From contig NZ_JAHLSY010000001.1 in NCBI RefSeq assembly GCF_019049855.1, positions 124,001-188,000 of the forward strand: 64,000 nt of DNA, read 5' to 3'. The position numbers and the translations under genes were made by a program. Positions 1-64,000 of this stretch are shown here, one piece after another (position 1 is the stretch's first letter; the number at the start of each line of letters is the position of its first letter). This stretch comes from Hydrogenophilus thiooxidans (lineage in GTDB: Bacteria; Pseudomonadota; Gammaproteobacteria; Burkholderiales; Rhodocyclaceae). Under the pieces are notes generated by a model. The model did not search any database. It was given only the letters and a program-made list of their open reading frames with translations, and was not told the origin of the DNA.

Positions 1-344
1 TCAAACAGGGTGCGTTCGACTTTTTGGAAAAGCCGATCGAAGGCCAGGCCCTGGTTGCCCGAATCCAGGAAGCGCTGGCGTTCGAAGCAAAGCTCTGGTC
101 CGAACGGCAGCGTGAAGCGCAGTGGACAGATGGGTTGGCGAAACTGACCGAACGCGAACGCGAGGTATTGCGGCTGACGCTACAGGGACTTCCCACCAAA
201 ACGATCGCCGATCGCTTGGGGATCGCGGTGCGTACCGTCGAGGTGCACCGCGGGCATCTTTTCGAAAAATTGGGGGTAAAAAGTGCGCTCGAACTTGCAG
301 CGCAGATGCCGCCCCACCTGCGGGCGGAAATCGAAGCATCATGA
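1..344 (+). CDS. Response regulator, FixJ/LuxR type (3' part only)
   Basis: The gene enters from the left edge in frame from base 3. The first residues (AFDFLEKPI) are the end of a receiver domain, with the conserved Lys-Pro that follows the last strand. A short linker leads to a LuxR/FixJ helix-turn-helix of about 60 residues: LTEREREVL, then TKTIADRLGIAVRTVEVHR, then a C-terminal helix. This order is typical of two-component regulators phosphorylated by a partner histidine kinase and binding DNA as dimers. The phosphoacceptor Asp and the kinase lie outside the window, so the stimulus cannot be inferred. The gene is convergent with purB, 19 nt away. Confidence 0.9.
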   Translation, partial: KQGAFDFLEKPIEGQALVARIQEALAFEAKLWSERQREAQWTDGLAKLTEREREVLRLTLQGLPTKTIADRLGIAVRTVEVHRGHLFEKLGVKSALELAAQMPPHLRAEIEAS

Positions 345-363
345 CCGCAAGCACGCGTCCTGC

Positions 364-3047
<2,684 letters not shown>

Positions 3048-3086
3048 TCTTTACCCTTTCCTATCCAACCGCTTGCCCAGAGCGGT

Positions 3087-5840
3087 TCACACCAAACGGC
3101 CGTGACAGTGTTTGTATTTCTTCCCCGATCCGCACGGGCACGGGTCGTTCCGCCCCACCTTGGGAAGCGCATGGCGGAACGGTTCGTCCTTGGTTTCCGC
3201 TTGGCCAGCGCGTTGCCCGTCGCTTTCCGATTCTGCTGCGGTCGCAACACCCGCGTCGGGATGTTCGAAATGGAGCGCTTTGAGTTCCGGTTCCTGTTGG
3301 GCCACCGCCTCGACCGCTTCCGGCGCTTGAATCCGAACCGTCATCAGGATTTGTGTGACGTCGCGGCGAATCGCCTCAAGCATCGTTTCGAAAAGCTCGA
3401 ACGCCTCCCGCTTGTACTCCTGTTTCGGGTTCTTCTGCGCGTATCCGCGCAGGTGGATCCCTTGGCGCAGGTGGTCGAGCGCTGCAAGGTGTTCGCGCCA
3501 GTGCTGGTCGATGCTCTGAAGGAGCAGCGAACGTTCGAACTGTGCCCATGCGTTTGGCTCGACGAGCGCTTTCTTCTCGGCGTAGGCCCGATCCGCCGCT
3601 TCCAGGATTCGCGCCAGCATCGCTTCGTCACTCAGCTCCGGTTCCGCTTCGAGCCACGCTTTGACCGGGAGCGGCAATGCGAATTCGCTGGCAAGCGTCT
3701 GCTCGAGTCCGGTAAGATCCCACTGCTCGACGATACTGTCTTGCGGTACGAAGGTACGGAACGTGTCGCGCAAAACCCCCGCGCGCATCTCGTCGATCAT
3801 CTCCGCGACGCTCGCGGCGTCGACCACTTCGTTACGCAGCGCATAGAGCACCTTGCGCTGTTCGTTCGCGACGTCGTCGTACTCCAACAGTTGCTTGCGG
3901 ATATCGAAGTTGTGCTGCTCGACCCGCCGCTGCGCGGTCTCCAATGCCCGCGTCACCATCGGATGTTCGATCGCCTCCCCCTCGGGCATTTTGAGCCGCA
4001 CCATCAACGCATTGAGTCGGTCGCCCGCAAAGATCTTGAGGAGCGGGTCTTCGAGCGAGAGGTAGAAACGCGACGAGCCGGGGTCGCCCTGACGACCGGC
4101 GCGACCGCGCAATTGGTTGTCGATACGGCGCGACTCGTGCCGCTCGGTCCCGATGATGCGTAGCCCCCCGGCTTCGATCACCCAGCGATGGTTCTCTTCC
4201 CACTCCTTCTCGAGCGCTTCGATCTTCGCTGCTTTTTCGCTTTCGGAAAGGTTGGGGTCGTTGCGGATCGCTTCGACCTGAGGTTTGATATTCCCGCCCA
4301 AGATGATGTCGGTACCCCGACCTGCCATGTTGGTCGCGATCGTCACCATCCCCGGGCGCCCCGCCTGAGCGATGATCTCCGCTTCTCGCGCATGCTGCTT
4401 CGCGTTGAGCACCTGATGTGGGATCCCCCTTTTTTTGAGGAGCCCAGAGAGGAATTCGTTCACTTCGATCGAGGTCGTCCCGACCAGCACCGGCTGACCG
4501 CGTTTGCGGCACTCTTCGATGTCTTCGATCACCGCTTGCCACTTCTCTTTTGCGGTGCGGTAGATCCGGTCGTTTTCGTCCTTGCGGATCATCGGCCGGT
4601 TGGTTGGGATGATCACCGTTTCAAGGCCGTAGATTTGCTGGAACTCGTAGGCTTCGGTGTCGGCGGTCCCCGTCATTCCCGCCAATTTTTCGTACATCCG
4701 GAAGTAGTTTTGGAAGGTGATCGACGCAAGCGTCTGGTTCTCGGCGCGAATCGGGACCCCTTCCTTGGCTTCGACCGCCTGATGCAACCCCTCCGACCAG
4801 CGGCGACCGGGCATCAAGCGACCGGTGAATTCATCGACGATGATGATCTCACCATCCTGAACGACGTAGTGTTGGTCACGATGAAAGAGCGCATGTGCGC
4901 GCAGCGCGGCAAAGACGTGATGCACCAAGGTGATGTTGCGCGGGTCGTACAGGCTCGACCCTTCGGGCAACAGCCCCTGTTCGGTGAGGATGCGCTCGAC
5001 CTTTTCATACCCTTGTTCGGTGAGGAGCACCTGGCGCGCTTTGAGGTCGACGGTGTAGTCGCCCGGCGTCACCACCTCATCCCCTTCCATCTTTTGCTCG
5101 GTGAGCAGCGGGATGATGGCGTTCACTTTGACGTAGAGTTCGGTATTGTCGTCGGCCTGTCCCGAAATGATGAGCGGGGTTCGCGCTTCGTCGATCAAGA
5201 TCGAATCGACTTCGTCGACGATCGCGTAATGGAGCCCCCGCTGCACTCGATCCTCGGGGCGATAGACCATGTTGTCGCGCAAGAAATCGAACCCGAATTC
5301 GTTGTTGGTCCCGTAGGTGATGTCGCACGCATAGGCCGCCTGCTTCGCCGCGTGGTCGATCCCTGGCAGATTGACACCCACGGTCAGCCCCAGGAAACGG
5401 TGCAATTGCCCCATCCATTCGGCGTCCCGTTTGGCCAAGTAGTCGTTCACCGTAACGACGTGCACCCCTTTGCCGGTAAGCGCATTGAGATAGGCGGGAA
5501 GGGTCGCGACCAAAGTCTTCCCCTCACCGGTGCGCATTTCGGCGATTTTCCCTTGGTGCAGCGCAATGCCGCCGATCAACTGGACGTCGAAATGGCGCAT
5601 CCCCAGCACGCGCTTGCCCGCTTCACGGACCACTGCAAACGCTTCAGGCAGCAGCGTGTCGAGCGATTCGCCGTTGGCGACACGCTGCTTGAATTCCGCG
5701 GTTTTGTGTTGCAGTTCGGCATCGGAGAGACGGGCGGTTGCTTCTTCGAGGGCGTTGATCCGCGCGACGATTCCGCGATACTGTTTGATCAACCGGTCGT
5801 TGCGGCTGCCAAAGATCTTTTTCAAAAGCTTCGCGATCAT
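3087..5840 (-). CDS. secA: Preprotein translocase ATPase SecA
   Basis: SecA is the motor that drives unfolded preproteins through SecYEG. The 917-residue product has Walker A in [19 protein letters not shown], Walker B and DEAD-type motifs in [19 protein letters not shown], the helicase motif [15 protein letters not shown], and a C-terminal SEC-C zinc site [17 protein letters not shown] that binds SecB and phospholipid. I chose ATG at 5840 ([16 protein letters not shown], the normal SecA N-terminus) over a TTG four codons upstream. It is divergent from dciA with 42 nt between them. Just past the stop, 3067-3087 forms a 7 bp hairpin without a T-run, perhaps a weak attenuator before argJ. Confidence 0.98.
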
Positions 5841-5882
5841 GCTACATTCCAAGGCGATTACGCGTCAAAGGCGAAGTGTATC

Positions 5883-6392
5883 ATGTCCTTCCAGCGACTT
5901 CCGGAGGCGTTCGCGGGCGAATCGCGTCTGCGCGAATTGCAGCGTCAAGGGTTATGGTTGTGGCAAGTGCAGCAGGCGCTGAGCGAAATCCTGCCGCCCG
6001 AGTGGTGCGCACAACTGAGCGTCGGCCGCTTCGAGGGGGGGCAATTGACGGTGATGAGTCCGTCGGCGCTTGTCGTTGCGAAATTGAAACCGATGACCCC
6101 GACGCTCATCGCGGAACTGAGCCGCCGGGGTTTTGCCGTCACGGCGATCCGCTGGCGTGTGCGGCCAGAGCTCGTGCAGACGCTCGCGCAACGCCCGCAA
6201 GCGCTGGCACATGCCCCACGCGGGTTGAGCCAAGCTGCGATCGCGGCGCTCACCGAGCTGCGCGCGCAACTTCCCGCAGACGACCCCTTGGCACAATCGC
6301 TCACCGCGTGGCTTCGCCGCGTAACGGAAAAAACACCCGCCGCAGGCCCCCAGTCACAGGGCAACGAGTCGTTCGAGCAAAAACAGCAGTAA
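5883..6392 (+). CDS. dciA: DUF721 protein, DciA-like helicase loader
   Basis: The 169-residue protein matches DUF721/DciA in size and layout. An N-terminal helical part precedes a small alpha-beta KH-like core (LSVGRFEGGQLTVMSPSALVVAKL, written here only as the recognisable block), and the C-terminal tail is disordered and Gln/Ser-rich. DciA loads the replicative helicase DnaB in bacteria that lack DnaC; it is usually encoded between lpxC and secA, exactly as here. The start is ATG at 5883, 42 nt from the divergent secA start. Its last 39 nt overlap the 3' end of the convergent small membrane protein gene. The loader role is by family only. Confidence 0.82.
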   Translation: MSFQRLPEAFAGESRLRELQRQGLWLWQVQQALSEILPPEWCAQLSVGRFEGGQLTVMSPSALVVAKLKPMTPTLIAELSRRGFAVTAIRWRVRPELVQTLAQRPQALAHAPRGLSQAAIAALTELRAQLPADDPLAQSLTAWLRRVTEKTPAAGPQSQGNESFEQKQQ

Positions 6393-6542
6393 GTAGAGAA
6401 GCAGAATCGCGCCGCCTACGCTCGCGCCGCGCAGCGCCCAGCGCACCCACCGCCGCTCACCGGTCACGAAATAGGCAGCAAGCGCCACGAGCACAGCCAA
6501 AACGGTAAGGACGAGTACCAGACGAAACGCAACCACCGTCAA
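6354..6542 (-). CDS. Small two-helix membrane protein, hypothetical
   Basis: A 62-residue, strongly hydrophobic product with two predicted membrane helices ([17 protein letters not shown] and [18 protein letters not shown]) joined by a basic loop, [12 protein letters not shown]. It would start at TTG 6542, where the TTG shares bases with the lpxC TGA, so translation would be coupled to lpxC. The 3' end overlaps dciA by 39 nt on the other strand. I do not recognise a family. Its placement as the last member of the division operon and its clean membrane pattern argue that it is real, but the rare start codon keeps this uncertain. Confidence 0.5.
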
Positions 6543-7486
6543 GAGACCGGAACGGTATCAGGCATCGGCAAGAGAGACGGGCGGCGATGGGGCCAGCCAA
6601 CGCGAGGCCCCGCAGGGCCGGTATCGGTGAAGGTCACCCACTCCCACGCGGTTTGGTCCGCTAGAAGCGTACGCAACAGCCGGTTATTGAGCGCATGCCC
6701 CGATTTGTACGCGCGGTAATGGGCAAGCAGCGGATGCCCCAGCACGTAGAGATCCCCGATCGCGTCGAGGATCTTGTGGCGGACGAACTCATCCGGGCTA
6801 CGCAGACCGCCGGGGTTGAGCACCCGAAATTCGTCGAGCACCACGGCATTCTCGAGACTGCCGCCGCGCGCCAGCCCCATCTGGCGCAACTGCTCGACTT
6901 CATGAACGAAGCCAAAGGTTCGGGCGCGCGCCACCGCCCGTAAGTAACTCTCTTCGGCAAAATCGACGAGCGCTTCCGTCTTCGAGGCAGCGATCGCCGG
7001 ATGGTCGAATTCGATCTGAAAGGAGAGCCGAAACCCGTCGAACGGCTCCAACCGCGCCCATTTGTCGCCCTCTTCGACCACGACCGGGCGTTTCAAGCGG
7101 ACAAATCGGCGAGGCGCCGATTGCGCGACCGTCCCTGCCTCCAAAAGCAACAAGACGAAGGGTGCCGCGCTTCCGTCCATGATCGGCACTTCGGGGCCGT
7201 CGAGTTCGATCGTGACATTGTCGACGCCCACCCCTGCAAGCGCCGAGAGGAGATGCTCGATCGTCCCCACCCCGACGTCCCCACGACGAATTCCGGTGCA
7301 GAGACGGGTCTCCGTCACCGCGTCGGCGGAAACGGGGATCTCCACCGCGGGGCAATGGTCGATGCGAACGAATCGAATCCCGGCATCGGGGGGCGCAGGC
7401 AGCAGACGCAACGCGACCTTGGCCCCACTGTGCAACCCCACGCCAACGGTCTGGACAGGACGAGCAACTGTTCGCTGCGTGATCAC
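6539..7486 (-). CDS. lpxC: UDP-3-O-acyl-N-acetylglucosamine deacetylase
   Basis: LpxC is the zinc enzyme for the committed step of lipid A synthesis. The 315-residue protein opens with [20 protein letters not shown], has the first zinc His in [14 protein letters not shown], and the second zinc/catalytic segment [14 protein letters not shown] followed by a late His. The start is GTG at 7486, after a GGGGCG-type ribosome site; the open frame reaches further back but runs into ftsZ. It follows ftsZ by 13 nt at the end of the dcw operon, the usual place in proteobacteria, and shows the cell makes lipopolysaccharide. Confidence 0.97.
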
Positions 7487-7499
7487 GAACGCGCCCCGT

Positions 7500-8705
7500 T
7501 CAGTCGTTTTGCTTGCGCAGGAACGCAGGAATATCGAGTTTGTCCATGCCTTTACTTGCCAACTGCTCGGCGAACGAGCGGACCGGTTTGCGCCCGGTGG
7601 CACGGGACGAGCGAATCACTTTACTCGCTTCTGCTGCCGCTACGCTCGTGGGACGGCCATTCGGCGCGACGGCCTGTGTGGCCGCAGCACCATAGGTACC
7701 CGTCGCACGGGCCTCTTCCCAAAGGTCGGACGTGGTCGGACGACGCCCTGCCCCCAGCCCTGTCGCGACGACGGTGACCCGAATTCGGTCTTGCATCGCA
7801 TCGTCGAAAACGGTGCCGTATTTGACGAACGCTTCTGGCGCTGCGTACCCCTGAATCGCGCGCACGGCGTCGCGCACTTCACTCATCTTGAGCGAAGCGC
7901 GGCTTGCGGTGATATTGATCAAGACACACCGTGCGCCAGAGAGTTCGGTCCCCTCGAGGAGCGGGCTCACCGCTGCCTGTTCGGCGGCGATGCGCGCTCG
8001 ATCGACCCCGCTTGCCTCTGCCGAACCCATCATCGCCCGCCCCATCTCCGCCATCGCGGTCCGCACGTCTTGGAAGTCGACGTTCACCATACCGGGAACA
8101 TTGATGATTTCGGCGATCCCGGCAACCGCGTTTTTGAGGACATCGTCGGCAGCCTTGAAGCACGCTTCGAAAGAGGCATCGTCACCGAACACTTCCAGCA
8201 ACCGATCGTTCAAGACCACGATCAACGAATCGACGTGGCGCGTGAGCTCTTCGATCCCGCTGTCGGCAACGCGGTCGCGATTTTCGAATTCGAACGGTTT
8301 GGTGACGACCGCCACGGTGAGGATCCCCATCTCTTTCGCGATCTCAGCGATCACAGGCGCCGCACCCGTTCCGGTTCCGCCCCCCATCCCGGCGGTGATG
8401 AAGATCATGTGTGCGCCGTCAAGCGCGGCGGCAATCTGGTCTCGGCTTTCGAACGCGGCCTCCCGCCCCGCTTCCGGTTTGGAGCCGGCTCCAAGCCCGC
8501 TGCGCCCCAACTGAACCTTGGTTGGCGCAAGCGCACGGGAGAGCGCTTGGCTATCGGTGTTGATTGCGACGAACTCAACGCCTGCCACGCCCTCACGGAT
8601 CATGTGATCGACCGCGTTACAGCCGGCCCCGCCAACGCCTAAGACACGAATGACCGTTTTCGCTTCTGCCGCTTCGACCACCTCTTCCAATGCGTGCAGT
8701 GCCAT
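7500..8705 (-). CDS. ftsZ: Cell division GTPase FtsZ
   Basis: FtsZ is the tubulin homologue that forms the division ring. The 401-residue protein shows the nucleotide motif [15 protein letters not shown], the tubulin signature [18 protein letters not shown], the T7 synergy loop [11 protein letters not shown] with its catalytic Asp, a Ala/Arg-rich variable linker, and the conserved C-terminal peptide [12 protein letters not shown] that binds FtsA and ZipA. Length and domain order are normal. It lies 46 nt downstream of ftsA and 13 nt upstream of lpxC. Confidence 0.98.
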
Positions 8706-8751
8706 GACCCTTCTCCCTGACTTTGTTCGATTCTACCCGATTTAGCGCCAA

Positions 8752-9969
8752 TCATCGATTCTCTGCGCCCAAAAACCAGCGGCGCAACTGCGCAAACCAC
8801 CCAGACTGCCGTTTGCTCCAAATCGCAGCATCTCCCCATTGCGCGTGGAGCAAACCACTAACCGCGGCATACGCGGGATCTTCCCACTTTTCGGCTTCGT
8901 TGCTCAAATAGGGAATCCCCACCCGCGCTGGCGCTCCGAAAACAGCTTCGGCAAGGTCCGTAATACCGCTCAATTTCGCGGTGCCCCCGGTCAAGACCAC
9001 ACCGGCGCTGATCTGCTCTTCCAGCCCCTGCTCGCGCAGCCTTTCCAACGCCATTTCGAAAATCTCCTCAACCCGCGGATGGATCACGTCGACGAGCCGC
9101 TGCCGCGCCAAGCGCCGCGGCGGTCGATCGCCAATTGTCGGGGCATCGACGAACTCATCGATCGCCACCCAGTCGTACGATGCCGCGCCAGAAACGCATT
9201 TGAGCCGTTCTGCGTCGGCAGCAGGGGTACGCAACGCCATCGCGATGTCATGGGTGATGCGGTCACCGCCCAGCGGCAACGCGGTGCAATACCGAACCGC
9301 TCCTTGCGCATAGACCACCATATCGGTCGTCCCGGCGCCGATATCGAGGAGCAACACGCCCAGCGCTTTTTCGTCTTCGGTAAGCACCGCTTGCGCCGCA
9401 GCCAGCCCTTGCACCATCAACGTGGTCAAATTCAACCCCGCGCGACGAATACATTTCACCAAATTGTGCGTTGCGCTCTTCAATCCGGTGACGACATGCA
9501 CCCGTACCGCCAGTTTTCGTCCGCTCATCCCCACCGGGTTCGCGATTCCGCCCAAATCGTCGAGCGCGAACTCCTGAACCAGCGCGTGCAGCAATTGGCG
9601 GTCTTCGGCAAGCGGTAGCTGTTTGGCGGCCTCCAAGACGCGCGCGACATCCTGTTCGGAGACTTCCGCACCCTGCACGGGCACGACCCCTTCGTTGTCC
9701 AAGCAAGCAAGGTGTGCACCGCTGATCGTCGCGCGGACCTCCGAAAAGGTGGTCTCGATTTTCTCTTGCAACGTTTCGGCAACGCGGGCAACGACGGCCA
9801 ACGTCGCATCGATATTGACCACCATCCCGTGCCGCAACCCCATCCCTGTAGGTACTTCGGCCAGGTGTAAGACGTCAACGCCCCCCTCGCGGCGTCGGCG
9901 TGCCACGACCGCTACCGTTTTCGCGGTACCGATATCGAGGGCAAGAAAAGGGGCGATCCGTTCGCTCAT
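8752..9969 (-). CDS. ftsA: Cell division actin-like protein FtsA
   Basis: FtsA is the membrane-tethered actin homologue linking FtsZ to the septal synthesis machinery. The 405-residue protein has the phosphate-1 loop FLALDIGTAKTVAVVA, the phosphate-2 loop LLLDIGAGTTDMVVY, and the adenosine motif VVLTGGTAKLSGI. A short C-terminal amphipathic end (RQSGWFAQLRRWFLGAENR) fits the membrane-targeting helix. The start is ATG at 9969, overlapping the ftsQ stop by 4 nt (ATGA). Confidence 0.97.
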   Translation of the reverse strand: MSERIAPFLALDIGTAKTVAVVARRRREGGVDVLHLAEVPTGMGLRHGMVVNIDATLAVVARVAETLQEKIETTFSEVRATISGAHLACLDNEGVVPVQGAEVSEQDVARVLEAAKQLPLAEDRQLLHALVQEFALDDLGGIANPVGMSGRKLAVRVHVVTGLKSATHNLVKCIRRAGLNLTTLMVQGLAAAQAVLTEDEKALGVLLLDIGAGTTDMVVYAQGAVRYCTALPLGGDRITHDIAMALRTPAADAERLKCVSGAASYDWVAIDEFVDAPTIGDRPPRRLARQRLVDVIHPRVEEIFEMALERLREQGLEEQISAGVVLTGGTAKLSGITDLAEAVFGAPARVGIPYLSNEAEKWEDPAYAAVSGLLHAQWGDAAIWSKRQSGWFAQLRRWFLGAENR

Positions 9970-10745
9970 CCGTGTCGATCCTGTTCCGATGCGGGCGCAG
10001 GAGGTAACGAGACCGCGAAAGCCTGGTCGTGACGCACGTCGACGCGCGTGGGCATCGCCCCCAAACGGCTCACCAACTGCGGCCAACGCTGACTCAGCCA
10101 CGCCACCCGCTGTTTCACTGCTGCCGGAGACGCGGCAGTTCCCAGCATCCATTCGACAGGCTCGACGAAGGTCAACGTAATCGCCCCCAATGGTGACAGC
10201 GTGATTCCGCCGAGGTGTAACGAATTGGGCAAGACTGGTGCAATCGCTCGAAGGTTGCGAAACCCGTCGATCAGTTGTGCCTCGTGTGCGGCAAGCCAAA
10301 TTCCTTCGCCGTTTTCGGGGGAAAGCCGATCCTGGAAGGGACGCCCTTGCGCGTCGATCCAACGCCACGTGCCGTCATCCAAATTGCGCCAGCGCAATAC
10401 GGCTTTGCGCAACGCCAACTCGATCACCAGCCGGTCTGGCCATACGCGTTCCACACGGACCCGATCGACGACGGGAAACGCCTTCAACTGCCGCTCGATG
10501 CGGATCAGATCGACTTCCCAGAGGGCCTGACCGCGCACCTGCTGTGTCACCGTCTCGACCATCTGTTCTGGGTCGATCTGGGCAACCGACCCTTCGCTCA
10601 CCACCAATGCCACCTCCCGAACCGGCACGAAGAGCTGCGCCCGTACCAGAGCGAGCAAGCCAATCCCCCAGACGAGCAACACCCCTGCCAACGCCACTTT
10701 CGCGCCCAACCGCCACCATTGCGCGCCGCTCAACCGTGCGTGCAC
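9966..10745 (-). CDS. ftsQ: Cell division protein FtsQ
   Basis: FtsQ is a bitopic membrane protein that joins FtsB and FtsL and recruits FtsW/FtsI. The 259-residue product has a basic cytoplasmic start, one membrane helix (VALAGVLLVWGIGLLALV), and a periplasmic POTRA domain (VREVALVV to VERVWPDRLVIELALRKAVLRW) followed by the beta domain. The start is GTG at 10745, giving a 16 nt overlap with ddl; the 3' end overlaps ftsA by 4 nt. Confidence 0.93.
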   Translation of the reverse strand: MHARLSGAQWWRLGAKVALAGVLLVWGIGLLALVRAQLFVPVREVALVVSEGSVAQIDPEQMVETVTQQVRGQALWEVDLIRIERQLKAFPVVDRVRVERVWPDRLVIELALRKAVLRWRNLDDGTWRWIDAQGRPFQDRLSPENGEGIWLAAHEAQLIDGFRNLRAIAPVLPNSLHLGGITLSPLGAITLTFVEPVEWMLGTAASPAAVKQRVAWLSQRWPQLVSRLGAMPTRVDVRHDQAFAVSLPPAPASEQDRHG

Positions 10746-11677
10746 GAAATGCCCCCTTTGAGCCGCGCCGTTTCGAGAATGCGCTCGCAGAGTAGGTCGA
10801 AATCGACCCCCACGGCACGCGCCGCCATCGGGACCAGCGAATGGTCGGTCATACCGGGTGCGGTATTCATTTCAAGCAGTTTCGCTTCGCTACCGTCCCA
10901 GAGGAGATCGACACGGCCCCATCCTTCACAGCCCAATGCGTCGCGAGCCTGAAGTACGAGCGCTTCCAGTGCCCGCAGGGTTGGTTCCGGAAGCGGCGCA
11001 GGGCAATGGTAGCGCGTCTCATTGCTTTCGTATTTGTGGTGGAAATCGTAATTGCCTCCGGGCGCTTCGATCTCGATTACAGGAAGAACCGCATCTCCCA
11101 GGAATGCCACGGTCAGTTCCCGCCCCCGCACCTGCTGCTCGACAAGGACGTCGTCGTCGTACGTCAACGCCGCTTCGATGCGTGCCACCAGTGCGTCCCG
11201 ATTCTCTGCAGCCCCAGCTCCGACGCTCGAACCCTCATGGACCGGCTTGACGAACCACGGTGCAGGAATCGCTTGCCGCACGGTGTCGAGCACGGCGTCG
11301 GCATCTCGCTGCCACGCATCCCGTGTCACGCGAATCCCCGGAATCACCGGCAATCCCACCGCTTGCCACACGAGCTTGGTCCGCCATTTGTCCATGGCGA
11401 GCGCACTTGCCAACACACCACTTCCCGTATAGGGTATGCGCAACCATTCGAGTATCGCTTGCGCGGTCCCATCTTCGCCCCCCCGTCCGTGTAGGACGAT
11501 GAACGCTTTGGTAATCCCTTCCTGCGTCAACTCCGGCCAGTCGCGCAGTTTGGGGTCGAACGGGACCACGTCATACCCCGCTCGGGTAAGCGCCGCACAC
11601 ACGGCATTTCCGGAGCGGAGCGATATCGTCCGTTCTGCCGACGTCCCGCCCATCAACACAGCAATTCGTTCGCGCAT
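10730..11677 (-). CDS. ddl: D-alanine--D-alanine ligase
   Basis: Ddl is the ATP-grasp enzyme that makes the D-Ala-D-Ala dipeptide added by MurF. The 315-residue protein has VLMGGTSAERTISLRSG at the start, the signature LHGRGGEDGTAQAILEWLRIPYTGSG, the grasp elements PVHEGSSVG and VEQQVRGRELTV, and EMNTAPGMTDHSLVP at the end. The Tyr in IPYTG fits a ligase producing D-Ala-D-Ala rather than D-Ala-D-Lac. Its ATG at 11677 overlaps the murC TAA by one base. No murB lies between murC and ddl. Confidence 0.97.
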   Translation of the reverse strand: MRERIAVLMGGTSAERTISLRSGNAVCAALTRAGYDVVPFDPKLRDWPELTQEGITKAFIVLHGRGGEDGTAQAILEWLRIPYTGSGVLASALAMDKWRTKLVWQAVGLPVIPGIRVTRDAWQRDADAVLDTVRQAIPAPWFVKPVHEGSSVGAGAAENRDALVARIEAALTYDDDVLVEQQVRGRELTVAFLGDAVLPVIEIEAPGGNYDFHHKYESNETRYHCPAPLPEPTLRALEALVLQARDALGCEGWGRVDLLWDGSEAKLLEMNTAPGMTDHSLVPMAARAVGVDFDLLCERILETARLKGGISCTHG

Positions 11678-13089
11678 TATGCCTGCTCCGCGTAAGGTGC
11701 CAGCAGGCGCGGGAGCGTTCCGATCGAACCCGCCCCCATGCTGAGCACGATATCGTGGTCCTGAACCACCGCTGCGAGTGCCTCTGGAATCGCGTCGATA
11801 CCGTCGACAAACACCGGTTCGACCCGTCCGCGCAACCGAACGGCACGAGCGAGTGCACGGCCGTCGGCGGCCGGAATCGGCTCTTCCCCCGCTGGATAGA
11901 CTTCGGTCAACACCAACCCATCGACCTCGGAAAGCACCTGGGCAAAGTCGTCGAAACAGTCGCGCGTGCGCGTATAGCGATGCGGCTGAAAAACAAGCAC
12001 CAGCCGTCGGTTGGGATAGGCCAAACGAGCAGCCTCGATCGTTGCCGCAAGTTCCCGCGGATGGTGGCCGTAGTCGTCTATGAGTTCAAAGCGCACCCGC
12101 GCGCCAGTGGGGTTCGTCAGCGCAAACCACCCATGGCGTTCGAACCGGCGCGCAACCCCCTGAAACGTCGCAAGCGCCCGCGCGATGGTTTCGTCGTCGA
12201 CTCCCAGTTCGCTCGCCACCGCAGCCGCCGCGAGCGCGTTGCGCACGTTGTGCGTCCCCAAAAGCGACATCGTCACGGCGGTGCGCCGTGGCTCGCCGTT
12301 GCGGCGCACCAGTGTGAAATGGGTTTTGCCGTCACGCACCACCACCTCTTCAGCACGGACCATCGCCTCCGGGTGGAACCCATACGAGAGTACCACCCGG
12401 CTACACCGTTGCGCAATTTCGCGCACCGCCGCTTCGTCCCAGCAGAGGACCGCAACCCCCCAGAACGGCAAGCGGTGGAGAAACTCCAGAAAGTGCGCCT
12501 TCAGCCGCTCGAAATCGTGGCCATAGGTGGCCATATGGTCGGCATCGATATTGGTCACCACCGCGATCACGGGGGAAAGATGCAAGAACGAAGCGTCCGA
12601 TTCGTCCGCTTCCGCAACGAGATAAGCCCCCGAACCCAACTTGGCGTTACTGCCCGCAGCCAACAGTCGCCCACCGATCACGAAGGTCGGATCGAACCCG
12701 GCTTCGGCCAAAATCGTGGCAACCAGCGAGGTCGTGGTCGTCTTGCCGTGCGTGCCGGCAATCGCGATCCCTTGGCGAAAGCGCATCAGTTCGGCCAACA
12801 TTTCGGCACGCGGCACGACCGGAATCCGCCGCTTTCGCGCCTCGACCCACTCGGGGTTGTCGGGCGCGATTGCGGAAGAGACAACCACCGCATCGGCATC
12901 TTGAAGGTGCGCGGCGTCGTGTCCGAGGTACACGGTCACCCCCATTTGGCGCAACCGTTCGACCGCTGGATTGAGCGTCAAATCGGAGCCGCTTACGGCA
13001 AACCCCATCTGAACCAGAACCTCCGCGATGCCGCTCATGCCGACACCGCCGATTCCCACGAAATGAACTTTTCGAACCCGATGTTTCAT
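11677..13089 (-). CDS. murC: UDP-N-acetylmuramate--L-alanine ligase
   Basis: MurC adds L-alanine to UDP-MurNAc, the first step of the stem peptide. The 470-residue protein has the uridine-binding start [18 protein letters not shown], the Mur ATP loop [11 protein letters not shown], the central [12 protein letters not shown], and the C-terminal domain [15 protein letters not shown] chose ATG at 13089; the longer frame upstream runs through murG. It overlaps murG by 4 nt and ddl by 1 nt, so translation is probably coupled. Confidence 0.97.
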
Positions 13090-14159
13090 CGGTGGGTCAT
13101 CTCCTCGATCACTTCGGCGATGCGAACCTGAGCATCGCGAATACCTAGTGCGTAGGCGCGCTCTGCGATACGTGCCGCGTCGGCCCGCGAAGCAGTACGC
13201 AACCATTCGGCCAATCGCTCTGGGGTCAAATCGGCTTCGCGCGTCACCAGCGCCGCATCCCGCGCCACCAGCCATTGGGCGTTCGCGTACTGATGATCAT
13301 CGACGGCGTACGGGTAGGGAACGAAGTGTGCCGCCACGCCAACTGCCGCCACTTCAGAGACCGTCATCGCGCCGGCGCGACACAAAACCCAGTCGCTTGC
13401 CGCCAACGCCGATCCCATCTCGACAATGAACGGTTCGCACTGCGCGGCCACACCCGCCTCGCGGTAAGCCGCAACCGTTGCTTCATAATCGCATTCCCCC
13501 GTTTGGTGGCGGACCATCGGCCGTTGCGAGGGTGCCAACAACCGAAGCGCCAGCGGCACCAGCCGATTGAGCCGCTGCGCCCCGAGGCTACCGCCCAAAA
13601 CCAACAGGCGCAACGGCCCTTCCCGGCAACGATAGCGCAGTTGAGGCTCCCCCTGCGCGACGATCGTTTCGCGGACCGGGTTTCCCACGACCTGCGCGCG
13701 GCGCAACCCATTGGGGAATGCGGCCAACACACGATCGGCAAGCGGCGCAAGTACCCGATTGGCCAACCCCGCGCGCGCGTTCTGCTCATGAATCACCAAG
13801 GGCAACCGCAACCGTTTGGCCGCAAGCGCAGCGGGAACCGAGACATATCCTCCAAACGTTGCGACCACGGAAACCCGATGGGCACGCAAACCCCGAACCG
13901 CCCGCCCCGTTGCCGCAATAAGCGCCGCGGGCAACGCGAACCAACGGCGCCACCCTTTGCCGCGCACCTGCCCAAACGCCACGTCACACAACGCAATACC
14001 GTTTTGCGCCGCAATTTTTGCTTCCAACCCAGACGAATTCCCTAGCCAAACCACGGTCCAGCCGCGGCGCTCGAGCGCGTGCGCCACGGCAAGCGCCGGA
14101 AAAATGTGCCCGCCTGTCCCGCCGGCGGCAACCGCAGCTACACCGGGTTCCGACGACAT
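13086..14159 (-). CDS. murG: Lipid II synthase MurG
   Basis: MurG transfers GlcNAc from UDP-GlcNAc to lipid I on the inner face of the membrane, giving lipid II. The 357-residue GT-B protein has the N-terminal glycine loop [16 protein letters not shown], a second G-loop [18 protein letters not shown], and the nucleotide-sugar region [17 protein letters not shown]. The ATG at 14159 is chosen because the block before it does not match the family; it overlaps ftsW by 22 nt. Confidence 0.96.
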
Positions 14160-15361
14160 AACGAACGCAACTCCCACTCTGCCCGCATCACGAACGCCAC
14201 CGCCAGCAGGTTCATCACGAGCGCCGAACCGCCGTAACTCATGAACGGCAGCGCGAGCCCCTTGGTGGGCAACAAACCGACATTGACCCCCATGTTGATC
14301 ACCGCCTGCACACCGATCCCGAGCGCCACGCCGATCACAGCCAAACCGGGGAAATAGGCCTCCACGTGCACCAGCCGTCGCCCCACCTCCACCATCCGCC
14401 AAACCAATATGCCAAAAAGAAGCGCCACCGTCACAACCCCTGCCCAACCCAACTCTTCACCGATCACGGCCAAAATGAAATCGGTGTGCGCTTCGGGCAA
14501 ATAGAAGAGTTTTTCGATGCTGCCACCCAAGCCGACACCCAACCATTCGCCACGACCGAAGGCGATCAGGGCATGGGTCAATTGATACCCTTTCCCCAAC
14601 GGGTCCGACCACGGATCGAGAAACGCCACGAATCGCTGCATCCGGTATGGGGAGACCACGACCAACGCCGCAAAGACAAAGATTGCCGCAGCAGCGAGTA
14701 ACCCGACGATTCGCCAACTGAGCCCGCCCATGAAAAGAATGCCAAACGCCACTACGCTCATCACCACGAGCGAGCCAAAATCGGGTTGCAACAGCAGCAA
14801 CGACCCGACCCCCGCGACCACGACCAAAAACGGCAAAAACCCGGCAAAGAAGCTCTGCATCGCATGGAAACGGCGCACGGTATAGTGTGAGGCAAAGAGC
14901 GCGATCGTGAATTTGACGATCTCTGCAGGCTGGAGATTGAGCGGTCCAAGCGCAATCCACCGACGCGCCCCATTGACCGTTTTCCCGATCCCAGGGATCA
15001 GCACCAGAATAAGCAAAACGAGCGAGGCCACAAAAAGCCAGTGACTGTTCTTTTCCCACCAGCGAAGCGGCAAGCGATAGGTCCACCACGCCACGCCCAT
15101 ACCGATCGCAACGAAAAACAACTGCCGAATCAAGAAGAAATAGGGGGTTCCGTACTGTTCTGCAGCCACTGCGATGCTTGCCGAATAGACCATCACGAGC
15201 CCCCAACCGACGAGCAAAAGCGTCGGCCAAAGCAGTAACGGATCTGGCGCGCCAGGCGCGTCGAAATGGGGGCGCAGCTCAGCAGGGAGCCAAACGTGGG
15301 TGGGCAGCTTGGTTTCCACCGCTTGGCGTTCTCGCGGCCTTGTGGCGATCCAAGGCTTCAT
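14138..15361 (-). CDS. ftsW: SEDS peptidoglycan polymerase FtsW
   Basis: FtsW polymerises lipid II at the septum together with FtsI. The 407-residue protein has about ten hydrophobic segments and the SEDS motifs MVYSAS, GARRWI, KFTIALFA and GLGGSIEKLFYLPEAHTDFI, with the late block PFMSYGGSALV. The ATG at 15361 overlaps the murD TGA by one base. The cluster position between murD and murG marks it as FtsW rather than RodA. Confidence 0.96.
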   Translation of the reverse strand: MKPWIATRPRERQAVETKLPTHVWLPAELRPHFDAPGAPDPLLLWPTLLLVGWGLVMVYSASIAVAAEQYGTPYFFLIRQLFFVAIGMGVAWWTYRLPLRWWEKNSHWLFVASLVLLILVLIPGIGKTVNGARRWIALGPLNLQPAEIVKFTIALFASHYTVRRFHAMQSFFAGFLPFLVVVAGVGSLLLLQPDFGSLVVMSVVAFGILFMGGLSWRIVGLLAAAAIFVFAALVVVSPYRMQRFVAFLDPWSDPLGKGYQLTHALIAFGRGEWLGVGLGGSIEKLFYLPEAHTDFILAVIGEELGWAGVVTVALLFGILVWRMVEVGRRLVHVEAYFPGLAVIGVALGIGVQAVINMGVNVGLLPTKGLALPFMSYGGSALVMNLLAVAFVMRAEWELRSLCRRNPV

Positions 15362-16752
15362 CACAGAATCCGCTCCGTGGCCAAATGGCGCTCGACGGCA
15401 GCGACGAAACACGCGGCGCGTGCGCGATAATCCCGAAACTGATCCCAACTGGCACACGCGGGCGACAACAACACGATATCGCCGGGCTCGGCGTCGCGTG
15501 CAGCCCGTGCCGTCGCCTCCTCGAGATTTTCACAACAATGGACGGCGATACCCGCCGCGGTGAACGCCTCAGCCAACGCAGCGCGATCACGGCCGTACAG
15601 GTACGCACAGCGGACGCGTCCCCGCGCCGCTTCAGCAAGGGGCACGAACGATTGCCCTTTGCCATCGCCACCTGCCAGCAAGCGAATCGGCGCATCCAGC
15701 GACGTGATCGCCGCAACCGTCGCGCCTACGTTGGTTCCTTTCGAATCTTCGACGAAACGAACGCCGTCGCTGCGCGTCGCGACCAACACCATGCGGTGGG
15801 GTAACCCGCGGAAAGAGGTCACCGCTGCCGCCAACCGATCGTCCCACCCCGTAAGATGAACCACCAGCGCGAGCGCCGCCAACACATTGCGCTGGTTGTG
15901 ACGCCCCAGAAGCGCCAAACGGTCGGTTGGCACGAGCAGCCGATCCCCCCACGCCAACCAGGAACGCCCCTCAGATTCAACAACGCCCCAGTCTTCGTCA
16001 GTTGGCGGCTGGTCGAGACCGAACGTAACGGTTCGCACGCGTTGCGCGGCATCGCCGAGCCATTGCCAGAGCGTTGCGTCGTCGCGCGGTAACACGGCGC
16101 ACGCCGCCCCTTCGAGAATCCGCGCCTTGGCACGCACATAAGCGGCCATCGAACCGTGACGGTCGAGGTGATCTTCGCTCACATTCAGAATCGTCGCCGC
16201 ATCGGCGGTGAAGGTGCCTGCCGCCTCAAGCTGAAAACTGGAGAGCTCGGCCACCCAGGCCTGCGGCCACGGTCGGCCCGTACGCTCCCGCTCAAGCGCC
16301 TCGGCAAGAAGCGGTTTGCCGAAATTGCCCAGCGGTGGCGCGTCCCACCCCAACGCGGTCAGCAGATGGGAAACGAGCGCCGTCGTCGTACTTTTGCCGT
16401 TGGTGCCGGTGATCGCTAGAATCGGCGCACGATCGCCACGCGCTGCCCGCGCTTCGGCAAAGAGCGCAAGTTCCCCGCCAACCGATAGCCCCTCTGCACG
16501 CGCTGCGACCAAGCAGGGAAGGTCTGTTGCCAGCCCCGGCGACACCCAGACCCGGTCGACCCCATCAAGGAGCGCAGCGTCCATCGCGCACCCAAAGCGC
16601 CACTCAACCCCTGGACATTCGGCGATGAGTGCCTCCTTTTCTGGTGGCGACGCACGGGTATCGGCAGCGCGAACGGAACGCCCCTGCGCCACCAACCAGC
16701 GCACCATCGCCGCACCACTCACCCCCAGGCCCAACACCAGATCCATTGCCAC
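15361..16752 (-). CDS. murD: UDP-N-acetylmuramoyl-L-alanine--D-glutamate ligase
   Basis: MurD adds D-glutamate to UDP-MurNAc-L-Ala. The protein (463 residues from GTG 16752, or 461 from ATG 16746) has the UDP-binding start VLGLGVSGAAMVRWL, the ATP loop ITGTNGKSTTTALVSHLL, NVSEDHLDRHGSM, FVEDSKGTNVGAT and a C-terminal LLSPACASWDQF. The GTG directly abuts the mraY TAG, with the ATG two codons inside; the sequence does not settle which is used. Confidence 0.96.
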   Translation of the reverse strand: MAMDLVLGLGVSGAAMVRWLVAQGRSVRAADTRASPPEKEALIAECPGVEWRFGCAMDAALLDGVDRVWVSPGLATDLPCLVAARAEGLSVGGELALFAEARAARGDRAPILAITGTNGKSTTTALVSHLLTALGWDAPPLGNFGKPLLAEALERERTGRPWPQAWVAELSSFQLEAAGTFTADAATILNVSEDHLDRHGSMAAYVRAKARILEGAACAVLPRDDATLWQWLGDAAQRVRTVTFGLDQPPTDEDWGVVESEGRSWLAWGDRLLVPTDRLALLGRHNQRNVLAALALVVHLTGWDDRLAAAVTSFRGLPHRMVLVATRSDGVRFVEDSKGTNVGATVAAITSLDAPIRLLAGGDGKGQSFVPLAEAARGRVRCAYLYGRDRAALAEAFTAAGIAVHCCENLEEATARAARDAEPGDIVLLSPACASWDQFRDYRARAACFVAAVERHLATERIL

Positions 16753-17841
16753 CTACCGCAGTTTCAACGTCGACAACCCGATCAAGACCAGGATGATCGT
16801 GACGATCCAAAAACGCACCACCACCTGTGTCTCTTTCCAGCCACCCAATTCGAAATGGTGGTGCAACGGCGCCATCCGGAGAATGCGCTTGCCGCCACTG
16901 TATTTGAAAAAACCCACTTGGAGCATCACCGACAGCGCTTCGACGACGAAAAGCCCACTCATGATGAAAAAGACGATCTCTTGGCGCACGATCAGCGCGA
17001 TCGTACCCATCGCCGCGCCCAACGCAAGTGCCCCAACGTCGCCCATGAAGACCTGCGCCGGATGGGCGTTGAACCAAAGGAACCCAAGGCCAGCGCCGCA
17101 GATTGCGCCACAAACCACCGCCAACTCGCCCGCTCCCGGCACATAGGGGACGCCAAGGTAGCGCGCAAAAACCGCGTGTCCGGCGACATAAGCAAATATC
17201 GCCAATGCCCCGGTGACAAGCACCACCGGCATCACCGCAAGGCCGTCCAACCCATCGGTGAGATTGACCGCGTGGCTGGCGCCGTTGATCACGAAATAGC
17301 CAAGCACCACCAACCCAACGGTCCCCAACGGAACCGCCACCTCTTTGAAAAAGGGGACGATGAGCGTGGTATGAACCGGTAGCGTCGCACGGTATGCCAG
17401 ATAGCCGGTTGCTGCGAACGCAATCAGCGAAGTCCAGAGGTACTTCCACCGCGCGGGCAACCCCTTGGGGTCCCGGCGCACCACTTTGCGCCAGTCATCG
17501 ACCCAACCCACCAGCCCAAAACCGAGCATGACCATGAGCACCAACCAGACGTAGGCGTTACCCAGATCTCCCCAGAGGAGAACCGCAAGCGTCGTGCAGA
17601 GCAGGATCAAGACCCCCCCCATCGTCGGCGTACCGCTCTTTTGCAAATGGCTTTGCGGCCCATCGTGGCGCACCGCTTGCCCGAACTTTTTTGCCGCCAA
17701 CCAGCGGATCACACCGGGTCCCAAAAGGAAAGCAAACACGAGCGCGGTGAGCACCGCAAGCATCGTACGTAGCGTAATATAGGTAAAGACGTTGAACGCC
17801 CGCACCTCGTGCGCGAGCCACTGCGCCAACTCCAACAACAT
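16753..17841 (-). CDS. mraY: Phospho-MurNAc-pentapeptide transferase MraY
   Basis: MraY joins UDP-MurNAc-pentapeptide to undecaprenyl phosphate, making lipid I. The 362-residue protein has ten hydrophobic segments, the catalytic Asp pair region [13 protein letters not shown], an early GTPTMGG, the Mg-binding [12 protein letters not shown] and the [11 protein letters not shown] loop. All are normal for a functional enzyme. It lies 20 nt after murF and directly before murD. Confidence 0.98.
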
Positions 17842-17861
17842 GCCCTTCTCCTTGCGCGCAG

Positions 17862-19253
17862 TCAGTCAGCCGGTGGGACGATCGATGCCACGACTCGCTC
17901 CATGTGACTCACGCGCGAACCTTTCACCAAAATGGCCGTCTGCGCATCGAGAAGCGGCAACAGCGATTCCAGCAATCGCGGCAAATCGGTGAAGGCCTTC
18001 GCCCCTGGCCCAAACCCGGAAGCAGCCGCTTGCGCCATTTGTCCCAAGGTCAAGAAATGGGTGACACCCGCTGCTTTGGCATAGCGGCCGACCTCTTCGT
18101 GCAACCCGGCAGCGTGCGTCCCCAGTTCCGCCATCTCCCCCATCACGACCACTTTGCGCGGCTGCGGCAACGTCATCAGAGCGTCGATCGCAGCGCGCAT
18201 CGCGTCGGGATTCGCATTATACGTGTCGTCGAGAACGACCGTTCCGGTGGGCGTCTGAAGCCGCCGTAGCCGCCCCGCCACGGGGGGAAGTGCCTGCCAG
18301 GCAGCAACCGCCGGCTCCCATGGCAATTGCAGCGCGTCGAGCACCGCTAAGGCCGCAGACGCCAATTCGGCGAAGTGGCGTCCGACCCACGGCAAGCGCA
18401 CCGTGGCTTTTTGCCGGTCGCTGACGACATCGAAGCGGACACCTTCGGCGCCGGTAGCCTCGTGACACAACCGCACCCTTGCTGCAGACGTGCGCCCAAA
18501 CGTCACGATCCGGCGCGGTTGGGCCCACTGCCGCCATTCGGCGAAAAAAGGGGAATCGGCAGGCAGCACAGCGACCCCGTCTGACGCGAGCGTGGTAACG
18601 AGCGACCCTTTCTCGGCCGCCACCGCCTCGAGGCTGCCGAGCCCGGCCAGGTGGGCGCGCAGCGCGTTCAACACCACCGCGACGTTGGGTTCGGCCAACC
18701 GCCCCAACGCAACGATCTCCCCGGGCTGGTTCATCGCTACTTCTACGACCGCCCCCCAATGGGCCCTTTCGATTCCACAAAGCGTAAGCGGCACGCCAAT
18801 GGCGTTGTTCCAGTTCCCAGGCGTCGCCCAAACCCGATCTGCGCCCCAGATCGCTGCCAATGCGGACGCGAGCAACGTTTTGGTCGTCGTCTTGCCAGCG
18901 CTGCCGGTCACCGCAGCTACCACACCACCCCACTGCCGTCGCCACCACTGCCCGATCGCCCCCAACGCCGCCAGCGTATCGGGCACCAGTATGAGTCGTT
19001 CGGTAGGTACAGTCGTACGGTCACGGTGTTGCGCCCAACGCGTCGCCGAAACCACCGCAGCAACCGCCCCTTGCGCGAGCGCCGTCGTAACGAAATCGTG
19101 GCCGTCGAAGCGCGGCCCCGCTAACGCGACAAACAGTTTTCCCGCACACGCAGCGCGCGAATCGGTGGTGACGCCATCGACAAAGCGATGCAGTGCGTTT
19201 GGCGGCGTTGGTGCACCGATTGCCGCGGCGATTTCAGCCAAAGATGCGTTCAT
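17862..19253 (-). CDS. murF: UDP-MurNAc-tripeptide--D-Ala-D-Ala ligase
   Basis: MurF adds D-Ala-D-Ala to finish the cytoplasmic pentapeptide precursor. The 463-residue protein has a MurF-type N-terminal domain ([20 protein letters not shown]), the ATP loop [18 protein letters not shown], and the C-terminal [20 protein letters not shown] and [13 protein letters not shown] blocks. It overlaps murE by 4 nt (ATGA) and is followed by mraY after 20 nt. Confidence 0.97.
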
Positions 19254-20950
19254 CGTTGCTCCGTATGCGAAGGTGGCGCGTCAGACGGCGTCTTGGCATG
19301 ACGCGCCCTCAACGCAGCGCGCGCGCATTCGTGATCGGAAAATGGGATTTTCACGCCAGCAACTTCCTGATACCACTCGTGCCCTTTGCCCGCAAGCAAA
19401 ATCACATCGTCTGCCGCAGCGGAAACGACCGCGAATCGAATCGCTTCGGCGCGGTCTAGCGCCACCGTGACCGCGGTTCCTGCAGGCACCCCACGCAGAA
19501 TCGCGGCAGCGATCGCATCGGGCGACTCCCAGCGGGGATTGTCGCTCGTCACCACCAGACGATCGGCATAGGTTGCCGCTGCCTGCCCCATCTCCGGGCG
19601 TTTCCCGGCATCGCGATTGCCGCCCGCCCCAAAGACAACCCAGAGCGCACCGCCACGCGCCGCGGCGATGGGGCGGAGGCTCTCAAGCACTTTGGTCAAC
19701 GCGTCCGGCGTATGCGCGTAATCGACGACCACCATCGGCCGTTCGGCCACCACCTCCATCCGCCCAGGCGGCGGCGCCACGTGCGCCAACGCAGCGAGCG
19801 CATCGGGCAAAGCGATTCCCTCAGCCAACAGAGCAGCCAACACCAGCGCGCCGTTTGCGATCTGAAACGCGCCCGCTGCCGGCACCTCGAGCGTTCCCGT
19901 CCGCAGAACGGGCGCGTCCCCACCCAAATGTCCGGTTCCGGCAAAACGAACGGAGACCGGAACGGTCCATCGCCCGGCTACCCATTGGGGTTCTGCCGTC
20001 AACGCAACCGTAGCCACACCGCTACCGTGCGAAGCAGCGCTACGCGTCATCAGGTGCCGAATGGTCGCTTCGGTCCCAACCCACCAAACCGTCCGGCGGG
20101 GTTCCCCCGCCGTGTGTTCGGCCTCTTGCGCTGCGGAGCTTCCCCACTGCGCGCCATAGGGATCATCAACCCAGAAAATTTGATGGGCAAGCTCCGGGCG
20201 AAAAAGGAAACGGCGTTTCGCTTCGGCGTACGCTGCAAGCGACCCGTGGTAATCGAGATGGTCGCGCGAAAGGTGGGTAAAGATCGCCCCGTGGAACCGT
20301 ACGCCGTCGAGGCGCCGCTCACAGACACCGATCGACGAAACCTCGAGGCTAGCCGCACGACAGCCCTCCTGGCGAAACTGCGCCAGCAGGGTGTGGAGCA
20401 ACACCGCAGAGGGGGTGGTGAATCCCGTTGCAGTAAGCGCCCCCAACCGCCCTGCCCCCAGAGTCCCGACAACCCCAGTGGGGCGACCAAGCGCCTCCAA
20501 CGTCTGCGCCAACCACTGGCTAACCGTCGTCTTCCCATTGGTGCCGGTAACCCCCCAGACCGAGAGGTGTTGAGAAGGCGCATCGTACCAGCGGTGGGCC
20601 CACTCCCCCGCCCAGCGTTGTAGCTCCGGGACGCGCCACAACAACACCTCTTTTCCGGTGTCACTGGTAAGGATTTCGGGTTCGTCCGCCGACGCCCCCT
20701 CTGGCTTCGTTCCCGCTTCGCCACACGCCGCCGAATCGCAATCGGCAATCACCGCCGCGGCGCCCCGCCGAATGGCATCGGTCACATAGTCCCAGCCGTT
20801 TCGACCGTCGTGGCGAAACGCCAAAAAGAGACCACCGGGTTGGACCAAACGGGAGTCGCTAGCAAGGGGTGCGTTGGGAAAACGGTTGCGGCATGCGCAA
20901 TAAACCGCTTCGAGCACATCAGGCCAGCAGTGGGTCGCAAACCCATTCAT
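19250..20950 (-). CDS. murE: UDP-MurNAc-L-Ala-D-Glu--meso-diaminopimelate ligase
   Basis: MurE adds the third residue of the stem peptide. The protein shows SDSRLVQPGGLFLAF, the ATP loop GVTGTNGKTTVSQWLAQTL, THLSRDHLDYHGSLAAYAEAK, VVDYAHTPDALTKVLESL and TSDNPRWESPDAI. The DNPR motif marks meso-diaminopimelate, not lysine, as substrate. At 566 residues it is about 70 longer than the E. coli protein, with extra segments near residues 85-110 and 235-320. The ATG at 20950 is 9 nt after the ftsI stop. Confidence 0.96.
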   Translation of the reverse strand: MNGFATHCWPDVLEAVYCACRNRFPNAPLASDSRLVQPGGLFLAFRHDGRNGWDYVTDAIRRGAAAVIADCDSAACGEAGTKPEGASADEPEILTSDTGKEVLLWRVPELQRWAGEWAHRWYDAPSQHLSVWGVTGTNGKTTVSQWLAQTLEALGRPTGVVGTLGAGRLGALTATGFTTPSAVLLHTLLAQFRQEGCRAASLEVSSIGVCERRLDGVRFHGAIFTHLSRDHLDYHGSLAAYAEAKRRFLFRPELAHQIFWVDDPYGAQWGSSAAQEAEHTAGEPRRTVWWVGTEATIRHLMTRSAASHGSGVATVALTAEPQWVAGRWTVPVSVRFAGTGHLGGDAPVLRTGTLEVPAAGAFQIANGALVLAALLAEGIALPDALAALAHVAPPPGRMEVVAERPMVVVDYAHTPDALTKVLESLRPIAAARGGALWVVFGAGGNRDAGKRPEMGQAAATYADRLVVTSDNPRWESPDAIAAAILRGVPAGTAVTVALDRAEAIRFAVVSAAADDVILLAGKGHEWYQEVAGVKIPFSDHECARAALRARHAKTPSDAPPSHTEQR

Positions 20951-20959
20951 CGATTCGAT

Positions 20960-22690
20960 TCACCCACGCGGAGCGCGCGACGCCACCACCTGTACGGGCT
21001 GGTCGGGCAAAACGCCCAATGCGGGAAGCGCTTGGCGAACGATCTCAGCAAAAGCGGGCGCAGCAACGGTTCCTCCGTAATACCCTTTCTGCGCGTTTGG
21101 CTCATCGACCATCACCGCGACGACGATTCGCGGGTCGGTCGCTGGGGCATAACCGACGAACGACGCGACATATTTGTGCACGTACTGTCCATGTTCCACT
21201 TTACGCGCTGTCCCGGTTTTCCCCGCGGTCGTATAGCCAGCAACCTGCGCGCGCGTTCCTGTTCCCCCTACGTCCGTCACTTTTTCCAGCATCGCGCGCA
21301 CGGTGCGTGCCGTACGCGCAGAGATGACGCGCTGCTGTTGTGAACACGAAGGGGGCGATTCTAACCGAACAAACGTAATCGGCAAACGACAACCATCGTT
21401 AGCCAACGCCTGGTAGGCGCCTGCCACCTGCAAAAGCGATGCAGACATTCCGTGGCCAAAGGCCATCGTGGCCACTTCGATCGGTTTCAAGCGCTGCGCC
21501 GGAAACAGGTGACCTGCCGTAGCCCCCGCAAATGGGATCTCAGGCCGTTCGCCAAAACCAAAGCGCCGATAGTGTTGCCAAAGCGCTTGGGGGTCCAGTT
21601 TCTGCGCGATTTTGACGACACCCACGTTCGACGATTTTTGAATCACTTCCGCTACGGTCAATACCCTGTCGCTTGCGTGGGCGTCCCGAATCGAAAACCC
21701 AGAAACCTGGATCACGCCCCCCCGCACGTCGATCGGCGTCTCTGGACGAACCACGTTCTGCTCCAACGCCAACGCAACGAGAATCGGCTTGACCACCGAT
21801 CCCGGCTCGTAACTGTCCGTAAGCGCTCGGTTTCGCACCTCGTTCCAATCGAGTTGCGCGCGCGCATCGGGATCAAAGGTGGGCCAGTTGGCCATCGCCA
21901 ACACCTCGCCGCTCTTGGCGTCGATCACCACTGCCGCCCCACCCTTTGCCTGAAATTCGGTCACGGCGTTTTTCACCGCGTTCAACGCTGCTGCCTGGAT
22001 ACGGAGATCCAGAGACAGAATGAGATCCTCTCCGGCCCGGACCGGCACCAGCCATTCCCCTTCGCGAATAGGTCGCCCTTGGCGATCCTGCACCAACACC
22101 TTCTTGCCAGGATGCCCCTGCAACCGTTTATTGAACCCGCGTTCCAACCCTTCCAGTCCGTTTCCGTCGATATCGGTGATGCCGACGATCGTCGCGACGA
22201 GCTCGCGGTAAGGGTAGACGCGCTTTGGCTCCGGGAGCGCCGAAACGCCGGGTATTTCGAGCGCCAATATGGTCTCAGCGGTTTGACGATCGAGATGGCG
22301 CTTCAAATAGGCAAAACGGCTTCCGCCCCGAGCGATCTGCGCTGTGATCGCATCGGGTGTCGTTGCCAACACTCGAGCGAGCGCTTCGACCTGCTCTGAC
22401 GTGGCGTCTTGCCATAACTTGGGATCGACCCAGATCGAGTGGGTTTCGACCGATTGCGCTAAGATCGTCCCGTTGCGGTCGAGCAAGCGGCCACGCGCTG
22501 CCGGTACCGTGACCACGCGCTCAAAACGCTGCTCAGCTTGCGCTTGCAAAAAATGGCGTTCGGCCGCAACCAACCACCCTGCGCGCCCGACCACCAAAGC
22601 GACGAACAACCCAAAAAGGCCCAGAACGAAGACCAAGCGGGGTAGCGGTACCGCCAAGCGAAACGCCCCGATCGCCAGATCGTGTGTCAT
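20960..22690 (-). CDS. ftsI: Septal peptidoglycan transpeptidase FtsI (PBP3)
   Basis: FtsI cross-links septal peptidoglycan as partner of FtsW. The 576-residue class B penicillin-binding protein has one N-terminal membrane helix (LVFVLGLFGLFVALVVG), the pedestal domain with RGRLLDRNGTILAQSV, and the three active-site motifs SVVK (in YEPGSVVKPILVALALEQ), SSN (QKSSNVGVVKIA) and KTGT (TAGKTGTARKV). The ATG at 22690 overlaps the ftsL stop by 4 nt. Confidence 0.97.
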   Translation of the reverse strand: MTHDLAIGAFRLAVPLPRLVFVLGLFGLFVALVVGRAGWLVAAERHFLQAQAEQRFERVVTVPAARGRLLDRNGTILAQSVETHSIWVDPKLWQDATSEQVEALARVLATTPDAITAQIARGGSRFAYLKRHLDRQTAETILALEIPGVSALPEPKRVYPYRELVATIVGITDIDGNGLEGLERGFNKRLQGHPGKKVLVQDRQGRPIREGEWLVPVRAGEDLILSLDLRIQAAALNAVKNAVTEFQAKGGAAVVIDAKSGEVLAMANWPTFDPDARAQLDWNEVRNRALTDSYEPGSVVKPILVALALEQNVVRPETPIDVRGGVIQVSGFSIRDAHASDRVLTVAEVIQKSSNVGVVKIAQKLDPQALWQHYRRFGFGERPEIPFAGATAGHLFPAQRLKPIEVATMAFGHGMSASLLQVAGAYQALANDGCRLPITFVRLESPPSCSQQQRVISARTARTVRAMLEKVTDVGGTGTRAQVAGYTTAGKTGTARKVEHGQYVHKYVASFVGYAPATDPRIVVAVMVDEPNAQKGYYGGTVAAPAFAEIVRQALPALGVLPDQPVQVVASRAPRG

Positions 22691-22959
22691 GGTTTCTGCT
22701 CCTCCCAGCGCCGGATACGCGCTACGGCAGGGGGCGCTAACCCCATTCGTGCCGCAACCGCTTTCAGCCGCTCCGGCCGTTCCGCAGCTGCACGCGCCAC
22801 TTCCAAACGCCGCCACTCACTTTCGATGCGTGCCCCCGTCGCCTTTTCCGCCTCGACCGCCCGAACCAAACCCCTTACTTCGTGGTGCACGGTAACCACC
22901 GCAATCGCCGAGCCGATCGCAGCACCCACCAACACGCCATCCCACCAGCCTGCGCTCAT
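22687..22959 (-). CDS. ftsL: Cell division protein FtsL
   Basis: A 90-residue bitopic protein with a short N-terminus, one membrane helix (GVLVGAAIGSAIAVVTVHHE) and a periplasmic heptad-rich helix, followed by a stretch (LKAVAARMGLAPPAVARI) resembling the FtsL end. FtsL forms the FtsQLB complex that activates FtsWI. Sequence conservation in this family is low, so the call rests on its position between rsmH and ftsI, its size and topology. The ATG at 22959 overlaps the rsmH stop by 4 nt (ATGA), and the ftsI start overlaps its own stop the same way. Confidence 0.9.
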   Translation of the reverse strand: MSAGWWDGVLVGAAIGSAIAVVTVHHEVRGLVRAVEAEKATGARIESEWRRLEVARAAAERPERLKAVAARMGLAPPAVARIRRWEEQKP

Positions 22960-23888
22960 CGCTTCTCCGCAGCACGCAATACCGCGGACCGTGCACGCGG
23001 GTTGTGCGTACATTCCGCTTCGCTTGGCGAAAGGCGTTTGACCACCCAGCGCATCGCGGGCTCGGGCCGTTCGTCCTCACGAATCGCCACGCCTGGCGGC
23101 AGCGGCGCAGGTTCGCACTGCGCGCGCAAAAACCGCTTCACGATCCGGTCCTCGAGCGAGTGAAAGCTGATCGCAACCAGCCGCCCCCCCGAAGCCAACC
23201 GCGCCGCCGCTTGCGGCAAGGCCTGCTCGATCTCTTCCAACTCACGGTTTACAAAAATCCGAAGCGCTTGGAAGGTGCGCGTCGCTGGGTGTTGCCCCGG
23301 CTCACGGCGAGGGACCGCTTTTGCCACGATCTCGGCCAACTGCCGCGTGGAAACAATGGGCGCTCGGGCGCGCGCGGCGACAATCGCCTTTGCAATCGCA
23401 TGAGCAAACCGCTCTTCGCCATACTGTTGGATTACCTCCTTGATTGTGTCCCGCTCTGCTGTGGCCAACCACGCCCGCACCGGCTCGCCGCGGGTCGGGT
23501 CCATCCGCATGTCGAGCGGGGCGTCAAAGCGAAAACTCATTCCCCGCTCCGGAGTGTCGAGTTGGGGCGACGAGACGCCAAAGTCGAAAAGCACCCCATC
23601 GACCGTGGCAAGCCCCCACCAATCGAGCGCTTCTGCCAGCTGGGAAAAGGGGCGATGGGCAATCGCAAACCGCTGGTCTGCTTTCGCCAATGCCCGACCC
23701 GCTGCCACCGCTTCGGGATCGCGATCGAGCGCCACAAGCCGCCCCTTCGCGCCCAAGCGCGCCAAAATGGCGCGGCTGTGCCCCCCTCGGCCAAAGGTCG
23801 CGTCCAGGTAACACCCGTCCGGACGCACCGCGAGCGCCTCCAGAGCTTCCCTCAGCAACACGGGTTGGTGCACTCCGTGCGCATTCAT
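22956..23888 (-). CDS. rsmH: 16S rRNA (cytosine-1402-N4)-methyltransferase
   Basis: RsmH (MraW) methylates N4 of C1402 in 16S rRNA, tuning the P site. The 310-residue protein has HQPVLLREALEAL at the start, the SAM motif YLDATFGRGGHSRAIL, VDGVLFDFGVSSPQLD, GMSFRFDAPLDMRMD and the C-terminal ISFHSLEDRIVKRFLR. The ATG at 23888 overlaps the mraZ stop by 4 nt. Confidence 0.97.
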   Translation of the reverse strand: MNAHGVHQPVLLREALEALAVRPDGCYLDATFGRGGHSRAILARLGAKGRLVALDRDPEAVAAGRALAKADQRFAIAHRPFSQLAEALDWWGLATVDGVLFDFGVSSPQLDTPERGMSFRFDAPLDMRMDPTRGEPVRAWLATAERDTIKEVIQQYGEERFAHAIAKAIVAARARAPIVSTRQLAEIVAKAVPRREPGQHPATRTFQALRIFVNRELEEIEQALPQAAARLASGGRLVAISFHSLEDRIVKRFLRAQCEPAPLPPGVAIREDERPEPAMRWVVKRLSPSEAECTHNPRARSAVLRAAEKR

Positions 23889-24328
23889 AAAGCCAACCCT
23901 TGGAATGGCTCGGGGAGGTCGGCAAAGGAGAGCGACCGCATCGCCTCTTGCTGTTTCGCCCAACCGGCTTCAGACCAAAGCTCGAGATGACTCCCTTGCC
24001 CAACCAACCACACGTTCTTTTCCAACTCGGCCCATTGCCGCAACGATGGCGCCAACAACACCCGGCCCGCGCCATCGAGCGTCTGCTCTTCGGCAAACCC
24101 TACCAACAGCCGCTTCAACGCTGCGGCACGCGGATCGAGCCCAGGCATGCGAACGATCTCGTCGCGAATCGGCTGCCAAACCGATTGCGGATAGAGCACG
24201 ACACAGCGGTGGGGATGCGCGGTCAGCACCAGTGGGGCTCCGTCTGGGCAGAGCAGTTCGCGGTGCCGCTGCGGGATCGTCATCCGCCCTTTCGCATCGA
24301 GTGTGAGCGCCACCGCGCCTTGAAACAT
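23885..24328 (-). CDS. mraZ: Transcriptional regulator MraZ
   Basis: MraZ is the AbrB-like DNA-binding protein that heads the division and cell-wall operon and represses it in E. coli. The 147-residue product has two copies of the swapped-hairpin domain: FQGAVALTLDAKGRMTIPQRHRELL and, in the second half, TLDGAGRVLLAPSLRQWAEL. The DxxGR motif is present in both. A run of 10-bp-spaced GTGGG-like repeats, its known operator type, ends within 5 nt of its start codon, so autoregulation is likely. Confidence 0.96.
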   Translation of the reverse strand: MFQGAVALTLDAKGRMTIPQRHRELLCPDGAPLVLTAHPHRCVVLYPQSVWQPIRDEIVRMPGLDPRAAALKRLLVGFAEEQTLDGAGRVLLAPSLRQWAELEKNVWLVGQGSHLELWSEAGWAKQQEAMRSLSFADLPEPFQGLAL

Positions 24329-24333
24329 ATTGC

Positions 24334-24378
24334 TCCACCCAAACCCCTTTTACCCCACTTTTTACCACTTACTCCCAC
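24334..24378 (-). promoter_or_regulatory. MraZ operator: five 10-bp-spaced GTGGG-like repeats
   Basis: Read on the minus strand towards mraZ, the boxes are GTGGG (24378-24374), GTGGT (24368-24364), GTGGG (24358-24354), AGGGG (24348-24344) and GTGGA (24338-24334). Each starts exactly 10 bp after the last, so all face the same side of the helix. Characterised MraZ operators are tandem GTGGG boxes with 5-nt spacers. The AT-rich stretch at 24379-24420 is the likely site of the operon promoter, but I could not settle -35 and -10 boxes. Confidence 0.8.
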
Positions 24379-24427
24379 ATAAAACTACTGAATAAATTTA
24401 CACTTATAAAAAACTGGCGGACCTGTA

Positions 24428-24456
24428 GGGAAAAAGGGGCAATCGATTGCCGAAAA
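24428..24456 (-). terminator. Likely intrinsic terminator of rnpB
   Basis: The palindrome GGCAATCGATTGCC at 24438-24451 can form a 5 bp stem with a TCGA loop. On the minus strand it is preceded by TTTTTC and followed by CCTTTTT. It stands 44 nt downstream of the rnpB 3' end and upstream of the mraZ promoter region. The stem is short, so the assignment is moderate. Confidence 0.5.
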
Positions 24457-24494
24457 ACGTGGGACGAAAACGGGAGAAGTCAAGGAGAAGAAAC

Positions 24495-24866
24495 GGAAGC
24501 CCGCCGGTAAGCCGGGTTCTGTCGCAGGCGGCAGCACCGCCTGGGGCAGTCATTCCTCTAGGCCTGACGTCACCGCCAGGCTCGAGCGGCCAACCCGGAA
24601 GCGGCGCGAGCCACGCCATCGCTTCCCTATTCGGCCTTGCTCCGGATGGGGTTTACCGTGCCGGTCCGGTTACCCGTCCCGCGGTGGGCTCTTACCCCAC
24701 CGTTTCACCCTTGCCTGATCCCGTAGAAAGGGCCATCGGCGGTCTGTTCTCTGTGGCACTTTCCGTCGCCTCACGGCGCCCGGCCGTTAGCCGGCATCCT
24801 GCTCTGCGGAGCCCGGACTTTCCTCCCCCGTCGTTGCGACGGCGGCGACTGCCCTGGCGGACTTCC
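24495..24866 (-). ncRNA. rnpB: RNase P RNA, bacterial class A
   Basis: This catalytic RNA trims the 5' leader of tRNA precursors. On the minus strand the RNA begins with GGAAGTCCGCC, which pairs with GGCGGGCTTCC at its 3' end (helix P1). The near-universal GAGGAAAGTCCGGGCTCC core lies at about 24806-24828, followed by GCAGGATGCCGGCTAACGGC, and ACAGA with ACC-rich J-regions further on. The 3' part contains AACCCGGCTTACCGG, close to the E. coli end. The length of about 370 nt is normal for class A. Ends are taken from the P1 pairing and may be off by a few bases. Confidence 0.95.
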
Positions 24867-24872
24867 AAAAGT

Positions 24873-24878
24873 ATTATA
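24873..24878 (-). promoter_or_regulatory. rnpB -10 box
   Basis: A perfect TATAAT on the minus strand ends 6 nt before the inferred RNA 5' end at 24866, the right distance for a sigma-70 start. A weak -35 candidate (TTTGTT) sits 17 nt further upstream. The box lies 5 nt from the 3' end of the upstream lipoprotein gene. Confidence 0.75.
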
Positions 24879-24883
24879 AAGGC

Positions 24884-25318
24884 TTACTGTGCCGCAACAA
24901 AGACCACCCGACCGTCTTTTTCTTGAAACGTTCCCACCAACGGCCCCAACGATTGCGGATTAGGGTTCGGCCAGCGCTGTACTTTGCAATCTTCGGTCGT
25001 CGCCAAATACCAACTGCCCTTTTGCTCGAGCGCCCAAAGGAGATCCCCGGCGCGATAGACCCGCATCGACGCCATGGGGGTGCCATCTTCTTGGATGCGC
25101 CAACGGCGCTGACAGACCGGCAGGCGGCTCACCAAAACGAACTGTTCGATTGCCGCAAAGGGCAGCCGCTGCTCGCGCACCAAAATCAACGCATGCTCGC
25201 GCCCTTCGATCTGGTACGCCGTCGCCGAATTCTCACAGCCGATCAGAACGAGCGCCGCTACCCCCAAAAGAAAAGGGGTCAGCAACCGCCCCCGCAATTC
25301 ATTGATGCTCCTTGCCAT
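24884..25318 (-). CDS. Hypothetical lipoprotein
   Basis: A 144-residue product with a short basic N-terminus, a hydrophobic stretch and the lipobox LVLIGC, cleavage before Cys28 being expected. The mature part has four Cys including the lipid-bearing one and Trp/Arg-rich strands (VCQRRWRIQEDGTPMASMRVY) but no motif I can place. It overlaps the 3' end of pyrC by 20 nt and may be translationally coupled to it. The function is unknown. Confidence 0.7.
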   Translation of the reverse strand: MARSINELRGRLLTPFLLGVAALVLIGCENSATAYQIEGREHALILVREQRLPFAAIEQFVLVSRLPVCQRRWRIQEDGTPMASMRVYRAGDLLWALEQKGSWYLATTEDCKVQRWPNPNPQSLGPLVGTFQEKDGRVVFVAAQ

Positions 25319-26378
25319 CGCTCACCTCCACCTGCCATTCAAGCGTCTCTCCCGCTGAGAGCGGCACCAAAGGATCGTCGGGAAGATAGGGAAACGTTTG
25401 CGGTACCGTCCAGGTGCGTCGCACCAACGTCACCTGCTCGGTTGCCCGCGGGAAACCGTAGAATGCGGCGCCAAAGCGTGCCGCGAAATCGGGCAACCGA
25501 TCAAGCGCCCCCACCGACGCAAACGCTTTCGCGTAGAGCGGCAACGCCGCGTACGCCGTGTAACAGCCTGCGCACCCACAGGCCGCCTCTTTTGTACTGC
25601 GCGCATGGGGGGCAGAATCGGTACCCAAAAAGAATTTAGGGTTGCCACTCGTAGCCGCTCGAACGAGCGCCTGCCGATGCTGCTCCCGTTTGAGCACTGG
25701 CAAACAGTAGTAGTGAGGACGAATCCCGCCCTGGAAAATCGCGTTGCGGTTATAAAGCAGGTGGTGCGCCGTGATCGTCGCGGCAACGTTTTCTGGTGCC
25801 GCTTCGACGAACGCCACCGCTTCAGCGGTGGTGATGTGTTCGAGCACCACTTTGAGCCCTGGAAAACGGCGCACGATCGGATCCAGCACCCGCTCGATGA
25901 AAACTGCCTCACGATCAAAGAGGTCGATCTCCGGATCGGTGACTTCGCCATGCACGCAGAGCACAATCCCGCGCGCTTCCATCCGTTCCAGAACGGGATA
26001 GACCCGCTCGATGCACCGAACGCCGCTCTCGGCATTGGTTGTTGCCCCAGCCGGATAGAGCTTCACCGCACGAACCTGCCCCTTTGTTGCCGCTGCGCGG
26101 TCGATTTCGGCAACTGGCGTCGTTTCGGTTAAATAGAGCGTCATGATCGGCTCGAAGCGCGCTGCCGCTCCGGATAGGGCACGGACCACGGAAAGGATCC
26201 GCTCGCGGTAGGCGAGCGCTTCGGCAACCGTGGTCACAGGGGGTTTCAAATTGGGCATGATCAGCGCGCGACCAAAAACCGCCGCGGTATGGGGCACCAC
26301 CGCGGCAAGAGCTGCGCCGTCGCGAACATGCAAATGCCAATCGTCAGGCCGGGGCAAAGCAAACCGCTCAACGGTCAT
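25299..26378 (-). CDS. pyrC: Dihydroorotase
   Basis: PyrC closes carbamoyl-aspartate to dihydroorotate, step three of pyrimidine synthesis. The 359-residue protein is a class II (E. coli-type) dihydroorotase: zinc motif DDWHLHVRDG, the carbamylated-Lys region VKLYPAGATTNAESGV, HGEVTDPEIDLFDRE, VLEHITTAEAV and the catalytic GTDSAPHARSTKE. The ATG at 26378 gives the family N-terminus; an earlier codon at 26399 is inside rsmI. It overlaps rsmI by 11 nt. Confidence 0.97.
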   Translation of the reverse strand: MTVERFALPRPDDWHLHVRDGAALAAVVPHTAAVFGRALIMPNLKPPVTTVAEALAYRERILSVVRALSGAAARFEPIMTLYLTETTPVAEIDRAAATKGQVRAVKLYPAGATTNAESGVRCIERVYPVLERMEARGIVLCVHGEVTDPEIDLFDREAVFIERVLDPIVRRFPGLKVVLEHITTAEAVAFVEAAPENVAATITAHHLLYNRNAIFQGGIRPHYYCLPVLKREQHRQALVRAATSGNPKFFLGTDSAPHARSTKEAACGCAGCYTAYAALPLYAKAFASVGALDRLPDFAARFGAAFYGFPRATEQVTLVRRTWTVPQTFPYLPDDPLVPLSAGETLEWQVEVSDGKEHQ

Positions 26379-27264
26379 CGCGAATCCTTTCGTGCGCAAT
26401 TACCCAATCATACAACCGGTTCTTGGAAATCTGGAAAAGTTCAGCGGCCCAGCGGACCGCCTCCGAACGCGCCACGCCCGCTGCAAGGAACCGTTCGCAC
26501 CAGGCCCGCGCGTTCGCCGTACGTTCGGAGTCGTCGTTCGCCGGTGGAACGACCAAAACGAATTCACCATGCTTGCGCTCACGCCGTGCCGCCAGCCACG
26601 CTTGGGCCTCGGTTACGGTTCCGCGAAAACTCTCTTCAAAACGCTTGGTCATCTCCCGTGCGACGAACACGGGATGGTTCGCCCCGAGCGTAGCAGCGAA
26701 ATCGGCAAGCGCTTCGTCGATCCGGTGGGGCGTTTCGAACCAGACCGTAGGCAGATCCCCTGTGGCCGCTTCGCGGATTGCGGCACGGCGCTGCGCCGCT
26801 TTTGCCGGCAAAAAACCGCGAAAAGCAAAACCCGTCTCCCCCCACCCCGAAATCGAGATCGCTGCGGTCACCGCGCTGGGGCCTGGAATCGCCACCACCG
26901 GAAACCCTTGCTCGCGCACCATGGCAACCACCTTGACACCGGGGTCAGAAACGGCAGGGGTCCCCGCGTCACTTACCAACGCCCAGTGCTCGCCAGCGGC
27001 AAGGCGCGCACACAAAAGCGCCGCGGCGCTGCGCTCGTTGTGGGCGTGTAGCGCAACGAGCGGCGTGCGAATCCCCCAACTTTCCAACAACCGCGCCGTG
27101 ACGCGCGTATCTTCTGCCGCGATCCCCGCTACCCCCGAAAGCACCGCCAATGCGCGCACAGAGAGGTCGAACCGGTTGCCAAGCGGGGTTGCGACTACGT
27201 ACAATGCAGCCGTCGGCAACCGCCATGAGGCCTCCTCCGCCAACGCACGCCAATCCGCTTGCAT
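26368..27264 (-). CDS. rsmI: 16S rRNA (cytidine-1402-2'-O)-methyltransferase
   Basis: RsmI adds the 2'-O-methyl to C1402 of 16S rRNA, the same base that RsmH methylates at N4. The 298-residue tetrapyrrole-methylase-fold protein has LYVVATPLGNRFDLSVRAL, AAEDTRVTARLL, LVSDAGTPAVSDPG and VVAIPGPSAVTAAISISG. The C-terminal end has an RsmI-type helical domain. The ATG at 27264 lies only 12 bp from the divergent yraN start, matching the E. coli yraL/yraM-yraN arrangement minus lpoA. Confidence 0.95.
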   Translation of the reverse strand: MQADWRALAEEASWRLPTAALYVVATPLGNRFDLSVRALAVLSGVAGIAAEDTRVTARLLESWGIRTPLVALHAHNERSAAALLCARLAAGEHWALVSDAGTPAVSDPGVKVVAMVREQGFPVVAIPGPSAVTAAISISGWGETGFAFRGFLPAKAAQRRAAIREAATGDLPTVWFETPHRIDEALADFAATLGANHPVFVAREMTKRFEESFRGTVTEAQAWLAARRERKHGEFVLVVPPANDDSERTANARAWCERFLAAGVARSEAVRWAAELFQISKNRLYDWVIAHERIRDDR

Positions 27265-27276
27265 CTTTACCCCCCT

Positions 27277-27687
27277 ATGCCATTTTCTGATTCTCGCACA
27301 ACTGCGACCCACCACCCACCAGACGCCCGCACCATCGGCACCCATTTCGAAAACCGAGCGGCGCAATGGTGCCATGACCGCGGCTGGACGGTCATTGCCC
27401 GCAACGTCCGCTGCCGACGCGGCGAGATCGACATCATTGCCCTGGATGGAACAACGCTGGTCTTCCTCGAAGTGCGTTACCGCCGCTCCGTCCGTTACGG
27501 CTCGGCGGTCGAGAGCGTCACCCCCGCGAAGCTGCAAAGCCTGACCGCCGCAATCCGTTACTGGCTCAACAGCCGCGAAGGGCGTCTCTATGCCCGTCGC
27601 GCGATGCGGTGCGATCTCTTGGCCTATTGCGGCACTCAGCCTGAGCCTCAGTGGATCCCCAACGCGTTTACCCCTTCCCCTTGGTAA
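27277..27687 (+). CDS. yraN: YraN family protein (UPF0102, nuclease-like fold)
   Basis: The 136-residue product has the UPF0102 core: GTHFENRAAQWCHDRGWTVIARNVRCRRGEIDIIALDG followed by LVFLEVRYRR. The E-I-D-...-E-V-(K/R) spacing is that of restriction-endonuclease-like folds, with Arg in place of the usual Lys (EVRYR). Its biochemical role is not established. Only 12 bp separate it from divergent rsmI, so its promoter must lie within rsmI or the transcript is nearly leaderless. DiaA follows 10 nt later. Confidence 0.85.
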   Translation: MPFSDSRTTATHHPPDARTIGTHFENRAAQWCHDRGWTVIARNVRCRRGEIDIIALDGTTLVFLEVRYRRSVRYGSAVESVTPAKLQSLTAAIRYWLNSREGRLYARRAMRCDLLAYCGTQPEPQWIPNAFTPSPW

Positions 27688-27697
27688 ACTGCACCCT

Positions 27698-28258
27698 ATG
27701 GATCTGATCGAAGCCTTGAGCGACCGCTTTGCGTTCCAGCAAAGCCTTTACCGCGAAACCGTCGACGCCTTGGCGCCCCCGCTTGCTGCCGCAGCGGAAA
27801 TCTTGGCGCAAACGGTCTTGAGCGGTAACCGACTGTGGATCGTGAGCGGCCCAGGGACCCACCACCTTGCTGCCCATTTCACCGAACGGCTCTGGTACGG
27901 ACTCGAACGCGAACGCCCCCCTTTTGCCGCAGTTCACCTGCCCAGCGCCGCAACGCCGCCACCGCACGGGCAACCGCTGGACGTTTTGGCGCAACCGGGC
28001 GACTGCGTCATGATCCTGCTTGGCCGCGGTCCGAGCGAAACCCTACGCGCTGCGATGCGCACTGCGCTTGAAGCCCAATCCCCTTTGATCGTGATCGGCC
28101 ACGACCCAGACGAACACATCTGGTCGCAACTGCGCGGTGGCGACGTGCCTGTGGCGCTACCGGAACTTCCCCCCGCACAACAGGACGAACTGCTCCTCTT
28201 CTTACTCAACGCGCTTACCGAAACCTGGGAACAACTCTTATTTGGAGAAGTGGTATGA
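27698..28258 (+). CDS. diaA: SIS-domain protein, DiaA-like
   Basis: The 186-residue protein is a single SIS (sugar isomerase) domain: LWIVSGPGTHHLAAHFTERL, then VMILLGRGPSETLRAAM and LIVIGHD. DiaA of E. coli binds DnaA and times replication; GmhA, the phosphoheptose isomerase, is the alternative. The order yraN-diaA-dolP favours DiaA. The usual LxxGNGxS loop is changed to VSGPGTHH, so direct catalysis is doubtful. It overlaps the next gene by 4 nt. Confidence 0.78.
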   Translation: MDLIEALSDRFAFQQSLYRETVDALAPPLAAAAEILAQTVLSGNRLWIVSGPGTHHLAAHFTERLWYGLERERPPFAAVHLPSAATPPPHGQPLDVLAQPGDCVMILLGRGPSETLRAAMRTALEAQSPLIVIGHDPDEHIWSQLRGGDVPVALPELPPAQQDELLLFLLNALTETWEQLLFGEVV

Positions 28259-28884
28259 AAAAAACGACCCTGACGCTCACCCTAGGGTTGGCGGTGCTCA
28301 CCCCCACCCTGTCGGGCTGCTTTCCCGCAGTCGCCACCGGTGTTGCGGCAACCGCAGCGGTTGCCGCGGACCGGCGAACCGGTGGCGCGATCGTCGAAGA
28401 CGAGCAACTGGAATGGAAGATCAGTAGCGCGATCCAACAAGCGCTTGGCGATCGCGCCCATGTGAACGTCACCTCCTTTAACCGCATCGTGCTCCTCACG
28501 GGCGAAGTCCCCGACGAAGCGGCCAAGCAACGCGCGGAAACACTCGCCAAAAAAACCGAAAACGTCCGCACTGTCGTCAATGAACTGATCATTGCGCCCC
28601 CCTCTGCACTTGCATCGCGCGCCAACGACGCATCGCTCACCACGCAGGTCAAAGCGCGGTTGGTAGGCAACCGTGATGTCCCCGCCCACCTCGTCAAGGT
28701 GGTCACCGAAGGGGGGGTGGTCTTCCTAATGGGGCTTGTGACGCGCCGCGAAGGCGACGCAGCCACCTATGTTGCCCGCACCACCTCAGGGGTGAAGCGG
28801 GTGGTGCGCGTCTTCGAATTCATCAGCGACGAAGAGGCGAAGCGGCTCGATCATGCAGCGAAGCAGTCGCAGAACGGGCGATGA
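28255..28884 (+). CDS. dolP: BON-domain outer-membrane lipoprotein, DolP-like
   Basis: The 209-residue product has a signal peptide with lipobox TLSGC, a short glycine/alanine-rich stretch, and two BON domains (about residues 45-115, with LLTGEVPDEAAKQRAETLAK, and 125-195, with GVVFLMGLVTRREGDAATYVA, each quoted only for its core). DolP (YraP) binds anionic lipids at division sites and supports envelope integrity. It overlaps diaA by 4 nt. A GC-rich hairpin 50 nt past the stop may end the transcript. Confidence 0.88.
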   Translation: MKKTTLTLTLGLAVLTPTLSGCFPAVATGVAATAAVAADRRTGGAIVEDEQLEWKISSAIQQALGDRAHVNVTSFNRIVLLTGEVPDEAAKQRAETLAKKTENVRTVVNELIIAPPSALASRANDASLTTQVKARLVGNRDVPAHLVKVVTEGGVVFLMGLVTRREGDAATYVARTTSGVKRVVRVFEFISDEEAKRLDHAAKQSQNGR

Positions 28885-28934
28885 CGGCTACTGCTTTCTT
28901 CCCTCGCCAACGGAAACAACGGAATAACCCTACC

Positions 28935-28959
28935 GCCCCCTTCGCGCAGCAAAGGGGGC
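28935..28959 (+). terminator. Possible terminator hairpin after dolP
   Basis: GCCCCCTT at 28935-28942 pairs with AAGGGGGC at 28952-28959 around a 9-nt loop. There is no clear T-run after it on the plus strand (ACGCTTTG follows), so it could be a weak terminator or only an mRNA-stabilising stem at the end of yraN-diaA-dolP. Confidence 0.35.
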
Positions 28960-29072
28960 ACGCTTTGGGCGCAAATCCTCTTTCAATATTCATCGTTGCT
29001 AATCGCAACAGCCCGCCAAAGTCATAAACGCACTCCGGAAGTTCACTTTCCGGTGCGCCTCTGCACCATTCA

Positions 29073-29089
29073 TGCACAATTTTGGTGCA
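29073..29089 (+). promoter_or_regulatory. NtrC-type enhancer site upstream of nirC
   Basis: TGCACAATTTTGGTGCA matches the NtrC consensus TGCAC-N7-GTGCA exactly. It is centred about 116 bp before the predicted sigma-54 start, a normal enhancer distance. It overlaps a second palindrome, GGTGCAGTGCACC (29084-29096), and another TGCACC lies at 29062-29067, so several NtrC dimers could bind together. Confidence 0.75.
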
Positions 29090-29170
29090 GTGCACCAAAT
29101 TTCAACAACAATGCCCCTCCGAAAAGCGCAACCTTGCAATTTTTTATTTTATTTCAATAACATACATTTT

Positions 29171-29186
29171 AGGCATCCATTTTGCT
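29171..29186 (+). promoter_or_regulatory. Sigma-54 promoter of nirC
   Basis: AGGCATCCATTTTGCT fits the -24/-12 pattern: GG at 29172-29173 and GC at 29184-29185 with exactly 10 bases between, and a perfect TTGCT at -12. The -24 part is TGGCAC-like with two changes. Transcription would start near 29197, giving an 88-nt leader. Confidence 0.65.
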
Positions 29187-29284
29187 GAGAAAAACTCGGG
29201 CTACCTTGGCCCAAAGTCGGCCAACCGCCCACGGGCACAGCGCCGAAAAGTCCCAGTAACAATAGAATTGAAGGAGGTTTCACC

Positions 29285-30175
29285 ATGTCATATCTCGAAC
29301 CCAGCGAATTCGTCACCAAGATGGTCGATCAAGGTGAATCCAAGGTGTACATGTCCGCCAAGGACACGCTCATCCGCGCCTTCATGGCGGGCGCCATCCT
29401 CGGGCTTGCCGCGATGTTTGCGATTACTGTCACCGTCAACACAGGATCGCCGTTACTCGGTGCCATCCTCTTCCCGGTCGGCTTCATCATGCTTTACCTG
29501 ATGAAGTTCGACCTCCTCACAGGGGTGTTCACGCTGGTGCCGCTCGCGCTGCTCGACAAGCGTCCCGGAGTCACCGTTTCTGAGGTACTGCGCAACTGGG
29601 GACTGGTCTTCATCGGTAATTTCGCCGGTGCGCTTTTTGTCGCCTTCCTGATGTCCTTCATTCTCACCTATGGTTACTCCACCGATGGCGGGGTGATCGC
29701 CGAGAAAGTGGGGCATATCGGCGAAGGGCGGACGCTCGGTTACAAGGCGCATGGCATCGAAGGGTGGTTCACCATCTTTATCCGGGGAATTCTGTGTAAC
29801 TGGATGGTCTCTATGGGCGTAGTCGGCGCGATGATCTCGACCTCCGCTACCGGCAAGATGGCAGCGATGTGGATGCCGATCATGCTCTTCTTCTACATGG
29901 GATTCGAACACTCGATCGTCAATATGTTCCTCTTCCCCTTTTCTATGATCATGGGAGGTGGCTTCACCCTGGCCGACTATTTCATCTGGAACGAAATCCC
30001 CACTGCGCTGGGCAACCTCGTAGGCGGATTTCTCCTCGTCGGACTTCCGCTCTACTATACCCACGTTCGGACCAGCCCAGAACGACTGCTCAAGAACGGC
30101 CGGAACGCTGGCAAAAGCGATCGCGAACCCAGCTCACTCCATCGGTACGGTGAGACACTCAAAGCAAGCCTCTGA
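29285..30175 (+). CDS. nirC: Formate/nitrite transporter family channel, NirC-like
   Basis: A 296-residue membrane protein with six hydrophobic segments typical of the FNT family, pentameric channels for formate, nitrite or similar small anions. It has KFDLLTGVF in the region of the first broken helix, the LCNWMVSMG segment and the central-pore His in GFEHSIVNMFLFP, the residue known in FocA and NirC to control anion passage. Neighbouring nitrate and nitrite reductase genes and NtrC/sigma-54 control favour nitrite uptake or efflux. The last 30 residues are a charged tail beyond the core. A strong AAGGAGGT ribosome site precedes ATG 29285. Confidence 0.85.
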   Translation: MSYLEPSEFVTKMVDQGESKVYMSAKDTLIRAFMAGAILGLAAMFAITVTVNTGSPLLGAILFPVGFIMLYLMKFDLLTGVFTLVPLALLDKRPGVTVSEVLRNWGLVFIGNFAGALFVAFLMSFILTYGYSTDGGVIAEKVGHIGEGRTLGYKAHGIEGWFTIFIRGILCNWMVSMGVVGAMISTSATGKMAAMWMPIMLFFYMGFEHSIVNMFLFPFSMIMGGGFTLADYFIWNEIPTALGNLVGGFLLVGLPLYYTHVRTSPERLLKNGRNAGKSDREPSSLHRYGETLKASL

Positions 30176-30201
30176 CCTCATCACGCCTCTGACCTCATCA
30201 C
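30168..30201 (+). repeat. 17-bp tandem duplication between nirC and the kinase gene
   Basis: GCCTCTGACCTCATCAC occurs at 30168-30184 and again at 30185-30201, followed by another GCCTC. The first copy contains the nirC stop codon. It looks like a slippage duplication that lengthened the gap to the kinase gene. Confidence 0.85.
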
Positions 30202-30248
30202 GCCTCGCCCCCCTACCTGGGGACGAGGCCCCTTGGCGGAACGCGAAC

Positions 30249-31976
30249 ATGTTGCAGGTCAGTGTCGGGCAGTATTCGGACAAGGGGCGCAAAGCGGTCA
30301 ACCAAGATTTCCACGGTTACCTTTGCCCCCCTCGCCATCTTCTCCGGACGAAAGGGATCGCCGCGGCCATCGCCGATGGCATCAGCAGTAGTGCGGTGAG
30401 CCATATCGCGGCCGAAACAGCGGTAAAAAGTCTTCTCACAGACTATTACGACACTTCGGAAGCTTGGTCAGTGAAAAACGCCATGCGTCGGGTCATGGCG
30501 GCCACCAATTCCTGGCTGTACGCCCAGTCGCGCCATCGGCCAGGCCGCTTCGACCTCGACCAGGGATACGTCTGCACCTTCAGCGCGATCGTACTCAAAT
30601 CGCGCTCCGCGCACCTGTTTCACATCGGCGACACGCGGATCTGCCACCTCGTCGGCGACCAGCTGGTCCACCTTAGCGAAGCACATCGCGTCTGGGAAGG
30701 AGAGAAGAGCTACCTCACTCGTGCCCTCGGGATGCGCGAACAACTGGAGATGGACTATCAGCGCTACACCGTAGAGGTGGGTGCCATCCTGATCCTGATG
30801 ACCGACGGCGTCTACGAGCACCTTCCCGACGCCGAAATCGCCCGGCTCATCCGGGAAAACCCAAACGACCTCGACCTGGCTGCAAAACGGATCGTTGCAG
30901 CAGCGCTTGATCGCGGCAGCGACGATAACCTCACCATCCAAATCATACGCATCGAGCAACTTCCTCCCCCCGAGCAGGATGAGCTGAGCGAGGAGGCGGC
31001 TCGTCTGCCACTGCCAGGAGAGCTTCGCCCGCAGAGCGAGCTCGATGGTTACCGCATCATCCGCGAGCTAAACCGTGGCCCCCGCAGCCACCTATACCTC
31101 GCACAGCAGGACGGGAGTGACGCTCGAGTCGTCATCAAGGCGCCAGCAACCGAATTCGCCCACAACCCCGACTACCTCGAACGCTTCCTGATGGAAGAGT
31201 GGATCGCTCGCCGTATCGACAGCCCCCACCTGGTCAAGGCCGCCGAACGCACCACCCTACCCACCGCACTCTATTCGGTTTTTACCTACATCGATGGACA
31301 GACACTCGACCAGTGGATGAAAGACAACCCCACACCCGATCTCGAAACGGTCCGTGTAATCGTCGAACAGATCGCCAAAGGACTTCGGGCGCTCCACCGG
31401 CAAGAGATCATTCACCGCGACCTTCGTCCTCAGAACATCCTCATCGAACCCAACGGTAACGTCAAAGTGATCGACTTCGGCTCGGCGCAGATCGCAGGTT
31501 GGGTTGAAGAGATACCCAAGGACGAATCTGTCCCACCCGGCGCCGTTCCCTACCTAGCCCCAGAGTACCGCCTTGGGGAACGGGGCTCGAAACGATCCGA
31601 CCTCTACTCGCTCGGCGTCATCGCTTACCAAATGTTGAGCGGTGGCCACCTTCCCTATGGCACTGACACCGCCAAGATCGTGAGCAAAGAGGAGCTTTAC
31701 CGACTGCGCTACCGTTCACTGCGCGAGCTGGGCGTTTCCATCCCCTTCTGGGTTGACGCAGCGATTCGAAAAGCCGTCCACCCCAGAGCGGAAAAACGGT
31801 ACGAGAGCCTCTCCGAATTTCTCCACGATTTGCGCCACCCCAATCCCGACTTCGTCCCCATGCATAACCGATCGTTCCACAACCGCGACCCGCTCCTCTT
31901 CTGGAAAACCGTCTCATTCATCCTCTTTTTTTGTCTGCTGGTACTGATTCTAACCCACCCCATGTTGCTCCAGTAA
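30249..31976 (+). CDS. PP2C phosphatase - Ser/Thr protein kinase fusion, membrane-anchored
   Basis: The 575-residue protein joins two signalling enzymes. Residues 1-235 are a PP2C phosphatase: NQDF near residue 19, ADGIS near 42, GDTR near 129, TDGV near 185 and DDN near 225 carry the metal-binding Asp residues. Residues 270-530 are a Ser/Thr kinase with VVIK (Lys297), HRDLRPQN (389-396), DFG (409-411) and APE (437-439). The Gly loop is degenerate and the catalytic-loop Lys is Arg. One helix at about 554-571 anchors the C-terminus. It lies between the nitrite channel and nitrate importer genes, so a role in controlling nitrogen uptake is inferred. A start at 30150 is possible but would cross the tandem repeat. 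Targets are unknown. Confidence 0.9.
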
Positions 31977-31993
31977 GCAACGAGCAATCGCCC

Positions 31994-32052
31994 TGCACCG
32001 AAATGGTGACACAGCGCACGAAATCATCGCAATCGCGCACTGCTGCGGTGCA
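31994..32052 (+). promoter_or_regulatory. Two NtrC-type sites upstream of nrtA
   Basis: Site 1 at 31994-32010 reads TGCACC-GAAAT-GGTGAC (six and four matches in the two halves). Site 2 at 32036-32052 reads CGCACT-GCTGC-GGTGCA (four and six matches). They are centred about 127 and 85 bp before the predicted start and are 42 bp apart, four helical turns. Between them and the promoter lies GACCGA-N13-TCGGTC (32059-32083) with an A-tract, a possible bend or IHF site. Confidence 0.65.
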
Positions 32053-32102
32053 ACATTCGACCGAACCTCAAAAAAAATCGGTCTTTCAACGCCCGTAATT
32101 GA

Positions 32103-32118
32103 TGGCACGTTTTTTGCT
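32103..32118 (+). promoter_or_regulatory. Sigma-54 promoter of the nitrate assimilation operon
   Basis: TGGCACGTTTTTTGCT is a full match to the sigma-54 consensus TGGCACR-N4-TTGCW, with GG at 32104-32105 and GC at 32116-32117. Transcription should start near 32129, which excludes the in-frame ATG at 32125 as the nrtA start and supports ATG 32170. With the NtrC sites upstream, this marks nitrogen-limitation control of the genes through nasA. Confidence 0.88.
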
Positions 32119-32169
32119 GGAAAGATGATTGTGAAACCAGCCGAATCAAATAAAGAGGGGAAGCGAAAA

Positions 32170-33597
32170 ATGAGCAGCAAGCAAGACGGGAAATTTACCA
32201 CTCTGATCGGCCGGAGAACCTTCATGAAAAAAGGGGCAGCCGTGACTGCAGCGGTTATTGGCCTTTCGGCGGGACTGGTACGCACACCGGCACAGGCCTC
32301 GGCAAAGCTGGGGGAACCCGAAAAAGCGGATCTGAAATTCGGCTTTATCAAACTTACCGATATGGCGCCTTTCGCCATCGCCAAAGAGCTCGGTTATTTC
32401 GAAGAAGAAGGACTCTACGTCGAGCTCGAGGCACAGGCCAACTGGAAAGTTTTGCTCGACCGCGTGATCGATGGACAACTGGATGGCGCCCACATGCTGG
32501 CTGGTCAGCCCATTGCTGCAACCATCGGCTATGGCACACAGGCAAACATCATCACGCCAATCTCGCTGGATCTCAACGGAAACGGGATTACCGTTTCCAA
32601 TGTGGTGTGGGAGATGATGAAACCATCGATCCCCCAAGAAAACGGCAAGCCGAAGCACCCGATAGGCGCCGAATACCTCAAGCCGGTGGTCGAGCAATAC
32701 CGGAAAGAAGGAAAGCTGTTCAAGATGGGGATGGTCTTTCCCGTCTCCACCCACAACTACGAATTGCGTTACTGGTTGGCGGCCGGAGGACTCCATCCTG
32801 GCTACTATGCCCCACAACGGGGAGACACCGCCGGTACCATTCAAGCGCAAGTCCACCTCTCGGTCACCCCACCTCCCCAAATGCCGGCCACTCTGGAGGC
32901 GGGAACGATCGACGGCTACTGTGTCGGAGAACCGTGGAACCAGCAAGCGGTCATGCGCGGCATCGGCGTAGCCGTCATCACCGACGATGAGATCTGGAAG
33001 AACAACCCAGAAAAAGTCTTCGGTATTCGCCGCGAATTTGCTGAAAAATTCCCGAACACGACCATTCGCATCGTACGCGCACTGATCCGTGCCCAATACT
33101 GGCTCGATCAGGAAAACAACAAGAACCGACCGGAAGCCGTCAAGATTCTCTCCCGCCCCTACTATGTTGGTGCCGACTACGACGTGATCGCCAACTCGAT
33201 GACCGGATTCTTCGAATACGAGCGGGGAGACAGAAGAGCGGCCCCCGACTTCAACGTCTTCTTCCGTTACAACGCTCCGTACCCATACTACTCTGACGCC
33301 ATCTGGTATTTGACTCAGATGCGGCGATGGGGCCAGATACCGGAACAACGGCCGGACGACTGGTATTTCGAGACGGCGAAAAAGGTCTATCGCCCAGACC
33401 TATACAAAACCGCAGTCGAATCCCTGATTGCAGAAGGGATCATGAATGAATCCGATTTCCCTGAAGAAATCTGGAAAAGCGACGGTTTTCGCCCTGTCCA
33501 GCGGGAATTCATCGATGGAATCCCGTACGACGGAAGGTTTCCCAACCGCTACATCGATTCGTTGCCGATTGGGCTCAAAGGAAACGAAAAGGCGTAG
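32170..33597 (+). CDS. nrtA: Nitrate ABC transporter substrate-binding protein
   Basis: A 475-residue NrtA/NasF-type binding protein that captures nitrate (or nitrite) outside the inner membrane. The N-terminus has a Tat-like signal [16 protein letters not shown] with cleavage near AQASA. The mature part shows the family blocks [38 protein letters not shown], and [15 protein letters not shown] 32170 is chosen over 32125 because the sigma-54 start lies between them, and GAGGGGAAG is a fair ribosome site. It heads the operon and is followed by the permease after 22 nt. Confidence 0.92.
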
Positions 33598-33619
33598 TTT
33601 CTGAGAAAAGGAAAGACGC

Positions 33620-34570
33620 ATGAGGAACGATATGGTCCCATTTCGCTTGCCCCCCCTGCGCTCCCTGCTCGCTCCGCTGACCGGCCTCACTCTATTTCTG
33701 GCCGTCTGGCAAGGCGTTGCCAGCCAAATCGATACCACCCTCGGGAAATTTCCTGGCCCGGTCGAAACTTGGCAACAGTTCACCAACCTGATCGAAGAGT
33801 ACCAGCAGGAAAAGATTCGCGAACAAAAGTTTTACGAGCGGCAGCGTATTCGCAACGAAAAGAAGCTGCAGGAAAACCCGAATGCCGAAATCGTCTGGCG
33901 CGAATACAGAGGGATGCCGACCTTTTTCGACAAAATTCGGCGCAGTCTCATCACCGTCGCCTCGGGCTTCCTGCTGGGTTCTCTGATTGCCATACCGGTT
34001 GGATTGCTCATCGGAATCAGCAAAACCGCCTATTCGGCGATCAACCCGATCATCCAGGTGTTGAAACCGATCTCACCGATCGCCTGGCTGCCATTGGTAA
34101 CCATCGTGGTCTCGGCCGTCTATGTGAGCGAATCGCCCCTGTTCGACAAAGCGTACCTTACCTCGATGTTCGTCGTGATGCTCTGCAGCCTCTGGCCCAC
34201 CATCATCAACACCGCGGCCGGTGTCGGCAGCGTCACCCGTGACATGCAGAACGTCAGCCGCGTGTTGCGTCTGAGCCCCCTGACCCATCTGCGCAAGATC
34301 GTCCTGCCTTGCACCATCCCCAGCATGTTCACAGGGCTGCGCATCTCGCTCGGAATCGCCTGGATGGTGCTCATCGCTGCGGAGATGCTCGCTCAGAACC
34401 CGGGGCTCGGCAAATTCGTCTGGGACGAATTCCAGAACGGAAGTTCCCAATCTCTGGCGCGGATCATGGTGGCAGTAGTCACCATCGGCATCATCGGTTT
34501 CCTCCTCGACCGGTTGATGCTGCTCGCCCAACGGTGGGTCTCCTGGGACAAAACGGCCACACTGCGCTGA
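33620..34570 (+). CDS. nrtB: Nitrate ABC transporter permease
   Basis: A 316-residue inner-membrane permease with about six membrane helices. After the first helix a charged, probably helical insert (EEYQQEKIREQKFYERQRIR and on, about residues 55-95) precedes the permease core. The coupling loop to the ATPase is visible in the region MQNVSRVLRLSPLTHLRKIVLP, with downstream GLRISLGIAWMVLIAAEML as in the NrtB/SsuC/TauC group. Nitrate specificity is inferred from the neighbours. It lies 15 nt before the ATPase gene. Confidence 0.92.
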   Translation: MRNDMVPFRLPPLRSLLAPLTGLTLFLAVWQGVASQIDTTLGKFPGPVETWQQFTNLIEEYQQEKIREQKFYERQRIRNEKKLQENPNAEIVWREYRGMPTFFDKIRRSLITVASGFLLGSLIAIPVGLLIGISKTAYSAINPIIQVLKPISPIAWLPLVTIVVSAVYVSESPLFDKAYLTSMFVVMLCSLWPTIINTAAGVGSVTRDMQNVSRVLRLSPLTHLRKIVLPCTIPSMFTGLRISLGIAWMVLIAAEMLAQNPGLGKFVWDEFQNGSSQSLARIMVAVVTIGIIGFLLDRLMLLAQRWVSWDKTATLR

Positions 34571-34585
34571 AAAGGAGCGGCACGC

Positions 34586-35398
34586 ATGAATCCCCCTCTC
34601 CCCCACCTTGAACTCTCTCAAGTCAGCATCGAATTTCCCACGCCGAAAGGCCCATTCCGGGCGCTGCGTGACATCAACCTCAAGATCGCCAAGGGCGAGT
34701 TCCTCTCGCTCATCGGCCACTCGGGCTGCGGCAAATCGACCGTGCTCAACATCATCGCCGGTCTGTATCAACCCACCGAAGGGGTTGTCCTGCTCAACGA
34801 CAGAGAGGTTCGCGAACCCGGTCCCGAACGCGCTGTGGTCTTTCAGAACCACTCCCTCCTGCCCTGGTTGAACGTCTATGAAAACGTCAAACTGGCTGTC
34901 GACCAAGTGTTTCGCGACAAGCCCTCCTCATGGAAAAAGGAGTGGATCGAGCACAACTTGAAACTCGTCCATATGGACCACGCCCGCCACAAGTATCCGG
35001 CCGAGATCTCGGGAGGGATGAAGCAACGGGTGGGTATCGCCCGTGCGCTAGCCATGCAACCGGAGGTCTTGCTGATGGACGAACCGTTCGGCGCACTCGA
35101 CGCCCTTACCCGCGCCCACCTCCAGGATTCGCTGATGGAAATTCAGGAAACGCTCAAAAACACCGTGATCATGATCACACACGACGTAGACGAGGCGGTT
35201 CTGCTCTCCGACCGCATCGTCATGATGACCAATGGACCTGAGGCGACCATCGGCGAAATTCTCCCCATCAACTTACCGCGGCCGCGCAACCGTCTGACAC
35301 TTTCCAAAGACCCTACCTACGCCGCCCTGCGCGCGCATGTCCTCGACTTTCTCTACGCCAAACAAGCTCGCCGTATCGAAGAAGGAGTCCTCGCATGA
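34586..35398 (+). CDS. nrtD: Nitrate ABC transporter ATPase (NrtD/NasD type)
   Basis: A 270-residue ATPase with Walker A GHSGCGKSTVLNI, Q-loop VVFQNHSLLPWLNV, signature EISGGMKQRVGIARAL, Walker B VLLMDEPFGALDAL and the switch His in MITHDVDEAVLL. It lacks the extra NrtA-like domain of cyanobacterial NrtC, so it is NrtD-like; two copies should pair with two NrtB permeases. The last 4 nt overlap the nirB start (ATGA). Confidence 0.93.
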   Translation: MNPPLPHLELSQVSIEFPTPKGPFRALRDINLKIAKGEFLSLIGHSGCGKSTVLNIIAGLYQPTEGVVLLNDREVREPGPERAVVFQNHSLLPWLNVYENVKLAVDQVFRDKPSSWKKEWIEHNLKLVHMDHARHKYPAEISGGMKQRVGIARALAMQPEVLLMDEPFGALDALTRAHLQDSLMEIQETLKNTVIMITHDVDEAVLLSDRIVMMTNGPEATIGEILPINLPRPRNRLTLSKDPTYAALRAHVLDFLYAKQARRIEEGVLA

Positions 35399-37836
35399 GA
35401 AAACCACGTCTTGTCGTGGTCGGCAACGGCATGGCTGGCTGCCGAACCCTGGAAGAGTTGCTGAAATTGGCGCCGGACCGCTACGAGATTACCGTATTCG
35501 GCGCCGAACCCCACCCCAACTACAACCGCATCCTCCTCTCGTCGGTTTTGGCTGGTGAGGTACCGTTCGTCGAGACGATCCTCAACGACCCCACCTGGTA
35601 CGAAACCCATGGCATCCGGCTGCATCTCGGGAAACGAGTCGTCGAAATCGACCGCATCTCCCAACGAGTCGTCGCCGAAGACGGCACGAGCGCCGAATAC
35701 GACCGCCTACTCCTTGCCACCGGATCGTCACCAGCCATCCTGCCGGTTCCTGGAAACGACCTTCACGGCGTGATCAGTTGGCGTGACATCGCCGACACCG
35801 AAGCGATGATCGAAGCCAGCCAAAAATACCGCCATGCGGTCGTCATCGGTGGAGGGCTTCTCGGCCTGGAAGCAGCCAACGGACTGGCGCTGCGCGGAAT
35901 GACGGTAACGGTGGTCCATATCGGAGCATGGTTGCTCGAGCGCCAACTTGACCGCTATGCCGGGGAACTGCTGCAAAAATCGCTGGAAGCAAAAGGGTTG
36001 CGTTTCATGCTTCAGACCGAAACTCGAGCGCTTCACCCAGGTCCCGATGGGCGGGTGCAAAGCGTCGAGTTCGCCGACGGCTCCCGAGTGGAAGCTGACC
36101 TCGTCGTCATGGCCGTAGGCATCCGGCCGAACATCGAACTGGCGCAGCGCGCCGGTCTCTACTGTCGTCGCGGCATCGTCGTCAATGACACCCTCCAGAC
36201 CTACGATCCGAAGATCTACGCGGTTGGCGAGTGTGTCGAACACCGTGGCGTCACCTACGGGCTGGTGGCCCCCCTCTTCGAACAAGCCAAGGTCTGCGCC
36301 AACCATCTCGCAGAGTTCGGCATCGCCCGATACACCGGCTCTGTCACCTCGACCAAACTCAAGGTCACCGGCATCGACCTCTTCTCGGCGGGCAACTTCA
36401 TGGGCTCGCCACAGAGCGATTTCATCACCTTCACCGACCCGTCAGCTGGCGTTTACAAGAAACTGGTGATCGAAGGCGACCACTTGGTCGGCGCTGTTCT
36501 CTACGGCGACACCGTCGATGGTGCTTGGTACTTCCAGCTCATCAAAGACCGGCAGAAGATCACAGAAATCCGCCACCAACTGATGTTCGGCCCCCATCAC
36601 CTCGGAAATACAGGTCACAGCGGTGAAAACCGCGCTGCAGCCATGCCCAACGACGCCGAGGTTTGCGGCTGTAATGGCGTCACCAAAGGGGCAATCGTCG
36701 CGGCAATCAAGGCCAACGGCCTCTTCACTTTGGAAGATGTGCGCAAGCACACCAAAGCCTCCTCAAGTTGCGGTTCTTGCACTGGCTTGGTAGAACAGAT
36801 CCTGGCCAATGTACTCGGCAGCGTTTACCAGCCGAACAATACCCGCGAAAAACCGATCTGCGACTGCACTGATCTCACCCACGCCGAAGTTCGGCAAGCG
36901 ATCCGTGAGCAGAAGCTCCTCTCGATTCCGCAGGTGATGGAGACGCTCGGTTGGCGAACCCCAGACGGTTGCGCCACTTGCCGCCCCGCCCTCAACTACT
37001 ATCTGATCTCCACCTGGCCCCACGAAGCGCAGGACGACCCCCAGTCCCGCTTCATCAACGAACGGGCCCATGCCAACATCCAGAAAGACGGCACATTCAG
37101 CGTGGTTCCCCGGATGTGGGGCGGTCTGACCAACCCGACGGAGCTGCGAGCGATTGCCGATGTGGCGGAAAAATTCCGTGTCCCAACGATCAAACTCACC
37201 GGCGGGCAGCGCATCGACCTGCTCGGTGTCAAGAAGAACGACCTACCGAAGATCTGGGCCGAATTGGGTAAGGCTGGACTCGTTTCCGGCCACGCCTATG
37301 GCAAATCGTTGCGCACCGTAAAGACATGCGTTGGAGCCGAACATTGCCGTTTTGGCACGCAGAAATCGATGGGACTCGGCATTCGTCTGGAAAAAGCGCT
37401 CTTCGGCATGTGGTCGCCACACAAGGTCAAACTGGCCGTCTCGGGATGTCCGCGCAACTGCGCCGAATCGGGAATCAAGGATGTGGGCATCATCGGTGTC
37501 GACTCCGGTTTCGAAATCTACATCGGCGGCAACGGCGGGATCAAAACCGAAGTGGCTCAATTCCTCTGCAAGGTCAAGAGTGAGGAAGAGGTCATCGAAT
37601 ACGTGGGGGCCTTTTTACAACTCTATCGCGAAGAGGGTTTCTACCTCGAACGCACCTGCCACTACCTGGCCCGCGTCGGCCTCGACTACGTCAAAGCACA
37701 GATCGTCGACAACCCCGAGAAAAGGCAGGCACTTTACGAACGGCTCCTCTACTCGCTCCAGGGCGTGGAAGATCCCTGGCAGAAAGCCGTTGCAACCCAA
37801 GACCGAGAATACGCCATCATGGAGATGACCGAATGA
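35395..37836 (+). CDS. nirB: Assimilatory nitrite reductase, large subunit
   Basis: NirB reduces nitrite to ammonium in the cytoplasm with six electrons from NAD(P)H. The 813-residue protein has, in order, an FAD/NAD-binding reductase part (VVGNGMAGCRTLEELL near residue 6, VVIGGGLLGLEAANGLAL near 150), two BFD-like [2Fe-2S] segments (CGCNGVTKGA about 423 to CGSC about 459; CDCTDLTHAE about 489 to CATC about 526), a ferredoxin-like half domain, and the sirohaem-[4Fe-4S] site (CVGAEHCRFG near 644 and SGCPRNC near 684). It overlaps both the upstream ATPase gene and nirD by 4 nt. Confidence 0.97.
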   Translation: MRKPRLVVVGNGMAGCRTLEELLKLAPDRYEITVFGAEPHPNYNRILLSSVLAGEVPFVETILNDPTWYETHGIRLHLGKRVVEIDRISQRVVAEDGTSAEYDRLLLATGSSPAILPVPGNDLHGVISWRDIADTEAMIEASQKYRHAVVIGGGLLGLEAANGLALRGMTVTVVHIGAWLLERQLDRYAGELLQKSLEAKGLRFMLQTETRALHPGPDGRVQSVEFADGSRVEADLVVMAVGIRPNIELAQRAGLYCRRGIVVNDTLQTYDPKIYAVGECVEHRGVTYGLVAPLFEQAKVCANHLAEFGIARYTGSVTSTKLKVTGIDLFSAGNFMGSPQSDFITFTDPSAGVYKKLVIEGDHLVGAVLYGDTVDGAWYFQLIKDRQKITEIRHQLMFGPHHLGNTGHSGENRAAAMPNDAEVCGCNGVTKGAIVAAIKANGLFTLEDVRKHTKASSSCGSCTGLVEQILANVLGSVYQPNNTREKPICDCTDLTHAEVRQAIREQKLLSIPQVMETLGWRTPDGCATCRPALNYYLISTWPHEAQDDPQSRFINERAHANIQKDGTFSVVPRMWGGLTNPTELRAIADVAEKFRVPTIKLTGGQRIDLLGVKKNDLPKIWAELGKAGLVSGHAYGKSLRTVKTCVGAEHCRFGTQKSMGLGIRLEKALFGMWSPHKVKLAVSGCPRNCAESGIKDVGIIGVDSGFEIYIGGNGGIKTEVAQFLCKVKSEEEVIEYVGAFLQLYREEGFYLERTCHYLARVGLDYVKAQIVDNPEKRQALYERLLYSLQGVEDPWQKAVATQDREYAIMEMTE

Positions 37837-38141
37837 ACCTTTGGAAAAAAGTTTGTCCGCTCGAGCAGATCCCACGCCTCGGGGCAATGCGGATCGAGAC
37901 CCCCAAAGGCGCAATCGCCCTCTTTCGCACACGGGACGACCAGCTCTTCGCGGTCACCGACCGCTGTCCCCACAAGGGTGGTCCGCTCTCGCAGGGAATC
38001 GTCGCCGGCCATGAAGTCACCTGTCCGTTGCACGGTTGGCGGATCGACCTCACCACCGGTGAAGCGGTTTCTCCTGACAAGGGATGCGTAACACGCTACC
38101 CCACCAAAGTCGAAGAGGAGTGGGTATGGATCGCGCTGTAA
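37833..38141 (+). CDS. nirD: Assimilatory nitrite reductase, small subunit
   Basis: A 102-residue Rieske-fold protein, the small subunit partner of NirB. Both cluster-binding motifs are intact: CPHKGGPLSQG and CPLHGWRIDL. E. coli-type NirD lacks these ligands, so this version should hold a real [2Fe-2S] cluster and may help feed electrons to the sirohaem. It overlaps nirB by 4 nt and nasA by 16 nt, so the three are probably translationally coupled. Confidence 0.93.
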   Translation: MNLWKKVCPLEQIPRLGAMRIETPKGAIALFRTRDDQLFAVTDRCPHKGGPLSQGIVAGHEVTCPLHGWRIDLTTGEAVSPDKGCVTRYPTKVEEEWVWIAL

Positions 38142-40873
38142 CGAATCGGCGCAAAATCACCGAAGTGAAGAGCGTCTGCTGCTACTGCGGCACCGGCTGC
38201 GGGGTGGCCATCGAAACCGACGGTGTCAACCTTCTCAACGTCCGCGGCGATCCCGACCATCCCGTGAACCGCGGACAACTTTGCATCAAAGGGCAAACCC
38301 TTGCAGCAGCGCACGTACGCACCGGCAGGGCCACGCGGCCTCTGATACGCCCAAAGCGGGGCGCTGCGTTCCAGCCCACCGACTGGGACACGGCGCTGCG
38401 CCTCAACGCGGAACGCTTCGCGCAGATCATCGCCACCCACGGCCCGGATGCGGTTGCTTTCTACGTTTCCGGGCAACTCCTCACCGAAGACTACTATCTC
38501 TTCAACAAACTGGCGCGGGGACTGGTGGGCACCAACAACATCGACTCCAACTCGCGTCTCTGCATGTCCTCGGCCGTTACCGCCTATAAGTCCACCTTGG
38601 GCAGTGACACTGTGCCCTGCTGCTACGAAGACATTGATCTCGCTGACCTATACCTCCTGGCAGGCAGCAACGCTGCAATCACCCATCCTATCCTGTTCCG
38701 CCGGATCGAGGCGGCCAAAAACCGCCATCCTGAACGCCAGATCCTCGTCATCGACCCGCGCCGCAGTGAAACCGCCGCATACGCAGACCTGCACCTGGCC
38801 ATCCAACCGGGGACCGACACGTTTCTCTTCCTGGCAATGCTCCACGTGCTCGTCTGGGAACGGATGATCGACGAGGCGTTCATCGCCACGCACACCGAAG
38901 GGTTCGAAGCTCTGCGCCGTGAACTCGCCGAGCTCACCCCCGGCGCTGTCTCGCCGATCTGCGGCCTCAGCCCAAAAACCATCGTCGACGCAGCGCGACG
39001 CTTCGGAAGCGCGCAGTCCCCCCTCTCCTTGTGGTGCCAGGGACTGAACCAGTCGATCCATGGAACCAGCAACGGTGTGGCGCTCATCCACCTTCACTTG
39101 GCCACCGGTAAGATCGGGCGACCGGGCATGGGGCCCTTCTCGCTTACCGGTCAGCCCAACGCGATGGGCGGCCGCGAGACTGGCACCATGGCCACCCTGC
39201 TCCCCGGCCACCGCGACCCCAACTCGGAGAAAGACCGAAGCGAACTCGCTCAACTCTGGGGCATCCCCTCCCTGCCCGAGCGTCCAGGAAAAACCGCGGT
39301 CGAAATCTTCGACGCTCTTGCCGAGGGCACGATCAAGGCCATCTGGATCGCGTGCGCCAATCCGGCCCATTCGCTCCCCCACCTGGAACATGCTGTCGAA
39401 GCCTTGCGCCGCGCCGAATGGGTCGTCCTCCAAGACGCGTGGCAGGATACCGAAACTGCCCCGTTTGCCGATCTTCTTCTTCCCGCTGCAACCTGGGGTG
39501 AAAAAGAGGGAACGATGACCAACTCGGAACGGCGAATCAGCCGCGTGTGCACCGCCGTACCCCCTCCTGGTGAGGCCAAACCCGACTGGTGGATCGTCCA
39601 GGCTTTCGCCCGGCATCTGGGCAAAGCCCTCGGCATACCGGAGCGGGCCGAGCGCCTCTTTTCCTTCCCCACCGAAGAGGCGATCTTTCTCGATTATGCC
39701 CGAACCACTGCGGGCACCGAGATCGCTATCGAAACGCTCACCTACGCCACGCTCGACCAGCTTGGACCGCAACAGTGGCCCTTTACCTCCGGTCAAAGTC
39801 AAGCGCGCCCCTTCTCCGATCACCGTTTTTCCTATCCCGACGGCAAAGCTAGATTCCAAACGCTCGATCGCGGCCGTCTCCCCGAGCAAATCGACGCGCG
39901 CCACCCTTTTCTGCTCATCACCGGACGGTTGCGCGACCAGTGGCACGGGATGAGCCGCACAGGACGCATTCCGCAACTCTTCCGCCACGACCCTGAACCG
40001 GTCGTGTGCATGAACCGCACCGACATCGAACGGCGCGGTTGGCATGAAGGGGATCTGCTGCGCCTGCGCAGCCGACGCGGCGAACTCATCCTGCCGGTAG
40101 CCGCCGCAGACGAAGTCCGCAGCGGCCACCTGTTCCTTGCTATGCACTGGGGCAGGCGTTCTCTTTCGGGCGAAGGGAGCAATGCGCTCACTTTGGCCGT
40201 CACCGATCCCCTCTCCAAACAGCCTCACCTGAAACACGCAGCGGTGCGCGTCGAAAAATGCAACCTGCCGTGGCGAACCGTCATCCTGCGCCGAAGCGAT
40301 CACCCAGATAACCCGATCGAACCCCTGCTTCAATGGCAAGCAGCGTTACGCCCTCTGGTGGCCAACTTCCCTTACGCGGCCCTGACCCTCGACGAAGGAC
40401 GCTGGCCGATCCTGCGCGTCACCCTCGCCCATAGCACTCCTCCCGAAGACGAGCTTCTGGAACGGTTGGCATCGCTCCTCGCACTCAGCGGGCCGGAGCT
40501 TCTGCAATACGAAGACCGCAGCAACCACATCCTCAAACGGGCGCGCATCGCTGAGCGGCAACTGACCGGTATCCTGCTGAGCGGAGAAACCGCGGCGGCA
40601 CATTGGCTCTGCGAAGCGATCAAGAACGGGACCCAAACCGATACATTCCACCGCTGGCTCTTCGCTCCGTTGGCGGAACCGCCACTTGCCGACCTCACAT
40701 CCAGCCGCATCGTCAGCAACTGTCGTATGGTCAGTGAAACGGCCATACGCAGTGCCGTTGCGGCTGGCGCCGACCTCGAACGGCTACAAGCGGAACTCGG
40801 ATGCGGCACCGTGTGCGGCTCATGCCTGCCAGAAATCCGGAAAATCACCTTAGAAGCGCGCGCCGTTCAATAA
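38126..40873 (+). CDS. nasA: Assimilatory nitrate reductase, catalytic subunit with C-terminal [2Fe-2S] domain
   Basis: NasA reduces nitrate to nitrite in the cytoplasm at a molybdenum bis-MGD centre. The 915-residue protein has the N-terminal [4Fe-4S] motif CCYCGTGCGV (about residues 17-26) with the fourth Cys in GQLCIKG, molybdopterin-binding blocks such as LLAGSNAAITHP and GRPGMGPFSLTGQPNAMGGRE, and a C-terminal molydopterin-dinucleotide domain. The last 55 residues are BFD-like: NCR, then CGTVCGSCLPEI. This extra domain is known from Klebsiella-type NasA. ATG 38126 is inside nirD; no T-run terminator follows, and the 3' end overlaps the convergent glycosylase gene by 7 nt. Confidence 0.95.
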   Translation: MDRAVTNRRKITEVKSVCCYCGTGCGVAIETDGVNLLNVRGDPDHPVNRGQLCIKGQTLAAAHVRTGRATRPLIRPKRGAAFQPTDWDTALRLNAERFAQIIATHGPDAVAFYVSGQLLTEDYYLFNKLARGLVGTNNIDSNSRLCMSSAVTAYKSTLGSDTVPCCYEDIDLADLYLLAGSNAAITHPILFRRIEAAKNRHPERQILVIDPRRSETAAYADLHLAIQPGTDTFLFLAMLHVLVWERMIDEAFIATHTEGFEALRRELAELTPGAVSPICGLSPKTIVDAARRFGSAQSPLSLWCQGLNQSIHGTSNGVALIHLHLATGKIGRPGMGPFSLTGQPNAMGGRETGTMATLLPGHRDPNSEKDRSELAQLWGIPSLPERPGKTAVEIFDALAEGTIKAIWIACANPAHSLPHLEHAVEALRRAEWVVLQDAWQDTETAPFADLLLPAATWGEKEGTMTNSERRISRVCTAVPPPGEAKPDWWIVQAFARHLGKALGIPERAERLFSFPTEEAIFLDYARTTAGTEIAIETLTYATLDQLGPQQWPFTSGQSQARPFSDHRFSYPDGKARFQTLDRGRLPEQIDARHPFLLITGRLRDQWHGMSRTGRIPQLFRHDPEPVVCMNRTDIERRGWHEGDLLRLRSRRGELILPVAAADEVRSGHLFLAMHWGRRSLSGEGSNALTLAVTDPLSKQPHLKHAAVRVEKCNLPWRTVILRRSDHPDNPIEPLLQWQAALRPLVANFPYAALTLDEGRWPILRVTLAHSTPPEDELLERLASLLALSGPELLQYEDRSNHILKRARIAERQLTGILLSGETAAAHWLCEAIKNGTQTDTFHRWLFAPLAEPPLADLTSSRIVSNCRMVSETAIRSAVAAGADLERLQAELGCGTVCGSCLPEIRKITLEARAVQ

Positions 40874-41517
40874 GCCACCGCCACCGGGTCGAGGCTACGC
40901 CACAGATACCAGGTGGCAACGGTGCGCCACGGGCGGAAACGCTCCCCAGCGCTGCGCCATGCCGCAAGGGGCTGCTTTGCCGGCAGCCCATAACGCGCAA
41001 CCAACGCTTTACGCAACCCCAAGTCGTCCGCTGGCCAGACGTCGGGGCGCAGCAGATGAAAAATCAGAAACATCTCAGCCGTCCACCGCCCGATGCCCCG
41101 CACCGCAGTGAGTGCGCCGATGATCACCTCGTCAGACATCCCCGCCCAGCGTTCCGGGTCGAGAGAACCCTCCTGCGCGTGTCGCGCCAAATCACGCAGG
41201 TATTCCACTTTTCGCGCCGAAAGGCCCGCGCCGCGCAACGCTTCAGGTTCAACCGCCCAAACCCGTTCGGGTGACACCACGCCATCCACCGCAGCGGTAA
41301 GCCGTTCCCACAACCGATCGGCTGCCGCCACCGATACCTGCTGCCCCACGATCGCGCGCGCAAGTGTCACGAAGGGATCGCCGTGTGACCCCAGCAGCTC
41401 CCCATCATACTGCGCGATCAGTTCGGCCATTTTGGGGTCTCGCGCCCTGAGCTCGGCACACGCCGTTTCCCAATAGGGTGGACGAACCCACGCTTCGGGG
41501 CCCGGATCACACACCAA
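40867..41517 (-). CDS. alkA: DNA-3-methyladenine glycosylase II (AlkA-like)
   Basis: A 216-residue HhH-GPD DNA glycosylase that removes alkylated purines, starting base-excision repair. It has VTLARAIVGQQVSVAAADRL, the helix-hairpin-helix LTAVRGIGRWTAEMFLIFHL and the catalytic Asp in VWPADDLGLRKAL. No C-terminal iron-sulphur cysteines are present, so it is AlkA-type rather than MutY or Nth. The start is TTG 41517 or GTG 41514, overlapping mpl by 8-11 nt. It ends 7 nt inside the convergent nasA gene. Confidence 0.92.
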   Translation of the reverse strand: MVCDPGPEAWVRPPYWETACAELRARDPKMAELIAQYDGELLGSHGDPFVTLARAIVGQQVSVAAADRLWERLTAAVDGVVSPERVWAVEPEALRGAGLSARKVEYLRDLARHAQEGSLDPERWAGMSDEVIIGALTAVRGIGRWTAEMFLIFHLLRPDVWPADDLGLRKALVARYGLPAKQPLAAWRSAGERFRPWRTVATWYLWRSLDPVAVAY

Positions 41518-42916
41518 CGTGTCGCTCCTTAGCCATCAGTGCCGCGAGCAACTTCTGCTGCACCCCTTCGAATGCCCCATTACTCATCACCACCACCGCA
41601 TCACCCGGTTCTACGCACACAACGATCTCCGCCACCAACGCTTCGATCTCAGTTGCCACCTTGGCCTTTGCACCGAGCGGCGCCAGCGCTGCCGCCAAGT
41701 CCCAAGAAAGTCCTTTCGCGTACCCGAAGACACGATCCGCGCGTGCAAAGGCTGCGGGCAACTCCGCCTGCATCACCCCGCGCTTCATCGTGTTCGACCG
41801 CGGTTCGAAAAGCGCGATCAATCGCCCCGTCACCCGGGGTCGCAGCGCATCGAGCGTCGCGGCAATCGCCGTCGGATGGTGGGCAAAGTCGTCGAAGACC
41901 GTCACCCCAGCCGCCTCCCCCACCTTTTCGAGCCGCCGCTTCACCCCGGGAAAACTGGCCAGCGCTTCCACCGCGATCTCCGGGCGCACACCCGCATGAG
42001 ACGCAGCCGCCACCGCAGCAAGTCCGTTGAGCGCATTATGGACTCCCGGCAACGGAAGGGTCACACTTCCGATCGCTCGCCCATCGAACGCGTAGTGCGC
42101 CCGATCCCCTGCCACCTGCACCTGCCAGCGCGGCACTTCCGCCCGGTCGTCTGCTTGGGCATTATGTCCACCTGGATACGATTCTGCTAACCCAAAACGG
42201 GCCACTTCCGACCATACCCCCCGCGCCAATACGCGATCGATCGCCGGGATTCCCGCACGCGCGAAAATCGCCCCGCTTCGCGGCATCGTTCGGATCAAAT
42301 GGTGGAATTGCGTCTCGATCGCAGCCAGATCGGGGTAGATATCGGCGTGGTCGTACTCCAAATGGTTGATCACCAACGTCCGCGGGCGGTAATGGAGGAA
42401 TTTCGCCCGCTTGTCCGAAAAAGCGGTGTCGTACTCGTCGGCTTCGATCACGAAAAATGGAGAATCCCCCAACGCCGCCGGCGCTTCGAACCCCGGCACC
42501 GCGCCGCCGATGAGATACCCAGGGTTGAACCCCGCCGTGCGCAAAATATGCGCCGTCATCGCCGTAGTGGTCGTCTTGCCGTGGGTACCGCTCACCGCGA
42601 TCACCCACCGCCCGCGCAGCACCGTCTCGGCCAACCACTGTGGGCCCGAGACGAAAGGCAAACCGGCGTCCAGGATCGCCTCCAGCAACGGGTTGCCGCG
42701 GGAAATCGCATTCCCGACCACGTAACAATCGGCACCCAAACGAATCTGATCGGCGTCATACCCTTCGATCGGCGTCAACCCATGCGCTGCCAACACGTCG
42801 CTCATCGGAGGATAGAGGGGCCCATCACACCCGGTCACCCGGTAGCCGAGCGCTTTCGCCAAGATCGCCACCCCAGCCATGAACACCCCGCCCATACCCA
42901 AAATGTGCAGATGCAT
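41507..42916 (-). CDS. mpl: UDP-N-acetylmuramate:tripeptide ligase (murein recycling)
   Basis: Mpl attaches the recovered tripeptide L-Ala-D-Glu-meso-DAP to UDP-MurNAc, returning old wall material to synthesis. The 469-residue Mur ligase starts MHLHILGMGGVFMAGVAILA, has the ATP loop [19 protein letters not shown] and the Mpl-specific EADEYDTAFSDKRAKFLHYRP, then FDDFAHHPTAIAATLDAL. It confirms DAP-type murein, in agreement with MurE. The ATG at 42916 is chosen over an upstream codon because the longer version adds a non-homologous basic end. It is divergent from the gene at 42973 with 56 bp between. Confidence 0.95.
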   Translation of the reverse strand: MHLHILGMGGVFMAGVAILAKALGYRVTGCDGPLYPPMSDVLAAHGLTPIEGYDADQIRLGADCYVVGNAISRGNPLLEAILDAGLPFVSGPQWLAETVLRGRWVIAVSGTHGKTTTTAMTAHILRTAGFNPGYLIGGAVPGFEAPAALGDSPFFVIEADEYDTAFSDKRAKFLHYRPRTLVINHLEYDHADIYPDLAAIETQFHHLIRTMPRSGAIFARAGIPAIDRVLARGVWSEVARFGLAESYPGGHNAQADDRAEVPRWQVQVAGDRAHYAFDGRAIGSVTLPLPGVHNALNGLAAVAAASHAGVRPEIAVEALASFPGVKRRLEKVGEAAGVTVFDDFAHHPTAIAATLDALRPRVTGRLIALFEPRSNTMKRGVMQAELPAAFARADRVFGYAKGLSWDLAAALAPLGAKAKVATEIEALVAEIVVCVEPGDAVVVMSNGAFEGVQQKLLAALMAKERHVGV

Positions 42917-42937
42917 CGTGCAGCACCGTCTGATTGG

Positions 42938-42944
42938 TACAATA
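42938..42944. promoter_or_regulatory. Overlapping divergent -10 boxes between mpl and its neighbour
   Basis: TACAAT at 42938-42943 on the plus strand and TATTGT at 42944-42939 on the minus strand share five bases (GGTACAATA). They are placed 30 bp before the plus-strand ATG and 23 bp before the mpl ATG. Such symmetric -10 elements are known to fire in both directions. No clear -35 boxes are seen. Confidence 0.4.
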
Positions 42945-42972
42945 AGGCGAATTCTCGCATACCCCATTCCCC

Positions 42973-43554
42973 ATGAAACGCAAAACTTACGAGGCGATCG
43001 ACTACCGCGACGAGATCGCCCACGTTGCTGCGCGGCTCATCTTCGACGAAGGCATTCGCGATCTGGCGTTTGCCAAGCGCAAAGCGGCCAAACAGCTTGG
43101 CCTGCCGCCGCGCACGATGCTGCCCAGCAACGAAGCGGTCGAAGCAGCACTGGCAGAATTCGTCGCCGAATACGGTGAGATTGAAAACCTTCCCGAACAG
43201 CTCACCGCGATGCGTCGCGAAGCTGCGCACACGCTTTCGTGGCTTCCGTGGCCGGCGTACCTGGTCGGCGCGGTTGCGCACGGGACCGCTGGGCCGATGA
43301 GTGAAATCGAAATCGACCTCTTCGCCGAATCGGGGAAAGAGGTGGAAATTTTTCTCCTCAACGAACACCGCCATTTCCGGGTCCATACCCCGAAAGCCAG
43401 TGCCGCGCGCCGCCCAGAAACCGAATTGATCCTCGAAGACACCCCCTATCCCGTCCGGTTGCGCGTCTGGCCCGCGCTCGACGAACGGCGACGGAAAAAA
43501 GCGGAGCGCGGCCTCACCCTCGCGATGCTCGAACAACTCTTGCAGGAGGCGTGA
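42973..43554 (+). CDS. Conserved hypothetical protein, nucleotidyltransferase-like
   Basis: A 193-residue acidic/basic soluble protein. The N-terminal half is helical and rich in Arg/Lys/Ala (EIAHVAARLIFDEGIRDLAF, KRKAAKQLGLP). The middle GAVAHGTAGPMSEIEIDLFAE resembles the Gly...Ser-(D/E)-x-D pattern of small nucleotidyltransferases, but the first acid is Glu and I cannot confirm catalysis. No signal or membrane helix. It ends in TGATG, overlapping the next ATG. The place beside mpl may mean a link to cell-wall recycling, but that is a guess. Confidence 0.6.
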   Translation: MKRKTYEAIDYRDEIAHVAARLIFDEGIRDLAFAKRKAAKQLGLPPRTMLPSNEAVEAALAEFVAEYGEIENLPEQLTAMRREAAHTLSWLPWPAYLVGAVAHGTAGPMSEIEIDLFAESGKEVEIFLLNEHRHFRVHTPKASAARRPETELILEDTPYPVRLRVWPALDERRRKKAERGLTLAMLEQLLQEA

Positions 43555-44177
43555 TGAACGACCCACGCAACGCCCCAAACCCCACCCCCCAAGCACCGAA
43601 CTCGAAGTCTACTCGTGCGTCGCCACGCCAAACCCTACTCCATTGGCTCATTGCGGGGCTTCTTGCCGCAGGCGTCTTGTGGCTCTTTTTCAGTCAAACA
43701 GTTGCCCCCCAGAACCCAACCGGGCCCACCATTTCGGGTTACGATGCCCGTGCGCTTCGGCAGCTCCTGACCGCTCAAATGCCGGAAATCGACACGGGTA
43801 GCCCACGAACCCTGAACGAGTGGCGCGGCAAACCGCTGGTCATCAACTTTTGGGCCACCTGGTGCCCGCCGTGCCAAAAGGAACTCCCCGATTTCGCCGC
43901 GCTTGCGCGTCACTACGCTGGGGGCGTCCATTTCGTAGGCTTGGGGCTTGACGAACGCGACAAACTCCTTGCGTTCGCTCGCGAATTCGACCTGCCCTAC
44001 CCCACCCTGGTCGCAGGCGGCTTTGCCTTGGGGCAGACGACGAAACTCGGCAACCCCAACCGCGGCATGCCCTTTACGCTGGTTCTCGACGCAAACGGGC
44101 AACCAGTCGCGCACCATGTCGGCTTGATCTCGCGGGAGCGTCTTGAAACACTCATCGCCCAAGCGCTCGAACGATGA
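43554..44177 (+). CDS. TlpA/ResA-like thioredoxin, membrane-anchored
   Basis: A 207-residue protein with a Ser/Pro-rich start, one membrane helix (LLHWLIAGLLAAGVLWLFF) and a periplasmic thioredoxin fold: VINFWATWCPPCQKELPDFAAL holds the WCPPC redox motif, and the cis-Pro lies in GMPFTLVLD. Such proteins reduce disulphides during cytochrome c or enzyme maturation; the target here is unknown. An AGGAGG precedes ATG 43554, and the upstream stop overlaps by one base. Confidence 0.88.
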   Translation: MNDPRNAPNPTPQAPNSKSTRASPRQTLLHWLIAGLLAAGVLWLFFSQTVAPQNPTGPTISGYDARALRQLLTAQMPEIDTGSPRTLNEWRGKPLVINFWATWCPPCQKELPDFAALARHYAGGVHFVGLGLDERDKLLAFAREFDLPYPTLVAGGFALGQTTKLGNPNRGMPFTLVLDANGQPVAHHVGLISRERLETLIAQALER

Positions 44178-44230
44178 CCCCCGGGCGAACGCCCTCTAGC
44201 CAAAAGCGGCGAAATGCGGCAAACTTGCAG

Positions 44231-44255
44231 CTTTGCACCGCGAAACGCTGCAAAG
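44231..44255 (+). promoter_or_regulatory. Hairpin in the leader of aroQ
   Basis: CTTTGCA at 44231-44237 pairs with TGCAAAG at 44249-44255 around an 11-nt loop. The downstream arm covers the AAAGGA that is the likely aroQ ribosome site (44252-44257), so the fold could lower aroQ translation. Nothing shows what would melt it. Confidence 0.35.
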
Positions 44256-44265
44256 GAACGACCCG

Positions 44266-44751
44266 ATGGCTGCTGCTCCTAACGAACCGTGGCGCATTTT
44301 GGTACTCCACGGCCCGAATCTCAACCTCTTGGGCGTGCGCGAACCAGAAATCTACGGTCGCACCACCCTTTCCGACATCCACGCGGCGCTCACCGCACGC
44401 GCTGGCGCCAAAGCCGTGATCGAAAGCTATCAGAGCAACCACGAAGGGGCGCTCGTCGACCGCATCCAAGCAGCGATGGAAGAGGGCGTCGATTTCATCC
44501 TCATCAACCCCGGCGCCTACACCCATACCAGCATCGCGATTCGCGACGCGCTTGCCGCGGTGCAAATTCCCTTCATCGAAATTCACCTTTCCAACATCCA
44601 CGCCCGCGAGCCGTTTCGGCGCCACTCCTACCTTTCCGACAAAGCCGTGGGCGTCATCGCCGGGCTTGGCGCCTTTGGCTATGAGGCGGCGCTCGAAGCG
44701 GCGATGAACTGGCTCGAACGCGAAACGCCGCCCCTCCGTTCAACCACGTAA
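44266..44751 (+). CDS. aroQ: 3-dehydroquinate dehydratase, type II
   Basis: AroQ dehydrates 3-dehydroquinate to 3-dehydroshikimate in the shikimate pathway. The 161-residue protein is the type II dodecameric form: [20 protein letters not shown] with the catalytic Arg-Tyr loop, [29 protein letters not shown] and [18 protein letters not shown]. The ATG at 44266 gives the family start; a codon at 44233 is possible but falls in the hairpin. It lies 11 nt before accB, a common betaproteobacterial pairing. Confidence 0.96.
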
Positions 44752-44762
44752 GGAACCGATCG

Positions 44763-45251
44763 ATGGATTTGCGCAAACTCAAGAAATTGATCGAACTCGT
44801 CGAAGCGTCCGGGATTGCCGAAATCGAAATCACCGAAGGCGAAGAAAAAGTTCGCATCGCCAAGCAACCCCCGGTTACCCTCCCGCCGGTCACTGCCCCA
44901 TACCCCGCGGGCGCAACGGTCCACGCCACACCGGTACCCACCGCCCCACAAGCCACACCCGCAGTGAGCGCCCCCACCAACGAAACCGCTGCCCCAGCCG
45001 ACCCGGGATTGCCCCCAGGTCACGTCGTGAAATCGCCGATGGTGGGCACCTTCTACCGCGCCCCGTCGCCCACCGCGCCCCCCTTCGTCGAAGTGGGCAG
45101 CCATGTCAAAGTGGGCGACCGGCTCTGCATCATCGAAGCGATGAAACTGATGAACGAAATCGAAGCCGACGTCGCGGGTGTCGTCAAAGCGATCCTGGTC
45201 GAAAACGGCCAGCCGGTCGAATATGGTCAACCCCTCTTCGTGATCGGATGA
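44763..45251 (+). CDS. accB: Biotin carboxyl carrier protein of acetyl-CoA carboxylase
   Basis: AccB carries the biotin used by acetyl-CoA carboxylase, the first step of fatty acid synthesis. The 162-residue protein has an N-terminal segment [20 protein letters not shown], a Pro/Ala/Thr-rich linker (about residues 38-83) and the biotinyl domain [15 protein letters not shown] with the modified Lys in [15 protein letters not shown]. It is followed by accC after 7 nt. Confidence 0.97.
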
Positions 45252-45258
45252 GACCGCG

Positions 45259-46659
45259 ATGCGTCACACAAACCAACCTGCGCTCGACACAGTCCCTGAA
45301 CGGCCTCCGTTTAGCAAAATTCTCATCGCGAACCGGGGTGAAATTGCGCTGCGAATCCTGCGCGCCTGCCGCGAACTCGACATCGCCACGGTAGTGGTCT
45401 ATTCGGAAGCCGACCGTGACAGCAAACCGGTGCGCCTAGCTGACGAAGCGGTGTGCATCGGCCCTGCCCCAGCGGCGAAAAGCTACCTCAACATCCCCGC
45501 AATCATCGCTGCCGCCGAAGTGACCGATGCCGAAGCGATCCACCCCGGCTACGGTTTCCTCTCCGAAAACGCCGAATTTGCGCAACGGGTTGAAGCGTGC
45601 GGCTTCACCTTCATCGGTCCGCGCCCCGAAACGATCGCGATGATGGGGGACAAGGTCGCTGCGAAACGGGCGATGCTCGATGCCGGCGTTCCTTGCGTCC
45701 CCGGCTCCGACGGCGCGCTACCGGACGACCCCGACGAAATCGTGCGGATCGCGCGCGCAGTCGGTTTTCCCGTGATCATCAAAGCCGCCGGCGGCGGGGG
45801 CGGACGCGGCATGCGCGTCGTGCACACCGAAGCGGCGCTCCTTTCCGCCGTCGAAACCACGCGCAACGAAGCGCGCGCAGCATTTGGCAACGCCGCGGTC
45901 TACCTCGAAAAATTCCTCCAACAACCGCGGCACATCGAAATCCAAGTGTTGGCCGACGCCCACGGCAATGCCGTCTGGCTGGGCGAACGGGATTGTTCGA
46001 TGCAGCGCCGCCACCAAAAAATCATCGAAGAGGCCCCAGCACCCGGCATCGACCGCGCCGCGATCGCCGAAATCGGAGAAGCGTGCGCCGAAGCGTGCCG
46101 CCGCATCGGTTACCGCGGCGCCGGCACCTTCGAATTTCTCTTTGAAAACGGGCGCTTTTACTTCATCGAAATGAATACCCGCATCCAGGTCGAACATCCG
46201 GTAACTGAACTCATCACGGGAATCGACCTCGTACAGGCGCAAATTCGCATCGCAGCCGGAGAGCCGCTGTGGTTCACCCAACAAGCGGTCACGCTACGCG
46301 GCCATGCGATCGAATGCCGCATCAACGCCGAAGACCCCTACCGCTTCACCCCTTCACCGGGGCGTGTCGAACAGTGGCACGCCCCAGGTGGCCCGGGGGT
46401 TCGCGTCGACTCACACGTCTATTCGGGCTACACCGTGCCCCCCCACTACGACTCGATGATCGGAAAACTCATCGTCCATGCCCCCACCCGCCGCCAAGCG
46501 ATCGCCAAGATGCGCGGTGCGTTGCAAGAGCTCGTCGTCACGGGGATCCAGACCAACGCCCCGCTGCACCTGCAACTCATGAACGACACTGCGTTCGGCG
46601 AAGGTGGCATCTCCATCCACTACTTGGAGCAGTGGCTCGATGCCCGAGGCAAAAAGTAG
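45259..46659 (+). CDS. accC: Biotin carboxylase of acetyl-CoA carboxylase
   Basis: AccC carboxylates biotin on AccB with bicarbonate and ATP. The 466-residue ATP-grasp protein has [36 protein letters not shown]-type block ([15 protein letters not shown]), the glycine-rich ATP loop [35 protein letters not shown] and [16 protein letters not shown]. It is about 17 residues longer than the E. coli protein at the N-terminus, where a Pro-rich lead precedes the core; a later start is possible. It overlaps prmA by 20 nt. Confidence 0.97.
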
Positions 46660-47557
46660 CGCCGCCCGTTGGCTCGAAGTCCGCATCGTTCTACCAGCCG
46701 AGGCCGCGGAGCGGCTTGCCGAAGTCGCGCTCGACCACGGCGCGCTCTCGGCAACCCTGGAGGACGCCGACGCCGGAACCCCAGACGAAACCCCGCAATT
46801 CGGCGAACCGGGCGAAGCGCCGGCTACCTTGTGGCGGCGATCGGTCGTCGCGCTCCTTTTCGACAGCGACGCCCCGTGGTCGGAACATCTCGCCGCAATG
46901 GCCCACGCCGCGCAGGTCACACTCCCCGACGAACGCGAACTCGTGCCGATCGCCGAAACCGATTGGGTGCGACAAACCCAAAACCAATTCCCGCCGATTG
47001 CGGTTGCCGACGGCGCGCTCTGGATCGTACCCACCTGGCACGACCCCCCCGCCACCACGGCCCCCGTGATCCGTCTCGACCCGGGATTGGCTTTTGGCAC
47101 CGGCAGCCACCCCACCACCCACCTCTGCCTGGAATGGCTGGTGCGCGAAGTCACCGCTGGCGCCTCAGTACTCGACTACGGGTGCGGATCGGGTATTCTG
47201 GCGATCGCCGCAGCCAAGCTGGGCGCCGGTGCGGTCACTGCGGTCGATATCGACGCCGATGCGCGCACTGCCACCCGCGCCAACGCCGAAGCAAACGGCG
47301 TCCCGCTCACCGTCCTCCCTGCCGATGCGCCCCTTAGCCAAACGTTCGACTTGGTGGTTGCAAATATCCTCACCCGACCGCTCATCGTCCTGGCACCGAC
47401 CCTGGCAGCGCGCGTCGCACCGCACGGCAAGATGGCCCTTGCTGGAATTCTCGCTGAACAAGCTGACGCAGTCATTGCCGCATACGCCCCGTGGATCCGG
47501 CTCGCAATCGCTGCCGAACGAGACGGGTGGATTCGGTTGGAAGGAACCCGCTTATGA
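46640..47557 (+). CDS. prmA: Ribosomal protein L11 methyltransferase
   Basis: PrmA methylates Lys and N-terminal amines of ribosomal protein L11 with SAM. The 305-residue protein has the PrmA N-terminal domain ([17 protein letters not shown]) and the catalytic part: [39 protein letters not shown] and [18 protein letters not shown]. The ATG at 46640 lies inside the accC end and gives the family length. The DUF3426 gene start overlaps its stop by 4 nt. Confidence 0.95.
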
Positions 47558-48393
47558 GCGCAGCGGACGATCGGCCCCTGCGTGAGGAACGCGTAAGCGC
47601 CAAACGCATCGTCCGTTGTCCCCATTGCGGCGCCACCTTCGCCACCAGCGACCGGGTTTTGGCAAAAGCCCAGGGATGGGCGCTTTGTGGCGAATGTTTC
47701 GAACCGTTCGACGCCCTTCGCGCTACCGTCCTGCAGCAGCCTCCGGAGGTCCCCCCTGCCACGCACTCCGCCCAAAACGAACCCCAACCGCACGACGTTG
47801 CCAACGAAAGCGCCTCCTCCCCCTTACGCTCGAAAGACGAACCGCCCGCCCCATCGCCATTTGCTGTTGCGCCCGCAGCGTTTTCTGACACGGCGGCCCT
47901 TTCCAAACCGCACGAAGCGCAAAACCTCTTTGCCCGCGCGGTGGTGCTCCTTTTGGCGTCTCTCCTCCTTCTTACCGCGCTTGCGCAGGCTGCCTGGCTT
48001 GCCCACACCCCGCTGATCCGATATTTTCCCGAGCTCTACGCGAAAGGAACGGCGCTTTGCCGCACGCTCGGCTGCACGCTCACGCCGCCAGCAGACCCGG
48101 AGCGGCTTCAGATCGACGCCGCGCGCCTTATCAAAGAGGCGGAACCGGGGCGTTATACTTTGGAATTGACGCTTACGAACCGCGCCGCCTACCCGATGCC
48201 TTGGCCCCACCTGGCAATCACGCTCACCGATGGCCTAGGTCGGGCGCTCGTGCGCAAAAACCTAGCACCGGCTGAGTGGCGGGCTCCTCAGCAGTCGCCG
48301 TTCGCCCCCCAGCGCCGCATCGCAGTCACCCTTTCGTTGCAGATCGTCGAAAGCGGGATCGTCGGTTTTGAGGTCGTCCCGTTTTACCCGTAA
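47554..48393 (+). CDS. DUF3426 / MJ0042 zinc-ribbon membrane protein
   Basis: A 279-residue protein with an MJ0042-type zinc ribbon near the N-terminus (RCPHCGATFATSD and LCGECFEPF), a long Pro/Ala/Ser-rich linker, a membrane helix (AVVLLLASLLLLTALAQAAW) and a C-terminal DUF3426 domain with strands such as LELTLTNRAAYPMPWPHLAI. Its job is unknown. The operon order with prmA is widespread in betaproteobacteria. Confidence 0.88.
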   Translation: MSAADDRPLREERVSAKRIVRCPHCGATFATSDRVLAKAQGWALCGECFEPFDALRATVLQQPPEVPPATHSAQNEPQPHDVANESASSPLRSKDEPPAPSPFAVAPAAFSDTAALSKPHEAQNLFARAVVLLLASLLLLTALAQAAWLAHTPLIRYFPELYAKGTALCRTLGCTLTPPADPERLQIDAARLIKEAEPGRYTLELTLTNRAAYPMPWPHLAITLTDGLGRALVRKNLAPAEWRAPQQSPFAPQRRIAVTLSLQIVESGIVGFEVVPFYP

Positions 48394-48412
48394 CCGCCCA
48401 TGCCCCGCGCTG

Positions 48413-48880
48413 TCAGCGAGCAACGCGCGCATTGCCGTAACGGTCGGTCAAAAGCCGAACCCGTTCGCCAACCCGGAACCCCTCTCCTTCGTCCTCTTGG
48501 GTCACCGCCAAAACGCGGCCATTGTCGAGGCGCACCGTGATCTCTACCCCTGGGCGAGCGGTCACGGCCCCTTCCACCGCTTGGCCGGCCACGGCACCCG
48601 CTACCGCCCCCACGGCCGTCGTGGCAATCCGGCCCCGTCCGCCGCCCAAGGTGTTCCCCGCAAGCCCTCCCAAAAGGGCGCCAGTGAGCGGTCCGGCTCC
48701 CGTTTCCGTCCCCTCGAGCCGCACCGGGCGGATCGCTTCGATCACCCCGTATTGGACCTCCATCACCCGCCGCGCCTCGGAGCGGGCGTAGGCGCCGCCT
48801 CCCAAACTCGAAGCGCACCCGCTCACCAAAAGCGCACCCCCAACCAGCCCTACGAACGCCGTCCAAAACCGTTTGTCCAT
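48413..48880 (-). CDS. Glycine-zipper 2TM outer-membrane lipoprotein, SlyB-like
   Basis: A 155-residue product with a lipobox LLVSGC (Cys22 expected to be lipidated), a glycine-zipper region (GAGPLTGALLGGLAGNTLGG to VGAVAGAVAGQAVEGAV) and a C-terminal beta-rich part VEITVRLDNGRVLAVTQ. This matches SlyB/PcP-type lipoproteins tied to envelope stability. The ATG at 48880 is preceded by GGAG. It is convergent with the DUF3426 gene, 19 nt away. Confidence 0.85.
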   Translation of the reverse strand: MDKRFWTAFVGLVGGALLVSGCASSLGGGAYARSEARRVMEVQYGVIEAIRPVRLEGTETGAGPLTGALLGGLAGNTLGGGRGRIATTAVGAVAGAVAGQAVEGAVTARPGVEITVRLDNGRVLAVTQEDEGEGFRVGERVRLLTDRYGNARVAR

Positions 48881-48933
48881 CCCTAGCTCCTTACTGCGCG
48901 TCTTCTGATCCACCATCCCATGCCGTGGGCTGC

Positions 48934-49890
48934 CTACGGCAGCGTTGCCCATGCCGCCTCAACCCCATAGTGGGCGCGCAATCGCGTCACCGCATCAGTC
49001 AAGGTAAGCGCATAATTCTGCGCGCCGCGCACCGCGATCTTTTCTGAACCCATCACCGCCCCGAGCCGCACCGCATCGGCCCAGTCGGCGCCAAGCGCTT
49101 TCGCACACAAGAGCCCGGCGCGAAACGCATCGCCACACCCCGTCGGATCGACCACCGCTCGCGGCGGCACCGCCTCGATCCGTTCGCACCGCCCATCACA
49201 GAAAAGATCCGCACCTTCTCCGCCTCGGGTCACGATCAGTGCCTCCACCCGCTCGGCCAACTGCGGCAACCGCAACCCGGTGCGCGCTTCCATGAGCTTC
49301 GCTTCGTAGTCGTTGACCACCGCCACCTGCGCCAGTTCGAGACAGCGCAAAAGCTCGGCACCGCTCAGGAGCGGCAATCCCTGCCCCGGATCGAAAACGA
49401 ACGGCACCGCGAATTCGTGAAACGTTTCGCAATGGACCAACATCCCCTCGCGCCCGTCAGGCGCCACAATCCCCCACACTGCGCCCCAGCCGGGATCGAT
49501 CGTCGCAGCGTGCGAACGCAGCATCGCCCCCGGATGAAACGCCGTAATCTGGTTATCGTCAAGGTCGGTGATGATATAAGCCTGCGCGGTCATCTCCTCG
49601 GCAAAAATGCGGATCCCCTCATCGCGCAGCCCCAACTGGCGTAGCCGCTCCAAATAGGGCCCCGCATCCTGACCCATCGTCGCGACAATGATGGGGTCCA
49701 TTCCCAGCAACCGCAACCCATACGCGATGTTGCCGGCGCACCCGCCGAACTCCCGCCGCAATTCGGGGACGTGAAACGCTACGTTCAAGATATGGATCTG
49801 TTCCGGCAAGATGTGGTTGCGGAAGCGATCGGAAAAGACCATGATCGTATCGTAGGCCATCGACCCACAGACCGCAATCGGTAAAGGCAC
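48934..49890 (-). CDS. PfkB-family carbohydrate/nucleoside kinase
   Basis: A 318-residue ribokinase-fold kinase with GTG start. The first glycine pair is in FGGCAGNIAYGLRLLG and the second signature, with catalytic Asp, in VDPTGCGDAFRAGLL. The N-terminal segment VCGSMAYDTIMVF and the NxxE-type motif in VVNDYEAKLM also fit. The opening is reminiscent of bacterial adenosine kinase-like members, but the substrate cannot be read from sequence. The gene lies upstream of the SlyB-like gene on the same strand, 53 nt away. Confidence 0.85.
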   Translation of the reverse strand: MPLPIAVCGSMAYDTIMVFSDRFRNHILPEQIHILNVAFHVPELRREFGGCAGNIAYGLRLLGMDPIIVATMGQDAGPYLERLRQLGLRDEGIRIFAEEMTAQAYIITDLDDNQITAFHPGAMLRSHAATIDPGWGAVWGIVAPDGREGMLVHCETFHEFAVPFVFDPGQGLPLLSGAELLRCLELAQVAVVNDYEAKLMEARTGLRLPQLAERVEALIVTRGGEGADLFCDGRCERIEAVPPRAVVDPTGCGDAFRAGLLCAKALGADWADAVRLGAVMGSEKIAVRGAQNYALTLTDAVTRLRAHYGVEAAWATLP

Positions 49891-49989
49891 GGTTCCCCCT
49901 TTGCTCAGCGCAAAACTCGGCCCATTCTAGCGGTAAGGTGCCACCGGGTCAATTGCGCCCGATCGACGACCGTGATCTTTTTTCGCGCC

Positions 49990-50007
49990 GTGTCATCAAG
50001 CTGTCAC
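49990..50007 (+). promoter_or_regulatory. Pho box upstream of phoX
   Basis: GTGTCAT-CAAG-CTGTCAC matches the PhoB binding pattern of two CTGTCAT-type 7-mers with a 4-bp spacer; each copy has one change. A -10 candidate TAAGCT (50018-50023) begins 10 bp later, the spacing expected where PhoB replaces a -35 box. Transcription would start near 50030, 25 nt before the phoX ATG. Confidence 0.8.
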
Positions 50008-50054
50008 ACCCGTTCGCTAAGCTACCTGTGTCTTACACAACCGGGAGTCCGCCG

Positions 50055-52085
50055 ATGAGAGCGTTTGACGAGCCACTGAGCAACGAAAGCACCAATCCAA
50101 CCTTTCACGAGATCGTCACGCAGGTGGCGGCCAAACGGCGCACCTTGCTCAAAGGGGCGGTTGGCAGCGCGATTTTGGCCCTCTTTGCGCCCTGGGCGAA
50201 CGCCGCCACCAGCCGCGGTGCCGCCGCAGCGGTTCCTGGCGCACCGCAAAGCGTCAAACAAACGAGCACGCTCCTTGCCCCATTCGGTCCCAGCATCCCC
50301 ACCCATTCGGAAGATCGTGTCACCGTGATGCCTGGTTTCAAGATTCGGGCGATCCTCCCGTGGGGTGACCCGCTGACCCATCCCAACGCCCATTTCAAAC
50401 CGGATGGCAGCAACACCGCCGCCGAGCAAGCGCAGCAGATCGGTGACAACCACGACGGGATGCACCTCTTTCCATTTCCCGGAAAAAATGACGAAGGGCT
50501 CCTTGCGCTCAACCACGAATACGCCAATCTGGAATACCTCTATCCCGCCGATTTCCTACCCCAAGGAAAGATCAGCGAGGAGCAAGCGAACAAAGCGATT
50601 GCCGCGCACGGGGTTTCGATCATCCATCTGCGGCGCGGGCCAAACGGCTGGGACAAAGTGCCGGAAAGTCGCTACCACCGCCGCATCACTGGCGCCACCC
50701 CGTGCGCGCTCACCGGCCCCGCTGCAGGTCACCCGCTCCTGCAAACGCAAGACGACCCCAGCGGCCGACTCGTCCTAGGAACGCTCAACAACTGTGCGAA
50801 CGGCGTCACCCCGTGGGGTACCTACCTCACCTGCGAAGAAAACTTCAACGGCTACTTCGGAAATGGCAACCCCAACGATCCGATGCACAAACGCTACGGC
50901 ATCGCAAATGGTTTCGGTTACCGCTGGCATGAAGCGATTGCCCGTTTCGACGTGGCCCGCACCCCGAACGAACCCAACCGGTTCGGTTGGGTGGTTGAAA
51001 TCGATCCATTCGACCCAACCAGCACCCCGAAGAAACGCACTGCGCTCGGGCGCTTCAAACACGAAAATGCCGCGGTGACGCTCGCGAAAGACGGACGCGT
51101 CGTCGTCTATATGGGCGATGACGAGCGGTTCGAATACATCTATAAATTTGTCAGCCGAAAACCGTTCGACCCGACCAATCCGGAGGCGAACCGTGATCTT
51201 TTGGACGACGGTGACCTCTTCGTTGCGGAATTCACGAGCACCGACACGGGCAACGGCCGCCTGCTCGGGCGTTGGCACCTCCTTTCTCGCGCCAATCCCA
51301 AAATCGCATCAGACCCCCGGTTCCCCACGGACGCCGAGGTCCTCATTTTCACCCGTGCCGCAGCAGACGTTGCAGGCGCGACCAAAATGGATCGGCCCGA
51401 ATGGATCACGATCCACCCAACGAGCGGCGAAGTCTTCGTCACCCTCACCAACAACAGCAAACGTCAAGCCGACGCCGTCGATGCCGCGAACCCGCGCGCG
51501 CAAAACGTCTGGGGGCAGATCGTCCGCTGGCAAGAGGCGGGAAACGACGCCGCTGCAACCGAGTTCGCGTGGGATTTCTTCGTCATAGCGGGCAACCCGG
51601 AAGTCTACCCGGAAACGGATCCCCGCGCCGGCTCGATCAACGTCACTCGCGAAAATATGTTCAACTCCCCCGATGGGCTGGCGTTCGATCGCCTGGGGCG
51701 GCTCTGGATCCAGACCGACGGCAATTTCAGCAACCGCGGCGCATTCGCCGGACAAGGCAACAACCAGATGCTCGTTGCCGACCCGAATACCGGCGAAATC
51801 CGCCGCTTTCTCGTCGGGCCGTCGGGTTGCGAAATCACCGGCATCACCTTCAGCCCAGACGGTCGCACGATGTTCATCAACATCCAACACCCAGGTGAAG
51901 CCGCCGGGCATCCGCGCGCCCCTGGTTTTCCTGCCGAAATGCTCGACACAGTGCTCAACCAACAACCCACGCTCTTTTCCGACTGGCCACACAGCCAATT
52001 CCCGGAAATCACCGGTGGCCGGCCCCGCAGCGCCACGCTCGTGATCGAACGGGAAGATGGCGCGCCGATCTTCGGCGCTGCCTGA
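50055..52085 (+). CDS. phoX: PhoX-family alkaline phosphatase
   Basis: A 676-residue secreted phosphatase of the PhoX (DUF839) family, calcium- and iron-dependent monoesterases that free phosphate from organic esters. The N-terminus has a Tat signal AAKRRTLLKGAVGSAILALF with cleavage near ANA. The beta-propeller core shows LPWGDPLTHPNAHF, LALNHEYANLEYLYP, NCANGVTPWGTYLTCEENFNGYF, ALGRFKHENAAVTLA and the late DGLAFDRLGRLWIQTDG. A Pho box lies just upstream, and olsB follows after 80 nt with a hairpin between. Confidence 0.93.
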   Translation: MRAFDEPLSNESTNPTFHEIVTQVAAKRRTLLKGAVGSAILALFAPWANAATSRGAAAAVPGAPQSVKQTSTLLAPFGPSIPTHSEDRVTVMPGFKIRAILPWGDPLTHPNAHFKPDGSNTAAEQAQQIGDNHDGMHLFPFPGKNDEGLLALNHEYANLEYLYPADFLPQGKISEEQANKAIAAHGVSIIHLRRGPNGWDKVPESRYHRRITGATPCALTGPAAGHPLLQTQDDPSGRLVLGTLNNCANGVTPWGTYLTCEENFNGYFGNGNPNDPMHKRYGIANGFGYRWHEAIARFDVARTPNEPNRFGWVVEIDPFDPTSTPKKRTALGRFKHENAAVTLAKDGRVVVYMGDDERFEYIYKFVSRKPFDPTNPEANRDLLDDGDLFVAEFTSTDTGNGRLLGRWHLLSRANPKIASDPRFPTDAEVLIFTRAAADVAGATKMDRPEWITIHPTSGEVFVTLTNNSKRQADAVDAANPRAQNVWGQIVRWQEAGNDAAATEFAWDFFVIAGNPEVYPETDPRAGSINVTRENMFNSPDGLAFDRLGRLWIQTDGNFSNRGAFAGQGNNQMLVADPNTGEIRRFLVGPSGCEITGITFSPDGRTMFINIQHPGEAAGHPRAPGFPAEMLDTVLNQQPTLFSDWPHSQFPEITGGRPRSATLVIEREDGAPIFGAA

Positions 52086-52105
52086 ACGCCAACGCCACAA
52101 CCGCT

Positions 52106-52133
52106 TGCCCGCACCCCTGAGTGGCTGCGGGCA
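52106..52133 (+). terminator. Intercistronic hairpin between phoX and olsB
   Basis: TGCCCGCA at 52106-52113 pairs perfectly with TGCGGGCA at 52126-52133 around a 12-nt loop. No T-run follows, so it is more likely a stem that stabilises phoX mRNA or partly limits read-through into olsB than a full terminator. Confidence 0.4.
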
Positions 52134-52165
52134 GCAGGGAACCCCCATCACACAGGGAACAAGCG

Positions 52166-52942
52166 ATGACCGCGACCGACCCCACCCTCTGTTTTGCCGA
52201 AACCCCGCGCTATCGCCTCATCCTCGCCCACGACGACGCGCAACTGCTCGCCGCACAGCGGCTGCGCTACCGTGTCTTTGCCGGCGAGTGGGGCGCTCGC
52301 CTCAAAACCCGCAAGCCGGGCCTTGATCACGACCTTTTCGACCCCTTCTGCCACCATCTGCTCGTGCTCGACAAGAGTGACGATTCGGTGGTCGGTTGCT
52401 ACCGTCTGCTGCCGTCCCGCAGCGCACGGGTCGTCGGCGAACGGTGCGCCGAAGCCGAATACGATCTCACCCGCATCAAACGGCTCGATTTCGTCGAACT
52501 GTCGCGCGCCTGTATCGCCCCCGAACACCGCACTGGCGCGGTGATCGGACTGCTTTTTCGCGGCATTGCCGCCTACCTGGCTCGCTTTCGCGTTCGCTAC
52601 CTCTTCGGCTTGGCGTCATTCCCCTACCATTGCGGCCTCGACGCCGTGCTCGCGCAATACCGGACCCTGCGGCAAAAGTACGAAGCGCCGATCGAATTTC
52701 ATGTCACCCCGTGGCGCCGCATCGAACCGATGCCGCTCGACGGCGTCGAACCCGCGCCTTGTCCCTCGCTCATCTTGGCCTACTTGGCCGCAGGCGCTTG
52801 GATTGCAGGCGACCCGACGATCGACCCCGATTTTCACTGCGTCGACTTTCCCGTTCTACTCGACGGAGAACGGCTCGCCCCGCGCTACCGCCGACACTTC
52901 TCCCGAAATGCGCTTCGTAGCGAATCGTTGAGTCACGCGTGA
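52166..52942 (+). CDS. olsB: L-ornithine N-acyltransferase (OlsB-like)
   Basis: A 258-residue GNAT/autoinducer-synthase-like acyltransferase. OlsB joins a 3-hydroxyacyl chain from ACP to ornithine, giving lyso-ornithine lipid. Visible family blocks are LLAAQRLRYRVFAGEWGA, DHDLFDPFCHHLLVLD, GCYRLL, VELSRACIAPEHRTGAVIGLLFRGIAAYL and GLASFPYHCGLD. A 3-gene context with phoX and a PlsC-type partner supports OlsB over a haemolysin-type relative. An ATG at 52166 follows AGGGAAC. The next gene starts 3 nt after its stop. Confidence 0.85.
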   Translation: MTATDPTLCFAETPRYRLILAHDDAQLLAAQRLRYRVFAGEWGARLKTRKPGLDHDLFDPFCHHLLVLDKSDDSVVGCYRLLPSRSARVVGERCAEAEYDLTRIKRLDFVELSRACIAPEHRTGAVIGLLFRGIAAYLARFRVRYLFGLASFPYHCGLDAVLAQYRTLRQKYEAPIEFHVTPWRRIEPMPLDGVEPAPCPSLILAYLAAGAWIAGDPTIDPDFHCVDFPVLLDGERLAPRYRRHFSRNALRSESLSHA

Positions 52943-52945
52943 CCC

Positions 52946-53839
52946 GTGAAGCACACGATGATTGCACCGCACCGCTCGACGCCCACCCCAAGCAGATACC
53001 GCTTGGCGTCTGCCCCCACATCTGCTACGCTTGATCGCTTTGAACCTTGCCTGGGTAAAGCGCTGCCGCCTTTGACCTTCGAAAACGCTACTACCACCCG
53101 ACGCTACCGCACCGCGTGGTGGTGCAAACTGCGGCTCTTTGGCTGGCTCCTCCTTGGGCTACTCGCCACGATCACCCTCTTTCCGTGGCTTCGCCCAAGC
53201 CAACGTGCGCGCTTCCGATCCTTCTGGGCACGGCGGATTCTGGCCGCGCTCGACGTCGAGCTCGTCATCACCGGCGCCGTCGACCCAGGTGCGCTCGTCG
53301 TCGCAAACCACATCTCCTGGCTCGACATCCCAGTCCTCATGGCCGTGGCCCCCATGCGGTTCGTCGCCAAAAGTGAGGTACGGCGCTGGCCCGTGTTGGG
53401 TTGGCTCGCCGCTCAGCACGGCACGATTTTCCTTGCGCGCGGCTCCAAGCACCACGCTGCGACCATCGGCAAAACCCTCACCGCGGCGCTGCAAAACGGC
53501 GAAACCGTCGCCTTGTTTCCCGAAGGAACGACAACCGACGGCACCACCCTGCGGTCGTTTCACAGCGCGTTACTGAGTAGCGCCGTGCACGCCAACGCAC
53601 CCGTGCAACCGGTCGCGCTCAGTTACCACCGCGCAGACGGTACCCCAACCACCGCGGCCGCGTTCGTCGGCGCAATGACCTTCTGGGATACCCTCGAAAA
53701 CCTCCTTGCGGCCCGACCGCTCACCGCCCGCGTGCAACTCCTTTCCCCGCTTACCGGAAACGACCGCAAAACGCTCACCCGCAACGCCGAACAGGCGATC
53801 CGCGCGGCTCTGGCGCACGCGCAGGAAGAAGCCGCGTAG
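52946..53839 (+). CDS. olsA: 1-acyl-sn-glycerol-3-phosphate-type acyltransferase (OlsA-like)
   Basis: A 297-residue PlsC-family enzyme expected to add the second acyl chain to lyso-ornithine lipid. It has an N-terminal extension, one membrane helix (LFGWLLLGLLATITLFPWL), the catalytic VANHISWLDIPVLM (HxxxxD), the second motif GTIFLARGSKHH and the substrate site VALFPEGTTTDG. The start is GTG 52946, or ATG 52958. A general phospholipid acyltransferase role cannot be excluded; the pairing with olsB favours OlsA. Confidence 0.85.
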   Translation: MKHTMIAPHRSTPTPSRYRLASAPTSATLDRFEPCLGKALPPLTFENATTTRRYRTAWWCKLRLFGWLLLGLLATITLFPWLRPSQRARFRSFWARRILAALDVELVITGAVDPGALVVANHISWLDIPVLMAVAPMRFVAKSEVRRWPVLGWLAAQHGTIFLARGSKHHAATIGKTLTAALQNGETVALFPEGTTTDGTTLRSFHSALLSSAVHANAPVQPVALSYHRADGTPTTAAAFVGAMTFWDTLENLLAARPLTARVQLLSPLTGNDRKTLTRNAEQAIRAALAHAQEEAA

Positions 53840-53863
53840 CCCGAGCACCGAGCGTGCAAGCGC

Positions 53864-54688
53864 TCACCCCTTCGTGCCACCACAATCGCTACACGCCACC
53901 GAAACCACCGCCTGATCCTCCAGCCGCACCGCGGTCAACCGCCCACCATAAACACAACTCGTATCGACCGCCATCACCGCCGCGTCGGCATAAAACCCCA
54001 GCAGCGACCAGTGACCGAAAACCACCCGATACGGCAACGCCACCCGTTTGGCATAGCGAAACCAGGGAACGGTCCCCTTGGGCGCGTTCGTCGGCGGCCC
54101 TTTCGCTCTGAGCTCCAAGGCCCCGCTCTTTGCATCGACGAAGCGCATGCGTGTAAAACCATTCACGATGTAGCGAATCCGTGGCATTCCCTCCAATTCG
54201 GGGTGCCAGACCGATTCCCCCCCTTTGAGCTGGCGCAACCAACCCAAATCGTGCTGCAATTTCGCAACCACTTCGGCGTTGGCCGCTACCGCGGTTTCCC
54301 AATCCCACACCGGCGGTAAGCCGGCGTGCGCCATCGCCCACCCCAACGTCCCGTCCCAGACCAACAGCGGCCGCGCCCGCAGCCAATCGAGCAAACGGTC
54401 CCGGTCTGGCGCGGAAAAGAGGGAATCGAGCGTGTCGTCTTTCGCGCTTTTTTTGAGGCCCGCCGCGCGCATCAACGCATAGAGATCGTGGTTGCCCAAC
54501 ACCGCGGTCACCGCCCTTTCGGGCAACGACGCGAGCAACCGCAGCACCTCGAGCGATTGCGGCCCACGATTCACCAAATCCCCGACCAACCACAAGCGGT
54601 CCCGCTGCGGGTCGAAACGGCACAACGCCAGCAACCGCTCCAACGCGGCGCAACACCCTTGGACATCGCCCACCACCCAGGTGGCCAT
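53864..54688 (-). CDS. apaH: Bis(5'-nucleosyl)-tetraphosphatase, symmetrical
   Basis: ApaH splits Ap4A into two ADP and removes Np4A caps from RNA. The 274-residue metallophosphatase has WVVGDVQGCCAAL, LVGDLVNRGPQSLEVL and VLGNHDLYAL, plus the late FGHWSLLGFYADAAVMAVDT. All metal ligands are present. It lies convergent with olsA (24 nt apart) and divergent from waaA (35 bp), where a shared promoter region is likely. Confidence 0.95.
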   Translation of the reverse strand: MATWVVGDVQGCCAALERLLALCRFDPQRDRLWLVGDLVNRGPQSLEVLRLLASLPERAVTAVLGNHDLYALMRAAGLKKSAKDDTLDSLFSAPDRDRLLDWLRARPLLVWDGTLGWAMAHAGLPPVWDWETAVAANAEVVAKLQHDLGWLRQLKGGESVWHPELEGMPRIRYIVNGFTRMRFVDAKSGALELRAKGPPTNAPKGTVPWFRYAKRVALPYRVVFGHWSLLGFYADAAVMAVDTSCVYGGRLTAVRLEDQAVVSVACSDCGGTKG

Positions 54689-54723
54689 CGCACAAAACCT
54701 CCCATCGCGCTATACTGACAAAT

Positions 54724-56118
54724 GTGCGAACCTACCACATCTACGATCGCCTGTGGCGCTGGGCGCGTCCCTGGCTGGAAAAGCGGCTCAAACGGCTTGC
54801 CGAGTCGCGCCACCCCGGTTACGCCGAAGGGATAGCGGAACGATTCGGCGTCGTCACGTGGCCCGAGACCCTGGCGCGTCCCGTTTGGGTGCACGCGGTT
54901 TCCGTTGGCGAAACGCGTGCGGCACAGCCACTCATCGCGGCGATTCGCCGCCTGTACCCCACGTTGCCAGTACTCCTCACCCACATGACCCCAACGGGTC
55001 GTGAAACGGGCGCAAATGCGTGGAGCAGCGACCCACTGGTGCGCCAAGCCTGGGCGCCCTATGACCACACAGCATGGGTCGCCGCGTTCGTTGCCGCCAC
55101 CCGCCCGCGCGCGCTCCTCTTGATGGAAACGGAACTGTGGCCCAACTGGTTGCGCGTCGCGCAGGAACAGGCGCTACCCGTTGCGCTGGTAAACGCTCGC
55201 ATCTCCGAACGGTCGTTTCGCCGCTACCGCCGCTGGCAGCGTTGGTTGCCGCTTGCGTGGGAAGCGCTCACCCTGATTGCCGCGCAAACCGCGGATGACG
55301 CAGAACGTTTCCGCGAACTGGGGGCAAAGCACGTGGTGGTCACCGGCAACCTCAAATTCGACCAAACGCCGAACCCCGAACTGGTCGCGCTGGGCAAAAG
55401 CTGGCAACGCCACTTGGGCAACCGGGCGGCGTTGGTCTGGGCGAGCACCCGTGATGGCGAAGAGAAACTGCTGCTCGACGCGTGGGAACGGCTCCTCGAA
55501 ACCTTTCCCCCGCAATGGCGCGCGCCGCTCTTGGTGATCGTCCCGCGCCATCCCGAACGGTGTGACGCGGTCGGGGCGCTTCTGACCCAACGCCGCTATC
55601 AGTGGGCCAGGCGGAGCGAAACGCTCCCGCACCCGGGTCTGGACGTTTGGTTGGGCGATAGTCTGGGCGAAATGACCGCTTACTATACGATGGCACGCGC
55701 CGCACTCATCGGCGGCAGCTGGAAACCCTTCGGCGGACAAAACCCCCTGGAAGCGATCGCCGCGGGCTGCCCGCCGGTGGTCGGCCCCCACGTCTTCCAC
55801 TTCGCCGAACTGGTCACCACGGGCCGCCGTTCCCGCGCGATCGTCCAATGCCCCGATCCAGAAGCGGGGCTTCGTTACGCATTGCGGCTATTGCACAGCG
55901 CAGAACTGCACGCAGAACACGTCGCCCAAGGGGCACTTTTCCTTGCAGCGCACCGCGGCGCCACCGAGCGAACGCTTGCTGCCCTGGCGCCGCTCCTCAC
56001 CCCGTCCGCCGCAGAGCGCGACTCAGCGGCGGACGGAGTCACCCCATTCACTCTTCCTCGAACAACGCATCCACCTGCGCCAAATCGGACGCCGCCAGCT
56101 GCCCCGCCGCGGCCTTGA
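54724..56118 (+). CDS. waaA: 3-deoxy-D-manno-octulosonic acid (Kdo) transferase
   Basis: WaaA adds Kdo to lipid IVA at the inner membrane, the last essential step before core assembly. The 464-residue GT-B protein has RLKRLAESRHPGYAEGIAERFG, the catalytic Glu in VWVHAVSVGETRAAQPLI, METELWPNWL, and the nucleotide-sugar region FGGQNPLEAIAAGCPPVVGP. It starts at GTG 54724. The C-terminal 40 residues, rich in Pro/Arg/Thr, exceed the usual ~425 and run antisense over the tolC end by 71 nt. Confidence 0.95.
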   Translation: MRTYHIYDRLWRWARPWLEKRLKRLAESRHPGYAEGIAERFGVVTWPETLARPVWVHAVSVGETRAAQPLIAAIRRLYPTLPVLLTHMTPTGRETGANAWSSDPLVRQAWAPYDHTAWVAAFVAATRPRALLLMETELWPNWLRVAQEQALPVALVNARISERSFRRYRRWQRWLPLAWEALTLIAAQTADDAERFRELGAKHVVVTGNLKFDQTPNPELVALGKSWQRHLGNRAALVWASTRDGEEKLLLDAWERLLETFPPQWRAPLLVIVPRHPERCDAVGALLTQRRYQWARRSETLPHPGLDVWLGDSLGEMTAYYTMARAALIGGSWKPFGGQNPLEAIAAGCPPVVGPHVFHFAELVTTGRRSRAIVQCPDPEAGLRYALRLLHSAELHAEHVAQGALFLAAHRGATERTLAALAPLLTPSAAERDSAADGVTPFTLPRTTHPPAPNRTPPAAPPRP

Positions 56119-57364
56119 GCTGCAACAGCGCCAGCAGCGTATCGAAGCGCGCTTGCGCCAGTTGCGTCCGCGCATCGGCCACTTGCGCCTGCGCGTTCAA
56201 CACGTCGAGATTGATGCGCACCCCTACCTCGAACCCCGTTTTCGTCGCTTCCAAATTTTTGAGCGATGAGGCAAGCGCCGCCTCGAGCGCCTTCACCCGA
56301 GTGAGGCCGTTGGTCACGTTGAGATAGGCTTGCTTTGCCGCGAGCGCCGCCTGCCGCTCGGCCGCTTCACGGTTGCGCTCGGCTTGGGTCAGCAACGCAA
56401 CCCCTTCGCGCACCTGCGACGTGATCGCGCCGCCAGCATAGAGCGGAATCGTTACCCGAACCCCAATCTGCGCCGCATCCGCTTCCACCGCGGCCAAACG
56501 CGACTGATTGAACAGCCGCTGATTGCCCACCATTGCTTCCAGATCAACCGTTGGTTGGTGACCAGCCCGCCGCCGCTCCAGCTCTTCTTTCGCAATTCGC
56601 TCGGCAAGCTTCGCCTGCACCACCGCCAGATTATCCGCGCGCGCAGCGGCTTCCCATGCCGGAAGCTCAGCTGGCTCTGGCGGCAGAAGCTTCACCCCGT
56701 CGCGCAGACGCGGATAACGCTGCGGCGCTTGCCCGGTGATCGATATAAGCGCGGCTTCGGCCACCGCCACCCCGTTTTTCGCCGCAACCACCTGGGCTTC
56801 GGCAAGGTCATACCGCGATTGCGCCTCATAGACGTCTACCACCGTGACGGTGCCGACCTCGAAACTGGCCTTCGCCAGTTTCAGTTGCCCCTCTGCCGCG
56901 GCCCGCAACTCTTCGGCCGCTTGCAATTGCGCCCGCGCGGTCAAAACGTCGAACCACGCTTTCGCCACCCGCAACACCAACTGCTGCTCTGCGTCCCGCC
57001 ACTGCCATTCGGCGAATTCGGACTGCAGTTCGGCTTGCTTGGCCTGCGCCCAATTCTGGGGACGGTAGAGGGGTTGCGTCAGTTTCACGCCCCACTGATT
57101 GGTGTTGTACTGCTTCTCAAAAGGCCCGATCTCGAGGCGGTTCCAAAAGGTATCCGCAGACGCACCCAAAGAAGGCAACAAAAGCGCCCGCCCTTGCACC
57201 TCCTTCTCTTTGCCTGCCGCACGCGCTGCGCGGGCAGCCGCAATCACCGGATCGTTCTGCTCCGCCCAGCGCAACACCGTTTCCAACGGTTCGGCATGGA
57301 CAGATGCGAACCACCCTGCACACACGCTGCTCAATAGCAACGGCAACCACTGCTTCGCCTTCAT
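56048..57364 (-). CDS. tolC: TolC-family outer-membrane efflux channel
   Basis: A 438-residue TolC-like protein with signal peptide (WLPLLLSSVCAGWFASVHA), two internally repeated TolC domains (WGVKLTQPLYRPQNWAQAK and IGVRVTIPLYAGGAITSQV) and long coiled-coil helices. It forms the outer-membrane duct for RND pumps and secretion. It lies downstream of the RND pump and adaptor genes, which probably use it. It overlaps the rhodanese gene by 4 nt. Confidence 0.93.
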   Translation of the reverse strand: MKAKQWLPLLLSSVCAGWFASVHAEPLETVLRWAEQNDPVIAAARAARAAGKEKEVQGRALLLPSLGASADTFWNRLEIGPFEKQYNTNQWGVKLTQPLYRPQNWAQAKQAELQSEFAEWQWRDAEQQLVLRVAKAWFDVLTARAQLQAAEELRAAAEGQLKLAKASFEVGTVTVVDVYEAQSRYDLAEAQVVAAKNGVAVAEAALISITGQAPQRYPRLRDGVKLLPPEPAELPAWEAAARADNLAVVQAKLAERIAKEELERRRAGHQPTVDLEAMVGNQRLFNQSRLAAVEADAAQIGVRVTIPLYAGGAITSQVREGVALLTQAERNREAAERQAALAAKQAYLNVTNGLTRVKALEAALASSLKNLEATKTGFEVGVRINLDVLNAQAQVADARTQLAQARFDTLLALLQLKAAAGQLAASDLAQVDALFEEE

Positions 57365-57714
57365 CGTGATTCCCCCTGCGCTTCGGGTTGCGCGGCACCG
57401 GCTTCACGCACCCACGCCACCATCCCGCCTTGCAAGTTATAGACCGCGTCGAAACCGTTCTGCTGCAAGAAATAGACCACTTGTGCGCTGCGCGCCCCAC
57501 TGTGGCAGACGACAACGATCGGCCGGTCGCGCGGCAACGTATCCAAGGACAACGGAATCAGATGCATCGGAAGATGGCGCGCCCCCGGAAACGGCATCTG
57601 CGCCACCTCCCACGCCTCACGAACATCGATTACCTCGGGGCGCAACGTCTCCGTTTCTTCCGCCAGTGCCGTCTGCAACTCGGCTACCGTCCATTCTTTG
57701 ATGGTCTGCCACAT
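57361..57714 (-). CDS. Rhodanese-domain protein
   Basis: A 117-residue single rhodanese domain: VIDVREAWEVAQMPFPGARH and the active-site VVCHSGARSAQVVYFL with catalytic Cys. Such proteins carry persulphide sulphur, but the acceptor is unknown. The ATG at 57714 is selected; an earlier one lies in the pcm-like gene. The rhodanese-tolC pair next to a Pcm-like gene is a common block in proteobacteria. Confidence 0.9.
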   Translation of the reverse strand: MWQTIKEWTVAELQTALAEETETLRPEVIDVREAWEVAQMPFPGARHLPMHLIPLSLDTLPRDRPIVVVCHSGARSAQVVYFLQQNGFDAVYNLQGGMVAWVREAGAAQPEAQGESR

Positions 57715-57724
57715 CGCCCGTTCC

Positions 57725-58393
57725 TCACGCAGCCTGCGCCAGCGCTGGCGAAGGTTCCACCAACATCGGCACCACAGTTTCGAAAACCCCCTCTTCACGA
57801 TACGCGCCCGGCGCCGTGCAGACGAAACGGACCGCCTCCATCACCGGCTCCGTTCCGACGAATGCCAACAGCCGACCCCCTACCTTCAGGTACCGCAGCA
57901 AATGGTCAGGACGCTGCCGAAGACCACCCGTAAGCACGATGACGTCGTAGGTGCCTGCTTGCCACCATTTCGCACGATCGTCCGCGACCAAACCGTCCCC
58001 AACCATCACCTCGACATTGCGCACGCCTTGGTCTTGAAGACACCGAACCGCGTACTCCGCCAACACCCCTTTGCGCTCAACGGTCACCACGGAACCGCCC
58101 AAATGGGCCAAACAGGCGGCAAAGAACCCAGAACCGGTCCCCACTTCCAGGATGCGCTCGTTTGGCTGAATCATCAACGCCTGAAGCGCTTTCGCCTCGA
58201 CCACCGGACGCAGCATCTGCTCCCCTTCCGGCAACGGAATCTCGACATCGGCAAACGCCAACGCGCGATGTTGCGGCGGAACGAACCGTTCACGCTTCAC
58301 CGTCATCAGCGTATCGAGTACCCGCAAATCGAACACCTCCCAGGTGCGCACCTGTTGCTCGACCATGTTGAACCGCGCCTTTTCCCAATCCAT
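57725..58393 (-). CDS. Protein-L-isoaspartate O-methyltransferase family protein
   Basis: A 222-residue SAM-dependent methyltransferase of the Pcm family. It has NMVEQQVRTWEVFD, FVPPQHRALAFADVEIPLPEG, the SAM loop ILEVGTGSGFFAACLAHLGG and VMVGDGLVADD. True Pcm repairs isoaspartyl residues; in this position before the rhodanese-TolC genes, the protein is often a Pcm paralogue with an altered substrate loop (LPEGEQMLRP in place of the usual TISQP), so repair function is uncertain. Confidence 0.85.
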   Translation of the reverse strand: MDWEKARFNMVEQQVRTWEVFDLRVLDTLMTVKRERFVPPQHRALAFADVEIPLPEGEQMLRPVVEAKALQALMIQPNERILEVGTGSGFFAACLAHLGGSVVTVERKGVLAEYAVRCLQDQGVRNVEVMVGDGLVADDRAKWWQAGTYDVIVLTGGLRQRPDHLLRYLKVGGRLLAFVGTEPVMEAVRFVCTAPGAYREEGVFETVVPMLVEPSPALAQAA

Positions 58394-58429
58394 CGGATCC
58401 TCCTGATTATTAGCAAATCTTGATGAAGA

Positions 58430-61400
58430 TTATACCCCGACCGTTTTCGGCAACCGATACCAGATCGCGTAGAGCGCCGGCACGAAAAGGAGCGTGATCG
58501 CCGTTCCCACCACCACGCCGCCGATCAGCACGATCGCCAACGGCCCCCAGAAGGTATCGGTAGCAAGCGGCAGGAACGCCAAAGCGGCTGCCAACGCGGT
58601 GAGTACAACCGGCCGCGCCCGCCGCACCGCCGCTTCGATCACCGCCTCTCTGGGTGACCACCCTTGCTCTTGAAAGTCACGAACCTGCTGGGTCAGGATC
58701 AGCGTATTGCGCATCAGAATCCCGCCCAAACCGATGAGCCCCAAGAGCGCGACGAAGCCAAACGGTCGTTGCGTGAGCAAAAGCGCCACGGTGGCGCCGG
58801 TCAACCCCAACGGCGCGGTGGCCACGGTCATGAAAGTACCGGCGAATTCGCGCATCTGCAACATGATGAAAATGAGCGTCACCGCTACCATGATCGGTTG
58901 CAATTTCTGGATCGACGCATCGGCCTTACCAGAGGCCTCGACCGTTCCGCCAATCTCCAGATGGTACCCAGGCGGCAACGCCTCCCGAAGCGGTTCGAGC
59001 GCTTGCCAAAGCGCTTTGGTGACGTCCGGTGGTTGCGCCCCATGCACTTCCCCCTGAACGGTAATGTAGCGCTCACGGTTATACCGTTTGATCACCTGAT
59101 CCTCGTAAGAAACGGCAATTTCCGCCACGGCTTGCAACGGAATCCGTGCCCCGGCAGTATTGCGCACTTCAACTGTGGCCAACGCAGCCGGATCGCGCAA
59201 CCAGGCGTCTCCGCCTCGGGCAATCAGCGCCACAGTGCGGTCGCCGCGCCGCAATTCGGTCAGCGGAACGCCCGTGAGCGCAAAATGCAACTGCTGTTTG
59301 ACCTCGAGCGGCGTCAACCCGTAACTTGCCAACCGCTCGGGCAGAAAAGTCAGCTGCAGCACAGGGGTTCGTTCGTCGTAATTGAGGTGGGGGTCGACCA
59401 CGTTCGGGTGTTGCGCCACCACCGCGCGCACCTCGTGCGCGATCCGGCGCACTTCGTTGAGATCGGGCCCCATCACCCGAAACTCGAGCGGCCACGGCAC
59501 GGGCGGCCCGTAGAGCAAACGATGCACCCGCACCCGCGCTTCGGCAAAATCGCCACGATCCACCGCCTGCTGCACCGCAGCGATCACCCGTTCCCGCGCC
59601 GCAACGTCGTGCGTCACCACCACGATTTTCGCAAACGCCGTATCGGGCGGCTCGGGACTTGCGGAAATGAAGAAGCGCGGGGCACCCCGCCCCACATGCG
59701 CCATCATCGACTTCACCTCGGGCATCGGCTCGAGCATTGCTTCGATACGCCGGGTGAGTGCGTCGGTTGTCACAATGCTCGTTCCTGCCGGCATCTGAAT
59801 GTCGATCAGCACTTCGGGACGGTCGGAGCTCGGGAAAAACTGCTTCGGCACCGCTTTCGCCATGCCGACTCCTGCCGCGACCAGCAACGCCAGCGTCACC
59901 GCCACCACGCTCTTACGGTAGCGCACGCACGCGCTGATGAGCCATCGCAACCGCTGATAGGCGGGGGTGCCATAAATCGCATCGATACCCCCCTCGACCT
60001 TGTGGTAATGGGGCAGCAGCTTGAACCCCAAATAAGGCGTGAAAAGCACCGCGACGAACCACGAGGTCACCAACGCGTACGCCATCACCCAGAAGATGTT
60101 GCCTGCGTACTCCCCCACGCCCGATTTGGCAAAGCCGATCGGCAAAAAACCCGCCGCCGTCACCAACGTACCGAAGAGCATCGGCGCTGCGGTGGCGTGC
60201 CACGCGTGGGTTGCCGCGTGGGCCCGATCCCACCCCTCCTCAAGCTTGACCACCATCATCTCGATCACGATGATCGCATCATCCACCAACAGCCCCAACG
60301 CCAGGATCAACGCACCCAGCGAAACGCGGTCCAGACTGATCCCACGCGCGAGCATGATCAGGAAGACGATACCCAGTGTCAGCGGAATCGCGATCGCGGT
60401 CACCACCCCCGCGCGCCACCCCAGCGCCAACAGGGTCACGACCGTCACCACCGCCACAGCCATGAAAAACTTCACCTGGAAACGGTCGACCGCAGCCGAA
60501 ATCGCCTCGGCCTGGTTGGTGAGCACCTCCAGATGCACCCCCGCAGGAAGCCGCTTTTGCGCATCGGCCAAGAACGCTTCGAGCCGCTTCCCCAACGCCA
60601 AGCCATTTTCGCCGCGCTGCATCACCACCCCGAGCAACAACGCATCGTCGCCCCGAGAGCGGACCAGATAGCTGGGTGGCTCCTCCTCCTGCAAATGGAC
60701 GCGCGCAACCTCCCCGAGCGGCAGCACGCGCGAACCGATCCGCAACGGCAACGTTTCCAAACGATCGAGTTCCGCCAGATCCGCCGCAGGCAACCGCACG
60801 TAGAGCCGCGCCGCGTCGGTTTCGATGAACCCGGCAGGAGCCATCTCGTTGTAGGCCTCGATCGCCTGCATCACCTGCAACGGCGAAACGCCCAAGCGCT
60901 GCAACCGCGGCCAATCGAATTCCAGATAGACTGTCTGCGGTCGCTCCCCCAACAATTGCGCCTTATGTACCCCCGGCAACAGCTGCAACCGGTCACGAAT
61001 CTCCTCGCCGATTGCCACCAACTCGCGGTGGGTCTTGGTAGGCCCCGTGAGCGCAAGGAGCGCAAAATAGACGTCGGAAAAGTCGTCGTTTACGATCGGC
61101 CCGATCGCTCCCGCGGGCATCGACCGCGCCTCGTCCCACATGCGCTTACGCACCTCGTAAAAGAGCTGCGGCAGTTCGCGTTCCGGCACGTAATCGTGGA
61201 ACTCCACTTTGATATCGGTTCGCCCGGGACGAACCGTCGCATCCAGCCGGTAGAGGTTGGGCACCTCTTGCAAGCGCTTTTCCAACCGTTTCGTGATCTG
61301 CGCTTCAACCGCCTCGGCACTCGCCCCCGGCCACACCGCGGAAACCATCAAGACCCGTACCGTGAAAGCTGGGTCTTCGGCACGCCCCAATTGCAAAAAC

Positions 61401-61492
61401 GCGAATATGCCCCCCGCCAGCGCCAAAATCAAGAAAAAAAGGGTCACGGCGCGTTCGCGCACCGCAAGTGACGACAGATTGGGAAAAGCCAT
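58430..61492 (-). CDS. RND efflux pump, inner-membrane transporter
   Basis: A 1020-residue RND permease, with twelve membrane helices in two six-helix halves and two large periplasmic loops. The proton relay is marked by paired Asp in LILALGLLVDDAIIVIEMM, and FLQLGRAEDPAFTVRV near the start and GLIGLGGILMRNTLILTQQV in the second half are typical. It looks like a drug/solvent (HAE1-like) pump more than a metal pump, as no Met/metal motif is seen. ATG 61492 is adjacent to the adaptor stop. Confidence 0.93.
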   Translation of the reverse strand: MAFPNLSSLAVRERAVTLFFLILALAGGIFAFLQLGRAEDPAFTVRVLMVSAVWPGASAEAVEAQITKRLEKRLQEVPNLYRLDATVRPGRTDIKVEFHDYVPERELPQLFYEVRKRMWDEARSMPAGAIGPIVNDDFSDVYFALLALTGPTKTHRELVAIGEEIRDRLQLLPGVHKAQLLGERPQTVYLEFDWPRLQRLGVSPLQVMQAIEAYNEMAPAGFIETDAARLYVRLPAADLAELDRLETLPLRIGSRVLPLGEVARVHLQEEEPPSYLVRSRGDDALLLGVVMQRGENGLALGKRLEAFLADAQKRLPAGVHLEVLTNQAEAISAAVDRFQVKFFMAVAVVTVVTLLALGWRAGVVTAIAIPLTLGIVFLIMLARGISLDRVSLGALILALGLLVDDAIIVIEMMVVKLEEGWDRAHAATHAWHATAAPMLFGTLVTAAGFLPIGFAKSGVGEYAGNIFWVMAYALVTSWFVAVLFTPYLGFKLLPHYHKVEGGIDAIYGTPAYQRLRWLISACVRYRKSVVAVTLALLVAAGVGMAKAVPKQFFPSSDRPEVLIDIQMPAGTSIVTTDALTRRIEAMLEPMPEVKSMMAHVGRGAPRFFISASPEPPDTAFAKIVVVTHDVAARERVIAAVQQAVDRGDFAEARVRVHRLLYGPPVPWPLEFRVMGPDLNEVRRIAHEVRAVVAQHPNVVDPHLNYDERTPVLQLTFLPERLASYGLTPLEVKQQLHFALTGVPLTELRRGDRTVALIARGGDAWLRDPAALATVEVRNTAGARIPLQAVAEIAVSYEDQVIKRYNRERYITVQGEVHGAQPPDVTKALWQALEPLREALPPGYHLEIGGTVEASGKADASIQKLQPIMVAVTLIFIMLQMREFAGTFMTVATAPLGLTGATVALLLTQRPFGFVALLGLIGLGGILMRNTLILTQQVRDFQEQGWSPREAVIEAAVRRARPVVLTALAAALAFLPLATDTFWGPLAIVLIGGVVVGTAITLLFVPALYAIWYRLPKTVGV

Positions 61493-62578
61493 CTAGCGCG
61501 CCTCCACCACGGTAAGCCCCGGTACCAGGCGGTGGGCCCCTCCGGCAACGATCCGCTGTCCTTCGTCGAGCGGGCCCGCCACCACCGCATCGTGCTGCCC
61601 GTAATAGACCACCGTCACCGGAACGGGCGTCACTTGCCCCCCCGGTGCCACGCGCCAGACCCGTGCGCCACTGCCCCGTTCATCGAGCGCCGCAGCCGGT
61701 ACCTGCCACAGCCGTTGCGCGTCCGCTTGCGCAAACGGCAATGTTAGCCGCCAGACGGATCCCAGAACCAACGCGGTCTCTTTCAGGGGGAACGCTGTGA
61801 AGCGATAACGCGCCCGCACGGTCCGCGAAAGGGGATCGAGCGCCCCATCCTGCTCACGCCAAACCACGGCAAACCGCGCGCCGGAAGGCGATTCCGCCAC
61901 CCCTTCCTTGGGGGCATCGTGTGCAAGCGATTCCGGCAGTGCTACCTCCAGTTCCCGCTCCGCCCCCAGCGCCATCTGCACCACCAGCTGCCCCGCGGCC
62001 ACCACTTGTCCCGGTTCGGCCAACCACGACAACACCACCCCGTCTTGCGGCGCTTTGAGTTCGGCGTGGGCCACCAACAACTGGGCGCTGCGCACCTGTG
62101 CTTCGGCTGCCTGCACAGCTTCGAAAGCGGCCTGTTCACTTGCTTTGGCGCGATCCAACTGCTGCTCGCCCACGAACCCCTTCGCAAAAAGCGCGGCAAC
62201 GCGCTTGCGCTCATTCTGCGCCAACCGCCACTGCGCTTTTGCCTGTTGCGCCTGTGCCTTCGCCGCGTCCAACGCCGCTTCGAGATCGCGCGTGTCGAGC
62301 CGCGCCAGCACCGCCCCTTTTGTGACCGAAGCCCCTGCTTCCACCGTGCGGGTAAGCAGTCGGCCACTAACCTGAAACGCCACACCCACCTCGTGCCGCG
62401 CGCGTACTGTTGCCGCAAACGTGCGCGCTGGCGCCGCAACCGCCCGCACCGTTGCGATGGGAAGCGCAAGCGGCTCCGTTTGCACACCCGTTTCAGCACC
62501 TTGAGCCGAGGCAACGCCCAAGATCAGCGCTACCCCCAGCACCCATCGGCGTCCTACCATCACCCATTTCGTGGTCAT
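61493..62578 (-). CDS. RND efflux membrane-fusion (adaptor) protein
   Basis: A 361-residue periplasmic adaptor with a signal peptide (VLGVALILGVASAQG), lipoyl halves (VAFQVSGRLLTRTVEAGASVTKG and AELKAPQDGVVLSWLAEPGQVVAAG, core blocks only), an alpha-hairpin between them rich in Ala/Gln and a C-terminal beta-barrel. It bridges the pump to TolC. No lipobox Cys is seen. The stop codon is directly followed by the RND start. The upstream tetR gene is 24 nt away. Confidence 0.92.
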   Translation of the reverse strand: MTTKWVMVGRRWVLGVALILGVASAQGAETGVQTEPLALPIATVRAVAAPARTFAATVRARHEVGVAFQVSGRLLTRTVEAGASVTKGAVLARLDTRDLEAALDAAKAQAQQAKAQWRLAQNERKRVAALFAKGFVGEQQLDRAKASEQAAFEAVQAAEAQVRSAQLLVAHAELKAPQDGVVLSWLAEPGQVVAAGQLVVQMALGAERELEVALPESLAHDAPKEGVAESPSGARFAVVWREQDGALDPLSRTVRARYRFTAFPLKETALVLGSVWRLTLPFAQADAQRLWQVPAAALDERGSGARVWRVAPGGQVTPVPVTVVYYGQHDAVVAGPLDEGQRIVAGGAHRLVPGLTVVEAR

Positions 62579-62602
62579 CGTCGTGCGCTCCAAAGAACCC
62601 GA

Positions 62603-63280
62603 TCACTCTGCGCGGTGCAACAAACCGTCCCTGAGCAGCAACCGATAGTTGGCCCAGAAGATCTCCTCATCCAGCGCTTCGGAGGCTTCGGAACAGACCA
62701 CCGCAAATGAAGAAAGCCACAACGAACGCTGCAAAAGCGGCGCCACGACCAACCGCGCCGTGGCTTTCGGCTGCAACGTCACCGGAAAATCGCCCCGCTT
62801 CTGACCGTCGATGATCACCCGTTCCACCAACGCCATCGCGGGATGAATCACCCGATCGTGGTAAACGGTGGCCATTTCCGGAAAATTGCTCGCTTCCGCC
62901 ATCACCAGCTTGGCCAGCCCCCCCAGCGGCGTATGAAAAATGCGCTCACCCCACCGTTTGAGCAGCAACCACAAGCGATCAAATGGCGCCGCGTCACCGG
63001 GCACCCCTTCGGTGAGCCACCGTTCGTCTTCCCCTATGAGCGGCGCGATCACCTGTTCCACCACAGCCGTAAAAAGAGCCAATTTGTCGGCGTAGTAAAG
63101 ATAGATCGTTCCCTTCACTACCCCGGCGCGGGCAGCGACATCTTCTAAGCGCGTTGCCGCATACCCTCGCTCGATGAAAAGCGCCATCGCCGCTTCCAAC
63201 AACTCCTGCGGCCGCGCCGCTTTCCGCCGCCGGCGCCGCTTAGGTGGCGTCGCCTCGAGTTCGTTCTTTACCGCTTCCAT
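62603..63280 (-). CDS. TetR-family regulator
   Basis: A 225-residue repressor with a basic N-terminus (PKRRRRRKAARP), a TetR helix-turn-helix (FIERGYAATRLEDVAARAGVVKGTIYLYYADKLALF, the family core) and a C-terminal ligand domain with helices like that of AcrR/YbiH-type regulators. It is first in the efflux operon, so it likely represses its own transcription and that of the pump. A palindrome at 63296-63311, just upstream, is the likely operator. Confidence 0.92.
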   Translation of the reverse strand: MEAVKNELEATPPKRRRRRKAARPQELLEAAMALFIERGYAATRLEDVAARAGVVKGTIYLYYADKLALFTAVVEQVIAPLIGEDERWLTEGVPGDAAPFDRLWLLLKRWGERIFHTPLGGLAKLVMAEASNFPEMATVYHDRVIHPAMALVERVIIDGQKRGDFPVTLQPKATARLVVAPLLQRSLWLSSFAVVCSEASEALDEEIFWANYRLLLRDGLLHRAE

Positions 63281-63295
63281 GCTTGCAATCTGCTA

Positions 63296-63311
63296 ATGAC
63301 CAATAAGTCAT
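63296..63311. promoter_or_regulatory. Likely TetR-family operator
   Basis: ATGAC-CAATAA-GTCAT is a perfect inverted repeat with 5-bp arms and a 6-bp spacer, extended by TA/TA on either side. It lies 16 bp upstream of the tetR ATG, where a repressor would block the operon promoter. The surrounding 63291-63350 is A/T-rich and without genes. Confidence 0.55.
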
Positions 63312-63383
63312 AATTTCACCACAAAGCCGGTGAAATAACAAGACAACGCAAAGGCCATTCGTTCGAGCCCTGCTAGGTTTGCG

Positions 63384-63389
63384 TATAAT
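63384..63389 (+). promoter_or_regulatory. -10 box of tRNA-Leu
   Basis: TATAAT, a perfect -10, lies 14 bp before the mature tRNA 5' end. A TTCGAG at 63362-63367 with a 16-bp spacer is the only -35 candidate and is weak. Confidence 0.65.
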
Positions 63390-63402
63390 TGCAGTGCTCG
63401 AT

Positions 63403-63491
63403 GCCGGGGTGGTGAAATCGGTAAACACAGCGGACTTAAAATCCGCCGGCGATCAAAAGCCTTGGGGGTTCGAGTCCCCTCCCCGGCACCA
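63403..63491 (+). tRNA. tRNA-Leu (anticodon UAA)
   Basis: The acceptor stem is GCCGGGG (63403-63409) with CCCCGGC (63481-63487), followed by A and an encoded CCA. The anticodon stem-loop GCGGA-CTTAAAA-TCCGC gives anticodon UAA, which reads UUA and UUG. A long variable arm (CGGCGATCAAAAGCCTT region) and the T-arm GGGGGTTCGAGTCCCCT identify a class II tRNA-Leu. A palindrome CCACAAGCTTGTGG at 63509-63522 may end the transcript. Confidence 0.97.
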
Positions 63492-63585
63492 TGCGCCCCA
63501 CTAACTCTCCACAAGCTTGTGGTAATCTCCCTGTCGTGATCCGCCAACGAAAATAACTACGGTCCATCAAACAGGGGGGTCCCTG

Positions 63586-64000
63586 GTGCCTAGCGAAGCA
63601 CCCCACGCCCATTCGCGACGCATCTTGCTGGCAGTAAGCGGCCTCACGCCGCAGATCGTCACCGAAACCCTTTACGCGCTGATCCATCAGCCGCAGCCCT
63701 TCGTACCTACCGAAATCCACCTCATCACCACCCTCGAGGGGGCCAAACGGGCTAAATTCGCACTCTTTTCCCAAGACCCCGGTTGGTTCCGGCGCTTCTG
63801 CCAAGACCATGCGCTCCCCCCCATCGATTTCGACGAACGCAGTCTTCACGTGCTCACCCACCCATCCGGACAACCCCTGGAAGATATCCGAACGCCGGAA
63901 GAGAACCAGCTAGCGGCAGACCAGATCCTTGCTTGGGTCCGTCTCCTCACTGCCGACCCAGATAGCGCCCTTCACGTCTCGATTGCCGGCGGCCGCAAAA
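63586..64000 (+). CDS. CRISPR-associated CARF protein, NE0113 family (5' part)
   Basis: The frame runs from GTG 63586 off the right edge, 138 codons so far. After a short tail the CARF-type start RILLAVSGLTPQIVTETLYALI matches the NE0113 (TIGR02584) group, filed as CRISPR ring nuclease/Csm6-like. Next come EIHLITTLEGAKRAKFALFS and ADPDSALHVSIAGGRK, where the (S/A)GGRK loop is part of the cyclic oligoadenylate pocket. Proteins of this type sense or degrade the cyclic oligoadenylates made by type III CRISPR Cas10. An AGGGGGG run 10 nt upstream fits a ribosome site. The effector half is not visible. Confidence 0.82.
   Translation, partial: MPSEAPHAHSRRILLAVSGLTPQIVTETLYALIHQPQPFVPTEIHLITTLEGAKRAKFALFSQDPGWFRRFCQDHALPPIDFDERSLHVLTHPSGQPLEDIRTPEENQLAADQILAWVRLLTADPDSALHVSIAGGRK

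Follow-up and report, generated by a model that had tools for sequence, protein, structure and literature searches.

The protein under study, encoded in a window of 64,000 nucleotides (the whole stretch of DNA analysed, 64 kb), is a single chain with a PP2C phosphatase, a Ser/Thr kinase and one terminal helix. Its gene lies directly behind that of an FNT channel and ahead of nrtABD, and in both respects Pfam, AlphaFold2 and the gene order agree with what the original prediction had read from the letters. The best reading, to which we give about an even chance, is that this fusion is a nitrogen-controlled, membrane-tethered kinase–phosphatase that gates the adjacent transporter, a target that we infer. 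The post-translational flux switch first proposed is thus retained as the best reading, while its restriction to nitrate and its proposed substrates are not. The genes and parts of the locus, all on the plus strand, are:

29285..30175, plus strand: FNT-family anion channel, putatively for nitrite or cyanate (PF01226, Form_Nir_trans, 228.6 bits)
30249..31976, plus strand: PP2C phosphatase–Ser/Thr kinase fusion with C-terminal membrane anchor (ORF, Pfam, AlphaFold2, alignment)
30288..30953, plus strand: PP2C domain, residues 47–268 (PF13672, PF00481 and SpoIIE matches)
31050..31838, plus strand: Hanks-type kinase domain, residues 301–563 (PF00069, 120.4 bits; NF033483 aligns over 301–563)
31425..31427, plus strand: Arg426 codon (HRDLRPQN motif), which marks the FNT-partnered clade (family alignment)
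31890..31955, plus strand: C-terminal hydrophobic helix, residues 581–602 (AlphaFold2 helix; hydrophobic 19-mer in relatives)
32125..33597, plus strand: nrtA-type nitrate-binding protein (NMT1_2, 319.6 bits)
33620..34570, plus strand: nrtB permease with a charged insert (BPD_transp_1; TIGR01183, 172.0 bits, below the cut-off of 209)
34586..35398, plus strand: nrtD ATPase (TIGR01184, 355.4 bits)
35395..37836, plus strand: nirB, nitrite reductase large subunit (TIGR02374, 931.4 bits)
37833..38141, plus strand: nirD, nitrite reductase small subunit (TIGR02378, 102.9 bits)
38084..40873, plus strand: molybdopterin oxidoreductase with a BFD domain (Pfam domains)

The longest open reading frame of the fusion (30150–31976, plus strand) begins with GTG and has 608 codons for amino acids. 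The true start is probably the ATG at 30249, 73 nt past the FNT stop, because residues 1–30 have a pLDDT below 50 in the AlphaFold2 model and are present in few relatives (the alignment has letters in 29–38 of 215 rows at residues 1, 20, 30 and 33, and in 205 of 215 at residue 34). Pfam places PP2C_2 at residues 47–229 (57.4 bits, cut-off 24) and Pkinase at residues 301–516 (120.4 bits, cut-off 31.7), so that the PP2C domain is N-terminal to the Hanks kinase on a single chain, as in the PP2C–kinase fusion family. The model as a whole has a mean pLDDT of 90.4 and a pTM of 0.86, with a long helix at residues 581–602, near the C-terminus; 214 of the 215 family rows have a hydrophobic 19-mer among their final 60 residues. 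The kinase half is PknB/StkP-like in both sequence and fold, and the solved folds nearest to the PP2C half include tPphA, PppA and Stp-type phosphatases. The fusion is not a PASTA kinase (Stk1/PknB) by NF033483, which scores 169.8 bits against a cut-off of 450 and matches over model positions 9–267 of 563, with no PASTA part. Its identity with 20 listed plasmid relatives is 39–53%, and the majority of these carry the NCBI product name "bifunctional protein-serine/threonine kinase/phosphatase" or a name with the same two activities.

The metal-binding Asp motifs claimed for the phosphatase are all present (D53, D76, D219 and D259, together with G77) and are 98–100% conserved over 215 family rows, an alignment from which 9 of the 223 fusion ORFs were left out by length. 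In the kinase half, K330, E349, D424, N429 and D442 are present and 99–100% conserved over the same rows, and the VAIK Lys, the αC Glu, the HRD Asp with its Asn and the DFG Asp of Hanks kinases are all found. Two elements depart from the Hanks pattern, as had been noticed at the outset: the glycine-rich loop lacks GxGxxG, a degeneracy that extends across the whole family, and the catalytic-loop Lys is replaced by Arg at residue 426 (HRDLRPQN). The view of this Arg as a defect is contradicted by its distribution, since it is conserved in the FNT-partnered clade (71 of 78 FNT-partnered fusions, as compared with 1 of 102 MFS-partnered ones); judged by the alignment, it is a marker of that clade and not a sign of decay. 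The Arg of HRD is replaced by Gln in 76% of family rows, and the P+1 loop of the fusion has A465 where Thr is usual (81% of rows). The family-wide degeneracy of the Gly loop, the Lys-to-Arg change of the FNT clade and the frequent Gln would suit a kinase half that carries out no phosphotransfer and instead scaffolds the transporter or assists in its assembly, with only the PP2C half working, or neither. The near-invariance of the five kinase residues is, however, what selection for catalysis predicts, and we regard a scaffold as highly improbable.

The FNT gene has GGAGG ahead of its ATG, and Form_Nir_trans spans residues 8–258 of 296, which places the protein in the FNT family. Its substrate cannot be named from the models because it falls below every curated cut-off: 151.5 of 232.3 for TIGR00790 (fnt), 136.3 of 290.1 for FocA and 54.7 of 293 for NirC. 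Downstream, the molybdopterin oxidoreductase is probably an assimilatory nitrate reductase, a name that it owes to the nirBD context; among the 25 NCBIfam matches listed for it, none reaches its cut-off.

The original prediction had staked itself on a genomic association with nitrogen genes across species, and that association is found and is strong. In an even sample of 369 genomes of the class, 122 (about a third) hold the fusion, and its closer relatives nearly always stand beside a nitrogen-anion transporter. Scores of at least 350 bits define 115 places, 9 of them at contig ends; among the 106 assessable, 99 lie one or two genes downstream of a same-strand transporter (74 MFS NarK/NasA, 25 FNT), 2 have a divergent FNT and 5 have no transporter. 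Distant fusions (below 350 bits) have an MFS transporter upstream in 8 of 21 assessable places. The median gap between the two genes, for transporters at position −1 and with gene starts taken as longest ORFs, is 25 nt for MFS (n = 101) and 39 nt for FNT (n = 71). Such a transporter is present in 108 of the 122 genomes with a fusion and in 8 of the 247 without. These counts leave out 8 of 45 genomes with an FNT, those in which its identity does not exceed 42%; one of the 8, G107, does carry the fusion. Eight close FNTs have no adjoining fusion, one of them (L266) lying at a contig end. On the fusion tree, the kind of partner switches 2 times over 180 rows with a known partner, and the MFS label needs 21 changes once unassigned and contig-end rows count as states of their own; cynS presence switches 13 times over the 78 FNT rows.

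Twenty genomes carry more than one fusion. In 12 of them an MFS-partnered copy accompanies an FNT-partnered one, in none do two copies share the same kind of partner, and the remaining 8 include a copy with an unassigned partner. So close a pairing would also fit a self-contained kinase–phosphatase whose main substrate is itself, at its activation loop, and which passes a signal of nitrogen status on to general targets, with the transporter serving as input sensor and not as output. Both predicted activities do lie on one chain and, as no periplasmic domain follows the helix, an external cue would need a partner protein. Yet two unrelated transporter folds, with one copy of each in 12 genomes, fit dedicated outputs equally well or better, and we found no general target described; we therefore hold this alternative to be clearly unlikely.

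The FNT–fusion pair is not specific to nitrate, contrary to what had been supposed. Within the class sample, cyanase lies within six genes of 13 of the 25 FNT-type places, and in the species-collection loci it does so at 14 of 50. Nitrite or nitrate reductase genes are near 3 of the 25. No such reductase gene lies within six genes at 22 of 25 and 31 of 50 places, respectively (places at contig ends included), and neither reductase nor cyanase does at 11 of 25, 21 of 50 and 3 of 5 plasmid loci, some of these near contig ends. Plasmids, too, carry the pair, either together with cynS or away from any nitrate gene; what stays constant next to the fusion is thus the transporter and not the enzymes of nitrate use. 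A search of the organism's own genome found no cyanase, and we therefore do not claim cyanate use for it.

Adjacency to a transporter could reflect co-expression if the fusion acted on a soluble, shared component, such as NirB, nitrate reductase, cyanase or the PII proteins GlnB/GlnK. One common substrate would account for two unrelated transporter partners, and in a mirror-tree comparison, from which near-copies of at least 95% identity were left out, fusion distances in the MFS set track NirB best (0.73, n = 60, versus 0.57 for fusion and MFS). Fusion and FNT correlate weakly (0.32, n = 28, and 0.35, n = 18), and the comparison did not single out the transporter as the partner of the fusion. 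Moreover, the PP2C that ranks first among solved folds is the cyanobacterial tPphA, which we take to be a PII phosphatase. Against a soluble target, FNT–fusion modules without reductase or cyanase within six genes leave no single enzyme constant, and a membrane anchor would be odd for such a role. Ser49, presumably the phosphorylation site of cyanobacterial PII, was rejected as a target: the two high-scoring PII proteins of the genome, out of three PF00543 matches of which the third is weaker, have Ala at this position (YRGAEY). We consider a soluble target rather unlikely.

Both upstream gaps contain sites suggestive of nitrogen control, scored against TGCACYNNNNNGGTGCA and YTGGCACNNNNNTTGCW, which we take to be the NtrC and σ54 consensus sequences:

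29073..29089, plus strand: NtrC-like enhancer site TGCACAATTTTGGTGCA, 1 mismatch to TGCACYNNNNNGGTGCA
29170..29186, plus strand: σ54-like promoter TAGGCATCCATTTTGCT, 2 mismatches to YTGGCACNNNNNTTGCW, weak taken alone
31994..32010, plus strand: weaker NtrC-like site before nrtA, 2 mismatches, no better than chance across the whole window
32036..32052, plus strand: NtrC-like site before nrtA, 1 mismatch
32102..32118, plus strand: σ54-like promoter ATGGCACGTTTTTTGCT before nrtA, 1 mismatch

The sites at 29073–29089 and 32036–32052 are the only NtrC-like sites with at most one mismatch in the 64 kb; at two mismatches there are 14, with 11.6 expected by chance. Genome-wide, at most one mismatch gives 28 strand matches, versus 11 for the reversed pattern, and an RpoN gene was found in the genome. 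One further σ54-like match with a single mismatch occurs in the window (10675–10691, minus strand). Because loose σ54-like matches (148 in the window at up to 3 mismatches) are at chance expectation, the argument for σ54 uses just the closely matching sites upstream of the FNT and nrtA genes, together with their enrichment in the family. Among FNT units, 44 of 79 have a site with at most 2 mismatches upstream, compared with 26 of the 290 regions ahead of other genes at the same loci; for MFS units the figure is 76 of 97, compared with 27 of 318. From these counts, 1 of 80 FNT and 6 of 103 MFS regions, too short or containing N, were left out. A scan for σ70 promoters between 28800 and 32300 found none. 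With its own NtrC/σ54-like sites, the nrtABD block is probably a separate transcription unit, and, since the σ54-like site ends 7 nt before 32125, ATG 32170 is the more likely start of nrtA.

The substrates named in the original prediction did not hold up. In the charged C-terminal tail of the FNT channel, columns 286–296 are filled in 1 or 2 of 81 paired FNTs, its own included, and columns 270–285 are filled in part, without a conserved residue. The insert of the NrtB permease has no Ser or Thr between residues 56 and 100 in this organism, and NrtB proteins without the insert are also found in fusion loci, where 7 of 18 NrtB matches align through it and another is an uninformative fragment; the inserts of some relatives have a Thr near the end. 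More generally, no Ser or Thr in either the FNT or the MFS transporters tracks pairing with the fusion. T/S11, S19, S24 and T25 of FNT are kept in 68–72 of 81 paired proteins, and the last three also in 6–7 of 9 unpaired ones; Thr11 (T/S), kept in 72 of 81 paired versus 3 of 9 unpaired FNTs, is a lead only, the unpaired rows being few and related. Ser14 of MFS occurs in 72 of 92 paired and 0 of 6 unpaired proteins (92 of 103 paired MFS were kept, those of at most 440 residues being left out). It was rejected as a phosphosite on account of the 20 paired MFS without it, most of which, at the least, adjoin kinases with ordinary motifs; on these alignments, it is a clade trait.

The domains, active-site residues, hydrophobic helix, transporter pairing and promoter-like sites can be read from the sequence, and from them we infer a mechanism: that both halves are active, how the protein sits in the membrane, what its substrate and cue are, in which direction control works and which anion passes. 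In this scheme, channel and fusion would form a module of two genes, switched on through NtrC and σ54 when nitrogen is limiting, the channel admitting a small nitrogen anion, presumably nitrite here and cyanate in the cynS-linked relatives. The C-terminal helix would hold the fusion in the inner membrane beside the channel, leaving the phosphatase and the kinase on the cytosolic side. There it would phosphorylate and dephosphorylate the transporter encoded by the neighbouring gene, or a subunit attached to that transporter. This phospho-control may open or throttle uptake before the toxic anion accumulates; the sister clade may act likewise on NasA, the unrelated nitrate transporter of the MFS type. 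More tentatively, and at less than even chances, the pair may be a cassette that travels between genomes and plasmids, in which a phospho-gated FNT channel comes with its own tethered kinase–phosphatase and is placed next to genes for nitrite reductase or cyanase. Reversible Ser/Thr phosphorylation by this one bifunctional enzyme would then switch the uptake of cyanate and nitrite, and a sister version would serve the MFS nitrate transporter.

Ammonium uptake is controlled by the AmtB–GlnK switch; to our knowledge, how heterotrophic bacteria stop the uptake of nitrate, nitrite or cyanate at the protein level is largely open. If the transporter is the substrate, the fusion would represent a widespread post-translational control of nitrogen-anion uptake, with kinase and phosphatase on one chain and an obvious candidate target. 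The link with cyanase, moreover, suggests a candidate anion for an uncharacterised FNT group.

The fusion shares its kinase and PP2C folds with PknB/StkP-type kinases and their separate PstP/Stp phosphatases, but differs in having no PASTA match, both domains on one chain and a C-terminal anchor. Two of its aspects are already in print, the PP2C–kinase fusion (2005) and the adjacency of nasA and a kinase gene (2013). PA1782 is, we assume, a member of the Pseudomonas PP2C-plus-kinase class. That class, with the same domain order on one chain, was first reported as uncharacterised (Krupa and Srinivasan, 2005; PMC1262709); genomic context, transporter pairing, the membrane helix and an FNT-type clade are not described in the accessible part of that report. 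We found no description of an FNT and PP2C–kinase pair, or of a phospho-gated FNT cassette, in the open-licence literature, which leaves most subscription journals outside. The word kinase is absent from the main text of an FNT survey (PMC5525234), as is cyanate, and from those of PMC10753782 and PMC4390861; PMC4899447 likewise mentions no kinase. In nitrifiers, an FNT beside cynS is, in the accessible text, a proposed cyanate transporter (PMC10753782); cyanase is likewise near the FNT at 13 of our 25 FNT-type places. In Pseudomonas sp. UW4, ppkB lies directly behind nasA, a NarK-family transporter gene, in nasST-nasA-ppkB-nasDEC-cobA, and the authors draw attention to nitrate transporters that are phosphorylated in plants and in yeast (PMC3596284, 2013). 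This arrangement resembles that of the fusion family, a likeness drawn from description, but it concerns an MFS and not an FNT partner in a single genome, and the accessible text mentions no phosphatase domain. The cyanobacterial FNT nitrite transporter NitM has an inhibitory C-terminal segment, and reversible control of the transporter has been proposed, excess nitrite being toxic (PMC4390861). NitM would be controlled through a conserved tail, whereas the FNT tail in the window is not conserved; by analogy, and as far as the accessible text goes, NitM offers a precedent for the post-translational control of an FNT nitrite channel.

Directly behind an FNT channel gene, the window encodes a single protein in which, as the original prediction had it, a PP2C phosphatase and a Hanks-type kinase are followed by one C-terminal helix. 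The locus is organized as follows:

29285-30175, + strand: FNT channel gene, directly ahead of the fusion (Pfam)
30150-31976, + strand: longest ORF of the fusion, PP2C phosphatase, Hanks-type kinase and C-terminal hydrophobic helix (Pfam, AlphaFold2)
Downstream of the fusion, in this order: nrtA, nrtB, nrtD, nirB, nirD and a molybdopterin oxidoreductase gene, probably for a nitrate reductase (Pfam, NCBIfam)

Residues are numbered from the longest ORF (GTG at 30150); the real start, however, is most likely the ATG at 30249, since residues 1-30 are modelled with a pLDDT below 50 (AlphaFold2) and few relatives have residues aligned there. The FNT stop is overlapped by the longest ORF and not by the likely gene. 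A 17-nt tandem direct repeat (30165-30198) spans the 3' end of the FNT gene and part of the gap ahead of the likely fusion start. The model of the fusion (AlphaFold2, 62 family sequences) has a mean pLDDT of 90.4 and a pTM of 0.86; for the kinase part its nearest solved folds are PknA and PknB, and for the PP2C part they are tPphA, PppA and Stp-type phosphatases, with no PP2C-kinase protein among the best 50 matches listed. In sequence, StkP and PknB are the solved chains most similar to the kinase. Alignments with full-length PKC chains span 450-490 columns at an rmsd above 21, and the modelled fusion is thus taken to have no architecture in common with them.

The catalytic residues are conserved in a family alignment of 215 members (9 of 223 fusion ORFs dropped for length, the window's own added), both for the PP2C ligands (rounded: D53 98%, D76 100%, G77 99%, D219 99%, D259 100%) and for the kinase core (K330 100%, E349 99%, D424 99%, N429 100%, D442 100%). 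The degenerate Gly loop noted originally turns out to be common to the whole family. The Arg of the HRD motif, present in the window's fusion, is replaced by Gln in 76% of the family, and residue 465, Ala here, is Thr in 81%. A hydrophobic 19-mer lies within the last 60 residues of 214 of the 215 rows, by simple hydropathy and not a topology predictor; the single row without it contains masked residues. The Arg predicted in place of the catalytic-loop Lys is present, at position 426, and on the alignment it is a mark of the FNT clade, because Arg occupies this position in 71 of 78 FNT-partnered rows, whereas Lys does so in 101 of 102 MFS-partnered rows. The K/R state requires 9 changes on the fusion tree.

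In an even sample of 369 genomes from the class, 122 were found to carry the fusion, the own genome included (E <= 1e-60). Apart from the own genome, all places (142 in 141 loci; 141 places once L117, a locus without a callable fusion ORF, was set aside) were taken with up to 8 kb of flanking sequence on each side. Neighbour genes were clustered by similarity, and the clusters used were named by Pfam and NCBIfam from one representative each; the NirB and reductase clusters were identified from the proteins of the window or from their pattern. Close relatives (at least 350 bits) account for 115 places, 9 of them within 900 nt of the upstream contig end. In the other 106, a same-strand transporter gene lies one or two genes upstream in nearly every case: an MFS (NarK/NasA-type) gene in 74 and an FNT gene in 25, the remainder having a divergent FNT (2) or neither (5). 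Of the 26 weaker places (below 350 bits), 5 are at contig ends; among the other 21, an MFS gene is upstream in 8, a transporter is elsewhere nearby in 4, and there is none in 9. Some distant fusions adjoin instead an amino-acid permease, EutB or amine oxidase, and therefore the pairing rule holds for a subfamily only and not for every PP2C-kinase fusion. At three such loci (L245, L248 and L249; identity about 30%), genes for an amino-acid permease-like protein, EutB, aldehyde dehydrogenase or amine oxidase are close by, perhaps the same idea applied to amine or ethanolamine uptake.

The picture is the same in loci from the species collection, found through patterns of the window's fusion and rich in Psychrobacter: a transporter is upstream in 71 of 76 places (50 FNT, 21 MFS), and of the 5 without one, 2 lie at contig ends. 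The closest relative there (L003, 10019-11749; 63%), with an FNT gene three genes upstream, comes from a record titled Pirellulaceae (KatS3mg111), and reflects either transfer between phyla or a mis-binned contig. Six plasmid stretches, whose gene tables describe themselves as incomplete, carry FNT and fusion with cynS in two cases (Acinetobacter, Psychrobacter) and FNT and fusion without any nitrate gene in the part annotated in three (Azospirillum, Methylobacterium, Cupriavidus); in the sixth (Sulfitobacter), the fusion, at the record's start, is followed by cynS.

By genome, the fusion is also held by 90 of 94 MFS-holding genomes, the MFS query being itself a paired protein and so biased toward paired relatives, and by 33 of 37 with a close FNT, a count that leaves out 8 more genomes whose FNT is no more than 42% identical (1 of the 8 has the fusion); the genomes are related and not independent, and Fisher values are descriptive only. 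Of the four MFS-holding genomes that depart from this pattern, G123 carries a fragment of the fusion where a contig ends (L269). G085 has no fusion at threshold, and its FNT match (L267) is split into two adjacent pieces in different frames, the gene being probably broken. Twenty genomes have more than one fusion: 12 hold a single copy of each type, MFS and FNT, none holds two of one type, and the other 8 have at least one unassigned copy. On the FastTree tree, to which long-branch and composition warnings apply, partner kind changes twice across the 180 rows whose partner is known, and the presence of cynS 13 times across 78 FNT rows; the MFS label changes 21 times if the 35 unassigned or contig-end rows are counted as states of their own. 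The own genome also contains another PP2C and another kinase, matched separately and side by side (C2:171073-171672 and C2:171806-172588, minus strand; loci L002 and L258), and thus more than one such system.

Within six genes of the 25 class-sample FNT-type places, cynS is found in 13, NirB, NirD or the reductase in 3, none in 11 and both in 2; the 50 species-collection places give 14, 19, 21 and 4, respectively. The window's arrangement is thus one of several. Eight close FNT relatives were chosen because no fusion matched beside them (L259-L266), and in 5 of their genomes a fusion lies elsewhere. In L263-L266 the FNT adjoins cynS, and these proteins are candidate cyanate channels, although in L266 the contig ends just past cynS and a fusion may lie beyond. 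In L259 the FNT adjoins nirD and nirB, in L261 it is behind reductase and CobA genes, and in L260 and L262 CobA is close by, the FNT frame being masked in the gene listing by an overlapping ORF. In nitrifiers, an FNT beside cynS was interpreted, in the passage cited, as transporting cyanate, together with a warning that this reading has genomic evidence only (PMC10753782), and the cited part of a study of Pseudomonas pseudoalcaligenes mutants proposes cyanate uptake via nitrate/nitrite transporters (PMC6627978). In contrast, nitrite uptake by the cyanobacterial FNT NitM, a different FNT from the window's, is described in the cited text as not inhibited by cyanate (PMC4390861), which we counted against cyanate. 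Since no cyanase match was found in the own genome, nitrite is the likelier anion here.

Matches to the NtrC consensus with at most one mismatch occur at only two places in the whole window, each followed by a match to the sigma54 consensus:

29073-29089, + strand: NtrC-like site before the FNT gene, at most 1 mismatch
29170-29186, + strand: sigma54-like site after it, 2 mismatches
32036-32052, + strand: NtrC-like site before nrtA, at most 1 mismatch
32102-32118, + strand: sigma54-like site after it, 1 mismatch

With up to two mismatches, sigma54-like sites precede 76 of 97 MFS units, compared with 27 of 318 other-gene upstream stretches from the same loci, and 44 of 79 FNT units, compared with 26 of 290; NtrC-like sites precede 52 of 97 MFS units (22 of 318 other-gene stretches) and 25 of 79 FNT units (11 of 290). 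Random stretches from these loci gave similar backgrounds. Because such sites precede both and are enriched in relatives, FNT-fusion and nrtABD-nirBD-reductase are probably two nitrogen-limitation transcription units. The own genome has an RpoN gene and a perfect NtrC-like site 897 nt ahead of one PII gene, with one ORF between; the frame following that gene is presumably AmtB.

Neither substrate first proposed was borne out. The FNT tail past residue 285 is filled in only 1 or 2 of 81 rows, the window's included, and appears almost private to that protein. NrtB (33620-34570) has a charged insert, some 45 residues long, that lacks Ser and Thr; 7 of 18 NrtB matches of the fetched loci align through it. 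At the FNT N-terminus, cytoplasmic in FocA according to the text cited (PMC5572259), T11, S19, S24 and T25 are retained in 68-72 of 81 paired rows; however, 6-7 of 9 unpaired rows also have S19, S24 and T25. Ser14 of the MFS is a clade trait, and mirror-tree correlations were weak in the FNT sets and favoured NirB in the MFS set. The strongest argument that the fusion would act on its neighbouring transporter is positional: two unrelated folds have one dedicated fusion each, while reductases and cyanase come and go.

As far as the literature searched shows, the quantitative pairing rule, the Arg-marked FNT sister clade, the link to cyanase, the cassettes on plasmids, the pattern of one copy per transporter and the NtrC/sigma54-like starts are new. 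We take PA1782 of P. aeruginosa to be the same protein as the PP2C-kinase fusion of a class described in 2005. In the passages cited, that architecture is presented as a new class (PMC1262709) and PA1782 as belonging to the Ser/Thr kinases of the species, at least three in number (PMC8560001). The gene that follows nasA in Pseudomonas sp. UW4 was given the name ppkB and, in the part cited, likened to the plant and yeast kinases of nitrate transporters (PMC3596284).
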